Shown: positions 1-64,000 of the stretch, in pieces
Layout: each line of letters begins with the position of its first letter
Numbering within the stretch: position 1 is the first letter of the stretch
NCBI GenBank assembly: GCA_021774785.1
Contig: JAJFIQ010000019.1
Span: 682,001 to 746,000 of the forward strand
DNA from: Emcibacter sp.
Lineage (GTDB): Bacteria; Pseudomonadota; Alphaproteobacteria; Sphingomonadales; Emcibacteraceae
DNA: 64,000 nucleotides
Direction: 5' to 3'
The notes under the pieces: model-generated
The model's input: the letters and a program-made list of their open reading frames with translations, nothing else
What the model was told of the DNA's origin: nothing
The model's database searches: none
Made by a program: the position numbers and the translations under genes

Positions 1-1018
1 TATCAATATTTTTGGGTAAAATACCTGTAGCTACAGAAAGCTGATTCATAATCTGATGAACCAAGGCCGGAATATCCTCCCGCCGTTGAATAAGTGGTGG
101 CACATGAACCGGAACCACGCTTAAACGGTGAAACAGGTCTTCCCGGAAAAGGTTATTGCTGATCTGCTGTCTGAGGTCGCGGCTGGTGGCACTGATCACC
201 CGCACATTCACCAGAACCTTTTTATTGCCGCCAACCCTCTCAAACGTCTGGTCAGTCAAAATGCGAAGAATTTTTGCTTGTGTATTCTGCGGCATATCAG
301 CCACTTCATCAATGAAAAGGGTCCCCCCATGTGCCTGCTCAAATACCCCGGTTTTTTTAATATCCCCTTCTTCCTCCACACCGAATAATTCATTTTCCAT
401 GCGTTCTGAGGAGATGCTGGCAGCATTGATCACAACGAAAGCCCCTCTGGACCGTTTGGACTGCTTGTGGATAAGGCGAGCGACAACTTCCTTACCTGAA
501 CCGGGTGGTCCGGATATCAGTACCCTGCTACCGCTTGGGGCCACCTTGTCAATAGTATTACGCACCAGATTAATGGCAGATGATGACCCGGTCAGGCCTA
601 CATCAAAACCCATTTTCTCCTTAAGCTCCATATTCTCCCGGCGAAGTTTTTCAACTTCTGTGGCTCTTTCCACCAAAATAAGCAGCTTATCTGTTTCAAA
701 AGGTTTGCTGATAAAATCATAGGCACCAAGCTTAATCGCTGATACCGCAGTTTCGATATTGCCATGACCGCTGATAATGACAACAGGAAGGTCAACATGT
801 AATTTTTTTATCACCTCAAGAAGCTCAAGCCCGTCAAGGCGGCTACCCTGTAGCCAGATATCAAGAATTATCAACGACGGTCGTCTGGATTCTATTTCCG
901 CAAGAGCCGTATCGCTGTCTTTTGCCGTGCGGGTTTCATAGCCTTCATCATCCAGAATACCGGAAATTAAGTCACGAATGTCGGCTTCATCATCAACAAT
1001 TAAAATATCAAGAGCCAT
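1..1018 (-). CDS. ntrX: Nitrogen response regulator NtrX (partial, 3' end outside window)
   Basis: This is the response regulator partner of NtrY in nitrogen and redox control. The ATG is at 1018 (protein starts MALDILIVDDEAD) and the frame stays open to base 1, so about 339 residues of a usual 450-460 are present. An N-terminal receiver has the acidic DDE pocket and a phosphoacceptor Asp in LIILDIW. It is followed by an AAA+ sigma-54-type domain with Walker A GPPGSGKE and Walker B TLFIDEVADMP. The L1 loop that reads GAFTGA in NtrC is missing here: the text is NELFGVEEEGDIKKTG, which is typical of alphaproteobacterial NtrX and suggests it does not activate sigma-54 in the classical way. The C-terminal Fis-type DNA-binding domain lies beyond the window. 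The start overlaps the ntrY stop by 11 bp, so translation is probably coupled. Confidence 0.95.
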   Translation of the reverse strand, partial: MALDILIVDDEADIRDLISGILDDEGYETRTAKDSDTALAEIESRRPSLIILDIWLQGSRLDGLELLEVIKKLHVDLPVVIISGHGNIETAVSAIKLGAYDFISKPFETDKLLILVERATEVEKLRRENMELKEKMGFDVGLTGSSSAINLVRNTIDKVAPSGSRVLISGPPGSGKEVVARLIHKQSKRSRGAFVVINAASISSERMENELFGVEEEGDIKKTGVFEQAHGGTLFIDEVADMPQNTQAKILRILTDQTFERVGGNKKVLVNVRVISATSRDLRQQISNNLFREDLFHRLSVVPVHVPPLIQRREDIPALVHQIMNQLSVATGILPKNID

Positions 1019-3263
1019 AAGCTAACCTTACACTGTTATCTGGTATATTATTTTGAAATTGTACGTTTTTATAAAAAACTAACGTCACCGTTGCCCCGAT
1101 ATCAGAATTATTTTCCAGAAGTAAATCCCCGCCATGATCGGTCATTATTTTCTTCACAATTGCCAGACCAAGACCGGTACCCTTGGTACGTGTCGTAATA
1201 TAGGGTTCTATTAATTTATCTATCAGATGTTCCGGCAAGCCCACACCATTATCCGAAATGCTAACTCTTGTCTCCCCCTCATTATCTACAATAGATACAG
1301 TTATCCGACCCTGATATTCCTCCCCATTGCTCTTTGTTGTCTTCGCCATTGCAGCAATAGATTCTGCTGCATTTTTCATAACATTTGTCAGTGCCTGCCC
1401 GATCTGACTAGCATCACATTCAACATTTAAAACTTCTGTGCCACTGTCCAGCGCAAACCTGATTTTATTATTAGCCACTTCCTGTAGAAAATAGGCCTGC
1501 TTAGTAATCTCAGTCAGATTTTCAACTTTAACTATGGGTGTCGGCATTCGGGCAAATGAGGAAAATTCATCTACCATACGCCTTAGATCACCAACCTGTC
1601 GGACAATAGTGTCCGTACATTGAGTGAAAATTGCAGGATCATTCTTGATTTCCTTCAAATACTTCCGTTTCAGCCGTTCCGCAGCAAGTTGAATTGGGGT
1701 TAGCGGGTTTTTAATCTCATGAGCGATGCGGCGGGCAATATCAGCCCAAGCCGCATTTCTTTGGGCTGCTACTTGCTCTGTAATATCATCAAAGGCAATA
1801 ACAAATCCCTGAATCTCACCCTTTTTGGTTTCTGCGGTTATCCTGACCATCAAATTGAGAATAATGTCATCTCGATCAATAACGATCTGACCCTGCACAG
1901 ATGGACTTTCTGTTGACCTGATCTTATTAAAAAGCTCCTCAACTTCCGGCATAATATCCTGAATTTTTGCGCCCGGCATATCGTCAATTTCGAGATCAAG
2001 CATATTCGCGGCTGATTTGTTGGGCAGGGTCACCTTGCCAGAAGGGTCCAGACCCATAATACCCGCAGATACCCCCGATAGCACAGCCGCCATAAAGCGG
2101 TGCCGCTCCTCAAGTGTTATATTGGCACGCTTAATATCCCTTTGCTGCTGATCCAGTTGACGGGTCATTTTGTTAAAGGCCCGGGTCAGGCCACCCAGAT
2201 CATCATAGCCCTTTCGAATTGGAGCACGGGCGGTAAAATCCCCCTTACCGACCATTTCCGAAGCATCAACCAAATTTGTAATTGGCTCCATTAGCTTGCG
2301 GGCTAGTCCAATACCCAGCCAAATCGCGGCAAAAAGAATTAAAAAAGCGATAATAATATATGTCAAGTTAAACCATAACCTGTAGCGCGACTGCTCACCC
2401 AATGCCGCCATATAATCCGACCGCGCATCCGTTGTTTTTTTAACCAAAGCCAATGCCTTGGGATCAACAAATCGGCTGATATAAAGGAAATGATCCAGAA
2501 ACCCATCCAGAGCAACAAGCACCCGGACACGGTTATCATTATCACCGCCAACGATGGGTACAATATTACCCTTTGCTGCCATATCCAGTGCAGCAAGGGG
2601 AAATGAATCGCCAATCAGACTCAACGTCGTTTTGGCCCTTGCCTTTACTTGCCCGTTTCGATCAAAAACAATAGCTTCTGAAAGAGTCAGAAATTGGGCC
2701 TGTACGGATAAGGCCTGCTCAAGAAGTACGCGATTTTGCGATAAAACAAATGACTGCGCATTCAAGTCTCTGGCAACGCCGAGGACATCGGCCTGAATGG
2801 CTTTCTTATGTTCTTCAATATAGGCCTCGGCCACTGCTTGAGAATTATCAAGGGCAGAGCGAACCTTGTCACTGAACCAGCTTTGCATGCCAAATTCAAA
2901 AAACAAGCCGGAAACTATGGCAACGATAATCGTCGGCGTAATAGCCACTATACTGAATAGGGTAACAATACGCCTATGCAGGCGCGAACTGCCGGCACTG
3001 GCCCTTTGTGTGGCCCGCAATTGCACAATCTGCTGGGCGACCAAAGCCCCCAAAACAAGTAATATTGTCAGGTTTATAGTCAGTAAAACAAAAAGCGTGG
3101 TTGACGTCGGCAGAAAAGGCCCCACATTTGAAAAAGTGGCGAAAGTGGCAAATACTGAGATAACAGCAGCAATTGCCATACCATAAGCAGACTTCTTGGC
3201 AAGATTAGTTCTTCTTGCCCAAGCCTGAATTTTGCGAAATGGCTTTGATTTTCTCTTGTCCAT
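1008..3263 (-). CDS. ntrY: Nitrogen regulation sensor histidine kinase NtrY
   Basis: Membrane sensor kinase for NtrX. Visible in order are N-terminal transmembrane segments (one in AYGMAIAAVISVFATF, another in ILLVLGALVAQQI), a periplasmic sensor region, another membrane helix (YIIIAFLILFAAIWLGIG), a HAMP linker, a PAS-like region, a HisKA box with the phospho-His in [13 protein letters not shown], and a HATPase with N box (NVMKNAAES), G1 (DNGVGLP) and G2 (GTGLGLAIVKK). I chose the ATG at 3263 (MDKRKSKPFRK, 751 aa). A TTG at 3320 would add 19 residues that look unlike a signal anchor, and neither start has a clear Shine-Dalgarno sequence. It lies 79 bp after ntrC and overlaps ntrX by 11 bp, in one dusB-ntrBCYX transcription unit. 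Confidence 0.93.
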   Translation of the reverse strand: MDKRKSKPFRKIQAWARRTNLAKKSAYGMAIAAVISVFATFATFSNVGPFLPTSTTLFVLLTINLTILLVLGALVAQQIVQLRATQRASAGSSRLHRRIVTLFSIVAITPTIIVAIVSGLFFEFGMQSWFSDKVRSALDNSQAVAEAYIEEHKKAIQADVLGVARDLNAQSFVLSQNRVLLEQALSVQAQFLTLSEAIVFDRNGQVKARAKTTLSLIGDSFPLAALDMAAKGNIVPIVGGDNDNRVRVLVALDGFLDHFLYISRFVDPKALALVKKTTDARSDYMAALGEQSRYRLWFNLTYIIIAFLILFAAIWLGIGLARKLMEPITNLVDASEMVGKGDFTARAPIRKGYDDLGGLTRAFNKMTRQLDQQQRDIKRANITLEERHRFMAAVLSGVSAGIMGLDPSGKVTLPNKSAANMLDLEIDDMPGAKIQDIMPEVEELFNKIRSTESPSVQGQIVIDRDDIILNLMVRITAETKKGEIQGFVIAFDDITEQVAAQRNAAWADIARRIAHEIKNPLTPIQLAAERLKRKYLKEIKNDPAIFTQCTDTIVRQVGDLRRMVDEFSSFARMPTPIVKVENLTEITKQAYFLQEVANNKIRFALDSGTEVLNVECDASQIGQALTNVMKNAAESIAAMAKTTKSNGEEYQGRITVSIVDNEGETRVSISDNGVGLPEHLIDKLIEPYITTRTKGTGLGLAIVKKIMTDHGGDLLLENNSDIGATVTLVFYKNVQFQNNIPDNSVRLAYGS

Positions 3264-3342
3264 AAAATAGCAACACTCAAAAAATAAACACCGAAGCTCC
3301 AGAATATCATATTGTTGCAATTATGCAACAGGCTTATGTGCT

Positions 3343-4791
3343 TTATCGTTTATGAATGTCGATATCCAGATCCTTAATTTTTTTACGCAGGGTATTGCGG
3401 TTTACCCCTAATAATTCAGCAGCCTTAATCTGATTACCCCGTGTCGCCGACAACGTATTTTCAATCAGGGGCTTTTCAAATTCCCTTAGCAGACGGGAAT
3501 ATAACCCCGGAGGGGGCAAATCATGAGGCAGATGGGCATCAAAATATTTCTTTAAATGACGATTGATAGATTCCTGCAGCGTCTCATTAGCAGCAACGTC
3601 ATTTCCCCTGACCTGATCTCCAATGGCAAGCGGGATCATTTCCGAACGGGCAATATCAAGGGTGATCGTATCTTCCATATAAAGGGCGGCTATTCTCTGA
3701 CATAAGTTTTCCAGTTCCCTGACATTTCCCGGCCAATCATATTGTTTAAGATAATCCAGTGCATCCGCTTCTATGAGTTTTGGAATTTGATCATTTTCAT
3801 GAGCATATGTGTTTAAAAACTGACGCATAAGATCATGAATATCATCGATCCGTTCCCTGAGCGGTGGTATTCTCAATGGCACAACATTCAGGCGATAATA
3901 AAGGTCTTCCCTAAATAATCCCTGATTAATCAATGACTTCAAATCACGATGAGTGGCACATATAATTCTGACATCTGTCTTGATGGGCTTTTTTCCGCCA
4001 ACAGTAGAATATTCACCTTCCTGCAATACTCTGAGCAGCCGGGTTTGCGCCTCCAGCGGCATATCGCCAATTTCATCCAGAAATAATGTGCCGCCCTGGG
4101 CCTGCTCAAACCGTCCAGAACTACGGCTTTCTGCACCCGTGAAAGCACCTTTTTCATGACCGAATAATTCACTTTCAATCAGTTCGCGGGGAATCGCCGC
4201 CATATTCAGGGCCACAAAGGGACTGTTCTTGCGTTTCCCAAAATCATGTAAGGCTCTGGCTACAAGCTCCTTACCGGTGCCAGATTCACCGGTGATAGTG
4301 ACGGTCAGGTCCGAGGTCATCAGTCGTGCCATAACCCGATACACATTCTGCATGGCCGAAGAGCGTCCGATCAGTGGCAACTCTTCATTTTCATCCACCA
4401 CTTCCACCATTTTTGCATTGCCTGATTTAACCGTCAGGGCTTTAGTGACAACAGATTTCAGCTCGTTCAAGTCAAAGGGCTTCGGTAGATATTCATAAGC
4501 CCCCCGTTCCGTGGCCTTAACCGCCGTCATCAGAGTATTCTGGGCCGACATGACAATCACAGGAAGCTCGGGTCGAACTTTCTTAATTTTTGGCAACAAA
4601 TCAAGTCCGTTTTCATCGGGCATGACCACATCAGTGATCACAAGGTCGCCCTCCCCAATGGATACCCAACGCCATAGGGTCGCCGCATTTCCCGTCAATC
4701 TAACCTGATAGCCATCTCTTTCAAATGCTTTGGATAGTACCATACGAATGGCTTTATCGTCATCTGCGATGAGCAGTGTTTTTTCTGTCAT
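3343..4791 (-). CDS. ntrC: Nitrogen regulation response regulator NtrC (GlnG)
   Basis: Sigma-54 enhancer-binding activator phosphorylated by NtrB, switching on nitrogen-assimilation genes. The 482-aa protein is full length. The receiver has the acidic triad D10-D12, the phosphoacceptor D54 ([12 protein letters not shown]) and the Lys in LPKPFD. The AAA+ domain has Walker A GESGTGKE, an intact GAFTGA loop and Walker [14 protein letters not shown]-terminal Fis helix-turn-helix is seen in [18 protein letters not shown]. Its ATG overlaps the ntrB stop by 4 bp (ATGA), so the kinase and regulator are translationally coupled. The intact GAFTGA contrasts with the neighbouring NtrX. Confidence 0.97.
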
Positions 4792-5873
4792 AATCCCTGC
4801 CCTTCAATACTCGGTAATAATACTCTGAAAGTCGTATTTGTCTTTGTCGTATCACATTCAATTATACCACCGTGGTCCCCGACAATCTTTGCCACAAGTG
4901 CCAGCCCAAGCCCCGTTCCCATTGATTTTGTGGTGACAAAAGGGTCAAATAAATAGGGTTTAAAATCATCAGCTATGCCACGGCCATTATCAATCACACA
5001 GATTTCCAGTGGCAGATGCATTCGTTCCTTTGACCCTGCAACCGCAACCCGCACACCATGACGGTATGCCGTTGTTAAGGTCACTTCACCACCATTATGG
5101 GGTAAAGCCTCCACAGCATTTTTGATCAGGTTCAAAAAAACCTGAATTAGCAACCCTTTGTCACCCCGTGCGGATGGGATAGACGGGTCATATATTTCCT
5201 TAAATGTGATATGCTGACCAAATCCGTTTTGGGCAAGCTTCCGCACATGTTCCAATACAGAATGGATATTGATATCCTCCGCTGTAATTGGCTTGTTATT
5301 GGAAAAGACCTCCATACGGTCAACCAAAGCACATATACGATCAGTTTCCTCACAAATAAGGCGGGTCAGGTCACGATCACTTTCGCTGATTTCATGCTCA
5401 AGAAGTTGTGCCGAACCGCGAATGCCCGACAGGGGGTTCTTGATCTCATGTGCCAGAACTGAAGCCATCCCTGCGACGGAGCGCGCCGCCCCACGGTGTT
5501 TTAATTGTTGGCTGATTTTCTGGGCAATGCTGCGTTCCTGTAATTGAATAACCATGTCGCCATCACCTTCGATGAGGGGAGACACATGAATATCAACGCG
5601 CTTGCCACTATACTTTGGACTGCTCAGCAAAATATCATATTCAGATGTAATGGTTTTATTCTGCCGGGATTGATTGACAATTGATACCAGTGGACTATCG
5701 AAAGAAACAACATCCTCCAGCTTACGCCTGAGTAGCAATTTCGCCCCGGAAAAGAACAATTGTTCCGCAGCATTATTGACATAGGTTACATGATTTTTAT
5801 CGTCCACGACAACAATGCTATCGGGCAGACTGTTGAGTATCAAATCTTGACTTATAGCCGCCTGTGAAGTCAA
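4788..5873 (-). CDS. ntrB: Nitrogen regulation sensor kinase NtrB (GlnL)
   Basis: Soluble PII-controlled histidine kinase/phosphatase for NtrC. The 361-aa protein has an N-terminal PAS domain (about residues 12-110), a HisKA dimerisation box with phospho-His at about H142 ([12 protein letters not shown]), and a HATPase with N box ([10 protein letters not shown]), G1 (DNGRGIADD) and G2 ([10 protein letters not shown]). No membrane segment is present, as expected for the cytoplasmic enzyme. It overlaps dusB by 4 bp upstream and ntrC by 4 bp downstream. The dusB(nifR3)-ntrB-ntrC arrangement is a long-known alphaproteobacterial operon. Confidence 0.97.
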
Positions 5874-6868
5874 GCCGCCAACTCCTCAATCAAAGGATCA
5901 AAAAAGTCATTGATCATTTCCTGCACCTGCCGCGCATCAGTCATGCGATTTACCTGCTGCCGGAAAAAAGCACTGTCCCGCAGGCCTTTAGTATACCAGG
6001 AGATGTGTTTACGGGCAATTTTCTTACCTGCATCTTCACCGTAATGGTCTATCATGGCCTGATAGTGATCCAACACGATATCCTTCAATTCTGCCAAGGT
6101 TGGGTCCGCTCGCTTCTCACCGGTTTTCAGGTAATGGATGACCTGTGACAGGAACCACGGCTTGCCATAAACCCCGCGCCCGATCATTACACCATCCGCA
6201 CCGGATTGACGCAAGGCTTCACGGGCATCTTCGCAGGTAACAATATCACCATTGGCAATCACAGGGATAGAAACGGCATCCTTAACTTCCCCGATAAAGC
6301 TCCAGTCCGCACTGCCCTTATACATCTGGTTACGGGTACGACCATGAACTGTGACCATCTTGATGCCCACATCCTCTGCAATTATGGCAAGTTCGGGAGC
6401 ATTGCGGTTGGTGATATCCCATCCGGTACGCATTTTCAGGGTCACAGGAACCTCTACCGCACCCACAACCGCCACCAATATCTTCCGGGCCTCCGCCAAA
6501 TCCTGCATCAGTGCGGACCCCGCGTAACCATTGACAATTTTCTTGGCCGGACAACCCATATTGATATCAATAATCCGCGCGCCCTTGTCTTCATTCATTT
6601 TCGCGGCAAGTGCCATCATCTCAGGGTCGCAACCTGCTAATTGCACCGATATCAGATATTCATCACTCTCGGCATAGGCCATTTTATGGGTGCGTTTATG
6701 GTCACGGATCATGGCCTGACTGGCTATCATTTCCGACGTGACAAGTCCCGCTCCAAAGCGTTTAACCAATCGCCTGAACGGCAAGTCTGTAACACCCGCC
6801 ATAGGGCTAAGCAGTACAGGGGCTTCGAGTTCAATCGGCCCAATATTTATTTTCATATTTTGCATCAT
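5870..6868 (-). CDS. dusB: tRNA-dihydrouridine synthase DusB (NifR3)
   Basis: FMN-dependent enzyme that reduces specific uridines in the tRNA D-loop. The 332-aa TIM-barrel protein shows the family signature at the N terminus (SPMAGVTDLPFRRLV), the catalytic-cysteine segment MGCPAKKIVNGYAGSALM, HGRTRNQMYKG, and the phosphate-binding GADGVMIGRG. It heads the ntr operon and its TGA overlaps the ntrB ATG. Two further in-frame ATGs lie just downstream (6865 and 6856). No Shine-Dalgarno sequence is visible before any of them, so the exact start is uncertain by a few residues and the message could be nearly leaderless. Confidence 0.95.
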   Translation of the reverse strand: MMQNMKINIGPIELEAPVLLSPMAGVTDLPFRRLVKRFGAGLVTSEMIASQAMIRDHKRTHKMAYAESDEYLISVQLAGCDPEMMALAAKMNEDKGARIIDINMGCPAKKIVNGYAGSALMQDLAEARKILVAVVGAVEVPVTLKMRTGWDITNRNAPELAIIAEDVGIKMVTVHGRTRNQMYKGSADWSFIGEVKDAVSIPVIANGDIVTCEDAREALRQSGADGVMIGRGVYGKPWFLSQVIHYLKTGEKRADPTLAELKDIVLDHYQAMIDHYGEDAGKKIARKHISWYTKGLRDSAFFRQQVNRMTDARQVQEMINDFFDPLIEELAA

Positions 6869-7040
6869 AATGTCTAAAATTTAAGCAACTTATTAAAATG
6901 ATCAATAATTAATCAAAATCTGGCCGCACCATACAAGAAAAGCCCCTGAAGGTCAAAGAACAATTGCCATAAGAAAAATACAGACTTTCCCACAATGAAA
7001 TGATAACTTTCGATATCGACAGACAAATGGAATATATGGA

Positions 7041-8192
7041 ATGAAAGTCGCCGTCTTAATAGTTGCCGCAGGAAAAGGACATAGAGTTGGTGCGGAACTG
7101 CCAAAGCAATATATGCCGCTCGGCAACACAAGTATTTTGCATCATTCCATCAGCGCGTTTTTAAACGTATCTTACGTTGATATTATACGGACCGTCATCC
7201 ATGCGGACGATCACGAACTTTATCATAAGGCCGTAGAAGGCCTCGATATTCTTCCGCCCGTAAACGGAGGTGGGTCACGTCAACAATCGGTCATGATGGG
7301 ACTACAAAGTCTTGGCGTACATGAGCCTGACCTTGTACTTATTCATGATGCTGCACGGCCATTCATTTCAACGGCTCAAATTGAAAATATCATTGTGAAA
7401 TGCGCGAAATATGGTGCGGTCATCCCGACCCTACCCGTGGTTGATACGATGAAACAGGTCACAGAAGGCAAGATAAATAAAACCGTTGACCGAAGCACCC
7501 TCGCCCGCGCCCAAACGCCGCAGGCTTTTCGATATAAGCTGATCTTTATGGCCCACAAAAGGCTGGAAGACAAAGACCTGACCGACGACAGTGCTATCGC
7601 CGAAGCCTGTGGCATACAGGTATTAAGCACGGCGGGCGATGAACGGAATTTTAAAATTACAACAGCAGAAGACCTGAAAAAGGCACAATATATGATTAAG
7701 GAAAATCTAACCGATATTCGTACGGGACAAGGGTTTGATGTCCATGCTTTTGAAAATGGCAATCAGGTCATTTTAGGCGGCATCGCCATACCCCATGACA
7801 AAAAGCTAAAAGGTCATTCGGACGCCGATGTGGCCCTGCATGCCCTGACCGATGCTTTGCTTGGTGCCATAGGTGACGGTGACATCGGCACTCATTTCCC
7901 GCCCAGTGATGACAAATGGAAGAACGCAAGCTCAGATATATTCTTAAAATATACGGCTAAGATATTGAAAAACAAAGAAGCCATTATTTCGAATATTGAC
8001 CTTACCATCATTTGTGAAGTCCCCAAAATAACTCCGCACAGGGAAGCTATCCGTGATAATATCGCCGAAATCCTGAATATTGAAACCTCCCGCGTCAGCA
8101 TCAAAGCGACCACAACGGAAACGCTGGGCTTTACCGGACGGGGCGAAGGTATTGCGGCTCAGGCCATAGTTACCATCCGGCTACCAGAGTGA
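7041..8192 (+). CDS. ispDF: Bifunctional IspD/IspF (MEP cytidylyltransferase / MECDP synthase)
   Basis: Carries out two non-consecutive steps of the non-mevalonate isoprenoid pathway, making CDP-methylerythritol and then the cyclic diphosphate. The first 220 or so residues are IspD, with the CTP-binding start IVAAGKGHRVG, PKQY, IHDAARPF and the TPQAFR segment. The rest is IspF, with the zinc ligands in GFDVHAF and the GHSDADVALHALTDALLGA block, FPPSD, and the C-terminal KATTTETLGFTGRGEGI. The fusion is common in alphaproteobacteria. It is divergent from dusB across about 170 bp and followed after 10 bp by pgpA, suggesting an ispDF-pgpA-pncC operon. Confidence 0.97.
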   Translation: MKVAVLIVAAGKGHRVGAELPKQYMPLGNTSILHHSISAFLNVSYVDIIRTVIHADDHELYHKAVEGLDILPPVNGGGSRQQSVMMGLQSLGVHEPDLVLIHDAARPFISTAQIENIIVKCAKYGAVIPTLPVVDTMKQVTEGKINKTVDRSTLARAQTPQAFRYKLIFMAHKRLEDKDLTDDSAIAEACGIQVLSTAGDERNFKITTAEDLKKAQYMIKENLTDIRTGQGFDVHAFENGNQVILGGIAIPHDKKLKGHSDADVALHALTDALLGAIGDGDIGTHFPPSDDKWKNASSDIFLKYTAKILKNKEAIISNIDLTIICEVPKITPHREAIRDNIAEILNIETSRVSIKATTTETLGFTGRGEGIAAQAIVTIRLPE

Positions 8193-8202
8193 AAGAATAA
8201 CA

Positions 8203-8703
8203 ATGTTTGTTGAAAAATGGTCAAAATCCCCCCTGCATCCGGCCTTACTGCTTGCCACATGGTTCTATTCCGGCCTTACCCCCAAAGCACCGGGCACGAT
8301 GGGGTCACTGGCAGCCCTGCCCTTTGCATGGATCATCATTGAACGCTTCGGCCCCTTGGGATTATGTATTGCCATTATCGCCATTTTTTTTGTGGGACTC
8401 TGGGCTTCCAAAGTCTATATGACTGAGACGGGCAAGACCGACCCCGGTGAGATTGTCATTGATGAAGTGGCCGGACAATGGATCGCCTGCCTGCCCATTG
8501 CCGCCATGACGTCAACTATCCCTCTATCCATTGGTCCCTTTGTGCTGGCTTTAGCGGCTTTCCGGGTTTTTGACATCTATAAACCCTGGCCCATAAAAAT
8601 ATTTGATCAACGTCATGATGCTTACGGTGTTATGATGGATGATGTCATCGCCGGATTTTTTGCCGCCATAATTTTGATTGGATTTTATAGTTATGTTCTC
8701 TGA
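8203..8703 (+). CDS. pgpA: Phosphatidylglycerophosphatase A
   Basis: Inner-membrane phosphatase that converts phosphatidylglycerophosphate to phosphatidylglycerol. The 166-aa product shows the PgpA signatures: TPKAPGTMGSLAALP near residue 28, DPGEIVIDEVAGQWIA in the middle, FRVFDIYKPWPI, and DQRHDAYGVMMDDVIAG with the metal-binding acidic residues. There are about four hydrophobic helices. A Shine-Dalgarno-like AAAGAA lies before the ATG. It overlaps the next gene by 11 bp. Confidence 0.93.
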   Translation: MFVEKWSKSPLHPALLLATWFYSGLTPKAPGTMGSLAALPFAWIIIERFGPLGLCIAIIAIFFVGLWASKVYMTETGKTDPGEIVIDEVAGQWIACLPIAAMTSTIPLSIGPFVLALAAFRVFDIYKPWPIKIFDQRHDAYGVMMDDVIAGFFAAIILIGFYSYVL

Positions 8704-9184
8704 TAAAATCATTAAGCTCGCCACGGAAACCCTACAAATGGCACGGGACAAGGGGCTGCATCTGGCCACCGCCGAATCCTGCACAGGGGGCCTGATTATG
8801 GGTGCCTTGACTGAGATCGCCGGATCATCCGACGTAGTCGACCGTGGCTTCATCACCTATACCAACCGTGCTAAAATGGAGGTTTTGGGCGTCACCGCCG
8901 AAACCCTGCGTATCGGCGGCGCGGTAACGCGTGTGACCGCCATAGCTATGGCAGAAGGTGCCTTAGCACATTCATCGGCAAACATCGCGGTATCAGTCAC
9001 GGGCATAGCCGGCCCCGGCGGTGGCAATTCTGAAAAGCCCGTGGGTTTGGTTCATATGGCTTGCGCCAGTCGGGATGGTGTGATCCTGCATGAAATGCAT
9101 CAGTTTGGGGATGTCGGACGGGATAAGGTCAGGGAAGCGACTGTTATTGCGGCGTTGGAATTATTTCAAAGGACAATGATTTAA
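8693..9184 (+). CDS. pncC: Nicotinamide-nucleotide amidase (CinA C-terminal domain, PncC)
   Basis: Deamidates nicotinamide mononucleotide in pyridine-nucleotide recycling. The 163-aa protein is only the CinA C-terminal domain, with the catalytic ATAESCTGGLIMGALTEIAGSS motif region near residue 25 (split here as ATAESCTGG and LTEIAGSS), GFITYTNRAK, and VSVTGIAGPGGG. The N-terminal molybdopterin-binding-like half of full CinA is absent, as in many proteobacterial homologues. I chose ATG 8693. A TTG at 8678 would extend it by five residues deeper into pgpA. Confidence 0.9.
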   Translation: MFSDKIIKLATETLQMARDKGLHLATAESCTGGLIMGALTEIAGSSDVVDRGFITYTNRAKMEVLGVTAETLRIGGAVTRVTAIAMAEGALAHSSANIAVSVTGIAGPGGGNSEKPVGLVHMACASRDGVILHEMHQFGDVGRDKVREATVIAALELFQRTMI

Positions 9185-9200
9185 TCTTCCAAACACCAAC

Positions 9201-9284
9201 CGTCATGCTGAACTAGTTTCAGTACCCATTTAGCCACTTCCGAAATGTATAAAGCATGGAACCTGAACTAAATTCAGGGTGAAG
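9201..9284. repeat. Imperfect inverted repeat, CGTCATGCTGAAC type
   Basis: The left arm at 9201-9226 begins CGTCATGCTGAACTAG. The right arm at 9258-9284 read on the other strand begins CTTCACCCTGAATTTAG, and the arms match at most positions with one gap. The loop is about 30 bp. It resembles the short CGTCATGCTGAACT palindromic repeats scattered between genes in many bacteria. Only one copy was seen in this window, so family membership is inferred. Confidence 0.5.
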
Positions 9285-9350
9285 TACTATTTTCAGAAAT
9301 AGAACACAAATATAGGTAATCAAAAAACCTAGGCGCCCCCCGCTGCCCAC

Positions 9351-9451
9351 CGTCATTCCCGTACAGGCAGGAATCCAGACCAGAAAATAATAGCCATCTT
9401 CGATGTCATTTTCATATAAGAAACTAGATTACCGCCTGTACGGGAATAACA
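9351..9451. repeat. REP-like inverted repeat, copy 1 (CGTCATTCCCG family)
   Basis: The left arm 9351-9378 reads CGTCATTCCCGTACAGGC and continues AGGAATCCAG. The right arm 9424-9451, reverse-complemented, contains TTATTCCCGTACAGGC and continues GGTAATCTAG. The spacer is 45 bp. A second, diverged copy lies at 46379-46448. The family resembles the CGTCATTCCCG...GGAATCCAG elements common in alphaproteobacteria. It could act as a bidirectional terminator between the convergent genes. Confidence 0.75.
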
Positions 9452-9504
9452 TGGGTTTTAGAGGGTAAGAATAATAATTTAAGTGTCAGTTATAGTGAAA
9501 AAAT

Positions 9505-9936
9505 TTATTTTCCATACAACTCATCCGCCCGCTTCTCAAACGCGCCGATCATGTGGCTGACCGCCTCAGTAAAGAATCCACCAATCATTTTTTCGAAGAT
9601 TTTGTTCCTGAACTCAAAATCCACCAGAAAATCTACATGGCAGCCGCCGTCGTCCTTTTCGGTGAACTGCCAGTGGTTGTGGAGGTATTTTAGAGGGCCT
9701 TTGATATATTCTACCTCGATCCGGTCGTCTGTGAAGGTTACATGAGAAGTAAACCGCTCACGGAACATTTTGAAGCCGATAATCAAGTCGGCGTGCAGAC
9801 TGTCGTCTGTATGTTTATAGGTTCTAACCCCCTGACACCACGGTAGGAAATCGGCATAGGCATCCACATCGGCAACCATTCTATACATCTGGTCTTTGCT
9901 ATAGGGAAAATCTCTTACTTCGGTAAATTTTGGCAT
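9505..9936 (-). CDS. RatA/Coq10-like START-domain protein
   Basis: A 143-aa member of the polyketide cyclase/dehydrase (Coq10/RatA) group. It begins MPKFTEVRDFPYS and carries the family landmarks MYRMVADVDAYADFLPWCQGVR and the C-terminal amphipathic VSHMIGAFEKRADELYG. Eukaryotic and bacterial Coq10 proteins bind ubiquinone and aid respiration, and E. coli RatA was described as an inhibitor of ribosome association. Which activity applies here cannot be told from sequence. It starts immediately after the lipA stop codon, so it is the last gene of the pdh-lpd-lipA operon, a common alphaproteobacterial arrangement that favours a metabolic role. Confidence 0.85.
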   Translation of the reverse strand: MPKFTEVRDFPYSKDQMYRMVADVDAYADFLPWCQGVRTYKHTDDSLHADLIIGFKMFRERFTSHVTFTDDRIEVEYIKGPLKYLHNHWQFTEKDDGGCHVDFLVDFEFRNKIFEKMIGGFFTEAVSHMIGAFEKRADELYGK

Positions 9937-10896
9937 TTATTCCTCATTAAGAGGGTTTAAGCGTGCCATTTCCGCAATGTCTATGGGCGCATCCATTTTT
10001 GCACTCTGTTTTGCCAGTTTTTCGGCACGGGCGGCTTTTAACTGATCAAAATCATCCCCCGCATGGAATGATGACCGCGTCAATGGCGATGAGGCTACAT
10101 GCAAAAAGCCTTTTGATTTGGCGCGGGCGGCATATTTGTCGAACTGTTCCGGTGTGATGAAATCTGCCACTTCCACATGTTTACGGGTGGGTTGCAGATA
10201 TTGTCCAATAGTGATGAAATCTATATCGGCGGAGCGCATGTCATCCATGATCTGCATCACCTCATCCGTGCTTTCGCCCAACCCCACCATAATACCCGAC
10301 TTGGTGAAGATGGTCGGGTCAATCTGTTTCACCCGGTCCAGCAGGCGCAGGGAATGGAAATAGCGCGCACCGGGACGGATATGGTTATACAGGCGCGGGA
10401 CCGTTTCCAGATTATGATTAAACACATCCGGTTTTGCGGCAACGACTTTTTCCAAGGCACCCGGTTTATTGCGGAAATCGGGGGTGAGGATTTCTATGGT
10501 CGTGTTGGGTGCATGTTCGCGCAGGCGTTCGATCACCTGAACAAACTGATCCGCGCCGCCGTCTTCCAGATCATCACGGTCAACGCTTGTGATCACAATA
10601 TGGTTTAAGCCCATTTTACCTGCGGCGATAGCCACATTATCCGGCTCCATCGGGTCTACGGAGTTGCCTTTTCCGGTTTTGATATTACAAAATCGGCAGG
10701 CGCGCGTACAGGTATCGCCCAAGATCATGACGGTAGCGTGTTTTTTCTGCCAACATTCACCAATATTGGGACAGGCAGCCTCCTCACACACCGTGTTGAG
10801 GCTCAGGTCACGCATCATCTGATAAGTTTCCTGATAGCCTTTGGATACGGGCGCTTTTACCCTGATCCAGTCCGGTTTACGTTTATATTTGCTCAT
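9937..10896 (-). CDS. lipA: Lipoyl synthase
   Basis: Radical-SAM enzyme that inserts two sulfurs into octanoyl groups on lipoyl domains, here those of the pyruvate dehydrogenase encoded just upstream. The 319-aa protein has the auxiliary cluster cysteines at about C37, C42 and C48 ([12 protein letters not shown]), the radical-SAM CxxxCxxC at about C63, C67 and C70 (CTRACRFC), and the C-terminal RSSFHAGD serine motif. It abuts lpdA upstream (stop and start adjacent) and the RatA/Coq10-like gene downstream. Placing lipA with E2 and E3 links cofactor assembly to its targets. Confidence 0.97.
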
Positions 10897-12318
10897 CTAA
10901 AAATGTAAAGCCTTGCCGTAAGCATCCAATACGCTCTCATGCATCATTTCGGACAGCGTCGGATGGGGGAAAACCGTATGCATCAATTCTGCCTCTGTCG
11001 TTTCCAGCGTGCGGGCAACGGTATAGCCCTGTATCATTTCCGTTACTTCGGCCCCCACCATATGGGCACCCAGCAACTCACCCGTTTTAGCATCAAATAC
11101 AGTCTTTACAAGTCCTTCTGCTTCACCAAGGGCAATTGCCTTGCCATTTGCCATAAAGGGGAAGCGTCCAACGCGCACTTTATGTCCCTTATCCTTGGCG
11201 GTTTTTTCGGTCATGCCGACACTGGCAACTTGCGGTCGGCAGTATGTACATCCTGGAATATTACCCTTATCGATGGGGTGCAAGTCCTTGATTTCTTTAT
11301 GGCCCTTGTCGCGGGCGATTTTCTCGATCACGATCACGCCCTCATGGCTGGCCTTATGGGCGAGCCACGGCGGGCCGGTCAGGTCACCAATGGCATGAAC
11401 GCCCTTTACACCCGTATGGCCCCATTCGTCAGCGATGATATGACCGCGGTCAACTTTTATGCCATTTTCTTCCAGCCCTATATTTTCCACGTTACCCGTG
11501 ATTCCAACGGCAAGAATGACCCGGTCCACTTCAATAGTTTGGGCCTTGCCTTTATTGTCTTCCACGGTACAGACAACAATATCTTTTTTCTTGTCCAGTT
11601 TAGTAACAGAGGCAGAGGTAATGATTTTCAGCCCTTGGGCCTTAAATGATTTCAGGGCAAAGGCGGAAATTTCTTCGTCTTCCACAGGCAACACGTGATC
11701 CATCATCTCAACCACGGTTACGTCGGCGCCTAGCTCGTTATAAAAGCTCGCGAATTCAATGCCGATGGCACCGGAGCCAATCACAAGCAGTTTTTTCGGC
11801 ATGACGTTGGGGACAAGGGCATGCCGATATGTCCATATCTTATCACCATCGGCCTTCAAATGTGGCAATTCACGCGCCCGTGCGCCCGTGGCGAGGATAA
11901 TGTCGGTGGCTTCAACATCGGCAATCTTCTTGCCATCTTTGGAAACACTCAATAAACCGGGTTTCACAAGTTTGCCTTCGCCTTCGATGACAGTGATCTT
12001 GTTTTTTTTCATAAGGTGAGCAACGCCACCGCTAAGCTGGGCGGCAATACCGCGACTGCGTTTGACGACCTTATCAAGTTCAAAGCCAAGGTCTTTGGCC
12101 AAAAGACCATAATCCGCCGCATGTTTCATATTGTGGAAGACTTCTGCGGAGCGCAACAGGGCCTTAGTGGGGATACAGCCCCAGTTAAGGCAGATACCAC
12201 CCAGATTTTCACGCTCAATCACAGCGGTTTTATAACCCAACTGTGCGGCACGGATCGCCGCTACATAACCACCCGGTCCGCCCCCAAGGACGACAATATC
12301 AAATTTCTGTACAGTCAT
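10897..12318 (-). CDS. lpdA: Dihydrolipoyl dehydrogenase (E3)
   Basis: FAD-dependent E3 subunit that reoxidises dihydrolipoamide with NAD+. The 473-aa protein has the N-terminal FAD-binding VVLGGGPGGYVAAIRAA, the redox-active disulfide GGICLNWGCIPTKALL, the NAD-binding VIGSGAIGIEFASFY, and the C-terminal interface His-Glu pair in HTVFPHPTLSEMMHE. It follows pdhC by 10 bp and directly precedes lipA. Confidence 0.96.
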   Translation of the reverse strand: MTVQKFDIVVLGGGPGGYVAAIRAAQLGYKTAVIERENLGGICLNWGCIPTKALLRSAEVFHNMKHAADYGLLAKDLGFELDKVVKRSRGIAAQLSGGVAHLMKKNKITVIEGEGKLVKPGLLSVSKDGKKIADVEATDIILATGARARELPHLKADGDKIWTYRHALVPNVMPKKLLVIGSGAIGIEFASFYNELGADVTVVEMMDHVLPVEDEEISAFALKSFKAQGLKIITSASVTKLDKKKDIVVCTVEDNKGKAQTIEVDRVILAVGITGNVENIGLEENGIKVDRGHIIADEWGHTGVKGVHAIGDLTGPPWLAHKASHEGVIVIEKIARDKGHKEIKDLHPIDKGNIPGCTYCRPQVASVGMTEKTAKDKGHKVRVGRFPFMANGKAIALGEAEGLVKTVFDAKTGELLGAHMVGAEVTEMIQGYTVARTLETTEAELMHTVFPHPTLSEMMHESVLDAYGKALHF

Positions 12319-12328
12319 ATTTCAATCC

Positions 12329-13561
12329 TCACAGCAGCATGGTTGATGGATGTTCTAGGTAAGTTTTTATGGCACCAAGGAATTCAGCGCCCACGGCCCC
12401 GTCAATGGCACGATGATCACAGGCCAGATTAACGGACATAACTGTTGCCGGTTTCATTTCACCGTTGTTGATGACAACGCGTTGCTCACCGCTGCCTACC
12501 GCAAGAATTGCGGCTTGGGGCGGGTTGATTACGGCTTGGAATTGTTTGATGCCCATCATGCCAAGATTGGATATGGAGAATGTTCCACCCGCATAATCTT
12601 CCGGCATAAGTTTTCCGTCACGGGCCTTTTTCGCCAATTCCTTGGTTTCATCGGATATCTGTCGCAGTCCCTTTTGTTCTGCACCGCGTATCACTGGGGT
12701 TACCAGGCCTCCGGGGATAGCAACCGCAACGGAAACATCCGACCGGCTATAATGACGCATCACATCACCGCCGAATTGCACGTTGGCGGCAGGAACTTTC
12801 TTCAACGCCAAAGCACAGGCGCGAATGATGAAATCATTGACCGAGATTTTATAGTCATCCGACATGCCGTTCAGCTCTTTACGGGCGGCAAGTAGATTAT
12901 CAAGCTCTATATCCACCCCAAGATAGAAGTGCGGTACGGTTTGTTTTGATTCTGTCAGGCGTTTGGCAATGGTTTTACGCATATTGCTGAGCTTGATTTC
13001 CTCAAACGGTGCATCACTATGTAGCTGAAACGTAGCTGTTCTGATCACTTCGCGAGGTGTATAGCTTTCCACATCCCGCTTGATCACTCGTCCGCGCGGG
13101 CCAGTACCCGAAACGTCGGCAATATTAATATCCTTCTGAGCCGCTATGCGACGGGCCAGAGGCGATGAGAAAACCCGGTCACCCGTTGGAGAAATAGTCG
13201 TGGGAGCAACATGCGCGGGAGCCACCGGTGCGGGTGCCGCAGCAGGTGAGGCTTCTGTATTAATCTCTACTGAAGCCATTCCGCCACTTGAAATATCATC
13301 CATTGCCGAGGCATCTTCCCCCTCTTCAAGCAGTAGCGCAATCAATGTTCCAACGGCAACATTTTCTGTACCATCGGCAACTATGATTTTTCCGACCACG
13401 CCATCATCAATGCTTTCATATTCCATGGTGGCTTTATCGGTTTCGATTTCGGCAAGGATTGTACCGCTTTCCACGGTGTCACCCTCCTTGACCAACCAAT
13501 TTGCCAAAGTTCCTGATTCCATTGTCGGTGACAGGGCGGGCATAAAAATTTCTATCGCCAT
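12329..13561 (-). CDS. pdhC: Pyruvate dehydrogenase E2, dihydrolipoyl acetyltransferase
   Basis: Core of the pyruvate dehydrogenase complex, moving the acetyl group from E1 to CoA. The 410-aa protein has one N-terminal lipoyl domain (lipoyl Lys in [11 protein letters not shown]), an Ala/Pro-rich linker (about 95-125), a peripheral-subunit-binding domain (FSSPLARRIAAQKDI...GTGPRGRV), and a catalytic domain with the active-site DHRAIDGAVGAEF. I set the start at ATG 13561, which shares one base with the pdhB TAA stop (TAATG). An upstream start at 13585 would add eight unrelated residues. Confidence 0.95.
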   Translation of the reverse strand: MAIEIFMPALSPTMESGTLANWLVKEGDTVESGTILAEIETDKATMEYESIDDGVVGKIIVADGTENVAVGTLIALLLEEGEDASAMDDISSGGMASVEINTEASPAAAPAPVAPAHVAPTTISPTGDRVFSSPLARRIAAQKDINIADVSGTGPRGRVIKRDVESYTPREVIRTATFQLHSDAPFEEIKLSNMRKTIAKRLTESKQTVPHFYLGVDIELDNLLAARKELNGMSDDYKISVNDFIIRACALALKKVPAANVQFGGDVMRHYSRSDVSVAVAIPGGLVTPVIRGAEQKGLRQISDETKELAKKARDGKLMPEDYAGGTFSISNLGMMGIKQFQAVINPPQAAILAVGSGEQRVVINNGEMKPATVMSVNLACDHRAIDGAVGAEFLGAIKTYLEHPSTMLL

Positions 13562-14928
13562 TAGTTGTCTCCCTGTTTGTAACAAACTTTTTTCGCGGCC
13601 TCAACAATACTGTCATCTGTCACTACAGCAAGTTTTTCAAGATTTGCAGCATAAGGCATGGGCACATCTGCATTGGTTACCCGAAGCACTGGCGCATCGA
13701 GATAATCAAAGGCATCTTCCATAAGGCGCGCTGATATTTCCGAACTGATGGAACAGCTCACCCAACCCTCTTCGACACAAACGACCCGATTAGTTTTCTG
13801 TACCGATTTGATCACGGTTTCCATATCAAGCGGGCGCAGGGTGCGAAGATCAATGACCTCTGCTTCAATACCCTCTTCTGCCAGTTTTTCAGCCGCTTCA
13901 AGAGCAAATTTCACCCCGATGGAATAGGACACCAATGTCACATCAGCCCCAGTACGTACAACTTTGGCTTTGCCCAGTGGTACGGTGTAATCTTCAATAT
14001 CCGGCACATCAAAACTCTGGCCGTAAATCATTTCATTTTCCAGAAAAATCACCGGATTTGGGTTTTTAATGGCCGATTTCAATAATCCCTTGGCATCAGC
14101 CGCAGAATAGGGGGAAACCACAATCAATCCCGGTACATGAGCATACCATGAAGCATAGTTCTGACTATGCTGCGCACCGACACGGCTTGCGGCACCGTTT
14201 GGCCCGCGAAATACCATGGGACATCTGATCTGTCCGCCGGACATGTAATTGGTCTTGGCCGCAGAGTTGATAATATGGTCTATAGCCTGCATGGCAAAGT
14301 TAAAGGTCATGAACTCGACCACAGGTTTCAAGCCCGCCATAGCAGCCCCGACGCCAAGTCCGGCAAAACCATGTTCGGTAATCGGGGTATCAATAACCCG
14401 TCTGTCACCAAATTCATCGTGCAGACCTTGTGTGACTTTATAGGCTCCCTGATATTCCGCTACTTCTTCCCCCATGATGAACACGGCATCATCAAGGCGC
14501 ATTTCCTCTGCCATGGCATCGCGAAGTGCTTCACGCACTGTGGTTGAGGTAAAAGTCGTACCTTCTGGCAGGTCGGATTCGATAACAACTTGTGCTTCTG
14601 GCGTTACAACGGCAACTTCTTCGACAACGACATCGGAAATGGCCGCAACTGGTGCACTAACCTCACCGATATTTGCAGAATCTTCACCATCTTCCAGTAT
14701 CACGCCGATAACAGTACCAACCGCAATGCCTTCGCTGCCGTCGGGGACTATGATCTTGCCAATCACGCCTTCTTCATCGGTTTCAAGCTCCATGGTAGCT
14801 TTATCAGTTTCAATTTCAGCTAAAATATCACCCGCAGTGACTTTATCACCTTCAGCAACAGTCCATTTGGCTAAAGTTCCTTCGGTCATGGTAGGTGACA
14901 TGGCCGGTAGCAGAATTTCTATGGTCAT
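13561..14928 (-). CDS. pdhB: Pyruvate dehydrogenase E1 beta subunit with N-terminal lipoyl domain
   Basis: Beta chain of the thiamine-diphosphate E1 enzyme. At 455 aa it is longer than the usual 325-330 because residues 1 to about 80 are a lipoyl domain (lipoyl Lys in [11 protein letters not shown]) closely matching that of E2. A flexible linker and the transketolase-like domain follow, with [28 protein letters not shown] and [17 protein letters not shown]. The lipoyl-E1beta fusion is well known in alphaproteobacteria and adds extra acyl carriers to the complex. It lies 12 bp after pdhA. Confidence 0.96.
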
Positions 14929-14940
14929 TTTCTATATTCC

Positions 14941-15990
14941 TTATTCTGCGACTAAAATATCGGTGTAAAGTTCGGAAGCATCCGGTTCTGGGCTTTCCTG
15001 TGCGAATTTTGCGGCTTCGGCTACAATGGTCTTTAATTCCTTATCTATGGATTTCATGCCTGCCTCATCCATAATCTTTCCGTCCAGCAGCCGTTGTTTA
15101 ACCTGATCAATGGGATCATGTTCGGCGCGCATTTTCTGCACTTCTTCCTTGGAACGGTATTTGGCCGGATCAGACATAGAGTGACCCCGATAACGATAGG
15201 TATTCATTTCCAGCAATATGGGGCCATTGCCTTCGCGGCACCATTTTACAGCACGGAGCGCGGCCTCTTTCACCGCAAGGACATCCATACCATCTACTGC
15301 TTCGCCAAAAATGCGGAAACTTTCCCCGCGACGGTGAAGCTCGACCTCCGAAGAAGATCTTTTAATGGCTGTTCCCATGGCATATTGATTATTCTCTATG
15401 ACAAAAATAACTGGCAGTCCCCACAGCTCTGCCATGTTAAAGCTTTCATATACCTGTCCCTGATTGGACGCCCCGTCACCAAAATATACCACAGAGACAT
15501 TATCGGTCCCTTTGTATTTATGAGCAAATCCAAGCCCGGCTCCGATAGGTACTTGAGCCGCAACAATACCATGTCCACCGTAAAATCCATGTTCAACACT
15601 GAACATATGCATGGAGCCACCCTTACCTTTGGAAATACCGCTAGCGCGCCCGGTAAGTTCCGCCATGATAATATTTGGGTCAATCTTACAGGCCAACATG
15701 TGAGCATGATCCCGATAGCTGGTCAGGATTGTGTCCCCATCTTTCAGAGCTGACTGAATTCCGGTAACGACGGCCTCTTGCCCAATATATAAATGGCAAA
15801 ACCCACCAATCAAACCCATGCCATACATTTGACCGGCTTTTTCCTCGAAACGGCGCATGAGAAGCATTTGACGATAAAAATCTGTTAGCTCATCCGGCGT
15901 TGCTGTGAGTACTTGTGCTTTAAGGGGTTTTCTACGAGCAGCGGGTTTGCCACTTTTGGTTACTTTTTTACTGGTTGTTTTTTTAGCCAT
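14941..15990 (-). CDS. pdhA: Pyruvate dehydrogenase E1 alpha subunit
   Basis: Alpha chain that binds thiamine diphosphate and decarboxylates pyruvate. The 349-aa protein has a Lys/Arg-rich N-terminal tail of about 25 residues before the family core (FYRQMLLMRRFEEKAGQMY), the TPP motif starting GDGASNQGQVYESFNMAEL and ending ENN, and the phosphorylation-loop-like RYRGHSMSDPAKYR. It is the first gene of the pdhA-pdhB-pdhC-lpdA-lipA unit, preceded by about 215 bp of AT-rich DNA with a CtrA-type box. Confidence 0.96.
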   Translation of the reverse strand: MAKKTTSKKVTKSGKPAARRKPLKAQVLTATPDELTDFYRQMLLMRRFEEKAGQMYGMGLIGGFCHLYIGQEAVVTGIQSALKDGDTILTSYRDHAHMLACKIDPNIIMAELTGRASGISKGKGGSMHMFSVEHGFYGGHGIVAAQVPIGAGLGFAHKYKGTDNVSVVYFGDGASNQGQVYESFNMAELWGLPVIFVIENNQYAMGTAIKRSSSEVELHRRGESFRIFGEAVDGMDVLAVKEAALRAVKWCREGNGPILLEMNTYRYRGHSMSDPAKYRSKEEVQKMRAEHDPIDQVKQRLLDGKIMDEAGMKSIDKELKTIVAEAAKFAQESPEPDASELYTDILVAE

Positions 15991-16097
15991 ATTTATCAGC
16001 CCATCCTGCTAAATTAAATACCATCTATCATCAAAATACATTTAGAAGATTAAAGAAATTTAGCTAAATAATGATTAAAAGCCATTGAAATACAAGC

Positions 16098-16112
16098 TTA
16101 ATTTTAAATTAA
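16098..16112. promoter_or_regulatory. Candidate CtrA box upstream of pdhA
   Basis: TTAA-TTTTAAA-TTAA is an exact TTAA-N7-TTAA match in the ftsB-pdhA gap, about 110 bp upstream of the pdhA ATG. Other TTAA half sites follow nearby. The consensus is known for the alphaproteobacterial cell-cycle regulator CtrA, but this gap is very AT-rich so a chance match is quite possible. Confidence 0.35.
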
Positions 16113-16207
16113 CCAGATTAAAGTTAATAGTAATATTTAACCCATTGAAAATCAATCATGAAAATAATTAACTGATTATTTAAAGTTTTTGAATGTTGGG
16201 GGAAAAT

Positions 16208-16513
16208 TTAGTTTTTATGCAAAATGACAATTTCATCTTTATGCATTAGACCGAGCATTTCACGGGATTTTTCATCCAGAAAGTCTGGATTAACATGATC
16301 TGGTTGCAGAAGCTGCACGTGACTTTCGATGCCCATCCTACGTTCATGGACAAGGTTATATTCCTGTTCTAAAACGGATATTTCCACATTCAGATTGGCC
16401 TTTGCTTGCATACTGCGCATGCCATAAATGAAAAAATAAACAATAAGCAATGAACAGCCTATGGGGACAATCATTTTTTTAAATCTATTTTTTATGTCTA
16501 ATACATATGTCAT
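16208..16513 (-). CDS. ftsB: Septum formation initiator, FtsB/DivIC family
   Basis: A 101-aa bitopic cell-division protein. It has a short cytoplasmic N terminus, one transmembrane helix (IVPIGCSLLIVYFFIYGM), and a heptad-like coiled coil (NLNVEISVLEQEYNLV) followed by DFLDEKSREMLGLMHKDEIVIL, the typical FtsB end. FtsB joins FtsL and FtsQ in the divisome. Position between eno and pdhA is the classic alphaproteobacterial place for this gene. It lies 79 bp downstream of the eno stop. Confidence 0.88.
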   Translation of the reverse strand: MTYVLDIKNRFKKMIVPIGCSLLIVYFFIYGMRSMQAKANLNVEISVLEQEYNLVHERRMGIESHVQLLQPDHVNPDFLDEKSREMLGLMHKDEIVILHKN

Positions 16514-16592
16514 ACCCCCAGAGAATCACAACTGATTCGCCAGGTCAAGCATTTTTTTATTTTTTCTTTTAAAGTCAAGACTCTAGCATCAA

Positions 16593-17885
<1,293 letters not shown>

Positions 17886-17892
17886 TTAAAGG

Positions 17893-19569
<1,677 letters not shown>

Positions 19570-19595
19570 CTAAAAAGGCAGGCCAAAATATAATG

Positions 19596-19913
19596 TTATT
19601 CACTATCCGGAATGATAGGTTCTGGTTTATCTTCCGGTTCAGCTTGTTCAACAACCGTGGGTTCCACATCGAATACGGAGCTATCTGCGGTTTGTTGTTT
19701 TGCAATTACGGCAAGCCCAAGACTTGTCACAAAAAAACCAACGGCTAGGAATGTCGTAACCCGGGTAAGCATTGTCGCCGCACTTCGGCCAGCCATCATG
19801 CCGCCCTGTCCGCCACCAATACCCAATGCGCCACCTGATGACCGCTGTATAAGCACCATCACCACAAGGCTAATTGTCAAAATCAAATGAATAACAAGAA
19901 CAACCTCTTGCAT
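19596..19913 (-). CDS. secG: Preprotein translocase subunit SecG
   Basis: Small SecYEG component. The 105-aa protein has two membrane helices (VLVIHLILTISLVVMVLIQ and VTTFLAVGFFVTSLGLAVIA) separated by the conserved Gly-rich loop RSSGGALGIGGGQGG, then an acidic Pro/Glu-rich tail. Its place after tpiA is the standard one. The acidic tail is longer than in E. coli but common in alphaproteobacteria. Confidence 0.93.
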   Translation of the reverse strand: MQEVVLVIHLILTISLVVMVLIQRSSGGALGIGGGQGGMMAGRSAATMLTRVTTFLAVGFFVTSLGLAVIAKQQTADSSVFDVEPTVVEQAEPEDKPEPIIPDSE

Positions 19914-20006
19914 ATCTTAAACTCTTTTTTTATCTGCATATATAAATGATCAGATTGGCTTTTACTCTAATCTGTTTCATATGGCTAGTGCAAAATGACT
20001 TGTCAA

Positions 20007-20747
20007 CTACTGATAGGTTTTAATGATACCATAAAAATCTTCAGCTTTTAGACTGGCACCACCCACAAGTGCCCCATTTACGTTGGCTACTGACATTAAT
20101 TCACTGGCATTAGAAGCTTTCACGGAACCACCATATTGAATGCGAACCATTTCACCCGCATCACCAAAGCGATCCAAAAGCAAAGACCGGATCACGGCAT
20201 GTACTTCGGCCACATCATTTGTGGTCGGTACTTTACCCGTTCCGATGGCCCATACCGGCTCGTAAGCAATCACAGTATTATCAGCGGAAGCATTTTCGGG
20301 GATAGAACCAACTACTTGCGAAGTAACCACATCTAGTGTTTCCCCTTTTTCCCTTTCTTCATCCGTCTCCCCGACACAGATAATGGCGGTTAACCCCTGC
20401 TCCTGTACGGCTTTGGCCTTTGCTTTAACAGTATCATTTGTTTCACCGTGGTCTGCGCGACGTTCGGAATGACCAACAATGACATAGTGGCAGCCTAAAT
20501 CTTTCAACATAGCAGCGGAAATATCACCCGTATGGGCACCACTGACGTTCATATGGCAATCTTGCGCCCCGATATCGATTCCTTTTCCCGAAAGTGCGGA
20601 AATAAGCGTTGCCGGCGGACAGATCAAAATATCACATCCCACACTACCTTCAGTTACCAAGGCGTTCAGTTTTTCTATTTGATCAACACTTGCGGTTAAA
20701 CCATTCATTTTCCAGTTGCCTGCAACCAGAGCCTTGGGAGCTGCCAT
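20007..20747 (-). CDS. tpiA: Triosephosphate isomerase
   Basis: Interconverts dihydroxyacetone phosphate and glyceraldehyde 3-phosphate. The 246-aa TIM barrel has the catalytic Lys (K13 in GNWKMNG), His (H93 in IVGHSERR) and Glu (E163 in [12 protein letters not shown]), plus the phosphate-binding YGGSVKASN and [10 protein letters not shown]. It is divergent from the ppiD-trpE unit across about 190 bp. Confidence 0.97.
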
Positions 20748-20940
20748 AAGTTTTCCTTTGTATTAAAATTTAACCATTGCCTATCAGAAAACCAGAGCCT
20801 TTTCCACATCCAAGATTGAAAATATTCCAAACAAACTGCATTTAGCCCACATTGTGCTTCTTTTGAGCTTGCGATGCCCTTGTCTGGCCACTATCATGCC
20901 TCAAATTTTGACGAATTCAATAATATAGGTACCTAAATAA

Positions 20941-22851
20941 ATGTTACAGTTTTTCAGAAGCGGACTAACCTCTTATTTTGCCACGGCATTACTTGGGTTG
21001 TTGATTGCCAGTTTTGCCCTATGGGGTATTGGCGGTGATATTCTAGGTGGCGCAGGAAACAGCGTTGCCCAGATTGGCAATGATAAATTGTCCCTGAATG
21101 CCTATGCCCGGGAATTTCAGAATAGATACTCTGAAATCCAGCAGCAATCAGGCGGGGAAGTAACCCGTGAAATGGTAATTGACAGGGGACTAGCCAACAG
21201 ATGGGTTTCTGAGCTCGTTCAGAATGAAACTTTTGCCTATGCTGCACATGACCTAAACATTCGTGTTACGGATAAACAGCTTCGTGAATATATCATGGGA
21301 ATTGAAGCTTTTCAGGATACACTCGGTGACTTCAGCAAAAGCTCGTTTGAAAGTATTGCCAGATATCGGGGAAATACATCTGGAGAGTTTGAAGAATTTC
21401 TGCGCCGTGAATTGGAACGTCAATATCTCGTGAGGTCACTTGCCAGCAGTATTTCTGTACCTAAAGCTATTGAAAAAACACTTATTAAATACCTTATGGA
21501 AGAAAGAACCGCAGAAATTGTTACCATACCAGCCAATTCCATAACTGAAATTCCGGAAGCCGATGATGAAACGCTGTTAAAATACTACGAAAGCAATTCT
21601 GCTAATTACATGGCACCGGAATACCGTGATTTTCGTTTTATAACGCTTTCTGTTAAAGATTTTGCAGGTGGCATTGTCGTTACAGACGAAGAAATTGAAC
21701 AGGCTATAGGCACAACCTCTGTGGTATCCGGAGAAAATGACAAGCGAGACTTTGACCAGATTCTATTTGACGATAAAGAGAGTGCCGACAGGGCATTTGC
21801 CGATCTGGAAGCCGGAAGATCGTTTGCCGACCTTGTCATTGCGACAGGCTCAACAGCAGAAGATGCCGCTGTCCCTGAAAATACGATGCAGGACGTAACA
21901 GATTCATATGGTGCAAACGCAGCAGAGGCTGTTTTTACTACTGAAAAAGATAAACATACGGCTCCTGTGGAAACAGACTTTGGCTGGCGCATTTTTTACG
22001 TTACAAAAGTAGCCGAAACCTCTGGCGATTCAGAAAGCTTACGGGCTGACGCAGAAACAAGACTGAAAAATGAGAAAGCGCTGGATATTCTTTATGAAAA
22101 ATCCGAGCTGATCAATGATGAACTTGCAGCCGGTGCCGGCCTGTCTGATTTAGCGACAACCCTCTCCCTTGAAGTGAAAGTCGCCCTTGATACTGACTTA
22201 TCCGGATATAATTCGAAAGGTGACCTTGTTGCAGATATTCCTGCCGATCCAACGTTTCTCGCCAAGGCTTTTGAAACACTGGAAGGGGATGAACCTTTGC
22301 TGGAAGAAATGGACAATGGTGAATATTTTCTTATGGTTGTCGATAACGTTCAGCTAAGAGCACTAAGACCTTTTGAAGACGTTCGACCTAGTGTTGTCGA
22401 TTTATGGAAGGCTGAAGCGCGCAAAAACATTGCCCGCGAACGGGCTGATGAATTAATAGCCAAAACTCAGGACGGCACATCAATGGAAGAACTAGCCTCA
22501 GCGTCTACCGAATCCTCCTTTAATTCAGTGACCTTGACCCGCAATGATCAAACAGGCAAGGTTGCACAGGCTATTCATGGCAGTATATTCTCGTTAAAAG
22601 CCGGAAGCTCTGAAATAGTGCCTGCGGCTGATGGTAATGGGTTTGTTATCGTTAAAGTTCTGTCCCGGAAGCTGTCAGATGATTCAATGCCGCTCGCGCA
22701 ATCAACCCAGTTGAAAGGCTTTTTGACACAGGAATATCAACAGCGCCTCATGCAAAACTACTGGCGTCACCTTGAGGCAAACCTGCCCGTCAAAGTCAAT
22801 CAACGCGCCGTTAACGCTGTTCATGACCAGTTGGCATCTCGGGAACAATAA
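20941..22851 (+). CDS. ppiD: Membrane-anchored periplasmic folding factor, PpiD/SurA-like
   Basis: A 636-aa SurA_N/rotamase protein. It has a short N-terminal tail, one membrane anchor (YFATALLGLLIASFALWGIG), a SurA-type N-terminal chaperone region (QIGNDKLSLNAYAREFQNR), a PpiC-like parvulin region around residues 270-360 (FDQILFDDKESADRAFADLEAGRSFADL in pieces; ETDFGWRIFYVTKV), and a second, more diverged repeat near the C terminus. PpiD helps outer-membrane and secreted proteins leave SecYEG. The stop TAA shares a base with the trpE ATG, so the two are translationally coupled, an arrangement seen in alphaproteobacteria. Confidence 0.88.
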   Translation: MLQFFRSGLTSYFATALLGLLIASFALWGIGGDILGGAGNSVAQIGNDKLSLNAYAREFQNRYSEIQQQSGGEVTREMVIDRGLANRWVSELVQNETFAYAAHDLNIRVTDKQLREYIMGIEAFQDTLGDFSKSSFESIARYRGNTSGEFEEFLRRELERQYLVRSLASSISVPKAIEKTLIKYLMEERTAEIVTIPANSITEIPEADDETLLKYYESNSANYMAPEYRDFRFITLSVKDFAGGIVVTDEEIEQAIGTTSVVSGENDKRDFDQILFDDKESADRAFADLEAGRSFADLVIATGSTAEDAAVPENTMQDVTDSYGANAAEAVFTTEKDKHTAPVETDFGWRIFYVTKVAETSGDSESLRADAETRLKNEKALDILYEKSELINDELAAGAGLSDLATTLSLEVKVALDTDLSGYNSKGDLVADIPADPTFLAKAFETLEGDEPLLEEMDNGEYFLMVVDNVQLRALRPFEDVRPSVVDLWKAEARKNIARERADELIAKTQDGTSMEELASASTESSFNSVTLTRNDQTGKVAQAIHGSIFSLKAGSSEIVPAADGNGFVIVKVLSRKLSDDSMPLAQSTQLKGFLTQEYQQRLMQNYWRHLEANLPVKVNQRAVNAVHDQLASREQ

Positions 22852-24377
22852 TGTCTGATTCTCCATGTTTCGAGACATTCAGGGAACAGTATCAAAGCAA
22901 TAAGGCACAAATAGTTTGGACAACTCTCGTTGCTGATCTGGAAACGTCTATTTCTGCTTTTATAAAGCTTAGTGCTGATAATGAAGACTATAGCTGCCTT
23001 CTCGAATCTGTTGAAGGTGGTGCTATTCGGGGGCGTTATACCTTCATTGGGCTAAAGCCAGACATTATCTGGCGCTGCAAGGGCGACACAGCGGAAATCA
23101 ACCGGCAAGCCCTAACCCGTGCCACCGATGAAAAAGCGTACCAGCCTGTTCAGAAAGGGGCGCTGGATAGCCTCAGAGAACTTAGGCAAGAATCCCTCAT
23201 TGATCTTCCTGAGGGGATGCCCCCATCCGCTGCAGGGCTTATTGGCTATATGGGGTATGATACCGTTCGACTTATGGAACATCTGGATGAAGCCAAACCG
23301 GACACACTCGGCATTGCCGATGGCATGTTCCTGCGCCCGACCATTATGGTGGTTTTTGATTCGGTAACAGATCAACTGACTATCGTAACACCGGTAAGGC
23401 CAAGTTCAGATATAACAGCACAAGTCGCCCTCGTTCTGGCAGAAGCAAGGCTCGCCGAAATTGAACAAGCGTTATCCCGAACACTCAGCGGTTCTCACAA
23501 GATGTCTGACGGCCTCCTTGACCTGGCAGACCCCATATCAAACACACCAAAAGAAAAATATATGGCTATGGTGCAAAAGGCTAAGGAATATATAAAAGCT
23601 GGTGATATTTTTCAGGTTGTTCTTTCCCAGCGTTTTACCACAGCGTTTCCCTTGCCACCTTTTTCCCTTTACCGGGCACTTCGCCGAACAAATCCGTCAC
23701 CCTTTCTGTATTATCTGAAGTTTGGAGATTTTTCTGTTATTGGCTCCAGCCCGGAAATTCTGGTTCGTCTCCGTGAGGATGAGATTACTGTCCGGCCCAT
23801 CGCGGGAACCCGACCACGGGGGAAAACGGCTACAGAAGATCAAATATTGGCTGATGATCTGCTCAATGACCCCAAGGAGCTCGCAGAACATTTGATGCTG
23901 CTTGATCTTGGACGTAATGATGTCGGGAAAGTGGCTACAAAGGGCACCGTGGCACCAACTCAGAAAATGGCAATTGAACTCTACTCTCATGTCATGCATA
24001 TCGTATCGGAAGTACGGGGTAAGATTGATCCTAAATATGATGCCTTACAGGCTTTTACAGCAGGATTTCCTGCCGGAACAGTCAGCGGCGCACCGAAAGT
24101 CCGCGCCATGGAAGTCATTGACGAGATGGAAATGGACAAGCGCGGCATATATGCCGGTGCGGTGGGCTATTTTTCCGCAGACGGTAGTATGGATACCTGT
24201 ATCGTACTCCGGACGGCCATTGTGAAGGACGGCCTTATGCATGTGCAGGCCGGTGCCGGTATTGTTGCCGATAGCGATCCAGAATCTGAATATGCCGAAT
24301 GTCAGGCCAAGGCCCGCGCTTTATTCCGTGCCGCTTCAGCAGCAATAAGTTTTGCCGGACAACCTAAAATTCAATGA
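22851..24377 (+). CDS. trpE: Anthranilate synthase component I
   Basis: First step of tryptophan synthesis, chorismate to anthranilate. The 508-aa protein has the N-terminal regulatory domain with the tryptophan-binding LLESVEGG, and the catalytic domain with FQVVLSQRF, IGSSPEILVR, RPIAGTRPRGKT, DDLLNDPKELAEHLMLLDLGRND (in pieces), FPAGTVSGAPKVRAMEVIDE and GAVGYFSADGSMDTCI. It starts on the last base of the ppiD-like gene. The usual partners trpG, trpD and trpC do not follow; the next gene is on the opposite strand. No leader-peptide attenuator is possible at this coupled start. Confidence 0.96.
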   Translation: MSDSPCFETFREQYQSNKAQIVWTTLVADLETSISAFIKLSADNEDYSCLLESVEGGAIRGRYTFIGLKPDIIWRCKGDTAEINRQALTRATDEKAYQPVQKGALDSLRELRQESLIDLPEGMPPSAAGLIGYMGYDTVRLMEHLDEAKPDTLGIADGMFLRPTIMVVFDSVTDQLTIVTPVRPSSDITAQVALVLAEARLAEIEQALSRTLSGSHKMSDGLLDLADPISNTPKEKYMAMVQKAKEYIKAGDIFQVVLSQRFTTAFPLPPFSLYRALRRTNPSPFLYYLKFGDFSVIGSSPEILVRLREDEITVRPIAGTRPRGKTATEDQILADDLLNDPKELAEHLMLLDLGRNDVGKVATKGTVAPTQKMAIELYSHVMHIVSEVRGKIDPKYDALQAFTAGFPAGTVSGAPKVRAMEVIDEMEMDKRGIYAGAVGYFSADGSMDTCIVLRTAIVKDGLMHVQAGAGIVADSDPESEYAECQAKARALFRAASAAISFAGQPKIQ

Positions 24378-24386
24378 AGATTTAAT

Positions 24387-25379
24387 TTAATGGGCAGAAG
24401 AAGCCTGTCCGCCTCTAGCTATACCTTTGGCCAGAAATATATTCTCATATTTTCTTTTAATAAGATGGGAGAGAGGGACAACGGCAATGCCTTTTTCTTT
24501 CAAGGTTGGTAGCCAGACAGACAGGGCCTCAATTGTTTCGCCGTAAGGATGGCCGATAGCAATCGCGCTGCCTCTTCTAGTTGCCATTTTCTCCAATTTT
24601 GCCAATTGACCCAATATGTAACCAACATCCTGTTCGTTATCCAGGAAAAAATCCCTTGTAATATTCGGTATATTCCTGTCCGTTGCCATCTGGGCAAATA
24701 ATGAATTTTTAGAGGTTCGGGAATCCAGTACCAATAGCCCTCTTTTGTGAACCTCATTCAAAACCAGATTTAACCCCCTTGAATCCTCGGTAAAGGCGCT
24801 ACCCATATGGTTATTTATACCTACATAACCCTCAAATTGTGCTAAATTGAAATGCAAATCTTTCCGTATTTTATGGTCCGAAACATTGGTAAGCATGGCA
24901 TGGGGACCGGGGTCTTTATCCCCTTTGGGTTCCATGGGGAGATGAATCAGCAATTCATGGCCGCTATTTCTTGCATAATGCGTTACATTCCGAAGGTTCG
25001 GCGCATAAGGCAGGAATGACAAAGTAAGGGGGGCTGGCAGTTTAATAATACTATTCGTTCTGTTTTCAAGTAACCCCAGGTCATCTATAACGATAGAAAT
25101 TTGTGGTTTACTATCAACAAGTGCCGCCACGCGCACCGCGTTGGCTTGCCAAGCTTCTTCAGTGATTTTTATGCTCTCATCATGTTTTTTCGTTTCAGTA
25201 ATAACGACTTCGATAATTTTATGATCTTCTTCAAAAGCAAGTTCTTTTTTTGCTTCCACTGCATTATTATCGTGAAATATCCAGATGGCCCCAAAAGCGG
25301 TACCAATGAGAAAAAGATATGCCAGCGACAATACTTCTTTTCTGATGATCCATAGGAAAACTATTCCTGCCCGCTTCAT
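24387..25379 (-). CDS. Divergent polysaccharide deacetylase family protein
   Basis: A 330-aa protein with an N-terminal membrane anchor (LSLAYLFLIGTAFGAIWIF), a low-complexity stretch, and a YibQ-type divergent polysaccharide deacetylase domain: ISIVIDDLGLL, LTLSFLPYAPN, ELLIHLPMEPKGDKDPGP, INNHMGSAFTEDSRG, LLVLDSRTSKNS, and AIAIGHPYGETIEAL. The NodB-like metal residues survive as an Asp-Asp and His set, so it may act on an envelope polysaccharide, but no substrate is established. In many alphaproteobacteria it sits beside ctpA; here it converges on trpE with a 9-bp gap. Confidence 0.85.
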   Translation of the reverse strand: MKRAGIVFLWIIRKEVLSLAYLFLIGTAFGAIWIFHDNNAVEAKKELAFEEDHKIIEVVITETKKHDESIKITEEAWQANAVRVAALVDSKPQISIVIDDLGLLENRTNSIIKLPAPLTLSFLPYAPNLRNVTHYARNSGHELLIHLPMEPKGDKDPGPHAMLTNVSDHKIRKDLHFNLAQFEGYVGINNHMGSAFTEDSRGLNLVLNEVHKRGLLVLDSRTSKNSLFAQMATDRNIPNITRDFFLDNEQDVGYILGQLAKLEKMATRRGSAIAIGHPYGETIEALSVWLPTLKEKGIAVVPLSHLIKRKYENIFLAKGIARGGQASSAH

Positions 25380-25479
25380 ACTTTTTTATTCCAATCAAGA
25401 TGTGGATATTGTTATCTGAATAGTGTATCCAAAAAACGTTAACAAAATTATTCGCGAATTTAGTATTAGAGAATCTTGA

Positions 25480-27456
<1,977 letters not shown>

Positions 27457-27465
27457 AATATTCAA

Positions 27466-28050
27466 TCATTTCACCAACAATGTACGGGCAGACTGTTTCA
27501 TATTTCTAATATAGTCTTCTTGCGACCAGCCGCAGTCCTGCGTGAGCAGTTCCCAATTACGTACTGATAATAGTGTCCACAATATATCAGCGGCCTTTTT
27601 CAGGGTGAAATTTGGTGACAACATGCCGTCGTTATTAACCGCTTCCATTGCAGCATGACATCCTTCGCGTAATGCCTGCATACGACCTTTCCAGGCGTTG
27701 GCCGCCGCCGCATCAGTATCCAGCACCGCAAGCAATGCTTTGGACACGTTATATATTTCAGGAATATACTTTCCCCAGGCATCGATGAAAGCTTCAAGCC
27801 TTTCATGTCCTGTATTAGCCTCCCTGCTTTTCCTTAGCCGGTTTTCAAGGCCATTCATATCATCAACATAAAGTGTTGTTGCAATCAGAATGTCGGTACG
27901 GGTCTTAAAATGCAGATAGAGTGCCTGACGCGATATTCCCGCCCGCTTTGCAATATCCGACATGCGGACAGCCTTACCCTGCCCACTTTCCAATAACTTC
28001 CATGTGGCCCGCAATATATTAACGCGCGTATCATTCTTTTTACTTGACAT
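27466..28050 (-). CDS. TetR/AcrR family transcriptional regulator
   Basis: A 194-aa repressor candidate. It has an N-terminal helix-turn-helix (ILRATWKLLESGQG, VRMSDIAKRAGISRQALYLHFKTRTDI in pieces) and an all-helical ligand domain without a recognisable effector signature. It is divergent from an NAD(P)-binding protein gene, with only 78 bp between the start codons. Two near-identical 15-bp dyads lie in this gap, one across its own start codon. The context points to autoregulation plus control of the divergent gene. The likely start is ATG 28050; the mapped promoter would leave almost no 5' leader. Confidence 0.9.
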   Translation of the reverse strand: MSSKKNDTRVNILRATWKLLESGQGKAVRMSDIAKRAGISRQALYLHFKTRTDILIATTLYVDDMNGLENRLRKSREANTGHERLEAFIDAWGKYIPEIYNVSKALLAVLDTDAAAANAWKGRMQALREGCHAAMEAVNNDGMLSPNFTLKKAADILWTLLSVRNWELLTQDCGWSQEDYIRNMKQSARTLLVK

Positions 28051-28058
28051 GGTGTAAA
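28044..28058. promoter_or_regulatory. Candidate TetR operator, site 1
   Basis: TTGACATGGTGTAAA covers the tetR-like start codon (28048-28050) and the predicted minus-strand -10. It matches site 2 at 13 of 15 positions and lies 41 bp away centre to centre, nearly four helical turns. Confidence 0.6.
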
Positions 28059-28078
28059 GTAACTAATAATTATCAACC

Positions 28079-28099
28079 TGTCAATTGACACAGTGTAAA
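28079..28099. promoter_or_regulatory. Candidate TetR operator, site 2, with back-to-back -35 boxes
   Basis: The 15-bp dyad TTGACACAGTGTAAA (28085-28099) overlaps a perfect palindrome TGTCAATTGACA (28079-28090). That palindrome gives a TTGACA -35 on both strands. On the minus strand a 17-bp spacer leads to TACTTT at 28061-28056, putting transcription start next to the regulator's ATG. The plus-strand -10 is less clear. Confidence 0.6.
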
Positions 28100-28128
28100 G
28101 TTAATAAATTACCTGAAAGAAAATTCTC

Positions 28129-28755
28129 ATGAAACTCATTATTTTTGGATCTACCGGTTCAGTTGGCCGCCATCTTGTCGATCAGGCACTAAAACAGGGA
28201 CATACAGTAACCGCCTTTGCCCGTACGCCAACAGTATTGAATATAACACACCCGAAACTGTCACTTATTGCCGGCGATGTTTTTGACAGCCAAGCCGTGG
28301 CAGACGCCATACAGACTCATGACGGGGTTATGATTACACTCGGCTCTTCAAAGCTCACAGGAAACCTTCGTTCCCAAGGCACCAAAAATATTATCCATGC
28401 CATGGAAAAACATGGGGTAAAACGTCTCATATGCCAAACGACACTTGGTGTTGGTGAAAGCCGTTCAAATTTAAATTTTTTCTGGAAATATTTGATGTTT
28501 GGTATACTACTTCGGAATGTTCTTAAGGATCATGAAGTGCAAGAAGATACTGTTAAACGCAGTAGCCTAGAATGGACGATAGTTCGGCCCGCAGCCTTTA
28601 TTGATGGCCCTGCCACAGGTATCTATAAACAGGGTTTCGGTTCAGTGGAAAAGAAACTCACCCTAAAAATTTCACGCGCTGATGTGGCAAATTTTATGCT
28701 GGAGCAATTGCATAGCGACAAATATTTACACTGGACACCGGGGCTTTCCTACTAA
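28129..28755 (+). CDS. NAD(P)-binding protein, atypical SDR/NmrA-like
   Basis: A 208-aa Rossmann protein that starts with the dinucleotide-binding MKLIIFGSTGSVGRHLVDQAL. It continues with GDVFDSQAVADAI and the atypical-SDR landmark WTIVRPAAFIDGP near residue 145. No canonical YxxxK pair is seen, so it may be a flavin/biliverdin-reductase-like or NmrA-like redox sensor rather than a classical dehydrogenase. Its substrate is unknown. It is divergent from, and probably repressed by, the adjacent TetR-type regulator. Confidence 0.8.
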   Translation: MKLIIFGSTGSVGRHLVDQALKQGHTVTAFARTPTVLNITHPKLSLIAGDVFDSQAVADAIQTHDGVMITLGSSKLTGNLRSQGTKNIIHAMEKHGVKRLICQTTLGVGESRSNLNFFWKYLMFGILLRNVLKDHEVQEDTVKRSSLEWTIVRPAAFIDGPATGIYKQGFGSVEKKLTLKISRADVANFMLEQLHSDKYLHWTPGLSY

Positions 28756-28848
28756 ATACCCTTATATAGTTTCATTGATTCTGTTAACTTTAAGCTTGAA
28801 ATTTTAAAATCTGGAAACTACATACTATGCGTGAACAAAAGGATGTTT

Positions 28849-29196
28849 ATGATTAGACTATCAGTCTTATTATTATTGCTGTTATTATCACCACAACAGA
28901 CACTATCTGCATCTTTCCAAAAGGGAGATGTAGCCTATCTGTGCTTTAAACATAACCTGCACCCAAACTGGCCCGAAGTTTTTGCCTATCAGGTTGAAAT
29001 TCTCAAAGGTAATGAAAAAAGTTATAAAGTGATGGTGGTCAAGGCCTTTCCTATGGGCAAAATTAATGAGGAACAGGAGCCTGTCAAAGGCGATATGATG
29101 AAAATATCCAAGGCCAAAGTCTATGGCAAGCATGAGGCGGGCATTATTCCGGGTTCGCGGTTTAACGGCAAACCCGTTTGTCATAACCTTATGTAA
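28849..29196 (+). CDS. Hypothetical small exported protein
   Basis: A 115-aa protein of unknown function. I chose ATG 28849 because AAAAGGA ends 5 bp before it; GTG 28831 and ATG 28843 are alternatives. The N terminus has a run of leucines (LSVLLLLLLLS) ending near TLSA, a plausible Sec signal peptide. The mature part is about 95 residues, basic, with two cysteines (YLCFKHN and KPVCHNL) that could form a disulfide in the periplasm. No domain was recognised. It converges on the alpha/beta hydrolase gene with a 10-bp gap. Confidence 0.6.
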   Translation: MIRLSVLLLLLLLSPQQTLSASFQKGDVAYLCFKHNLHPNWPEVFAYQVEILKGNEKSYKVMVVKAFPMGKINEEQEPVKGDMMKISKAKVYGKHEAGIIPGSRFNGKPVCHNLM

Positions 29197-29206
29197 TGTA
29201 TTTCGC

Positions 29207-29902
29207 TCAGGACTCCAGAAAAGCCCTCATAAGTTGGTTTACTTTATTGGGCCGTTCCATTGTACTTAAGTGACCACAGTCTGCGATTTGATGAAACACG
29301 GCACCGGGAATCAAATCTGCCATTTCCTGATGCACCTTGGGCGGGGTCAAGACATCCTGCTCGCCGCAGATAATCAAGGTGGGACAGATAATGTTTGGCA
29401 AAAATTCCCGCGAATCCGGGCGAACTATCAAAGCCTGCTGTTGTCTTTGAAATGCCTCTGCCCCAACTTCCGATGCCATATCCAGTATTCTATCGCATAA
29501 TTCTTCATCACTCCGCCGGTCAGGGAGGATAAGGAATTCGGTCAACTCCTGCGCTATGATGCGAATATCTTCCATGCCGACCCGATTAATCAGAGTTTGA
29601 CGCATCTCAATCTGCGGTTCGCGGTCTGCGCGGGCATTGCTATCAAGCAGAATAAGCTTTTCCACCCTGCCCCCCGCTTGTCGCATCACTTCAAAGGCAA
29701 TATAGCCTCCCATGGATAATCCGGCCAAATTAAATCTGTCCGGCGCATCTTCCAGGAAGCTTTTGACCATATCCGGCAGGTTGTCATGCTGAGTATGATC
29801 GAATAAGCTTATGTCATAATCTTCTTCAAATTCGTCGATCTGATCCAACCATAAATCGTGGCTGCATAACAACCCCGGAACAAGGATAAGATTTTTACTC
29901 AT
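29207..29902 (-). CDS. Alpha/beta hydrolase
   Basis: A 231-aa esterase-like fold. The nucleophile elbow GLSMGG places the catalytic Ser at about S63, with a likely acid in GEQDVLTPP and the His in CGHLSTMERP near the C terminus. The N terminus LVPGLLCSHDLW carries the oxyanion-side segment. No signal peptide is present, so it is cytoplasmic. The substrate cannot be inferred; similar proteins are annotated as 3-oxoadipate enol-lactonase-like or carboxylesterases. It is divergent from rhlE. Confidence 0.85.
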   Translation of the reverse strand: MSKNLILVPGLLCSHDLWLDQIDEFEEDYDISLFDHTQHDNLPDMVKSFLEDAPDRFNLAGLSMGGYIAFEVMRQAGGRVEKLILLDSNARADREPQIEMRQTLINRVGMEDIRIIAQELTEFLILPDRRSDEELCDRILDMASEVGAEAFQRQQQALIVRPDSREFLPNIICPTLIICGEQDVLTPPKVHQEMADLIPGAVFHQIADCGHLSTMERPNKVNQLMRAFLES

Positions 29903-29960
29903 GACATCGCCTTTTGAATGGTTTAGAATTTTGTGAAACTATAACGAAACCTGTCAAAGA

Positions 29961-29988
29961 TTGACATCTTTATCGTTTTGCTTATTGT
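29961..29988 (+). promoter_or_regulatory. Candidate sigma-70-type promoter for rhlE
   Basis: TTGACA (29961-29966), a 16-bp spacer and TATTGT (29983-29988) point toward the helicase gene, giving a leader of roughly 35-40 nt. Confidence 0.4.
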
Positions 29989-30032
29989 GCGCCCCTTATA
30001 TAGATATTATTAGAAAAGTGAAATAACACCAT

Positions 30033-31373
30033 ATGGGTTTTGATTTTTTAGGGTTAAGTGAAGATTTGCTGTCAGTAGTCGAGAAATCCGGCTACACGGA
30101 ACCCACACCGATTCAGAAGAAAGCCATTCCAAGCGTTCTTCAGGGACGTGATATTCTGGGCATTGCCCAAACCGGAACCGGAAAAACAGCGGGCTTTACA
30201 CTTCCCATGATTGATATCCTTGCACAGGGTCGGGCCCGGGCAAGGATGCCACGCTCACTCATATTAGAACCAACCCGCGAACTGGCAACCCAGGTTTCTG
30301 AAAGTTTTGAAAAATATGGCGAGAAATCAAAACTGACAATGGCTTTGCTCATTGGCGGTGTTGCTTTTAAAGATCAGGAACAGAAACTTGATCGCGGTGT
30401 TGATGTGCTTATAGCCACGCCAGGCCGTCTGATGGATCATATGGAACGCGGCAAGGTTATGCTGAGTGGTGTTGAAATTCTGGTGGTGGATGAAGCAGAC
30501 CGTATGCTGGATATGGGCTTTATTCCGGATGTCGAAAAAATCTGTAAGGCAATGCCCCAGAAAATCCAGTCACTTTTCTTCTCAGCAACCATGCCACGGG
30601 AAATCAAAAGACTTACCGACCAATTCCTGAAAGACCCCAAGGAAATTACAGTTGACGCCCCAGCATCTACCGCGCAAACCATCACCCAGCGCCTGTGCAA
30701 GGTTAAAGGCGGTGAGAAAGAAAAACGTGTGGCCCTTCGACAGCTTCTGACATCGGAAGAAGTGAAGAATGGAATCATTTTCTGTAATCGGAAAACTGTT
30801 GTTAAGGTCGTGAAAAAATCACTTTCTGTTCACGGCTATAGTGTTGGTGAACTACATGGTGATATGCCGCAGTCCTTACGGACAGAAACACTGGCCGGGT
30901 TTAAAAACGGCGATATCCAATTGCTTGTTGCTAGTGATGTTGCCGCACGCGGACTTGATATTCCCGATGTGAGCCATGTATTCAATTTTGAAATTCCCAA
31001 CAATCCCGAAGATTATGTTCACCGTATAGGACGCACAGGTCGTGCCGGTCGCGAGGGTCATTCCTTTACCCTGACCAGTCCTTCGGAAAAAAAATCATTG
31101 GGGTTCCTTACCAAATTTCTTGGCAAGGAGATACAGATTCATGAATTGCCAGGACAACAGAAATCACCACCGAAATCTTCTGTAAAGAAGACAGAAACTC
31201 CCCAAAATAAAAAACAAGATGACCACAAAAAACCTCAAAAACAACAGGTTAAACCCAAGCCAGAAAGTAAGGCATCACGGCAACCTAAGAAAGAACAACC
31301 TGTTTTTGGAAAAAGCGATTTTGTTCCAGCCTTTCTTCTCAGAGACGATGGTAAAAAGAAAAAAAGTACCTGA
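30033..31373 (+). CDS. rhlE: DEAD-box RNA helicase, RhlE type
   Basis: ATP-dependent RNA helicase used in ribosome assembly and mRNA turnover. The 446-aa protein has the Q motif (GYTEPTPIQKKAIP), motif I AQTGTGKT, Ia PTRELATQ, II VDEADRMLD, III SATMP, and VI HRIGRTGRAGREG. The last 80 residues are a Lys/Gln/Pro-rich basic tail, presumably an RNA-binding extension. The family assignment to RhlE is by overall motif spacing. It is a single gene with its own promoter. Confidence 0.92.
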   Translation: MGFDFLGLSEDLLSVVEKSGYTEPTPIQKKAIPSVLQGRDILGIAQTGTGKTAGFTLPMIDILAQGRARARMPRSLILEPTRELATQVSESFEKYGEKSKLTMALLIGGVAFKDQEQKLDRGVDVLIATPGRLMDHMERGKVMLSGVEILVVDEADRMLDMGFIPDVEKICKAMPQKIQSLFFSATMPREIKRLTDQFLKDPKEITVDAPASTAQTITQRLCKVKGGEKEKRVALRQLLTSEEVKNGIIFCNRKTVVKVVKKSLSVHGYSVGELHGDMPQSLRTETLAGFKNGDIQLLVASDVAARGLDIPDVSHVFNFEIPNNPEDYVHRIGRTGRAGREGHSFTLTSPSEKKSLGFLTKFLGKEIQIHELPGQQKSPPKSSVKKTETPQNKKQDDHKKPQKQQVKPKPESKASRQPKKEQPVFGKSDFVPAFLLRDDGKKKKST

Positions 31374-31462
31374 TTAATTAAATTAGAATTTTACCAAAAA
31401 TTAACCACCATCCTTAGCTATTCCTTAGTATATTTCTTATAAAATTACTGTCATTAAGAGAA

Positions 31463-31478
31463 GTGAGATTCGTCTCGC
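31463..31478 (+). other. UUCG tetraloop hairpin in the leader of the diguanylate cyclase gene
   Basis: GTGAGA-TTCG-TCTCGC forms a 6-bp stem (one G-U pair) closed on a UUCG loop about 45 nt before the start codon. No U-tract follows, so it is not a typical terminator. It could stabilise the mRNA 5' end. Confidence 0.45.
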
Positions 31479-31521
31479 TATGAGTAATTTAAATATAATA
31501 AAGTTTTAAGGGCAGTAAAGT

Positions 31522-32586
31522 ATGTCGCATTTACGGGACAAGAAAGACGTCGAGTATATTAGAGAAACTTCTGACAAGACTCTGGATCTTATGTCAGTTT
31601 ATAATGTAGTTCCGTCGCCCTCAAATTATCAAGTCTGGTATGATTATACCTGCGAAGAAAACATGTCCCTAAATAAAGCCATAGATGACATGATCCGGAA
31701 AAAAAAATCATTCACTTCCAAGGTCTGCAATAACCTTTATGAAAGATTCTTTTCCAGTGATCAGGAACAAAATGCGGTGGCTCAGGCTGGACAAGGAATT
31801 CAATCCGAATTAACCAAAATTGCTAAAGCCGTATGTGAAATTAACAAGGGTACGGCTGACTATGGCAAGTCATTAAATGAAAGCTTGCATGGTATGGGAG
31901 ACGTACCGGGCAGTGAGGAACTCAAAACTATAATTTCTGGCCTATTGACGGATTCAACGGATTTTACCAATAAGAATAATTCTGCACAAATTCAATTAAA
32001 AGAATCCGCTAAAACTGTACAAAAATTGCAAACCACACTGGAAACTGTACGTCAGGAAAGTCTGACCGACATGTTAACCAATATTGGAAATCGCAAATCA
32101 TTTGAAGAAAATCTGAACCAAGCCATTAAAAATGCCACCAAAAAAGATAATGAACTTTGTTTGATTATTGGTGATATTGATCACTTCAAGAAATTTAATG
32201 ACAAATGGGGTCATCATGTGGGAGATCAGGTTTTGAAAGCTGTTGCTCATTCCATGAAAACACGGGTTGGCGAAGCAGGTACTACTGCCCGTTACGGGGG
32301 TGAGGAATTTGTCATCCTTCTATCCGGTCTATCCATGGATATGGCACAAAATCTTACAGACACAATCCGCCTTTCTATTTCCGGACGCAGTATGAAACGG
32401 AAAAGTACCGGGGAAAGTATTGGAAAAATAACCTGCTCCTTTGGCATTGCAAAATTTCGTCCTGGCGAACACCGTAATGATTTTCTTGAACGTGCTGACG
32501 CAGCCCTGTATCGCTCAAAAGCAAATGGCCGCAATAGAATAACACTTGAAGGTGATTCAAGTTCGAATGTGGTTCAAGTCGCTTAA
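31522..32586 (+). CDS. Diguanylate cyclase (GGDEF domain)
   Basis: Makes cyclic-di-GMP. The 354-aa protein has an N-terminal region of about 180 residues with no recognised sensor domain and no transmembrane helix, containing the conserved-looking YNVVPSPSNYQVWYDYTC and a predicted coiled coil (QLKESAKTVQKLQTTLETV). The GGDEF domain follows, with DMLTNIGNRKSFE, GDIDHFKKFNDKWGH, and the active-site loop RYGGEEFVILL. The inhibitory RxxD I-site is not in its normal place before GGEEF, so product inhibition may be absent. A Shine-Dalgarno GGGCAG precedes the ATG loosely. Confidence 0.92.
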   Translation: MSHLRDKKDVEYIRETSDKTLDLMSVYNVVPSPSNYQVWYDYTCEENMSLNKAIDDMIRKKKSFTSKVCNNLYERFFSSDQEQNAVAQAGQGIQSELTKIAKAVCEINKGTADYGKSLNESLHGMGDVPGSEELKTIISGLLTDSTDFTNKNNSAQIQLKESAKTVQKLQTTLETVRQESLTDMLTNIGNRKSFEENLNQAIKNATKKDNELCLIIGDIDHFKKFNDKWGHHVGDQVLKAVAHSMKTRVGEAGTTARYGGEEFVILLSGLSMDMAQNLTDTIRLSISGRSMKRKSTGESIGKITCSFGIAKFRPGEHRNDFLERADAALYRSKANGRNRITLEGDSSSNVVQVA

Positions 32587-32650
32587 TTCACATCTTTACA
32601 AACGACCGTTTTAATTTAATATTGTTTTTCCTGAAACTGAGGAGAATCCC

Positions 32651-33451
32651 ATGTCTTATTCTAATCGCTCACTTGAAACCATGAAGCTGGAATATGATGG
32701 TACGGTGGCCATTGTTACCCTATCCCGTCCGGATGCAATGAACGCAATGAATAATCAGTTCTTTGCAGATTTCCAAATTATATTATCTGAGCTCGAACAA
32801 GATGAACAGCCCGCGCGCGCCCTTCTCATAACGGCAGAAGGCAAAGGCTTTTGTGCCGGTGCCGACCTAAAGGATCAGGGTGGCGAAATGCCGCCAGATT
32901 TTGCACAAACGCTGAAAAAAAATTATCACCCCCTTATTCTGGGTCTTAAAAATTTACCCATTCCGACCATAGTTGCCGTAAATGGTGCCGCCGCCGGTGC
33001 GGGTATGAGTTTGGTTTGTGCCTGTGATATTGCTATTGCCGAGAAGCAAGCATATTTTCTTCAGGCCTTTGTCAATATTGCACTAATACCAGATGCAGGA
33101 AGTACATATTTTCTACCACGCATGGTTGGCCGGGCCCGTGCAGCATCAATGATGATGTTTGGGGAAAAATTATCCGCTGATCAGGCGGTTGATTACGGTA
33201 TTATCTCGAAAGTCGTAGAGCCCGGTGAATTGCTCACTGAAGGTATGGTACTCGCCCGGAAATTAGCCACTATGTCAACACAAGCCTTGTTTGCTATTCG
33301 AAAATTGCTTGATTCCTCAGAAAATAACACTCTAGAACAACAGCTTGAATGTGAAGCTGTAGCACAACAGAAAGCCGGTCATTCGGGCGACTTCATGGAA
33401 GGTGTCATGGCTTTTCTAGAGAAAAGAGTAGCAAATTTTAAAGGAAAATAA
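32651..33451 (+). CDS. Enoyl-CoA hydratase/isomerase family protein
   Basis: A 266-aa crotonase-fold enzyme. The oxyanion hole segments are seen as GKGFCAGADLKDQG and NGAAAGAGMSLVCACDIAIA, followed by NIALIPDAGSTYFLPRMVG, where the Asp and missing second Glu suggest a PaaG/isomerase-like active site rather than a classical two-Glu hydratase. A strong GAGGAGA Shine-Dalgarno precedes the ATG. Genes around it give no pathway context, so the acyl-CoA substrate is unknown. Confidence 0.85.
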   Translation: MSYSNRSLETMKLEYDGTVAIVTLSRPDAMNAMNNQFFADFQIILSELEQDEQPARALLITAEGKGFCAGADLKDQGGEMPPDFAQTLKKNYHPLILGLKNLPIPTIVAVNGAAAGAGMSLVCACDIAIAEKQAYFLQAFVNIALIPDAGSTYFLPRMVGRARAASMMMFGEKLSADQAVDYGIISKVVEPGELLTEGMVLARKLATMSTQALFAIRKLLDSSENNTLEQQLECEAVAQQKAGHSGDFMEGVMAFLEKRVANFKGK

Positions 33452-33494
33452 CATCTAAAACGCCATATATACCTATTTTGTTCTATTTTTGTTC

Positions 33495-33523
33495 TTGACT
33501 GTTCCCCGACCTTAAGTTAAAAC
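33495..33523 (+). promoter_or_regulatory. Candidate promoter for the 59-aa membrane protein gene
   Basis: TTGACT (33495-33500), a 17-bp spacer and TAAAAC (33518-33523) lie just upstream of a Shine-Dalgarno AGGA and the ATG at 33545. Confidence 0.45.
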
Positions 33524-33544
33524 TAAAAAAAATAGGAAAATACT

Positions 33545-33724
33545 ATGGATATATTACTGCATATCACCGGATTGGCTTTCATCCCATTTATAATTTATAT
33601 TTTATATCTGGGAACGCAGGATATTTTACAAGTTTTGCATGATCAATATACCCCGCAAAGGAAAAGGGTGACAATGAACAAGCCTCCTTGCTACACACCC
33701 CAAACATTTAAATTCACGACCTAG
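33545..33724 (+). CDS. Candidate small membrane protein (59 aa)
   Basis: An open frame of 59 codons with a good local start: AGGA (33534-33537) is seven bases before ATG 33545, and a sigma-70-like promoter lies further upstream. The first half is one hydrophobic helix (ILLHITGLAFIPFIIYILYLG); the second half is polar and basic (QYTPQRKRVTMNK). It overlaps the end of the chorismate mutase gene by 11 bp tail to tail. No homology is recognised. The promoter, ribosome site and membrane helix argue it is real; the short length leaves doubt. Confidence 0.5.
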   Translation: MDILLHITGLAFIPFIIYILYLGTQDILQVLHDQYTPQRKRVTMNKPPCYTPQTFKFTT

Positions 33725-34055
33725 TCGCGTCAAAAACACCCATCTCGTAATTGATGCACCATTCGATCATGTGTCGATATAATTCTTCCACTAAATCAGG
33801 GTGAGTGCCAACCTTTTGTGCATGGGCTTTTACTTTAGCCACCACATCCTCAACACGGGCTTCATCACGAACCAAGTTTCTATGCTGCTTAATATGTGCA
33901 GCCTGTTCCATGAAGCCCTGACGAATACTGAGCAGCTCAACAATAACACAGTCCAATTGATCAATTTCATCCCGCAGTTCAGTCATGTCGGAACATTGCC
34001 TAGCAGAATACTCAATATTTTTTCTTTTATCGCTGAAAACTTTATGCGAACTCAT
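33714..34055 (-). CDS. Chorismate mutase, AroQ type
   Basis: Converts chorismate to prephenate for phenylalanine and tyrosine. The 113-aa frame carries one AroQ helical domain: MTELRDEIDQLDCVIVELLSIRQGFMEQAAHIKQ in pieces, with the Arg/Lys active-site residues in LRDEIDQLD, RQGF and HIKQHR, and the C-terminal YRHMIEWCINYE. The first 23 residues precede the usual start, so ATG at 33986 (MTELRDEID) is an alternative giving 90 aa. It is preceded on the same strand by the TPR-SPOR lipoprotein gene. Confidence 0.87.
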   Translation of the reverse strand: MSSHKVFSDKRKNIEYSARQCSDMTELRDEIDQLDCVIVELLSIRQGFMEQAAHIKQHRNLVRDEARVEDVVAKVKAHAQKVGTHPDLVEELYRHMIEWCINYEMGVFDATRS

Positions 34056-34124
34056 TTCTGTTCCTTAAAACCACATACATATTTCAGTTATCAAAGTTAT
34101 GAAAGGGGGAAATTAACAACGTCT

Positions 34125-35393
34125 CTAATCTTTGGCTGTTTTGAGAACCAAACAGTCCACTTTCCTATGGCGAAGTTCTTCACATAGTGTATTTGCTATG
34201 GGTCTTTCTACTATATTCCCTACAAAAACACGGAACAGATTTTGTCCATTGGCCAATGTCACTAATTTTATTTTGGGTTTATGAGAATCAAGCAAACCTT
34301 TGCTACGACGTTTAATTTTCTTCCACCCGTCGTTGGCCAACTTTAAACTGGGGTATGACCCCAACTGTACCCTATGAACCTTTTGGGTCGGAACCGAAGT
34401 TTTTACTGGTTTAGAAACACTGTCTATTACAGTTTTTTCGTCTATTACAGTTTTTTCGGTTTTAAAACTTGATGTTTCTTCCTGTTTTAGCAATTCCTGA
34501 AGTTGACGTTTCTTCGGATCATCTGAGATAATTTCCGGCGTTTTAACCGATTTATTTTTTATCCCTTCTCCTGTCCCCTGCTCAACTTTATCCGGAAAAT
34601 TCTTTACGCCCAGAAAAATGGCCTGTGCTCTCTGATCTGGGGTTAAGCTTTTGACCCATCTATACTTATTGACATTCGTTTCCATTTCCTCTTTTGTCAT
34701 AATAGAGGCACCAATTTTGCGGCCAGCCTCTTCCTCGCCAGATAAAACATAGACCAGTACCAGGTTATGCTGTGCCTTGGTCACCGTATAATCCAGATTA
34801 ATCGCCTTACTTAACAACCTGATGGCAGGTGCATATTGTCCCTCAAAGGAAAATGACAAAGCAAGATTGTTCAGTAATGATATGTTGTCAGCCTCAAGTG
34901 TGAGCCCCTTTCCATAATTCATTTGGGCGTCTTCCTGCTTACCCATAAGGTCATGAGCCAGCCCCAGCATATTATATATCCGATAATCTGCCGGATTCTG
35001 TTTTGACAAATCAGTAAGATACGGAATGGCATCTGCGGGACGGTTTTTCGTGATCAGCATTTGGCCACTGCCCAGTTTTGCTTCCGTATTAGTCGGGTCC
35101 AGCCGCAAGACTTGTCCATAGAAATTAATGGCAGCATCTGTTGCACCCATGGCCTGATATGTCTTGGCTAAGCCCAATCTTGAAGATATGTGCATGGGGT
35201 TTTCATTGGCCGCCCGTTGATAGAGCCGCATGGCATTGCCATAATCACCTGCCTGAAGAAAGCTCTCGGCCATATTCATCAATGAATCGGAGTCAAAGGG
35301 CATTTCGCCATCAACCCGTCTCTCCCCACCACAGGAAACAAGGACTAGACAGCTTAAAACAATGACGAAGGTTTTTGTTAATTTCTGGATCAT
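34125..35393 (-). CDS. TPR- and SPOR-domain lipoprotein
   Basis: A 422-aa lipoprotein. The signal peptide ends in a lipobox (LVLVSC, lipidated Cys near residue 21). Several TPR repeats follow at about 35-240 (AESFLQAGDYGNAMRLYQRA, GLAKTYQAMGATDAAINFY, GLAHDLMGKQEDAQMNYGKG). A low-complexity linker contains an 18-bp tandem duplication. The C-terminal 85 residues are a SPOR domain (HRVQLGSYPSLKLANDGW, LFRVFVGNI), which binds denuded septal peptidoglycan. The design suggests an envelope scaffold working at the division site. The pilus assembly protein TadD is a related TPR protein, but SPOR is not part of TadD. Confidence 0.85.
   Translation of the reverse strand: MIQKLTKTFVIVLSCLVLVSCGGERRVDGEMPFDSDSLMNMAESFLQAGDYGNAMRLYQRAANENPMHISSRLGLAKTYQAMGATDAAINFYGQVLRLDPTNTEAKLGSGQMLITKNRPADAIPYLTDLSKQNPADYRIYNMLGLAHDLMGKQEDAQMNYGKGLTLEADNISLLNNLALSFSFEGQYAPAIRLLSKAINLDYTVTKAQHNLVLVYVLSGEEEAGRKIGASIMTKEEMETNVNKYRWVKSLTPDQRAQAIFLGVKNFPDKVEQGTGEGIKNKSVKTPEIISDDPKKRQLQELLKQEETSSFKTEKTVIDEKTVIDSVSKPVKTSVPTQKVHRVQLGSYPSLKLANDGWKKIKRRSKGLLDSHKPKIKLVTLANGQNLFRVFVGNIVERPIANTLCEELRHRKVDCLVLKTAKD
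34423..34458. repeat. 18-bp perfect tandem duplication inside the SPOR protein linker
   Basis: Two exact copies of TCTATTACAGTTTTTTCG (plus strand) encode a doubled EKTVID in the linker between the TPR and SPOR domains. It is in frame and tolerated, as expected for a flexible linker. Confidence 0.9.
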
Positions 35394-35491
35394 TTAGTCC
35401 CCGTAATTCATTTACTTTGAATTTATTGATATAGCATACAATGAAGTATTAACCATAACCAGATTTCATTACATAAAATTTTCACCAAAAG

Positions 35492-35506
35492 TTAAAGATT
35501 TCTTAA
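35492..35506 (+). promoter_or_regulatory. Candidate CtrA box before the YjfB-like gene
   Basis: TTAA-AGATTTC-TTAA is an exact TTAA-N7-TTAA match that ends 48 bp before the ATG at 35555. This is the spacing expected when CtrA occupies the -35 region; TATGTT (35511-35516) or TTATAC could serve as the -10. Confidence 0.45.
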
Positions 35507-35554
35507 AATATATGTTATACCTTTATCACATAGAAAACCAATAAGGATTAAATC

Positions 35555-35743
35555 ATGGTTGATATTGCATCCACGAGTAGTACGGCAAATCAAGTACAGG
35601 TTGACCGAAGCAACAGTCAGGAAAATACCGCTGCCTTAAAAGAGGCTGTATCAAAAGCTGCGGAAGATTCAGTGATTGAACGGAAAGAAGTTGAATCGGA
35701 CACTGGTCCAAATATTGGCCAGAAGGTCGATATTAAAGCCTGA
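35555..35743 (+). CDS. Small YjfB-like putative motility protein (62 aa)
   Basis: A 62-aa soluble, charged protein with a good ribosome site (AAGGATTAAATC-ATG) and its own terminator, so it is a stand-alone unit. The ends resemble the YjfB putative motility family: an N-terminal VDIAS followed by a Gln-rich helix and the C-terminal PNIGQKVDIKA, which recalls the family's LGQxxDIK ending. The middle (ALKEAVSKAAEDSVIERKEVE) is helical. The similarity is from memory of the pattern and is weak. A CtrA-type box upstream fits a flagellar or cell-cycle role, since CtrA controls motility genes in this class. Confidence 0.55.
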   Translation: MVDIASTSSTANQVQVDRSNSQENTAALKEAVSKAAEDSVIERKEVESDTGPNIGQKVDIKA

Positions 35744-35777
35744 TCAGGCTCAAAACATTTTTTAATTACAAAAAAAT

Positions 35778-35805
35778 AAGGCATGGCTATTACACCATGC
35801 CTTTT
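35778..35805. terminator. Bidirectional intrinsic terminator
   Basis: AAGGCATGG and CCATGCCTT form a 9-bp stem with an 8-nt loop, followed by TTTTGTTGT on the plus strand and by a T-rich tract on the minus strand. It separates the convergent YjfB-like gene and aspS. Confidence 0.8.
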
Positions 35806-35834
35806 GTTGTATCTGCTTTTTCTGTCAGATTGCT

Positions 35835-37619
35835 TTATTTCTTTTCCACATCCGGCACTATCGTCCGCAAATGTAGTTCCCGCAATTGTTTCATGGAAAC
35901 TTCACTGGGTGCTTTCATCATTAGGTCTTCTGCTTTCTGGTTCATGGGGAAAATAATCACCTCACGAATATTCGGCTCATTAGCCAGAAGCATGACAATA
36001 CGGTCAACACCCGGTGCGATGCCACCATGGGGTGGTGCGCCGTACTTCAGGGCATTGAGCATACCAGAGAAGCGTTCCTCGACCACTTCAGGGCCATATC
36101 CTGCCAATTCAAAGGCTTTATACATGATTTCCGGCTTATGGTTCCGAATAGCACCGGATGATAATTCAATACCATTACAGACAATATCATACTGATAGCC
36201 CAGAATATCTTCCGGTTTCATGTTTTCCAATGCTTCCATGCCCCCTTGCGGCATAGAAAATGGGTTATGACTGAAATCAAGTTTCTTTTCCACCTCATCA
36301 TATTCATACATGGGGAAATCAACTATCCAGCAGAATTTGAACTCATCATCATTGATCAGTTCTAAATCTTCACCAACCTTCGTACGGGCGAACCCGGCAA
36401 GCCTGGCGGCCTCTTCTGCCTTACCACAAGCAAAGAAAACACCGTCATTTTCACTTAAAGACGCAATTTCCCTTAATTGAGTCAGGCAGTCATCATCAAG
36501 GTTCTTGGCGATGGGCCCCAATGCTTCACCGTCCTTAAATCGAATATAGCCAAGACCAGCATAGCCCTCGGAGCGTGCCCAGTCATTCATCTTGTCAAAG
36601 AAGCTGCGGGCTTTGCTTCCCCCTGCCCCCGGTGCTGGAATGGCGCGAACAACAGCGCCCTTCTCAACGGCCCCGGCAAAAATACCAAAACCAGAACCGC
36701 GAAAGACTTCTGTTACATCACAAATTTCAATGGGGTTTCTAAGGTCAGGCTTGTCATTACCGTATTTCAGCATACTTTCCTTAAACGGAATACGCGGGAA
36801 TGGGGTCTGTGTGACTTTCTTTGTGGTAAATTCTTCAAATAAACCAACCATTAGCGGCTCTAGTGCGGCAAAGACATCTTCCTGCGTAACAAAAGACATT
36901 TCCACATCCAACTGGTAAAATTCACCCGGTGAACGGTCTGCACGGGCATCTTCATCGCGGAAGCAGGGTGCAATCTGAAAATAACGGTCAAAACCGGCTA
37001 TCATCAAAAGCTGTTTAAACTGCTGCGGGGCCTGTGGTAATGCATAAAATTTACCGGGGTGCATACGACTTGGCACCAAAAAGTCCCGTGCGCCTTCCGG
37101 TGAACTAGCGGTAAGAATCGGTGTTTGATACTCCCGAAAGCCCAGATTCACCATCCGGCGGCGTATGCTTGAAATGACATCGGAGCGCAGCACGATATTA
37201 TTGTGGAGACGTTCACGGCGCAAATCAAGATAACGATAGGTCAGCCGAATATCCTCTGGATAGTCCTGTTCGCCAAATACCGGTAAAGGCAATTCAGCAG
37301 CTGTGGAAAGAACATCTAATTCCTCAATGAATACTTCAATATGACCAGTGGGAAGATTATCATTAATTGTATCTTCGCTACGGGATACGACCTTTCCCTT
37401 GACTCGAATAACTGATTCTGCCCGCAAACCTTCTGCAGCCTCAAAGCCGGGATTATCCGTATCAATCACACATTGCGTCAAACCATAATGATCCCTAAGA
37501 TCAATAAACAAAAGACCACCGTGGTCTCTTTTCCGATGAACCCAACCGGAAAGGAGAATAATTTCCCCGACATTTTCCGAACGCAGGGCTTCGCATGTAT
37601 GTGTTCTATATTCGTGCAT
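35835..37619 (-). CDS. aspS: Aspartyl-tRNA synthetase
   Basis: Charges tRNA-Asp (and probably tRNA-Asn, as bacterial-type AspRS in alphaproteobacteria is often non-discriminating). The 594-aa class II enzyme has the OB-fold anticodon domain ([20 protein letters not shown] in pieces), motif 2 ([24 protein letters not shown] in pieces), the bacterial GAD insertion at about 290-420, and motif 3 ([14 protein letters not shown]). The start [12 protein letters not shown] is the canonical N terminus. It is divergent from rnd. Confidence 0.97.
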
Positions 37620-37744
37620 TGTAATTCTTCTAACTTTAATGTGTAAATCATGGTGTTTTTGTGCTTTATTGCCCGATTGTCAAGTTATTCTTTATCAGGA
37701 TTCAAAACTGCAAGTCGAATTCTAAGTATTAGGTAAGAAATTTA

Positions 37745-38920
37745 ATGAGCGTAATCACGACCAATGACCAGTTGGAGGCCCTTTGTAAGCGGCTGGGAAA
37801 ATCAGACTATATCACGGTAGACACAGAGTTTTTGCGAACTAAGACCTATTATTCCAAACTTTGTTTGATTCAGGTTGCCAATGAGGAAGAATATCATGCC
37901 ATTGATCCCTTGGCACCCGGTATAAATCTGGATCCTTTTTATGATCTTCTGACCAATGAGAATATCCTGAAAGTCTTTCATGCCTCACGGCAGGATATTG
38001 AGATTTTCGTTAATGAAAAAGGTGTCGTACCAAAACCCTTGTTCGATTCTCAGGTCGCAGCCATGGTATGTGGTTATGGTGATAGCATCGGTTATGAAAA
38101 ACTGGTTCTTAGTTTAGCCGGAGCCACTTTGGATAAAAGCACGCGCATTACTGACTGGTCAAGACGTCCTTTGACTCAGCGACAGATTGATTATGCCTTG
38201 GGTGATGTCACCCACCTTCGTGTCATCTATAAAAAACTCAATGAGCAGCTGACAAAAAATGACCGCAGCCATTGGCTTGTTCAGGAAATGAACGATTTAA
38301 CAAATCCTGATACATTTATAGTTCTGCCGGAAAATGCTTGGAAAAGACTTAAGATAAGAAGCAGCAACCGGTTATTTAATGCCATTGCACGGGCGCTTGC
38401 AGAATGGCGGGAAAATGAGGCTCAAAGCCGTAATATTCCCCGTAACCGGGTAATGCGAGATGAAGTATTACTTGAAGTTTCTGCCGTAAGGCCAGAGCAT
38501 ACCAATGCTTTAGGTAGTATTCGTGGGTTATCACCACAGTTTAGCCAAAGTAAAAGCGGACAGAAAGTACTTGCTGCAGTGAAAGAGGTTATGAATCTTC
38601 CTACGGATAGTTTGCCGGAAATTACCCGCAAACGCCCTCCTGCTCAAAATAACGATCCGGTGATGGAACTTTTGAAGGTTCTCCTGAAACTCACCTGTCA
38701 GAATGAAAATGTGGCTCCCAAGCTCATAGCCTCGGTTGATGATCTTGAAAAGCTAGCGGAAAAAGATGATGCAGACATACCGGCCCTCGCAGGCTGGCGC
38801 TTTGATTTGTTTGGCAAACAAGCACTGGCCGTTAAACAGGGAAAACTGGCATTTGTCATGGAAAATGGGACAATCACCTTGATTTCCATGGCAGAAACCA
38901 AAGAAGAAGAACCCTCTTAA
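37745..38920 (+). CDS. rnd: Ribonuclease D
   Basis: 3'-5' exoribonuclease acting on tRNA and other stable RNA ends. The 391-aa protein has the DEDDy exonuclease domain (VDTEFLRTKTYY, HASRQDIEIF, GDVTHLRVIY), then an HRDC domain around residues 210-290 (ALAEWRENEAQSRNIPRNRV). It faces ppx and their ends overlap by 4 bp. Confidence 0.95.
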   Translation: MSVITTNDQLEALCKRLGKSDYITVDTEFLRTKTYYSKLCLIQVANEEEYHAIDPLAPGINLDPFYDLLTNENILKVFHASRQDIEIFVNEKGVVPKPLFDSQVAAMVCGYGDSIGYEKLVLSLAGATLDKSTRITDWSRRPLTQRQIDYALGDVTHLRVIYKKLNEQLTKNDRSHWLVQEMNDLTNPDTFIVLPENAWKRLKIRSSNRLFNAIARALAEWRENEAQSRNIPRNRVMRDEVLLEVSAVRPEHTNALGSIRGLSPQFSQSKSGQKVLAAVKEVMNLPTDSLPEITRKRPPAQNNDPVMELLKVLLKLTCQNENVAPKLIASVDDLEKLAEKDDADIPALAGWRFDLFGKQALAVKQGKLAFVMENGTITLISMAETKEEEPS

Positions 38921-40386
38921 ATAATTCTGACTTCTTCCTGCAAATCAAATTCCTTTGCCAACTTACTGAAGCGTTTGGTGACAACTTCATTCACAACGGC
39001 TTCGTCTTTCGCCCGGACATTCAGCAACATTCTTTCGTCCTTAATTTCCAAAGAGGCGGATTTCAGACCTTTTTCGGTACCGCCAGATATTCTTTGTGCC
39101 AAACGCAGTGCAAGCCCTACCTGATTGGCATAAAGGACATCTGATGGTTTAAGTAATGTCTCAACCTTTGCGGTGTCCTTTTCGCCCGTTTTTCCACCGT
39201 AACAAATATAAAGCGTCAGCCCAATGAAAGCGGCACCACGATGGGCTAGTCCCAGTAAACGGCCATGTAATACCTCATATAAAACTTTTTCTGCCCTATA
39301 TTCCGGGTGACCGCGCCAACCCACATCGCTGAGGATTGATGCCGCCAAGCGCAGACGGTATGGCTCAAAGTCTTCATCCGGGAACAAAGGGTCAATCCAT
39401 TTCTGGAGCCGTTGACCATGCTCAGAAAAACGACCGTTATTGGCTGCAATATCATGACAGGCTTCAATCAACGGATCTTTCAAGCGAACTTCCGGCGTCA
39501 TACCTTCATAGAGCAGCCCTTCCCGCAATCCATAGCCGGAAATAACCAAACGCTTTGATTTCAATTTTTTAATCATTCGGTTCAGGATATAAGCCGACAA
39601 AGACAAAACCTTCAGGCGGCGCGACGAAATATAGACCCTATACCGCTTAAGTTCAACAGTGTGCATCTTGGAAATGCGTTCTGTGAGGGCCAATGCCTCG
39701 TTCCGGTCAATGGTATAATGATGAACATTATTCAAAGCGTAACCGTTTTCCACAATATGAATTTTAGCCAGGGCACGCCATGAACCACCAACAGCATAAA
39801 AATTTTCATTCTTATGTTCTTTTTTCCAGTCAAGCAAATCAAGGGCCTTATCAATATCCTCTTTTGGAGAGGAAATCGTCTTACCATCCAGTGATAAATA
39901 TTTGAGCGGGCCTATTGCAAAGCTGACTTTTCTTGCTACAGAACCTTCACCTGACAATTGCGCCAGTTCCAGGCTACCCCCACCCAGATCGCCCATAATC
40001 CCCTTTGCCCGGGGCAAGGCACATAATACACCCAGTCCTGATAATCTGGCCTCTTCTTCACCTGAAATCACGGATACATCTAACTGGCATTCATTTTTTA
40101 TACGTTCGGCAAATTCAGGACCGTTTTTTGCTTCCCGAACCGCAGATGTTGCCACGACGCGATAACTTTTCACATCCATTTTGGCAAGCATCAGGTGAAA
40201 ACGTTTCAGGTTTTCAACAACGATATCCATAGCCTCATTCTGCATCATGCCCGTTTCGGACAAGCCACGCCCCAGACCACATAGAATTTTTTCATTAAAA
40301 ATAACATAGGGGGCCCGTCGCATGCTTTCATAAACCACTAAACGAACCGTATTAGACCCAATATCAATAACTGCAAATTTTTCCAA
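38917..40386 (-). CDS. ppx: Exopolyphosphatase / Ppx-GppA phosphatase
   Basis: Hydrolyses polyphosphate or pppGpp. The 489-aa actin-fold protein has the phosphate-1 loop (AVIDIGSNTVRLVVYE), the RVVATSAVREAKNG segment, VISGEEEARLSGLG, phosphate-2 loop GDLGGGSLELAQL, and a C-terminal HD-like helical domain. It lies 5 bp after ppk, so polyphosphate synthesis and breakdown are encoded together. Confidence 0.94.
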   Translation of the reverse strand: MEKFAVIDIGSNTVRLVVYESMRRAPYVIFNEKILCGLGRGLSETGMMQNEAMDIVVENLKRFHLMLAKMDVKSYRVVATSAVREAKNGPEFAERIKNECQLDVSVISGEEEARLSGLGVLCALPRAKGIMGDLGGGSLELAQLSGEGSVARKVSFAIGPLKYLSLDGKTISSPKEDIDKALDLLDWKKEHKNENFYAVGGSWRALAKIHIVENGYALNNVHHYTIDRNEALALTERISKMHTVELKRYRVYISSRRLKVLSLSAYILNRMIKKLKSKRLVISGYGLREGLLYEGMTPEVRLKDPLIEACHDIAANNGRFSEHGQRLQKWIDPLFPDEDFEPYRLRLAASILSDVGWRGHPEYRAEKVLYEVLHGRLLGLAHRGAAFIGLTLYICYGGKTGEKDTAKVETLLKPSDVLYANQVGLALRLAQRISGGTEKGLKSASLEIKDERMLLNVRAKDEAVVNEVVTKRFSKLAKEFDLQEEVRII

Positions 40387-40391
40387 AAATA

Positions 40392-42536
40392 TTACTCTTT
40401 TAACAGCAAGGGAAAATCCTTACCCTCAATTGCTTTTCCCATACCTGACAGGCTAGGGTTCTTTAAAAAATAATCATGGGCCGAGAATTTATTGTCAACG
40501 GTACTGTCCCGTATGAATGAATGATCCGGTTGCAAATGCCAGCTCTGCGTATTGTCTTTCAGGTTAGCCACCATTATTTGACCTAATACCTGTGACTTAA
40601 CGGTTTGATTCTCAATAGGCACCATACTTTCCACCCGACGCTCAAAATTTCGCGGCATCCAATCAGAAGAAGATATATAAACCCGAGCCTGATCAGATGG
40701 CATTTTATTACCATTGCCAAAACAGGTTATTCGAGCATGTTCCAGAAAACGACCAACGATGCTCTTAACCCGAATTTTTTCCGACATACCCGCAACGCCG
40801 GGTCTCAGGCAACATATTCCCCTCACGATTAAATCAATGGAAACCCCCATACAAGATGCCTCATATAATTTGTCAATGATAACCGGGTCCACAAGAGCAT
40901 TCATCTTGGCCCAGACACTGGCGGGCTTGCCTATACGGGCAAATTCTATTTCCCGGTCAATCATTTCCATTAATTTATCACGAATACCATAAGGGGAGAT
41001 CACCACTTTTTCCAATTGCTTTGGTCTGGCATATCCGGTCAGATAATTGAAAATATGAACGGCATCACGACCCAGCGCCTCATCATCGGTAAAAAAGGAA
41101 AGATCGGTATAAACCTTGGCTGTTATGGGATGGTAATTTCCCGTACCGTAATGGACATAGGTGCGAAGCTGTTCGTTTTCCCGGCGAATAATGACCGATA
41201 TCTTGGCATGGGTTTTCAATTCCAGAAAACCGTATACTACTTGCACCCCAGCCCGTTCCATATCACGGGCCCATTTAATATTCTGTGCTTCATCGAAACG
41301 GGCCTTCAGTTCCACAAGGGCTGTGACCGATTTCCCTGCCTCTGCGGCATCAATCAATGCCCGTATAATAGGTGAATCCTCACTTGTCCGATATAATGTC
41401 TGTTTAATAGCCACTACATCCGGATCAAGAGCCGCCTGTCGAAGAAAGCTGACCACAACATCAAAACTCTCAAAGGGATGGTGAACAATAAAGTCCTTTT
41501 CCCTGATGGCAGAAAAACAATTCCCGCCTTTTTCTTTCATTCGTTGGGGGAAACGCGGGTCCAATGACTTGAATTTAAGATTGGGGAATCCATCAACAAT
41601 CAATTGGTCTACTTCGGCAATGCCAAGAATACCCTTTATGTTAACAATTTCCTTTTTTGTAATACGTAATTCCCTCCTGACCATTTTCAGAAGGTTTTTC
41701 GGCATTTCCGCATTAACCTCCAATCGGATCACACGGCCCCGCCGCCGCCGTTTAAGGGCACTCTCAAACACCCGAACCAGATCTTCGGCCTCTTCATCCA
41801 CCTCCATCTCGCTATCGCGTATCAGACGGAAAATTCCATCCCCCTTAATAGTATAATTGGGGAACAGCCGATTCATAAATAAACCTATGCAATTCTCAAC
41901 GGATATGAAGCGAACTTTATCACCGGGCAAACGAACAAACCGTTTGGTCTGTCGTGGAACGGGCAACAAAGCCAATAATACACTGCCATCATCATTATTT
42001 TCCAATTCCAATACAATTGAAAAGCCAAGATTTGGTATAAAAGGAAATGGATGCGCCGGATCAACGGCCAATGGCGTCAGGATAGGAAATACGCTTTCCA
42101 AAAAATAGGACTCCAGCCATATCATATCCTCTTCTGTTACGTCAGGCGTATCAACAAGGTTTATACCTTCATCTTTTAATTTCTTCAGCAAAACAGCCCA
42201 ACAGACCTGCTGTTCATTAATCAGGTCTTCGGCTAGGTCGTTAATCTGATCAAGCTGTTCTGATGGGGTCAACCCCTCATTGCTGATCTTTTCAACTCCG
42301 GCAGTTATCTGCCCGCGAATGCCGGCAACGCGAACCATATAAAATTCATCTAGATTGCTGCCTGATATGGACAGAAAACGCAAACGCTCCAAAAGCGGAT
42401 GGGCCAGATTATTGGACTCCTCCATCACCCGCATATTAAATCGTAACCACGACAATTCACGGTTTATCAATCGCTCTTCAACGGGAAAATTCCGAAACGG
42501 AAATTTATTTGCTTCTTGTGTCTGGGACAGCGTCAT
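40392..42536 (-). CDS. ppk1: Polyphosphate kinase 1
   Basis: Reversibly makes polyphosphate from ATP. The 714-aa protein has the N-terminal RLINRELSWLRFNMRVMEE, the RFLSISGSNLDEFYMVRV block, AIKQTLYRTSEDSPII, and the phospho-His segment HYGTGNYHPITAKVYTDLS, with a second His in the HARITCFGNG region. It sits between hdaA and ppx, a standard alphaproteobacterial order. Confidence 0.97.
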   Translation of the reverse strand: MTLSQTQEANKFPFRNFPVEERLINRELSWLRFNMRVMEESNNLAHPLLERLRFLSISGSNLDEFYMVRVAGIRGQITAGVEKISNEGLTPSEQLDQINDLAEDLINEQQVCWAVLLKKLKDEGINLVDTPDVTEEDMIWLESYFLESVFPILTPLAVDPAHPFPFIPNLGFSIVLELENNDDGSVLLALLPVPRQTKRFVRLPGDKVRFISVENCIGLFMNRLFPNYTIKGDGIFRLIRDSEMEVDEEAEDLVRVFESALKRRRRGRVIRLEVNAEMPKNLLKMVRRELRITKKEIVNIKGILGIAEVDQLIVDGFPNLKFKSLDPRFPQRMKEKGGNCFSAIREKDFIVHHPFESFDVVVSFLRQAALDPDVVAIKQTLYRTSEDSPIIRALIDAAEAGKSVTALVELKARFDEAQNIKWARDMERAGVQVVYGFLELKTHAKISVIIRRENEQLRTYVHYGTGNYHPITAKVYTDLSFFTDDEALGRDAVHIFNYLTGYARPKQLEKVVISPYGIRDKLMEMIDREIEFARIGKPASVWAKMNALVDPVIIDKLYEASCMGVSIDLIVRGICCLRPGVAGMSEKIRVKSIVGRFLEHARITCFGNGNKMPSDQARVYISSSDWMPRNFERRVESMVPIENQTVKSQVLGQIMVANLKDNTQSWHLQPDHSFIRDSTVDNKFSAHDYFLKNPSLSGMGKAIEGKDFPLLLKE

Positions 42537-42622
42537 CTTTTAATTCCAATAATATGCGCATATCAATAACTTTAAAATATTTCAATTTTATGAAATATCC
42601 AAGCTTTATATTATGTTAGGAA

Positions 42623-43279
42623 CTATTCCAACAATTCACGAACCAGCGGAATCGTTATTTTCCGCTTTCGGGTAAGGGCCTGATTATCAATTTTTATTAC
42701 GATGTCGCGTGCAGCTTCGAATGACCTTTCAATTCTTGGTATAAGGAAATTAACCACTTCCAATGGCACATTTATCTGCCGGTCCATAAATTGCTTAACA
42801 ATTACTGCGGTCAATAGTTCATCATCAGGCGAACCAATTTCAATGGCCATGGACGCCAGCATCCGCGATCGCAAATCCGGCAAACCCAAAGGCCAATGCT
42901 TTGGGTGTTTACCCGCCGTAAGCATAAGTGTACCACCATTTTCTTTCTGCCAGTTATAGCAATGGAATAACCTCTCCTGCATGGCGGGATTTTCAAGAAT
43001 ATTATCCACATCCTCTATGATCAAACTGGCGGAAACTTCCTGTAGTAATACATTTTCAAGATCATAAGGCACTGCCCCCGATTTATGTTGCCAAACATGG
43101 GATAGATGCGTTTTACCACAGCCAGTAGTCCCATAAAGAATGGTACAATGGCTGTTGTCCCAATCGGGCCAGCGATCAACCCAGTTAACGGCAGCCTCAT
43201 TTGACTTAGTAACAAGATAGTCTTCTGCTTCAAAGGCTTCGCGCACGGGAATATTAAAGGGAATTTGAACTGGAGTCAT
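42623..43279 (-). CDS. hdaA: DnaA-related regulatory inactivator (HdaA-like)
   Basis: AAA+ protein homologous to the DnaA ATPase domain that promotes hydrolysis of DnaA-ATP after replication starts. The 218-aa protein has Walker A LYGTTGCGKTHL, Walker B SLIIEDVDNI, sensor-1-like LMLTAGKHP and Arg-finger-like LPDLRSRML, and lacks the DnaA DNA-binding domain. I chose ATG 43279 (MTPVQIPFNIP), 5 bp after the DUF2066 stop. A TTG at 43309 would add ten residues inside the upstream gene. The neighbours DUF2066 and ppk fit the alphaproteobacterial HdaA locus. Confidence 0.9.
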   Translation of the reverse strand: MTPVQIPFNIPVREAFEAEDYLVTKSNEAAVNWVDRWPDWDNSHCTILYGTTGCGKTHLSHVWQHKSGAVPYDLENVLLQEVSASLIIEDVDNILENPAMQERLFHCYNWQKENGGTLMLTAGKHPKHWPLGLPDLRSRMLASMAIEIGSPDDELLTAVIVKQFMDRQINVPLEVVNFLIPRIERSFEAARDIVIKIDNQALTRKRKITIPLVRELLE

Positions 43280-43284
43280 AATAG

Positions 43285-44484
43285 TTACTTCTTTAACGTC
43301 AGTACCCAAGGGTATTTCCCCTGAACTTCCATGATATCAGACTGTTCTGACAATATCAGGTCTTCCTGTTCCAATGACAAAATAATCTGTTCAACCTCCC
43401 CTGAGTGTTCTATTTCGACATCCACCGCGCTTAGAGTGAATTTTCTGAATGTCACCTTACGGATTAGGGATATTGATTCTAGCCTTTTCTTTATCTCAAA
43501 CCAGTCTTCACTTCGATCAAACTTTATATTTAGATTCAAATGAGACGATGTCCCAAAGTGGATCATTACCTTTTCTTTCCACTGGTTATCCAACCAGTAT
43601 GTGGCCTTCTTTATGGCTTCATTATAAAGGTTTTCAATCTCATCCGTGGTATAATCAATGTCTATTGCCGTTTTATAGGCATATGTGTCTTCGCCATTAC
43701 TGAAAATAATAAGCTCCAGTGTATTCCTGCCTACTGTAACATTATTTTCAATCCGTGCGCTCATGACATAAAGTTTGCGAAGCCCTTGTTTATCAGCAAA
43801 TTTCTGGAGCAATTCCCTGTTCCCCTGCTGGGCCTGCCACGCAGTGATTGACAAACGATTAGACAAAGTTGATGGGATAACCTCTATTGGTACTAAATTA
43901 TTTGCGGTGTCAAAATCCACCCATGCCGTACGCCAATCATTAGTTTTTTCCCATAAGACAGCTGCCCCGTCCAATTCAAGAACTGTCAGGATACTCACGG
44001 CATTAGATAATGTTTCAGCAAAAGGTATTTGTTTTTCAGAAAGAAAATTATAAATTTTATCACGGCTAAAATGAACAGTGAAGTCAGCAATATAACGTAC
44101 ACGCGAACTTTTTTCATTGGCAACTTCAAGTCCACTTACAAGCTCTGTAATCTGACCATCGGTAAGGGCCGGAAGGCCCGCCTGATCCTCTTCTCTAATT
44201 ATCTTGCGGAATAATTTTTCCAGCGCCTCACGTTGTGCTGCCCGAACGGCAGCCCGACTTGCCCGGCTGGAAGTAGATGCCGTTTCATCAATGGATATAT
44301 TATAAATGGTATAGATTTTAGGTGATCCGGTTTGATCATCTGTTTCCTGTGCCCAGGAAATATTATCAACCAAATTAAAGGATAACATTAATATAAATAT
44401 ATAATCAATTGTTTTTAATATTGTTTTATTCAATTTATATGATCCAAACAGTCTTATTTCTTTCCCAAAGTCATAATAGTGCAT
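43285..44484 (-). CDS. DUF2066 domain-containing protein
   Basis: A 399-aa envelope protein of unknown function. A hydrophobic stretch (IDYIFILMLSFNLVDNISWAQ) ends in a likely signal-peptidase site, preceded by about 25 residues that may be over-called, so the true start could be downstream. The mature part opens with YTIYNISIDETASTSSRASRAAVRAAQREALEKL in pieces, the DUF2066 signature, then mixed alpha/beta repeats. It sits directly before hdaA, a conserved pairing. Confidence 0.8.
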   Translation of the reverse strand: MHYYDFGKEIRLFGSYKLNKTILKTIDYIFILMLSFNLVDNISWAQETDDQTGSPKIYTIYNISIDETASTSSRASRAAVRAAQREALEKLFRKIIREEDQAGLPALTDGQITELVSGLEVANEKSSRVRYIADFTVHFSRDKIYNFLSEKQIPFAETLSNAVSILTVLELDGAAVLWEKTNDWRTAWVDFDTANNLVPIEVIPSTLSNRLSITAWQAQQGNRELLQKFADKQGLRKLYVMSARIENNVTVGRNTLELIIFSNGEDTYAYKTAIDIDYTTDEIENLYNEAIKKATYWLDNQWKEKVMIHFGTSSHLNLNIKFDRSEDWFEIKKRLESISLIRKVTFRKFTLSAVDVEIEHSGEVEQIILSLEQEDLILSEQSDIMEVQGKYPWVLTLKK

Positions 44485-44485
44485 C

Positions 44486-44515
44486 TTGTCATCACTATGG
44501 CAAGTGATTTATAAT
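44486..44515 (+). promoter_or_regulatory. Candidate sigma-70 promoter for purMN
   Basis: TTGTCA (44486-44491), an 18-bp spacer and a perfect TATAAT (44510-44515) lie about 85 bp upstream of the purM start. Confidence 0.6.
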
Positions 44516-44600
44516 TTCTGACAACATAAAAATCAGGTAGCATTTTTCCACAGCTCGCCTTATATCTGGTCACAGGTTTTGTATTTTCAGGTGGAAGAAC

Positions 44601-45704
44601 GTGAACGAAAAAAAATCCTACACATATAAAGATGCCGGTGTTGATATTGATGCGGGAAATGACCTTGTGGAAGCCATCAAACCGGCGGCTGCCTCAACCA
44701 AAAGGTCTGGCTGTACGTCAGGTCTTGGTGGGTTCGGTGCCTTGTTTGACTTAAAAGCGGCCGGCTATACGGATCCGATCCTTGTTTCCGGCACTGATGG
44801 TGTCGGCACCAAGCTAAAAGTCGCCATAGAATCGGGCAAGCATGACACGGTCGGTATTGATCTGGTGGCTATGTGCGTCAATGATTTGATTGTACAGGGT
44901 GCGGAACCGTTATTCTTCCTTGATTATTTTGCCACTGGTCATCTGAGCGTTGAAGCCGGACGCGCCATTATCGAAGGTATTGCTGAAGGCTGTCGCCTGT
45001 CAAATGCAGCCCTTATTGGCGGCGAAACGGCTGAAATGCCAGGCATGTACAAAGACGGCGACTATGACCTTGCCGGTTTTTGTGTCGGTGCGGTTGAGCG
45101 GGATAATATCCTGACCGGTGACGGGGTCTCGGACGGTGATATTTTGTTAGGCCTTGCCTCAAGCGGTGTTCATTCTAACGGTTTCTCTCTTGTCCGCCGT
45201 CTGGTGAAGGATTCAGGAATCGCATACAATGACCCCTGCCCCTTTGATGTGTCACAAGAATTTGGAACCGCCCTGTTGGAACCTACAAGAATTTACGTAA
45301 AAAGCACTTTAGCCGCCCTTAAAGCAGGCCATATCAAGGCTATTTCCCATATCACTGGCGGTGGCTTTGTGGAAAATATCCCCCGTATCCTGCCCGAAGC
45401 AGTCTCTGCCCATGTGGACGCAAGCTGCTGGACGCTACCGCCAGTCTTTGACTGGTTAAGGGAAGCAGGCAACCTAGAACCACTGGAAATGGCAAAGACA
45501 TTTAACTGTGGCATTGGCCTTGTGGTCATCGTCAATGCAGATGGTGCGGACGAGACGCGAAAAATATTCGAACATATGGGCGAAACGGTCTATAGTTTGG
45601 GACATGTGGTAAAAAGATCGGAAAATGAACCGGCAACCGTTGTAACAGGCTCTGCCGGAAGCTGGGGTTACGATACTTCTTGGCAGGCTCTTTCCTCCAA
45701 CTAA
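44601..45704 (+). CDS. purM: Phosphoribosylformylglycinamidine cyclo-ligase (AIR synthetase)
   Basis: Closes the imidazole ring in purine synthesis. The 367-aa protein starts at a GTG with GGTGGAAG just upstream. It shows [62 protein letters not shown] in pieces, [27 protein letters not shown] and the C-terminal [14 protein letters not shown]. It is followed after 13 bp by purN. Confidence 0.97.
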
Positions 45705-45717
45705 CAGGATATACTCC

Positions 45718-46368
45718 ATGCTAAACGTTGCTGTTTTGGTTTCTGGTCGGGGAAGTAACCTGCAAGCCTTGATTGATGCCTGTGCTGAGGAAGACTTTCC
45801 GGCCCGCATAGTGGCAGTCATATCCAACAACCCTGACGCATACGGCCTTGAGAGAGCCAGACAAGCCAATATTTCCACTTCTGTGGTTAATCACCGGGAT
45901 TTTGATGACAGGGAAAGCTTTGAAGCGGCCATCGATCTGGAATTAAAAAACTATAAGGCAAAATTTATCTGCCTCGCCGGATTCATGCGCATATTGGACG
46001 CCCGTTTTGTCAACCGATGGAAAGACCGAATATTAAATATTCATCCATCGCTACTGCCCTCCTTCAAGGGATTGCATACGCAGGAACGCGCTCTGGAAGC
46101 TGGCGTTCGCTTTACCGGATGCACCGTACATATCGTACGTCCCGAAATGGATGACGGCCCAATCATCCTGCAAGCGGCCGTAGCCGTTGACCCGGAAGAT
46201 GATGCCGACAACCTGTCGGCAAAGGTCCTGGAGCTTGAGCATGTGATATACCCGGAAGCCTTGAAGTTAGTGGCCCTGGGCCGGGTCTCCATCAACGGCA
46301 ACAAAGCGGTCATAGAAAAAGCCACCTATCCGACAGGCGGCTTGATCAGTCCGGAGCCTATCAGCTAA
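45718..46368 (+). CDS. purN: Phosphoribosylglycinamide formyltransferase
   Basis: Transfers the formyl group from formyl-tetrahydrofolate to GAR. The 216-aa protein has VLVSGRGSNLQALID at the start, FICLAGFMRIL, the catalytic Asn/His segment NIHPSLLPSFKG, HTQERALEAGVRFTGCTVH in pieces, and the Asp in EMDDGPIILQ. It shares the purM operon and ends shortly before a REP-like repeat. Confidence 0.97.
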   Translation: MLNVAVLVSGRGSNLQALIDACAEEDFPARIVAVISNNPDAYGLERARQANISTSVVNHRDFDDRESFEAAIDLELKNYKAKFICLAGFMRILDARFVNRWKDRILNIHPSLLPSFKGLHTQERALEAGVRFTGCTVHIVRPEMDDGPIILQAAVAVDPEDDADNLSAKVLELEHVIYPEALKLVALGRVSINGNKAVIEKATYPTGGLISPEPIS

Positions 46369-46378
46369 AACCCTTTTT

Positions 46379-46448
46379 CGTCACTCCTGCGAAGGCAGGA
46401 GTCCAGACCGAACAAAAAAACTGGATACCTGCCTTCGCAGGTATGACG
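46379..46448. repeat. REP-like inverted repeat, copy 2 (CGTCATTCCCG family)
   Basis: The left arm 46379-46406 reads CGTCACTCCTGCGAAGGC and continues AGGAGTCCAG. The right arm 46421-46448, reverse-complemented, reads CGTCATACCTGCGAAGGC and continues AGGTATCCAG. The loop is only 14 nt. It is a diverged copy of 9351-9451 and again lies between convergent genes (purN and ndk), where it can form a long hairpin in both transcripts. Confidence 0.8.
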
Positions 46449-46533
46449 ATGTGTGTAATATTTCTGAACCCATAAAGATAAGCCGCCAACCAATAATGGC
46501 CAACAGCTTCTTTGAATTTTTAAGGCTAAAAGA

Positions 46534-46956
46534 TTATCCGACGATTTCGTCTTCATTGAAGAAGAAAGCAATTTCGATGGCGGCATTTTCGTCACTGTCG
46601 GAACCATGAACGGAATTTTCACCTATGGAAAGCGCGTGGGTTTTACGAACTGTTCCTTCGTCGGCATCATCGGGGTTTGTTGCGCCCATGATTTCGCGGT
46701 TACGAAGGACGGCATTTTCGCCTTCCAGAACCTGAACCACAACTGGCTCTGACATCATGAAGTCAACAAGTTCACCATAAAAGGGACGCTCTTTGTGAAC
46801 GGCATAGAAACCTTCAGCCTGTTCGCGGGTCATATGGATACGTTTGGAAGCCACAACGCGAAGGCCACCGTCTTCAAACATTTTAACAATGGCACCGGTC
46901 AGGTTGCGGCGGGTGGCGTCTGGTTTAATAATAGAAAAAGTACGGTTAGCGGTCAT
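46534..46956 (-). CDS. ndk: Nucleoside diphosphate kinase
   Basis: Balances nucleoside triphosphates through a phospho-His intermediate. I chose the second of two adjacent ATGs (46956), which gives the family's usual 140 aa and sits seven bases after AGGA; 46959 would give 141. Landmarks are [37 protein letters not shown] and the catalytic His in NSVHGSDS near residue 117. Confidence 0.95.
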
Positions 46957-47095
46957 CATTCAATCCTTGGGTTTTAAAAATACAATTTGGGGCGGGTTAT
47001 AGTGTTTTATGACAAGAACTTCAACAGAAGAAATCACCCATTGTAATTTCACCAAATCCTGTTAAACCCTATGCTGAAATTTATTAGGTGCAACC

Positions 47096-48964
47096 ATGCT
47101 TCAAATTCAGGACCTCACATACCGTATCGCCGGGAAGACCTTGCTAGAAAATGCCAGTGCGCGGGTACCTGCGGGGCATAAAGTAGGCATTGTCGGCAAA
47201 AATGGTGCGGGCAAGTCCACGCTGTTGAAATTGATCACGGGTGAACTTCACTGGGATGATGGCAGCCTTAAGATAAGGCGCGGCGCAAAGCTGGGTGAAG
47301 TGGCACAGGAAGCCCCCGGTGGCGCCACCAGTCTTCTGGACACAGTTCTGGAAGCCGATCATGAACTGCAATCGCTGGAAAGGGCCGCTGAAACAGAAAC
47401 CGACCCTGAAAAAATATCCGATATCCATGTGAGGCTCGCCGATATAGAAGCCCATACCGCCGAAGCCCGCGCCGCCAGTATCCTGTCCGGACTTGGTTTT
47501 GACGGTAAAGCACAACGGAGGCCCTGTTCGTCTTTTTCCGGAGGCTGGCGCATGCGGGTGGCCCTGGCCTGCACTTTATTCACCAAGCCAGACCTGCTGC
47601 TGTTGGATGAGCCAACCAACTATCTTGACCTTGAAGGGGTAATGTGGCTCGAAAATTTCATCAAGAACTATCCCTTTACTATCATCATTGTCAGCCATGA
47701 CCGTGATCTGCTCAATAGCTCAGTGACCGCAATCTTGCATCTGGATCAGCTAAAACTGAAACTTTACACCGGAAATTACGATAATTTCGAGAAACTACGC
47801 CGAGAGCAGCTAGCCCACAGGCGCGCCAACATCGTCAAACAGGAAGCCGCACAGAAACATCTGCAAAGCTTCATTGACCGCTTCAAGGCCAAGGCATCAA
47901 AAGCCAAACAGGCCCAGAGCCGAGTTAAAATGCTGGAAAAAATGGGGCCGCTGGACAGTATTCTCGAAGATAAAACTTTTTCCTTTGAGTTCCCCAACCC
48001 CAAGCCACTGGCACCGCCACTATTCACCCTTGATCATGCACAGGTTGGCTACGAGCCTGGAAAACCCATCTTATCCCGTCTGAACCTTCGTCTGGATATG
48101 GATGACCGTATCGCCCTGCTGGGACAAAATGGTAACGGAAAATCCACTTTCGCCAAGCTTATCTCGTCACGACTAGATATTATGGACGGTGAATTGATAA
48201 AGTCATCAAAGTTGGATGTAGGCTATTTCGCCCAGCATCAACTTGATGAATTGAATATGGATGGTACCCCGCTCAGCCACCTGAAAGCGCGTATGCCCAA
48301 TGTTCCTGAAAGCCGTGTTCGGGCCAAGCTCGGAGCGTTTAGTTTTGGGGCCGATAAGGCCATGACACGAGTTGAAGATCTTTCAGGCGGTGAAAAAGCC
48401 CGACTATTGTTCGCTCTGATGAGCCTGAATGCACCCCATATCCTGATCCTTGATGAACCGACCAACCATCTGGACGTGGAAAGCCGTGAAGCCCTGATCC
48501 ATGCCATCAATGGCTATGAGGGTGCTGTAATCATGATCAGTCATGACCGCCATCTGATCGAGGCATGCGCCGACCGACTGTGGCTGGTTCATGACGGTAC
48601 GGTAACCCCCTATGACGGCGATATGGAGGATTACAAGAAACTGACCCTGAAAGCCCGTTCATCATCGCGCAAGAAGAACAAAAAGGCCGATGTGGTGGAA
48701 AAAGTCAGGAGCGAGAACCCTGAGCTCACTTCCTTGCGTAAGAAATCAGAAAAGCTTGAAAAAAAGATCAAGCGTCTGACTAGCGAAATCGCAAAGTATG
48801 ATCGCGCATTAAAGAACCCGAAGCTCTATGTTCACGGCGACCATAAAGCCGCTGCCGCTCTGAAGAAATTTACCGCCGAGAAGCTGGATATGTCGCTCGA
48901 CCTGGAAGAGTTTGAGGTCGAGTGGCTGGAAATGCAGGAAGCTATGGAAGTGCTGAAAGCTTAA
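47096..48964 (+). CDS. ABC-F family ATPase (YheS/Uup-like)
   Basis: Soluble twin-cassette ATPase of the ABC-F class, which acts on ribosomes rather than in transport. The 622-aa protein has two nucleotide-binding domains with Walker A GKNGAGKST and GQNGNGKST, signatures FSGGWRMRVALA and LSGGEKARLLFA, and Walker B LLLLDEPTNYLDL and ILILDEPTNHLDV. The interdomain linker (YTGNYDNFEKLRREQ) includes the basic SKAKQAQSRVKML. A charged C-terminal coiled coil covers about 530-620. The pattern is closest to YheS/Uup; no resistance function can be claimed. Confidence 0.9.
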   Translation: MLQIQDLTYRIAGKTLLENASARVPAGHKVGIVGKNGAGKSTLLKLITGELHWDDGSLKIRRGAKLGEVAQEAPGGATSLLDTVLEADHELQSLERAAETETDPEKISDIHVRLADIEAHTAEARAASILSGLGFDGKAQRRPCSSFSGGWRMRVALACTLFTKPDLLLLDEPTNYLDLEGVMWLENFIKNYPFTIIIVSHDRDLLNSSVTAILHLDQLKLKLYTGNYDNFEKLRREQLAHRRANIVKQEAAQKHLQSFIDRFKAKASKAKQAQSRVKMLEKMGPLDSILEDKTFSFEFPNPKPLAPPLFTLDHAQVGYEPGKPILSRLNLRLDMDDRIALLGQNGNGKSTFAKLISSRLDIMDGELIKSSKLDVGYFAQHQLDELNMDGTPLSHLKARMPNVPESRVRAKLGAFSFGADKAMTRVEDLSGGEKARLLFALMSLNAPHILILDEPTNHLDVESREALIHAINGYEGAVIMISHDRHLIEACADRLWLVHDGTVTPYDGDMEDYKKLTLKARSSSRKKNKKADVVEKVRSENPELTSLRKKSEKLEKKIKRLTSEIAKYDRALKNPKLYVHGDHKAAAALKKFTAEKLDMSLDLEEFEVEWLEMQEAMEVLKA

Positions 48965-49153
48965 CCCTTTACAAAAATCACACATAATCAGCTGGATTAA
49001 ACCTTCTTTCTCTAAGTAGTTACAAGTTTAAGTTTATACTCTGCATATAGTTTTTGCTAATAAGTCTTAGAATTGACTAAAACCAATGGTTGTGATAGCT
49101 TTCGTATGCGCCATCTATGTGTGGCCTAATTCAAAAATACAAGGAGATGAACT

Positions 49154-49558
49154 ATGAAAAGTAAGCTTTTGTGTATTGTAATTAGTATGACGATCGCATC
49201 CTTAAACCTCGCTTTTACATCATTATCAGCACAGGCAGAAGCCCGTGACTTTTTTAAGTGTAAGTTGAACGATGGTGTGAAAAAGGAAGAAATGGAAAAA
49301 ATTGCTGCTGATTTTATGGCCATTATCCGTAAAGAAGGTATGAAGGGGTATAAAACAGAACTACTATGGCCCCTCTATTCGCAAGATATCTCCAGCGGAA
49401 CCTTCTATTGGACCAGTACGGCACCAAATGCAGCAAAGGCTGCGGGAATGGAAGAATTCTGGGGTGATAGTGATTCCAATAAAGATGTCCGGGAAAGATT
49501 TGGCAAAATAGCTAAATGTGAATCTGGAAGTATCTATTTAGTGAGCAACATTAAATAA
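49154..49558 (+). CDS. Hypothetical exported protein
   Basis: A 134-aa protein with a strong ribosome site (AAGGAGATGAACT-ATG). Residues 1-31 look like a Sec signal peptide ending in SAQAEA. The mature part is about 105 residues with two cysteines (FFKCKLN near the start and IAKCESG near the end) likely to form a disulfide, and a central aromatic stretch (LLWPLYSQDISSGTFYWTS). The layout recalls small periplasmic proteins with a dimeric alpha/beta-barrel-like fold, but no family is recognised. It is followed by a clear terminator, so it is monocistronic. Confidence 0.65.
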   Translation: MKSKLLCIVISMTIASLNLAFTSLSAQAEARDFFKCKLNDGVKKEEMEKIAADFMAIIRKEGMKGYKTELLWPLYSQDISSGTFYWTSTAPNAAKAAGMEEFWGDSDSNKDVRERFGKIAKCESGSIYLVSNIK

Positions 49559-49585
49559 AACTCACCCATTACACTTAGTTTTCCT

Positions 49586-49618
49586 AGGATACCCTGATTA
49601 AACCGGGGTATCCTTTAT
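49586..49618 (+). terminator. Intrinsic terminator after the exported protein gene
   Basis: AGGATACCC pairs with GGGTATCCT (9-bp stem, 11-nt loop) followed by TTATTTTATC. It lies between two convergent genes and may serve both. Confidence 0.75.
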
Positions 49619-49650
49619 TTTATCTTCTGTTAATGAAAATAACTGCACGG

Positions 49651-50292
49651 CTACATAATATTAAGACGGTTAGCAATGATAACGGCTTGTGTTCTGTTTT
49701 TTGCATTTAGCGTATTTAGAATTCCAGAAATATGCAGTTTTATTGTCCCGTCTGAAATACCCAGTTCCTGTGCAATAATTTTATTGGCTTTGCCATCGAC
49801 CAATAGTTTCAATACTTCCAACTGTCGCTTCGTTAAATTATATTGTCTTTTCAGGGCTATAGCCTGCAATGTCTTTAGGTTATAGCTATCGTCTGGTTTA
49901 CTTGTGACAGTTTTAGGGGTGAAATACCGCCCCCCTTTAATTACAATTTGAAAAATTGCGATAATAATTTCTTTTTTTGTCTGCTCGCTGATAAAAGCAC
50001 TTAAGCCTACTCTGTAAGCCCATAGCTCAACAGGGTAATTATTTGCATTGGAAACAAGTACGGTATTTCTATTCAAATTTGACATAGGAATTTTCTCAAG
50101 TTTTCCAACATTGCCATTACCCGATATTCCTAAATGAATAATTATCAGGTCAAAATAATGGTTGCCAGATACGACTATCCCGTCATCAATAGTTTCTGCT
50201 TCTTTGAAATTACAATCAATAGCCATGTGCTGTAGAATAGATTTCATTCCCATTCTACAAATTTCAGATTGCCCAATTACTAATACGTGCAA
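49651..50292 (-). CDS. LuxR/NarL-type regulator with degenerate receiver
   Basis: A 213-aa protein with the response-regulator layout: a receiver-like domain (1 to about 120) and a C-terminal LuxR helix-turn-helix (LTKRQLEVLKLLVDGKANKIIAQELGISDGTIKLHISGILNTL in pieces). The phosphorylation residues are lost. The acidic pair at the start is replaced (VIGQSEICRMG) and the usual phosphoacceptor Asp position reads IIIHLGISG, with His. It should therefore work without phosphorylation, perhaps as a pseudoreceiver regulated by partner or ligand. No histidine kinase gene is adjacent. Confidence 0.87.
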   Translation of the reverse strand: MHVLVIGQSEICRMGMKSILQHMAIDCNFKEAETIDDGIVVSGNHYFDLIIIHLGISGNGNVGKLEKIPMSNLNRNTVLVSNANNYPVELWAYRVGLSAFISEQTKKEIIIAIFQIVIKGGRYFTPKTVTSKPDDSYNLKTLQAIALKRQYNLTKRQLEVLKLLVDGKANKIIAQELGISDGTIKLHISGILNTLNAKNRTQAVIIANRLNIM

Positions 50293-50837
50293 ACTACTAT
50301 CCTTAATTATTATAGTTTACATATGCAAAAAATAATAAAAAAAAGAACCGCACAAACTAACTTTTTTCCTGATGTGAAGATAATAATGAGATTCTGTGTT
50401 GCCTACCAAAATTTCTTTAAAAGAAGAACGGTATTTGCGGAGATAAGTCATTCCAATGGTATATGGATATAGCGTCTCTCCGCCGTCATACCGGTGACAA
50501 CATATACATTGCATATAGTATGCCAATTTTCTAATATGGCAGAAACCCTAGCTTTTCTGTAATGTTAACAATAAATTAACCATATTTTCACTGCAACTTG
50601 CATATAATAACGGAAAATTAAGCAAAAAGCATTGCAAATAAAGAAAATATAAATATTTTTTTATAAGGGGCCATCAGTATAATCAACACGGCTAACTTGC
50701 CTTGATCATCTGGAATACGGCATCTTGTTATGATGGAAACATATCTTATATAGGGTTAAGTACTAGTATTGGGAGAGGACAGTCTTGAGTAAACCACCCT
50801 ATTTAAATTAACATTTATCACTACTGGAGAAGAAATA
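50293..50837. other. 545-bp AT-rich divergent intergenic region
   Basis: The gap separates the LuxR-type gene and the VOC gene, which point away from each other. No ORF with a credible start was found. It contains a TTAA-N7-TTAA box (50565-50579), poly-T/A tracts and the VOC Shine-Dalgarno (GGAGAAG before 50838). The length leaves room for a small RNA or two promoters, but no structure stood out. Confidence 0.6.
50565..50579. promoter_or_regulatory. Candidate CtrA box
   Basis: TTAA-CAATAAA-TTAA is an exact TTAA-N7-TTAA match followed by C, as in the extended CtrA consensus. It lies about 260-270 bp from both flanking start codons, farther than usual for direct CtrA activation. Confidence 0.35.
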
Positions 50838-51218
50838 ATGCTCGGATATGTAATGGTTGGTACCAATGATCTTGAGAAGGCTGGGAATTTTTATGATACC
50901 CTGCTTGCAGAACTTGGTGCAAAAAGAAATATGGAAGGCGATGGATTTATCGCGTGGAGTGCTGCTGATGGCACAACGAGCTTTTGCATCACAAAACCCA
51001 ATGATGGCAACCCTGCAACCGTTGGCAATGGCGTGATGATGGCTTTATTTGCACCAAGTCAGGATGTGGTCGATAAAGTTCATGCCTTGGCCATTGAAAT
51101 GGGCGGAACATGCGAAGGTCCTGCTGGCCCCCGCCCGGAATTTAGTCCAGATTTCTATGCGGGATATTTCCGGGATCTTGATGGCAACAAACTGAATGTT
51201 TTTAACTTTAATATGTAA
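50838..51218 (+). CDS. VOC (glyoxalase/bleomycin-resistance-fold) family protein
   Basis: A 126-aa single VOC protein starting MLGYVMVGTNDLEKAGNFYDTLLAELGAK in pieces, the usual first beta-alpha-beta unit, and ending with the second-half strand FYAGYFRDLDGNKLNVFNF, which carries the Asp/Asn-Gly turn and a likely metal-side residue. Similar proteins are annotated as lactoylglutathione-lyase-like, but the substrate is unknown and several metal ligands of true GloA are not evident. It converges on purA with a 6-bp gap. Confidence 0.85.
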   Translation: MLGYVMVGTNDLEKAGNFYDTLLAELGAKRNMEGDGFIAWSAADGTTSFCITKPNDGNPATVGNGVMMALFAPSQDVVDKVHALAIEMGGTCEGPAGPRPEFSPDFYAGYFRDLDGNKLNVFNFNM

Positions 51219-51224
51219 TAAATC

Positions 51225-52532
51225 TTAATCTTCGAAAGGGTCATGTACCAATATGGTATCTTCCCTTTCGGGGCTTGTGGATAACAAGGCCACCGGCGTT
51301 TCTATTAATTCCTCAATACGACGAATATATTTAATGGCCGTTGCGGGCAGATCAACCCAACTGCGTGCTCCATAGGTGCTGTCGGACCACCCTTCCAGAG
51401 TTTCATATATCGGTTTCACCCGAGCCTGATCATCCGTAGAGGCCGGGAAATAATCAATTTCCTCCCCGTCCAAGTCATACGCAACACAAACTTTCAATTC
51501 ATCCATGCCATCCAGCACATCAAGTTTGGTCAATGCGATACCCGTAATACCACCAATTTTTGTTGCCTGACGTACCATAACCGCATCGAAATAACCACAC
51601 CTGCGGCTACGTCCGGTAACGGTGCCAAATTCATGGCCCCGCTCACCCAACCCCGTACCGACATCGTCGAATAATTCTGTCGGAAATGGTCCCTCACCCA
51701 CACGGGTGGTATAGGCCTTGGTAATACCAAGCACATAATCAAGGGTTCTGGCACCCACACCACTGCCACCTGCGGCCTGTGCTGAAATAGTATTGGAAGA
51801 TGTCACATAGGGATACGTACCATGGTCTACATCCAGCATAATGCCCTGCGCGCCTTCAAAGAGGATTCGTTTGCGGTCATGGCGCATCTTATCCAGAACT
51901 CGCCAACTCGCACCGATATAAGGCGTGATTTTCGGGGCAATTTCCTTGATTTTAGCAATCAATTCTTCCCGATCAATCTCCGCAACCCCCAGACCACGCC
52001 TAAGTGTGTTATGATGGCCCAACAGCACATCAACACGGATTTCAATGGCCTTATCAGACATAAGATCACAAGCCCGAAGAGCCCGACGCGCCACCTTATC
52101 TTCATAGGCCGGGCCAATACCGCGCCTAGTGGTGCCAATTTTTGGCCCACCTTTGGTACATTCATTAGCGGCATCTTCGCGGATACCATCAAGCTCACCA
52201 TGCAAGGGTAAGATCAAAGCACAGTTTTCTGCCACCATCAGATTATCGGAATTAACATCCGCGCCCTGCGATTTCAGAAGTTCAATCTCTTTCAGCAATG
52301 CCCAGGGGTCAACCACAACACCATTCCCGATTACGGAATATTTCCCTCCGCGCACTATGCCGGACGGTAGTAGACTTAATTTATAGACCTTGCCGTCAAT
52401 GACAAGGGTATGGCCTGCATTATGGCCACCCTGAAAACGCACCACCACATCGGCACGCTCTGATAACCAATCAACAATCTTGCCTTTACCTTCGTCGCCC
52501 CACTGGGAGCCGACTACGACCACATTTGCCAC
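51225..52532 (-). CDS. purA: Adenylosuccinate synthetase
   Basis: Joins IMP and aspartate with GTP in AMP synthesis. I chose GTG 52532 ([19 protein letters not shown] region, 435 aa), which has GAAAGGG upstream and begins 5 bp after the hisZ stop. A longer frame to 52589 overlaps hisZ. Landmarks are [56 protein letters not shown] in pieces, and [10 protein letters not shown]. Confidence 0.96.
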
Positions 52533-52537
52533 TTTAT

Positions 52538-53704
52538 TTACCCTTTCAAAGTCTCTGCTATTTTGTTTGCCTGCCAGATATACCGGCAATTCAGCCGCGC
52601 AGCTTCGCTCATCTCATCATTAACGACCTCAAGACCGCAAATGGTCCGATAGCCGTCTTTGCGTAACCTGCTTAAAGAAGTCATATCCGTACCGAACGGA
52701 CAATATATATATTTGATTTCCGCCATTTTCGGCAATGCCCTCATCAGGCTGTCCAAATAGAGGGAAAAACCGGTTGCCGGTTCGCTGCCCGCACCATCAC
52801 CCACCAGATAGCGACCACCACGCCCTAGTTCACCGCGCACACCCTTGGCAAAAAGACAAAAACCGATCCCTGTCTGAAATTCAAAGCCACTGTACTCGCC
52901 AGGATCGACGGTAATATGAAGCTCCGGTGCTACATCATTCAACCGCTTTAGCAATTTTTCAAGCTCGTCACAAATACGCTGGGCTTCTACGGGTAAAGTC
53001 AGACCGCTGATGATAGCCATCGCCTTGTCAGCAGCCCCCGCCGCCGTTAAAAGTTTTCGGCTGATATCACCGATTTCACCATCAAGGCTATCAAGTTCGC
53101 CAATATCTTTGGCATTCAGGGCATGACGGATCATTTGGGACTTATCATAATCCAGGCCAAGGCCCCGGCATATGGCCGGTACCAGTAATGGCATGGTCAG
53201 ATCAATGCTGGCATCCTTCACCCCTACCGTGGTGAGCACATCACAGGCAAGCAGAATAATTTCAACATAAGATTCAGAACTATCGGTTCCGATCAGTTCT
53301 ATACCCGCCTGCTTGAATTCCCGCTCAGGTCGTAATTGTGTACCACGTACCCTAAGCACATCACCGGCATAGCTCAAACGAAGAGGACGCGGTGCATTTT
53401 TCAAGCGGGCACGGGCAATACGTGCCACCTGTCCCGTCATATCATTACGCACAGCCATCATGCGCTGTGTCACGGGGTCCATAACCCGAAACATATTTCT
53501 GGATTGTGCCTTACCCGGCCCGCAAAGCAGACTTTCCTCAAACTCCAGCAATGGAGGTACCACCCGCTCATAACCATAGCTGGCAAAACATTGACGCAGT
53601 TTCTCGACTATTTCAGCCTGATATTCAGCATCAGCAGCCAGCGTATCATGCAGGCCTTCCGGCAAAAGTGCCGTATCATTTAATCCATTGTCCGATTCAG
53701 GCAT
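52538..53704 (-). CDS. hisZ: ATP phosphoribosyltransferase regulatory subunit HisZ
   Basis: A catalytically inactive histidyl-tRNA-synthetase-like subunit needed by short-form HisG at the first step of histidine synthesis. The 388-aa protein has the class II core ([26 protein letters not shown] in pieces, [29 protein letters not shown] in pieces, [11 protein letters not shown]) without an anticodon-binding domain. HisG is not in this window. Placement directly before purA is typical of alphaproteobacteria. Confidence 0.92.
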
Positions 53705-53743
53705 ATCGCGTCCATTTGAGTGCTAATATTTAACACCGCAGTG

Positions 53744-53772
53744 CTTATATCCCAGCTCTTCTATACAGTCAA
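53744..53772 (-). promoter_or_regulatory. Candidate sigma-70 promoter for hisZ-purA
   Basis: On the minus strand TTGACT (53772-53767), a 17-bp spacer and TATAAG (53749-53744) give a near-consensus promoter about 40 bp before the hisZ ATG. Confidence 0.65.
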
Positions 53773-53876
53773 TTGGGACATGCATGTGTTTTTTTAAGAT
53801 TCACAGAAAAACTGGGTGTGAGAAGTCCAACACTTATTCCAAATGGACGAAAACAGAGGTTGACGGCTTTAAGTAT

Positions 53877-54521
53877 CTATAATTTCACGGCAGAAATATC
53901 ACTAAGTTCTTTCACTTTAAAATAAATACTTTCCTGCCTGTCCATATCAAGATTTTTGTAATCTTTAAGGATATGCATAAGATTAAAAGGATTTAGACCA
54001 CGTTCAGGATGTTCTCCGTTAAAAAAGAAACCGTCCCATGCCCTTGGAATATAATTGATAAACCATTTACCTGAATGAACCTCTCTGGGAGATAAACGGT
54101 TGCTGGTTCCTGTAACCAGCACCCCCCCTGGTTTCAGAACACGGTCTATTTCTTTCAAAGCCGGTTCCATATCTTCCGGAGATATATATTCCAGAACACT
54201 ATTACACAGCACAACGTCAAAACGTTCAGCGTCATAAGACAACTGAGTTCCGGGTGTTATACAATCATAATTGACCTTATCAGAGACCCCATATTGTGCA
54301 GCATTTAGTTCTGCGAGATCAATCAAATCCTGATTAATATCAACAGCGCATACATCATGGCCTAAAATAGCTGCAACAACGGAAGTAGTGCCAAAATTGC
54401 GCCAAAATTCTAATATCTGACTTCTCTTATCACCTATAATGGCTTCAATAAGGTGCCTCACATGTTGCCATTCATATTCAACATAACCACCTACCCACTT
54501 GTTATAGGGGCCAAGTCCCAT
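53877..54521 (-). CDS. SAM-dependent methyltransferase-like protein with altered motif I
   Basis: A 214-aa class I methyltransferase fold: post-motif-I acidic strand HDVCAVDINQDLIDLAEL, motif II/III FDVVLCNSVLEYISPEDM, and RVLKPGGVLVTGTSNR. The glycine-rich SAM loop, normally close to LEFGCNFG, reads ILEFWRNFGTTS, so a Gly and a Cys are replaced by Trp-Arg. The substrate is unknown. It lies between the serCA and hisZ-purA blocks, with AT-rich flanks, and may be an insertion. A 31-codon frame precedes it by 2 bp. Confidence 0.8.
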   Translation of the reverse strand: MGLGPYNKWVGGYVEYEWQHVRHLIEAIIGDKRSQILEFWRNFGTTSVVAAILGHDVCAVDINQDLIDLAELNAAQYGVSDKVNYDCITPGTQLSYDAERFDVVLCNSVLEYISPEDMEPALKEIDRVLKPGGVLVTGTSNRLSPREVHSGKWFINYIPRAWDGFFFNGEHPERGLNPFNLMHILKDYKNLDMDRQESIYFKVKELSDISAVKL

Positions 54522-54523
54522 TT

Positions 54524-54619
54524 TTATGCCCTGTCATTGAATTTTCTATGTTTTTCTTCATCTTTTAGTAATGTTGAAATATGCGTGTTCGCAAGCTCTG
54601 CACGATGTACATTTTCCAT
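54524..54619 (-). CDS. Possible 31-aa peptide upstream of the methyltransferase
   Basis: The frame runs from ATG 54619 to TAA 54524, ending 2 bp before the methyltransferase ATG. The peptide is highly charged and helical (RAELANTHISTLLKDEEKHR). A weak GAGAAAG lies upstream. It could be a small protein, a translationally coupled leader, or chance. Confidence 0.3.
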   Translation of the reverse strand: MENVHRAELANTHISTLLKDEEKHRKFNDRA

Positions 54620-54738
54620 GTTTACTTTCTCATGATATTTTAATTTCTTAAATTCAATAAACGTAATTCCTCCGCATAAAATAGCAGACTATAAAAAAAT
54701 AGTATAACAATAAATAAAGGTCTTTATTTAATGAAGTC

Positions 54739-56316
54739 CTAGAAAGTCAAAGCCTTAACCTGTTTAACATGGGGTAACTTTCCAACTGCCCTGACCGTTG
54801 CCGCATTGGCCGGCGCATCGATAGCGACTAAAGCAATAGCTTCGCCACCTTCTTCTGCCCGTCCTAAGCTGAATGTGGCAATATTCAAGCCAGCCGACCC
54901 CAGCGTTGTTCCCAGTGCGCCGATAAATCCGGGCAGATCCTCGTTGGAAACATACAACATATTGGGTGTCAATTCCGTCTCAATGGCAATGTCTTTAATG
55001 CTAACGATTCTTGGGCGTTTATCGGCAAACAATGTTCCAGCCACGCAGCGTTCCTGTTTGTCGGTGGTCACCGTCACCTTGATATAGGTATTATAATCAC
55101 CTTCTGAATCATGACGGGTTTCCACGATGTCTATATCACGCTCTTTCGCCACGGCAAGGGCATTGACCATATTAACGCAGTCCATCAATGGATGAAGTAG
55201 CCCCTCGACCACGATGGCAGTCAAAGGGCGGGTATTAAGTTCCGTCACATCGCCCTGATATTCAATTTGAATACTTTGCAAAGCATGCTCGGTCAATTGA
55301 CCGGCAAAACTGCCAAGCTCTTTAGCCAATGCCATATAGGGACTTAAACGAACTGATTCTTCCGCAGATACAGACGGCATATTCAACGCGTTGGTTACGG
55401 CACCATCCAGCAGATAATCCGCCATCTGTTCCGCAACTTGCACCGCCACATTCACCTGAGCTTCGGATGTTGAGGCCCCAAGATGCGGCGTTGCCACTAC
55501 ATTTTCATGACCAAATAATGCATTTTCTCTGGCAGGCTCCTGTGCATAAACATCAAGGGCAACACCAGCTACTTTGCCACTATCCAGCGCATCCAGAAGG
55601 GCCACTTCATCAATCAAACCACCACGGGCACAATTGATAATACGCACACCCTTTTTCATCTTGGCAAAAGCATCGGCATTTAAAATACCGCGCGTGCTAT
55701 CGGTCAGCGGTGTGTGCATTGTAATAAAATCAGCTCGATGCAGAAGGTCATCCAACTCCACCTTTTCAACTCCCAGTTCCTCAGCCCGCTCGATTGATAA
55801 ATAGGGGTCAAAGGCAATAACCTTCATCTTTAAACCAAGGGCCCGTTCAGCGGCAATGGCTCCAATGTTACCACAACCGATTACGCCCAGTACCTTAGAG
55901 GTGAGTTCAACACCCATAAAACGGGATTTCTCCCATTTTCCGGCATGTGTGCTTTCATTGGCCAGTGGAATTTGACGGGCCACGGCAAACATCATGGCAA
56001 TGGCATGTTCTGCCGTTGTAATGCTGTTACCAAAGGGGGTATTCATAACCACAACGCCATTTGCGGTCGCAGAGGGGATATCCACATTATCCACACCAAT
56101 TCCGGCGCGGCCAATAACCTTTAGATTCGTTGCTGCTTCAAGCACAGCCTTGGTTGCTTTGGTTGCTGAACGAATAGCCAGACCATCATATCGCGGGATA
56201 GCTTCGATCAATTGTTCAGGGGTCAGACCAACAATCTGGTCAACTTCGATGCCACGGTTTTCGAAAACTTCTTTCGCCAGTGGGCTTAATTTATCAGAAA
56301 TCAGTACCTTTACCAT
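54739..56316 (-). CDS. serA: D-3-phosphoglycerate dehydrogenase
   Basis: First committed step of serine synthesis. The 525-aa long-form enzyme has the substrate and NAD domains (GRAGIGVDNVDIPSAT, VLGVIGCGNIGAIAAERA, NCARGGLIDE, the catalytic His-containing TPHLGASTSEAQ), an intervening ASB domain, and a C-terminal ACT domain (LPGFIGALGTTLGSAGLNIATF in pieces) for serine feedback. I chose ATG 56316 (MVKVLISDKLSP) with AAGGA upstream. A longer frame to 56517 runs back into serC and is unlikely. Confidence 0.96.
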   Translation of the reverse strand: MVKVLISDKLSPLAKEVFENRGIEVDQIVGLTPEQLIEAIPRYDGLAIRSATKATKAVLEAATNLKVIGRAGIGVDNVDIPSATANGVVVMNTPFGNSITTAEHAIAMMFAVARQIPLANESTHAGKWEKSRFMGVELTSKVLGVIGCGNIGAIAAERALGLKMKVIAFDPYLSIERAEELGVEKVELDDLLHRADFITMHTPLTDSTRGILNADAFAKMKKGVRIINCARGGLIDEVALLDALDSGKVAGVALDVYAQEPARENALFGHENVVATPHLGASTSEAQVNVAVQVAEQMADYLLDGAVTNALNMPSVSAEESVRLSPYMALAKELGSFAGQLTEHALQSIQIEYQGDVTELNTRPLTAIVVEGLLHPLMDCVNMVNALAVAKERDIDIVETRHDSEGDYNTYIKVTVTTDKQERCVAGTLFADKRPRIVSIKDIAIETELTPNMLYVSNEDLPGFIGALGTTLGSAGLNIATFSLGRAEEGGEAIALVAIDAPANAATVRAVGKLPHVKQVKALTF

Positions 56317-56359
56317 TTTCAGGTGTCCTTCATATTCTTTGGTATAAAAATTCTTTGAA

Positions 56360-57517
56360 TTACTGTGTGATCGCTGCTTTAACTTGTGCATATGCCCAAT
56401 CAAGCCATGGCAACAGAGCGACAAGGTCCGAAGCTTCAATGGTTGATCCTGCCCATATACGAAGTCCTGCAGGCGCATCACGGTAAGCACCAATATCAAA
56501 AGCCGCCCCTTCTTCATCCAGAAGAGTTGCTAACTTCTTTGCAACCGCCGCCTGATCAGACGCATCTAAACCGGTGAACCAGGGTGCTACAATCTTAAAG
56601 CAGACAGACGTATTGGAAACCGTTGCAGCATCATTGGCTAAGAATGATATCCAGTCTGTACGGTTAACCCAGTCACGAAGTACGCTAAGGTTTTCTTCAG
56701 ATTTTGCTATCAAACCCTCAAGACCACCAATAGTTTCCGCCCAGTTAAGCGCATCCAGATAGTCTTCCACGCATAACATAGAGGGCGTGTTGATCGTGGC
56801 ACCAGAAAATATACCCTCAATCAATTTGCCGCCTTTGGTCAGACGGAAAATTTTAGGTAAAGGCCAAGACGGCCTATAGCTTTCCAGACGTTCCACCGCA
56901 CGGGGGCTAAGGATGATAACACCATGGGCTGCTTCACCGCCCAAGACTTTTTGCCATGAAAAAGTTGTCACATCCAGCTTGTCCCACGGCAGGTCCATAG
57001 CAAAAGCCGCTGACGTTGCATCACATATGGTCAGTCCCGCACGATTGTCACTAATCCAGTCCGCATTCGGCACCTTGACACCGGACGTAGTACCATTCCA
57101 TGTGAAGACAACATCACGCGCCGGATCAACTTTATTCAGATCAGGCAGATCGCCGTAATCGGCTGTCAGGCTGCGGACATCATCCAGCTTCAGTTGTTTG
57201 GTAATATCGGTAATCCAGCCGGAGCCGAAACTCTCCCACGCCAGCATATCGACACCACGCGCACCGAGCATGGACCATAATGCCATTTCAACGGCGCCGG
57301 TGTCGGAACCAGGCACAATGCCCACACGATAACCATTCGGCAGCCCCAATATGGACGCAGTACGGTCAATGGCTTGCTTTAGACGGGATTTGCCAATTTT
57401 GGCACGATGTGAACGGCCTAATGGCGCGTTTTCTAAATTTTTAATCGTCCAGCCCGGGCGTTTCGCACACGGACCTGACGAAAACAGCGGGTTCGCTGGT
57501 TTCTGTAAAGGTTTCAT
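56360..57517 (-). CDS. serC: Phosphoserine aminotransferase
   Basis: Second step of serine synthesis, PLP-dependent. The 385-aa protein opens with [17 protein letters not shown], as in the alphaproteobacterial type, and has the PLP Lys in [31 protein letters not shown] and [24 protein letters not shown] ribosome site precedes the ATG. It is the first gene of serC-serA, with a short structured leader. Confidence 0.95.
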
Positions 57518-57571
57518 TTTATCTCCTACTCCTTGCAGAATAGACGTCCCCCGTTGGGGAGGGATAGCCCG
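57518..57571 (-). ncRNA. Candidate serC leader motif (5' UTR)
   Basis: The predicted leader of about 54 nt contains a strong hairpin at 57546-57559 (UCCCC-AACG-GGGGA) preceded by GGCGGGCTA and followed by GACGUCUAUUCUGC and the ribosome site. A conserved serC leader element is known in alphaproteobacteria. Position and GC-rich hairpin fit, but I cannot check the consensus. Confidence 0.45.
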
Positions 57572-57577
57572 CCGATG

Positions 57578-57605
57578 AACATAGTGATGAATCCGATTCC
57601 GTCAA
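57578..57605 (-). promoter_or_regulatory. Candidate promoter for serCA
   Basis: On the minus strand TTGACG (57605-57600), a 16-bp spacer and TATGTT (57583-57578) place transcription start near 57571, exactly at the foot of the structured leader. Confidence 0.5.
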
Positions 57606-57750
57606 GCGAAGATTATATTAAAAATTCTTTGCCACATAAAATATTCCGGAATCATTGCCATTACATGCCAAATAATCTGTTTGTTTTTTCTTTTGATACA
57701 AATATGTTATGGGTAATTAGGGCTATAAAATACCAATTGGGAGCAGGAAA

Positions 57751-60435
57751 ATGGGTTTTCTTTCGTTTATAATTGTTATATTTTTGTTTTTTTATATTTC
57801 CAGACTTAATGGCAAGCTGACCAACCTTCATTTGAAGGTCATAGATCTTGAAAATCAATTCAGAAATTATGTGAAACAATCAGATAAAGGCTTTACAGCA
57901 CCAAAAACCGAAAAACCTATTGAAAAACCAAGTATTTCCTCAATTGATGAATCTGTTACACCGAAGAAGAAAATAATATCTGAATCAACAGAAACACCTA
58001 CATCATCTGAACCACCAAAATCCCCCCATCCGTCTAAACCACAAAAGAATACCCTCAATACCCTTGAAGAAAGCCTTTCGGCACGCTGGATGGTTTGGGT
58101 TGGCGGACTGGCCATTGCGCTTGGTGGGGGATTTCTGGTCAAATATTCTATCGATTCCGGTTTGCTCAGTCCCGCCATCCGGGTGAGCCTTGGCTTTATC
58201 ATGGGTGTCGTTCTGACCATAGGGGGTGAACTCCTGCGACAGAGACGGCTCAACCTGAAATGGCTGGAAGGATCACCAGATTATTTGCCCAGTGCTATTT
58301 CTGCTGCCGGATTATTTTCTGCCTTCGCGGCCATTTATGCCTCATACGCGCTCTATGACCTTTTACCAGCTCTTGGCGCATTTATAGCCCTGGCATTGTT
58401 GTCCTTTGTGGCATCAGGACTTGCCTATTATCAAGGTAAGTTTTTCGCTTATTTAGGATTGACCGGTGGCATTATTGTACCTGCCTTAGTCTCCACCGGA
58501 CACCCCAATGCCTGGGGGCTATTCCCTTATCTTCTGGTGATTATTGCATCAAGCCTTTGGGTATCCAGACAAAAGGCATGGGTAGATGTTGCGGCAACCA
58601 CACTGATTCTGGCGCTGCTCTGGGTATTCATCTGGATTCCAACCAATTGGCAAATGGGAGACATTATTCCGGTTGGGATTTATTTGTTACTACTGGGTGC
58701 ACTCAACGCCGTGCTATTAAGTGGGGCCAGCCCGGAAAGACAAAATGATGAAACACTGAAAGGCATGATAACTGGCAATATCATTACCCGCATCTCAGAT
58801 ATGGTTATGGTCATTATCGTCATTCTGATCGCCAGCATTGTACGCCTTGACCATTACAGTACCATGGGCTTTACCATCATTGCTGTGGGGCTTTTAACAC
58901 AGGCCTATGCCATTCACCGTTCGCCGGCCAATGATATGGGGGGCGTGATTGCCCTGTTTGGTGCTCTATTTCTATTTGCAACATGGCATATCCCCAACCT
59001 TATGCAGTTTAAGGCATCACTAGTGCCTTTTGATCAACTGAATACCGCTTGGGCGCCGACCGCGCCGCCCGGACTGGAAAAATTCATAACAACCGTTCTG
59101 ATTTTCACAGTAGCCACAGGAATTGCTATTTTCCTGCACCTGCAATTCCTGATGCGGAAAAATATATGGGCTTCCATGGGTAGTATTATACCCATCATGA
59201 TGCTGATCATCACCTACTGGCGGGTGGAAAATTGGGGAACAAGTCTTGCTTTCGCCTTTGCTTCCCTTATTTTGTCATGCTTCTTTGTGCTGGCGGTTAA
59301 CAGACTTAATCATGAAAGCAGGGAAAAAAATATAGTCCCTATCGCGGCCTATTCTGCCGGAGCCACCACAGCAATATCACTGGGCATAGCCATGACACTC
59401 AGGGATGCGTGGTTGAGTTTTGCCCTTGCTTTACAAATTGCCGCTCTCGCCCATATCTGGCGAGCCACCATGGTCAAGGGATTGCGAACACTAGCATTAA
59501 TTCTTGCCGCCATCGTATTTATCCGACTGGCTTTTAATGGATCCATATTTGACTATGGCGGCGGGAAACCCCTGCCCGCCTTCAACTGGTTGTTTTATGG
59601 CTATGCGCTAACCGCAGCCTTATTCGCTTATGCCGCCCGTATTTTCAAACAAGACGGTGAGGAAGACAGATTATTGACCGCTTTGAAAGCAGGAGCCATA
59701 CTACTTGTAATCGCTTTTATCTCCCTTGAAATTCGTGTTTTATTCAGTTCAGGTCATCGTTTATTGTCTGACCCAACAGGGTTGGAAGCAGCATTGCAAA
59801 CCGTAAATTGGGGTGCGTCGACCACGATCCTTTTCTGGTATGAAGTAAAAAACAACGATATGTTAATGGGACGGCTCAGGCGGTTTATGACGATCGTTGC
59901 CTTATTCGGTCTGATCAGTGGTGGCTATCTTATGAATAATGTATTTTTATCGCGTGCTGACGTGGGAACAACACCAATTTTTAACCTGAATCTGTTGCAA
60001 TTTTTCATCCCCGGCCTGCTCTATGGCTTCAAGGCCTTCATTGCACAGCGAGCAAAAAAAACCAGAAGTTTAAAACTCTATGGCAGCATCGCCTTTGTGA
60101 CCATGTGGTTCTGGACAACGGTAGAAGTCTATAACTACTTCCACTCCAACGGTATGGGAAGAACGACATCAGATTGGGAATGGTATGCCTATTCACTGGT
60201 CTGGCTGCTCTATGCCACGGCTCTACTACTTGCCGGACTGAGGTACAATCATGGGAATATCAGAAAAGCAGGACTTGCTGTGCTCGGCATTGTTGTACTG
60301 AAAGTTTTCCTCGTTGATATGAACCAATTAGAAGGCATATCCCGCGCCTTGTCCTTCATCGGTCTTGGTGGGGCGTTGATTGGCCTAGGCTATTTATATC
60401 AGAAATTAAATCTGGCCCATGAAACCAAAAGCTAA
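57751..60435 (+). CDS. DUF2339 large polytopic membrane protein
   Basis: An 894-aa protein of unknown function. It has an N-terminal membrane helix (FLSFIIVIFLFFYIS), a coiled-coil stretch, a Ser/Pro/Lys-rich linker (about 55-105), then a very hydrophobic region with some twenty or more helices to the C terminus. The domain entry SARWMVWVGGLAIALGGGFLVKYSID in pieces is the DUF2339 signature. A GAGCAGGAAA site precedes the ATG. The next gene overlaps it by 17 bp. Confidence 0.88.
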   Translation: MGFLSFIIVIFLFFYISRLNGKLTNLHLKVIDLENQFRNYVKQSDKGFTAPKTEKPIEKPSISSIDESVTPKKKIISESTETPTSSEPPKSPHPSKPQKNTLNTLEESLSARWMVWVGGLAIALGGGFLVKYSIDSGLLSPAIRVSLGFIMGVVLTIGGELLRQRRLNLKWLEGSPDYLPSAISAAGLFSAFAAIYASYALYDLLPALGAFIALALLSFVASGLAYYQGKFFAYLGLTGGIIVPALVSTGHPNAWGLFPYLLVIIASSLWVSRQKAWVDVAATTLILALLWVFIWIPTNWQMGDIIPVGIYLLLLGALNAVLLSGASPERQNDETLKGMITGNIITRISDMVMVIIVILIASIVRLDHYSTMGFTIIAVGLLTQAYAIHRSPANDMGGVIALFGALFLFATWHIPNLMQFKASLVPFDQLNTAWAPTAPPGLEKFITTVLIFTVATGIAIFLHLQFLMRKNIWASMGSIIPIMMLIITYWRVENWGTSLAFAFASLILSCFFVLAVNRLNHESREKNIVPIAAYSAGATTAISLGIAMTLRDAWLSFALALQIAALAHIWRATMVKGLRTLALILAAIVFIRLAFNGSIFDYGGGKPLPAFNWLFYGYALTAALFAYAARIFKQDGEEDRLLTALKAGAILLVIAFISLEIRVLFSSGHRLLSDPTGLEAALQTVNWGASTTILFWYEVKNNDMLMGRLRRFMTIVALFGLISGGYLMNNVFLSRADVGTTPIFNLNLLQFFIPGLLYGFKAFIAQRAKKTRSLKLYGSIAFVTMWFWTTVEVYNYFHSNGMGRTTSDWEWYAYSLVWLLYATALLLAGLRYNHGNIRKAGLAVLGIVVLKVFLVDMNQLEGISRALSFIGLGGALIGLGYLYQKLNLAHETKS

Positions 60436-61012
60436 TCTGAATATTTTAAAAAAAGAAATAGCGGCCTGCCAGCATTGTGCGGACATGCTGCCCCATCCGC
60501 CGCGTCCGGTAATTCAGATTTCAACCTCATCCCGTATTCTTATTGTGGGTCAGGCACCCGGCAGGAAAGTTCACGAAACAGGTATCCCATTCAATGACCC
60601 AAGCGGGGATCGACTTCGAAACTGGATGGGAATCAACCATGGCTTGTTTTATGATGCATCAAAAATTGCTATTGTTCCCATGGGGTTCTGCTTTCCGGGT
60701 ACAGGCAAATCCGGTGATCTACCGCCCCGACCTGAATGTGCCAAAAAATGGAGGATTTCCTTACTTGCAAAACTTCACAATATTGAACTTACACTGGTGA
60801 TAGGGCAATATGCACAAGCTTGGCACCTGAAGGACCAAACTTACAAAAATCTGACCGAAACAGTTAGAAGTTGGCAGGATTATGGCGATGAAATCATCCC
60901 CCTGCCCCATCCAAGTCCCCGCAACCTGACTTGGTTGAGAAAAAACCCGTGGTTTGACCGTGAAGTCATTCCTATATTGAAAACAAGAGTGAAGAATATT
61001 CTAGAAATATAA
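60419..61012 (+). CDS. Uracil-DNA glycosylase family protein with four cysteines
   Basis: A 197-aa protein with the glycosylase motif A LIVGQAPGRK (near 41-50) and motif B LPLPHPSPRN near the C terminus. Four cysteines at about C17, C20, C91 and C107 have the C-x2-C ... C-x15-C spacing of iron-sulfur family 4 enzymes. It would remove damaged or uracil bases, though the catalytic acid of family 4 is not evident. The ATG lies inside the DUF2339 frame (17-bp overlap), so the two are co-transcribed. Confidence 0.82.
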   Translation: MKPKANLNILKKEIAACQHCADMLPHPPRPVIQISTSSRILIVGQAPGRKVHETGIPFNDPSGDRLRNWMGINHGLFYDASKIAIVPMGFCFPGTGKSGDLPPRPECAKKWRISLLAKLHNIELTLVIGQYAQAWHLKDQTYKNLTETVRSWQDYGDEIIPLPHPSPRNLTWLRKNPWFDREVIPILKTRVKNILEI

Positions 61013-61038
61013 CAGGAAACACTTCATCAATATTTTCC

Positions 61039-61067
61039 TTGCCACCCCGATTATATTTGATTATAGC
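61039..61067 (+). promoter_or_regulatory. Candidate promoter for the B12 riboswitch-btuB transcript
   Basis: TTGCCA (61039-61044), a 17-bp spacer and TATAGC (61062-61067) place transcription start a few bases before the riboswitch. Confidence 0.55.
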
Positions 61068-61071
61068 TGTT

Positions 61072-61278
61072 CCCAACGATGGTGCCCCGCAAGGGGATAA
61101 TAGGGAACACGGTGATAAGCCGAGACTGTACCCGCAACTGTAATTGCCCTATGGCAAAAGTCAGGAAACCTGCCATCCGGTCGCCCCTTCTGCCTATCGG
61201 GTTAATAGGACAGAGCGGTTTTCCGCATAGGTGACATTTGTTGCCGTGTGCGGGATGTCTAAATAAAGCATTAAAACT
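61072..61278 (+). ncRNA. Cobalamin riboswitch
   Basis: The region carries the AdoCbl riboswitch landmarks in order: GGTGCC near 61080, GGGAACACGGTGA, the core CCGCAACTGTAA near 61132, and GTCAGGAAACCTGCC near 61160. The aptamer covers roughly 61072-61195 and the rest is an expression platform ending in an SD-masking hairpin. It controls the cobalamin receptor gene btuB, normally shutting it off when B12 is plentiful. Confidence 0.93.
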
Positions 61279-61308
61279 CCTCACACGTATTTTAAAATAA
61301 GTATGAGG
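61279..61308 (+). other. Hairpin masking the btuB ribosome site
   Basis: CCTCACACGTATTTT (61279-61293) pairs with AAAATAAGTATGAGG (61294-61308) at 13 of 15 positions. The right arm contains the GAGG of the Shine-Dalgarno GAGGA, seven bases before the btuB ATG. It is the likely OFF structure of the riboswitch. Confidence 0.65.
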
Positions 61309-61316
61309 AATGAATA

Positions 61317-63170
61317 ATGAACTTTAAAACCCCCTTAACAACAGCCCTGCTTGCAACTGTGGCTCTATCCCCTGAGGCTTTTGCCGAAGAAGACATGCAG
61401 GAAATTGTGGTATCCGCCACCCGTTATGCGCGCCCCCTGTCAGATATCGGCAGCAGTATTTCTGTGATCAGTGCCGAAGATATGGAAAAATCTCAAACCG
61501 TATTTGTGCAGGATGTGTTGCAAAGCGTACCCGGCCTGTCCCTGAACCAGAATGGGTCTTTCGGTGGTGTCTCCTCCGTTCGTATTCGTGGTGCCAGTAC
61601 GGCCCAGACAGTTATCCTTATTGATGGGGTTCAGCTAAACGATGTGGCCGCCCCCGGCGGAAGTTTTAATTTCGCTAATCTTGATCCCAACGGTATTGAG
61701 AGGATTGAGGTGCTACGCGGCCCCCAATCCATCCTTTATGGTTCTGATGCCATTGGCGGGGTTATCAATATTATAACACCCACGGGTGAAGAAGGACTGA
61801 CCGGCAGTCTCTTTGCTGAAGGTGGTTCTTTCAACACATTTCGCGGTGGCGGCAATATTGCCGGTGGCAATGACAAGGTGAATTTCAGCCTGTCCGCCAG
61901 TGGCATTACCTCCGACGGTATTTCAAAGGCTGATGAGAATGATGGTAATGTGGAAACCGATGGCTATCACAATATTTCCCTGCACGGGAAACTTACTGGC
62001 AAATTATCGGAAAACCATAGCCTGCAACTAATCAGCCGCTATGTAGATAGCCGCACTGAAATTGACGGCACACCGCCACCATTTTTCAGTTTAACCGATA
62101 CGGATGAAGTCAGCTTTTCAGAAGAATTTCTGATTGCGGGGCGCGGGTTCTTTAACTATTTTGACAATATCGTGCAAAATACTCTGTCCGTGGAATATTC
62201 CACCATAAACCGCCGTGGGGAAGCAGATGGTGTTCCGGTCTCTTTCCTGACTTTTGAAGGCTCGCGTCTCAACCTGGATTATTTTAGCCATTATAGTATC
62301 AGCGACGAATTTGGAATTTCTTTTGGTCTTCAGCATGAAGAAACCAAGGCTGAAACCACTTCACCGCAAAAATTCAACATTGACAGTGTATTTTCCGAAT
62401 TGAGCTGGCAGGGAATGGAAGGACTTACCCTTACCGCAGGCCTGCGTTATGACGACCATAACCAATATGGCGGCACCACAACACCACGCATCACCGGGTC
62501 ATATTATATTGCCGAAAGCGGCACCAAGGTTTTTGCTAACTGGGGCGAAGGGTTTAAAGCCCCCAGCATCTTCCAACTGACCTTTATTTGCGGATTTTGC
62601 GGATTAACAGAACCAAATACCAACTTGAAACCGGAAGAATCCAATGGCTGGGAAATTGGGTTTGAGCAGTCATTTATGAATGACAGATTTCATTTAGGTG
62701 CTACCTATTTTGACCAAAAAATTACTAATCTGATTGATTTTGATTTTACAGTTGGTTTTGGCAATGTGGCAAATGTCCATACTAAAGGTATCGAGCTATC
62801 CCTGGGGGCACAGTTGACTGATTCCTTGTCCATCAATGGTAATTACACCTATACCGATGCTATGGACAATGATACTAATGAAAAACTGATACGAGTACCA
62901 AAAAACACGGTACATGCAGAAATTCAGTGGCAGGTTATGACTGAACTGGACGTGGCCTTAAGCATGACCCATAACGGCGAGGAAAGTGACAGCTTTTCAC
63001 CCGGTACCGAGGGCTGGACACGTTTTGACCTTAGGGCATCTTATGACATAAACGATACAATTGAAGTTTACGCCAGAGTTGATAACCTGTTCGACACGGA
63101 ATATCAGCAGGTCTTCGGATTTGGCACAGCTGACCAGTCTTTTTATGCCGGTATCAGAGGAAAATTCTAA
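61317..63170 (+). CDS. btuB: TonB-dependent receptor, BtuB-like
   Basis: Outer-membrane vitamin B12 receptor. The 617-aa protein has a signal peptide ending in AFA (about residue 23), a TonB box (MQEIVVSATR), a plug domain with VQDVLQSVPGLSLNQNG, VRIRGASTAQTVILIDGVQLND in pieces and IERIEVLRGPQSILYGSDAIGGVINI in pieces, and a 22-strand barrel ending in FYAGIRGKF with the terminal Phe needed for BAM. The cobalamin riboswitch upstream supports B12 as the ligand. The next gene starts 3 bp after it. Confidence 0.93.
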   Translation: MNFKTPLTTALLATVALSPEAFAEEDMQEIVVSATRYARPLSDIGSSISVISAEDMEKSQTVFVQDVLQSVPGLSLNQNGSFGGVSSVRIRGASTAQTVILIDGVQLNDVAAPGGSFNFANLDPNGIERIEVLRGPQSILYGSDAIGGVINIITPTGEEGLTGSLFAEGGSFNTFRGGGNIAGGNDKVNFSLSASGITSDGISKADENDGNVETDGYHNISLHGKLTGKLSENHSLQLISRYVDSRTEIDGTPPPFFSLTDTDEVSFSEEFLIAGRGFFNYFDNIVQNTLSVEYSTINRRGEADGVPVSFLTFEGSRLNLDYFSHYSISDEFGISFGLQHEETKAETTSPQKFNIDSVFSELSWQGMEGLTLTAGLRYDDHNQYGGTTTPRITGSYYIAESGTKVFANWGEGFKAPSIFQLTFICGFCGLTEPNTNLKPEESNGWEIGFEQSFMNDRFHLGATYFDQKITNLIDFDFTVGFGNVANVHTKGIELSLGAQLTDSLSINGNYTYTDAMDNDTNEKLIRVPKNTVHAEIQWQVMTELDVALSMTHNGEESDSFSPGTEGWTRFDLRASYDINDTIEVYARVDNLFDTEYQQVFGFGTADQSFYAGIRGKF

Positions 63171-63173
63171 CAG

Positions 63174-64000
63174 ATGATGCATGCCGCAACCAGAATAGTA
63201 ATTACGACTCTGCTATCTGTTGCGGCATGCATTCCCTTTTCTAATGCGCAGGATAAGCCGAAAGCCGTATCCTTGGATTATTGCGCGGATCAGTTCATGC
63301 TATCACTGGCGGACAGAGATCAAATCATGGCCCTGTCCCTTGCCGCCGTACAGGAACATTCCTTTTACCGGAATAGAGCACAGGGCATACCCCTGTTCCG
63401 CGCCACTGCTGAAGAAGTGCTTCATATGGCACCGGATATGGTGATCCGTAACTGGGGCGGCTTTGATATGTTGCCTTTGTTAAAACGCGCCAACATTCCG
63501 GTTTCCTCTGCTGAATATGGCACTGGCCCGGAAATATTATATCAGAATATGCGCCGTATCGGTCTGGCCCTTGATCAGTCTGAACGGGCAGAGCAAATGA
63601 TCCGTGACCACAAAGACCGCTTGTCAGATTTGAAAAAGCGGGTAGCGGGCACCCCTGTACGCAGATTGCGCGCTGCCTATATCGCGCCCGGCGGCATCAC
63701 TGCGGGTGAAAATACTTTTGTCAATGGCATCATAAAACTGGCCGGACTCGCTTCTATGTCTGAAGAACTGGGCCTCATCGGATGGCAACCCTTACCATTG
63801 GAAGGGCTGATAAGAAATCCGCCTGATATAATCATTGGCAGCTTCTTTGATCAGAAAAACATTCATGTATCAAACTGGAGCCTGTCCCGCCACGGACGTA
63901 TCAAGGAAATGATTGAAACAATCCCGACTATCATTGTGCCGGGCCGGTATCTATCCTGTAACGGCATTTTTTCAGTTGATGCAGCAGAATTTATCCATGA
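63174..64000 (+). CDS. ABC transporter substrate-binding protein, BtuF-like (partial)
   Basis: The frame is open to the window end (about 275 residues). A signal peptide (VITTLLSVAACIPFSNAQ) is followed by KPKAVSLDYCADQFMLSL, the helical-backbone binding-protein signature of cobalamin and iron-siderophore carriers, and later MAPDMVIRNWGG, KLAGLASM and PPDIIIGSF. Being 3 bp downstream of btuB and the riboswitch, it is best read as the periplasmic B12-binding protein; a heme or siderophore role remains possible. Two adjacent ATGs (63174, 63177) could serve as the start. Confidence 0.85.
   Translation, partial: MMHAATRIVITTLLSVAACIPFSNAQDKPKAVSLDYCADQFMLSLADRDQIMALSLAAVQEHSFYRNRAQGIPLFRATAEEVLHMAPDMVIRNWGGFDMLPLLKRANIPVSSAEYGTGPEILYQNMRRIGLALDQSERAEQMIRDHKDRLSDLKKRVAGTPVRRLRAAYIAPGGITAGENTFVNGIIKLAGLASMSEELGLIGWQPLPLEGLIRNPPDIIIGSFFDQKNIHVSNWSLSRHGRIKEMIETIPTIIVPGRYLSCNGIFSVDAAEFIH

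Follow-up and report, generated by a model that had tools for sequence, protein, structure and literature searches.

An additional gene between serA and hisZ

The window, that is, the whole 64-kb stretch of Emcibacter DNA that was analysed, carries a 214-aa open reading frame (ORF) on its minus strand (53877-54521) between serA and hisZ. The Pfam Methyltransf_11 profile matched this ORF with an E value of 1.1e-15, and the Methyltransf_11 and Methyltransf_25 matches span its residues 48-136. The encoded protein shares 45-49% identity with three orthologues (G026/L028, G028/L029 and G021/L030) from another genus of the same family, and a phylogenetic tree placed it as their sister (support 99/98). 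Together, the profile match and the placement within the family indicate that the ORF belongs by descent to the class I SAM-dependent methyltransferases, as the open remnant of such a gene. A profile built from the alignment of 38 sequences matched various methyltransferases in the PDB, and none of the listed NCBIfam families (12 and 23) reached cut-off.

The gene occupies an AT-rich insert (approximately 53780-54735, minus strand; ends placed by eye and not exact) with 36% G+C, compared with 48-50% for the four neighbouring genes measured. That this gene is extra at the site is a direct observation. A hisZ-based search of the family detected loci in 27 of 32 genomes, the window's own among them, and none of the 26 relatives with a hisZ locus has a methyltransferase gene beside it; at the window's own locus, the same approach does return the methyltransferase. 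The 13 same-genus relatives in which hisZ was located all have serA next to it and none has a methyltransferase gene there, while in 13 other family members serA was seen in 11 and no methyltransferase was found within a flank of 1.5 kb (less at contig ends). Measured between matched ends, the serA-hisZ gap is ~48-201 bp in same-genus relatives versus ~1 kb in the window. No sign of an insertion element was found in the interval, where repeats are short. On the hisZ side of the insert, a promoter-like stretch for hisZ was recognised by eye (TTGACT, 17 nt, TATAAG; 53744-53772, minus strand) that is common to relatives with a long serA-hisZ interval, but a consensus scan did not list it.

This interval takes two forms in the genus, a short one of ~48-79 bp (7/13) and a long one of ~148-201 bp (6/13); by eye, the long form holds a hairpin resembling a terminator and, ahead of hisZ, a promoter-like stretch that is conserved (L046-L057, L070). 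The window interval (53705-54738) keeps the promoter-like stretch, and its nearest relatives by hisZ (G012 and G003) have the short form.

In their own genomes, the orthologues lie at a different site: the methyltransferase gene adjoins a fumarylacetoacetate-hydrolase (FAH)-family gene, downstream of lipA, rather than serA or hisZ. In the window's genus, this FAH-type gene was found in 3 of 16 genomes, at only 49-50% identity. As a separate observation, two genomes encode a small protein rich in NPYG-type repeats (L072, 5560-5985; L073, 4160-4603) convergent to an intact methyltransferase gene.

In 32 genomes of the family and 396 from across the order (E up to 1e-12), searches recovered five close relatives in addition to the gene in the window: three come from a different genus of the family (45-49% identity) and two from a different family within the order (42%). 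The 15 further genomes of the genus that were searched yielded no close copy, and a class-wide sample (385 genomes, E up to 1e-40) returned the window's own gene only. The window protein found no relative in genome_contigs or viral_contigs, and only partial matches (~27-34% identity) among plasmids (10 records) and phages (1 record); with alignment A1 as the query, viral_contigs yielded two distant loci. Taken with the low G+C of the insert, the tree and the different site in the orthologues, the absence of the gene beside hisZ in relatives is consistent with a gene that was acquired, or relocated within the family, and that then probably decayed.

A Trp-Arg pair in motif I

The coding strand at 54410-54390 (minus strand) reads GAATTTTGGCGCAATTTTGGC and encodes E-F-W-R-N-F-G, in which the codons TGG CGC (54399-54404) specify Trp-Arg where homologues have Gly-Cys or Gly-Ser. 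To place this pair in its family, we used a profile search of named genomes, which located 54 loci, including some in Emcibacteraceae, Gammaproteobacteria, Oxalobacteraceae and Sphingomonadaceae; the 38 closest (L076-L113) served for column counts, codons and the tree, and 16 distant ones (L114-L129) were omitted. One of the two search patterns contains motif I itself, the other being W[IV]GGYV[DE]Y. The 23 of 38 loci that carry the latter were therefore counted apart, since the remaining 15 may have been found via the motif-containing pattern. The five rows of alignment A1 are the same genes as L076, L077, L078 and, by sequence, L100 and L105, all of which fall within the 23.

Among these 23 motif-independent homologues, all have Gly in the first position; in the second, 21 have Cys and two have Ser. 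A Gly codon stands first in all 38 homologues, and all five close relatives have G-C. The initial annotation had remarked that motif I reads LEFWRNFGTTS where G-C is usual, and this was borne out: the WR pair was seen in this genome only, and no homologue has it as a conserved state. Judged on this comparison, WR is the derived state and G-C (rarely G-S) the family state.

A glycine-rich motif I and an acidic residue after strand 2 are described as SAM-binding hallmarks of class I enzymes in PMC13223930. The first of these (loosely GxGxG; family form E-F-G-C-N-x-G) is absent from the ORF, with G replaced by W and C by R, and the Methyltransf_11/25 match starts at profile position 13, immediately past the loop. 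The acidic residue is retained, as a D at a column invariant in 38/38 homologues; we take this residue, Asp61 of the ORF, to be the one ending strand 2 of the fold. The first Gly of motif I forms a turn at the SAM pocket. A Trp in its place should block this pocket, and the ORF product would naturally be expected to have lost SAM binding.

More than one route could have produced the pair. The initial annotation had proposed a compensated frameshift, with one extra T and one missing T, and this arithmetic is correct for a GGC TGC precursor. Present in 27/38 homologues, GGC TGC can be turned into TGG CGC by gaining one base and losing another, or by three substitutions. The three nearest orthologues, by contrast, carry GGC TGT, GGC TGT and GGA TGT. 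From GGG TGC, two point substitutions suffice; this precursor has a prior of ~0.05 from the codon usage of the window and is found in 2/38 homologues. A compensated frameshift is thus possible, as the bases fit GGC TGC, but it is not needed. In a decaying gene, two adjacent point changes would require no restoration of the frame.

The same annotation pointed to nine bases repeated in tandem as a sign of a templated or slippage mutation. The repeat is real, with AATTTTGGC occurring twice within 54390-54410 (minus strand; 11 nt start to start), but it is not strictly tandem, as the copies are 2 nt apart with GC between them. A repeat scan of the 64-kb window found four exact 9-mer repeats with a period of 9-15, this pair included. 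When coding versions of EFWRNFG were drawn with a codon-usage prior taken from the long open frames of the window, some 9-mer occurred twice with a probability of 0.126 (~1/8). Since a repeat of this kind is expected in about one in eight such versions, it is weak evidence for templating, and an origin by templating or slippage was not borne out by a feature that is not rare given the residues.

Motif I could nevertheless have been rewritten in one step, by slippage or a templated copy of the adjacent AATTTTGGC, or by two offsetting one-base indels. The exact fit to a GGC TGC precursor, a pair that predominates at 27/38, speaks for such a route, and two neighbouring radical changes by chance would be somewhat unlikely. 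Against it stand the alternative precursor GGG TGC (~0.05; 2/38), which requires two point changes only, the expectation of a 9-mer repeat in ~13% of EFWRNFG coding sequences, and the TGT rather than TGC of the three nearest orthologues. In addition, searches of genome_contigs, the genus, the family, the order and the class-wide sample did not find a close relative bearing the precursor. The window's genome has no second close copy, its other three matches being 27-30% identical, so that no distant conversion donor was seen. We give the one-step or two-indel route somewhat less than an even chance, and consider a pair of point substitutions about as likely as a single short event affecting several bases (or two indels). 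This is a question of route only, and either answer is compatible with a pseudogene.

Further lesions and the state of the neighbouring genes

The C-terminus, the N-terminus and a core strand also depart from the homologues. An in-frame TAG (53877-53879, minus strand) closes the ORF at a place where the orthologues have Ala, Phe and Asn (placed by eye on translations), and this stop cuts off the conserved C-terminus. The missing segment, ILKAVNLCFRPFGISVGLLTPSFSVNLKK, is still encoded past the stop in the same frame (53790-53876, minus strand); its score against each of the three orthologues was reached by 0/5000 shuffles. The core strand GG-VLVTGT (54105-54128, minus strand) is one residue shorter than in homologues, the column absent from PGG-VLVTGTS being occupied in 38/38. 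Both the stop and the missing residue are direct observations.

The ORF begins MGLGPYNKW, and the orthologue segment that precedes this point is plainly absent from it. A probable remnant of the N-terminus was recognised in another frame (54524-54619, minus strand; 31 codons plus TAA), running from 54619 to 54524 and ending ...LKDEEKHRKFNDRA, followed by TAA 2 nt ahead of the ATG of the 214-aa ORF. Its similarity to the orthologue N-termini is moderate: of 5000 shuffles, 26 reached the score against L028, 249 that against L029, for which the best local alignment was out of the expected register, and 1899 that against L030, and the summed score against all three was reached by 48/5000. The peptide therefore has moderate support as a trace of the original N-terminus.

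With a core residue and the N-terminal segment absent and a stop before the C-terminus, the ORF retains neither intact core strands nor a full-length frame, and it carries at least two disabling changes relative to intact orthologues, as expected of a pseudogene. The orthologues share the core and C-terminus of the window gene, but their motif I carries G-C and their frames are open and include both termini.

Errors of sequencing or assembly could have made some or all of these defects. Seven consecutive G adjoin the missing core residue and five consecutive A the proposed frame change at the N-terminus, both of which would suit such errors, but a nonsense codon and a three-base loss are untypical of run-length errors. 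The neighbouring genes also argue against this explanation. Comparison of the window with the open frames of five same-genus relatives showed that, in the part from 41.7 to 64 kb, 17 syntenic genes have a single-frame match in at least one relative (the gene furthest along is clipped by the window end), with no internal stop or frame change in any of them over ~22 kb. Eight flagged coding-strand rows of real genes were inspected, the rest being judged antisense or out of frame from strand and identity. In all eight, the stops lie upstream of start codons; in the least plain of them, the GTG start at 44601 follows both stops. In a ninth flagged row, which compares L133 with the gene at 57517-56378, a piece in a second frame (57626-57486) lies for the most part upstream of the ATG; we read it as a 5' difference in an unbroken gene. 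As the 17 syntenic genes are unbroken, the defects seem to be confined to the methyltransferase gene, and we regard sequence error as an unlikely explanation.

Two observations concern other genomes. The hisZ match in G005 (L050) spans one TAG, and the serA match in G008 (L049/L137) falls into two pieces in different frames at ~residue 256, on a draft contig.

A gene in probable decay

We conclude that the ORF at 53877-54521 is very probably a young pseudogene of an acquired class I methyltransferase gene. On this reading, an AT-rich methyltransferase gene would have entered the serA-hisZ interval in one lineage of the Emcibacteraceae and would no longer have been maintained there. The Gly-Cys of the SAM loop would have become Trp-Arg, the conserved N-terminal segment would have been cut off, presumably by a frameshift, a nonsense codon would have removed the conserved C-terminus, and one core-strand residue would have been lost. 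The WR pair would then be one decay mutation among several. Taken alongside the missing termini and the shorter core strand, the altered SAM loop points most simply to loss of function, and the gene is probably inactive.

Most conserved residues are retained, which is a point against a pseudogene. The window gene (G000) departs from the homologues at 2 of 17 invariant columns, the SAM-loop Gly and one V to I change. When homologues were left out one at a time and counted likewise (gaps included), three departed at two columns and two at three, so two departures are not exceptional. Another 32 columns show conservation of 90% or more, and G000 departs at seven of these. Four are residue changes, at the loop Cys and at one Pro, one Val and one Gly; the other three are gaps, of which two lie past the ORF end and one before the ORF start. 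Nor is the branch of the window protein (0.86) clearly longer than the orthologue branches, whose sums from the same node are 0.66 to 0.84. The moderate support for the N-terminal remnant likewise weighs against a pseudogene. Should the gene indeed be dying, its decay would be recent.

The 214-aa frame is open and its ATG lies just past the upstream TAA, a further point against a pseudogene, and a shortened protein could still be produced from it. Such a protein might have a non-catalytic or altered methyltransferase-like role, in keeping with the open frame and the family residues that were kept, and the position of the start codon right after the upstream stop would permit re-initiation. Set against this, no close copy turned up in the 15 further genomes of the genus, and damage to the SAM loop is accompanied by loss of both conserved termini and of one residue in a core strand; we consider a retained product with such a role quite improbable. 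The initial annotation also suggested that the enzyme may have taken on a different role; plain decay is the likelier reading, given that the N-terminal segment is absent, the C-terminus is cut off by an in-frame stop and a core-strand residue is missing. We attach very little probability to the combined scenario in which Gly-Cys was swapped for Trp-Arg by a single templated event with the frame kept and the shortened product persists in another role that does not involve SAM binding.

As a general kind, bacterial pseudogenes of acquired genes resemble the window gene in patchiness, AT-richness and defects by stop, frame and residue, and no feature tested distinguishes it from them. In comparison with the enzymes of Pfam Methyltransf_11 and Methyltransf_25, the ORF is alike in its profile match and differs in the Trp at the first Gly of motif I. 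The literature consulted, including that on template switching and pseudogenes, contained nothing on this gene, which does not imply its absence from print.

If the one-step route were proved, motif I of this gene would illustrate, on a small scale but cleanly, how a single mutation can alter several bases of a bacterial coding sequence. As it stands, a double change that keeps the frame and has a repeat nearby need not imply a templated frameshift. This ORF is open and looks full, but it is probably a decaying gene and does not warrant annotation as an active methyltransferase.
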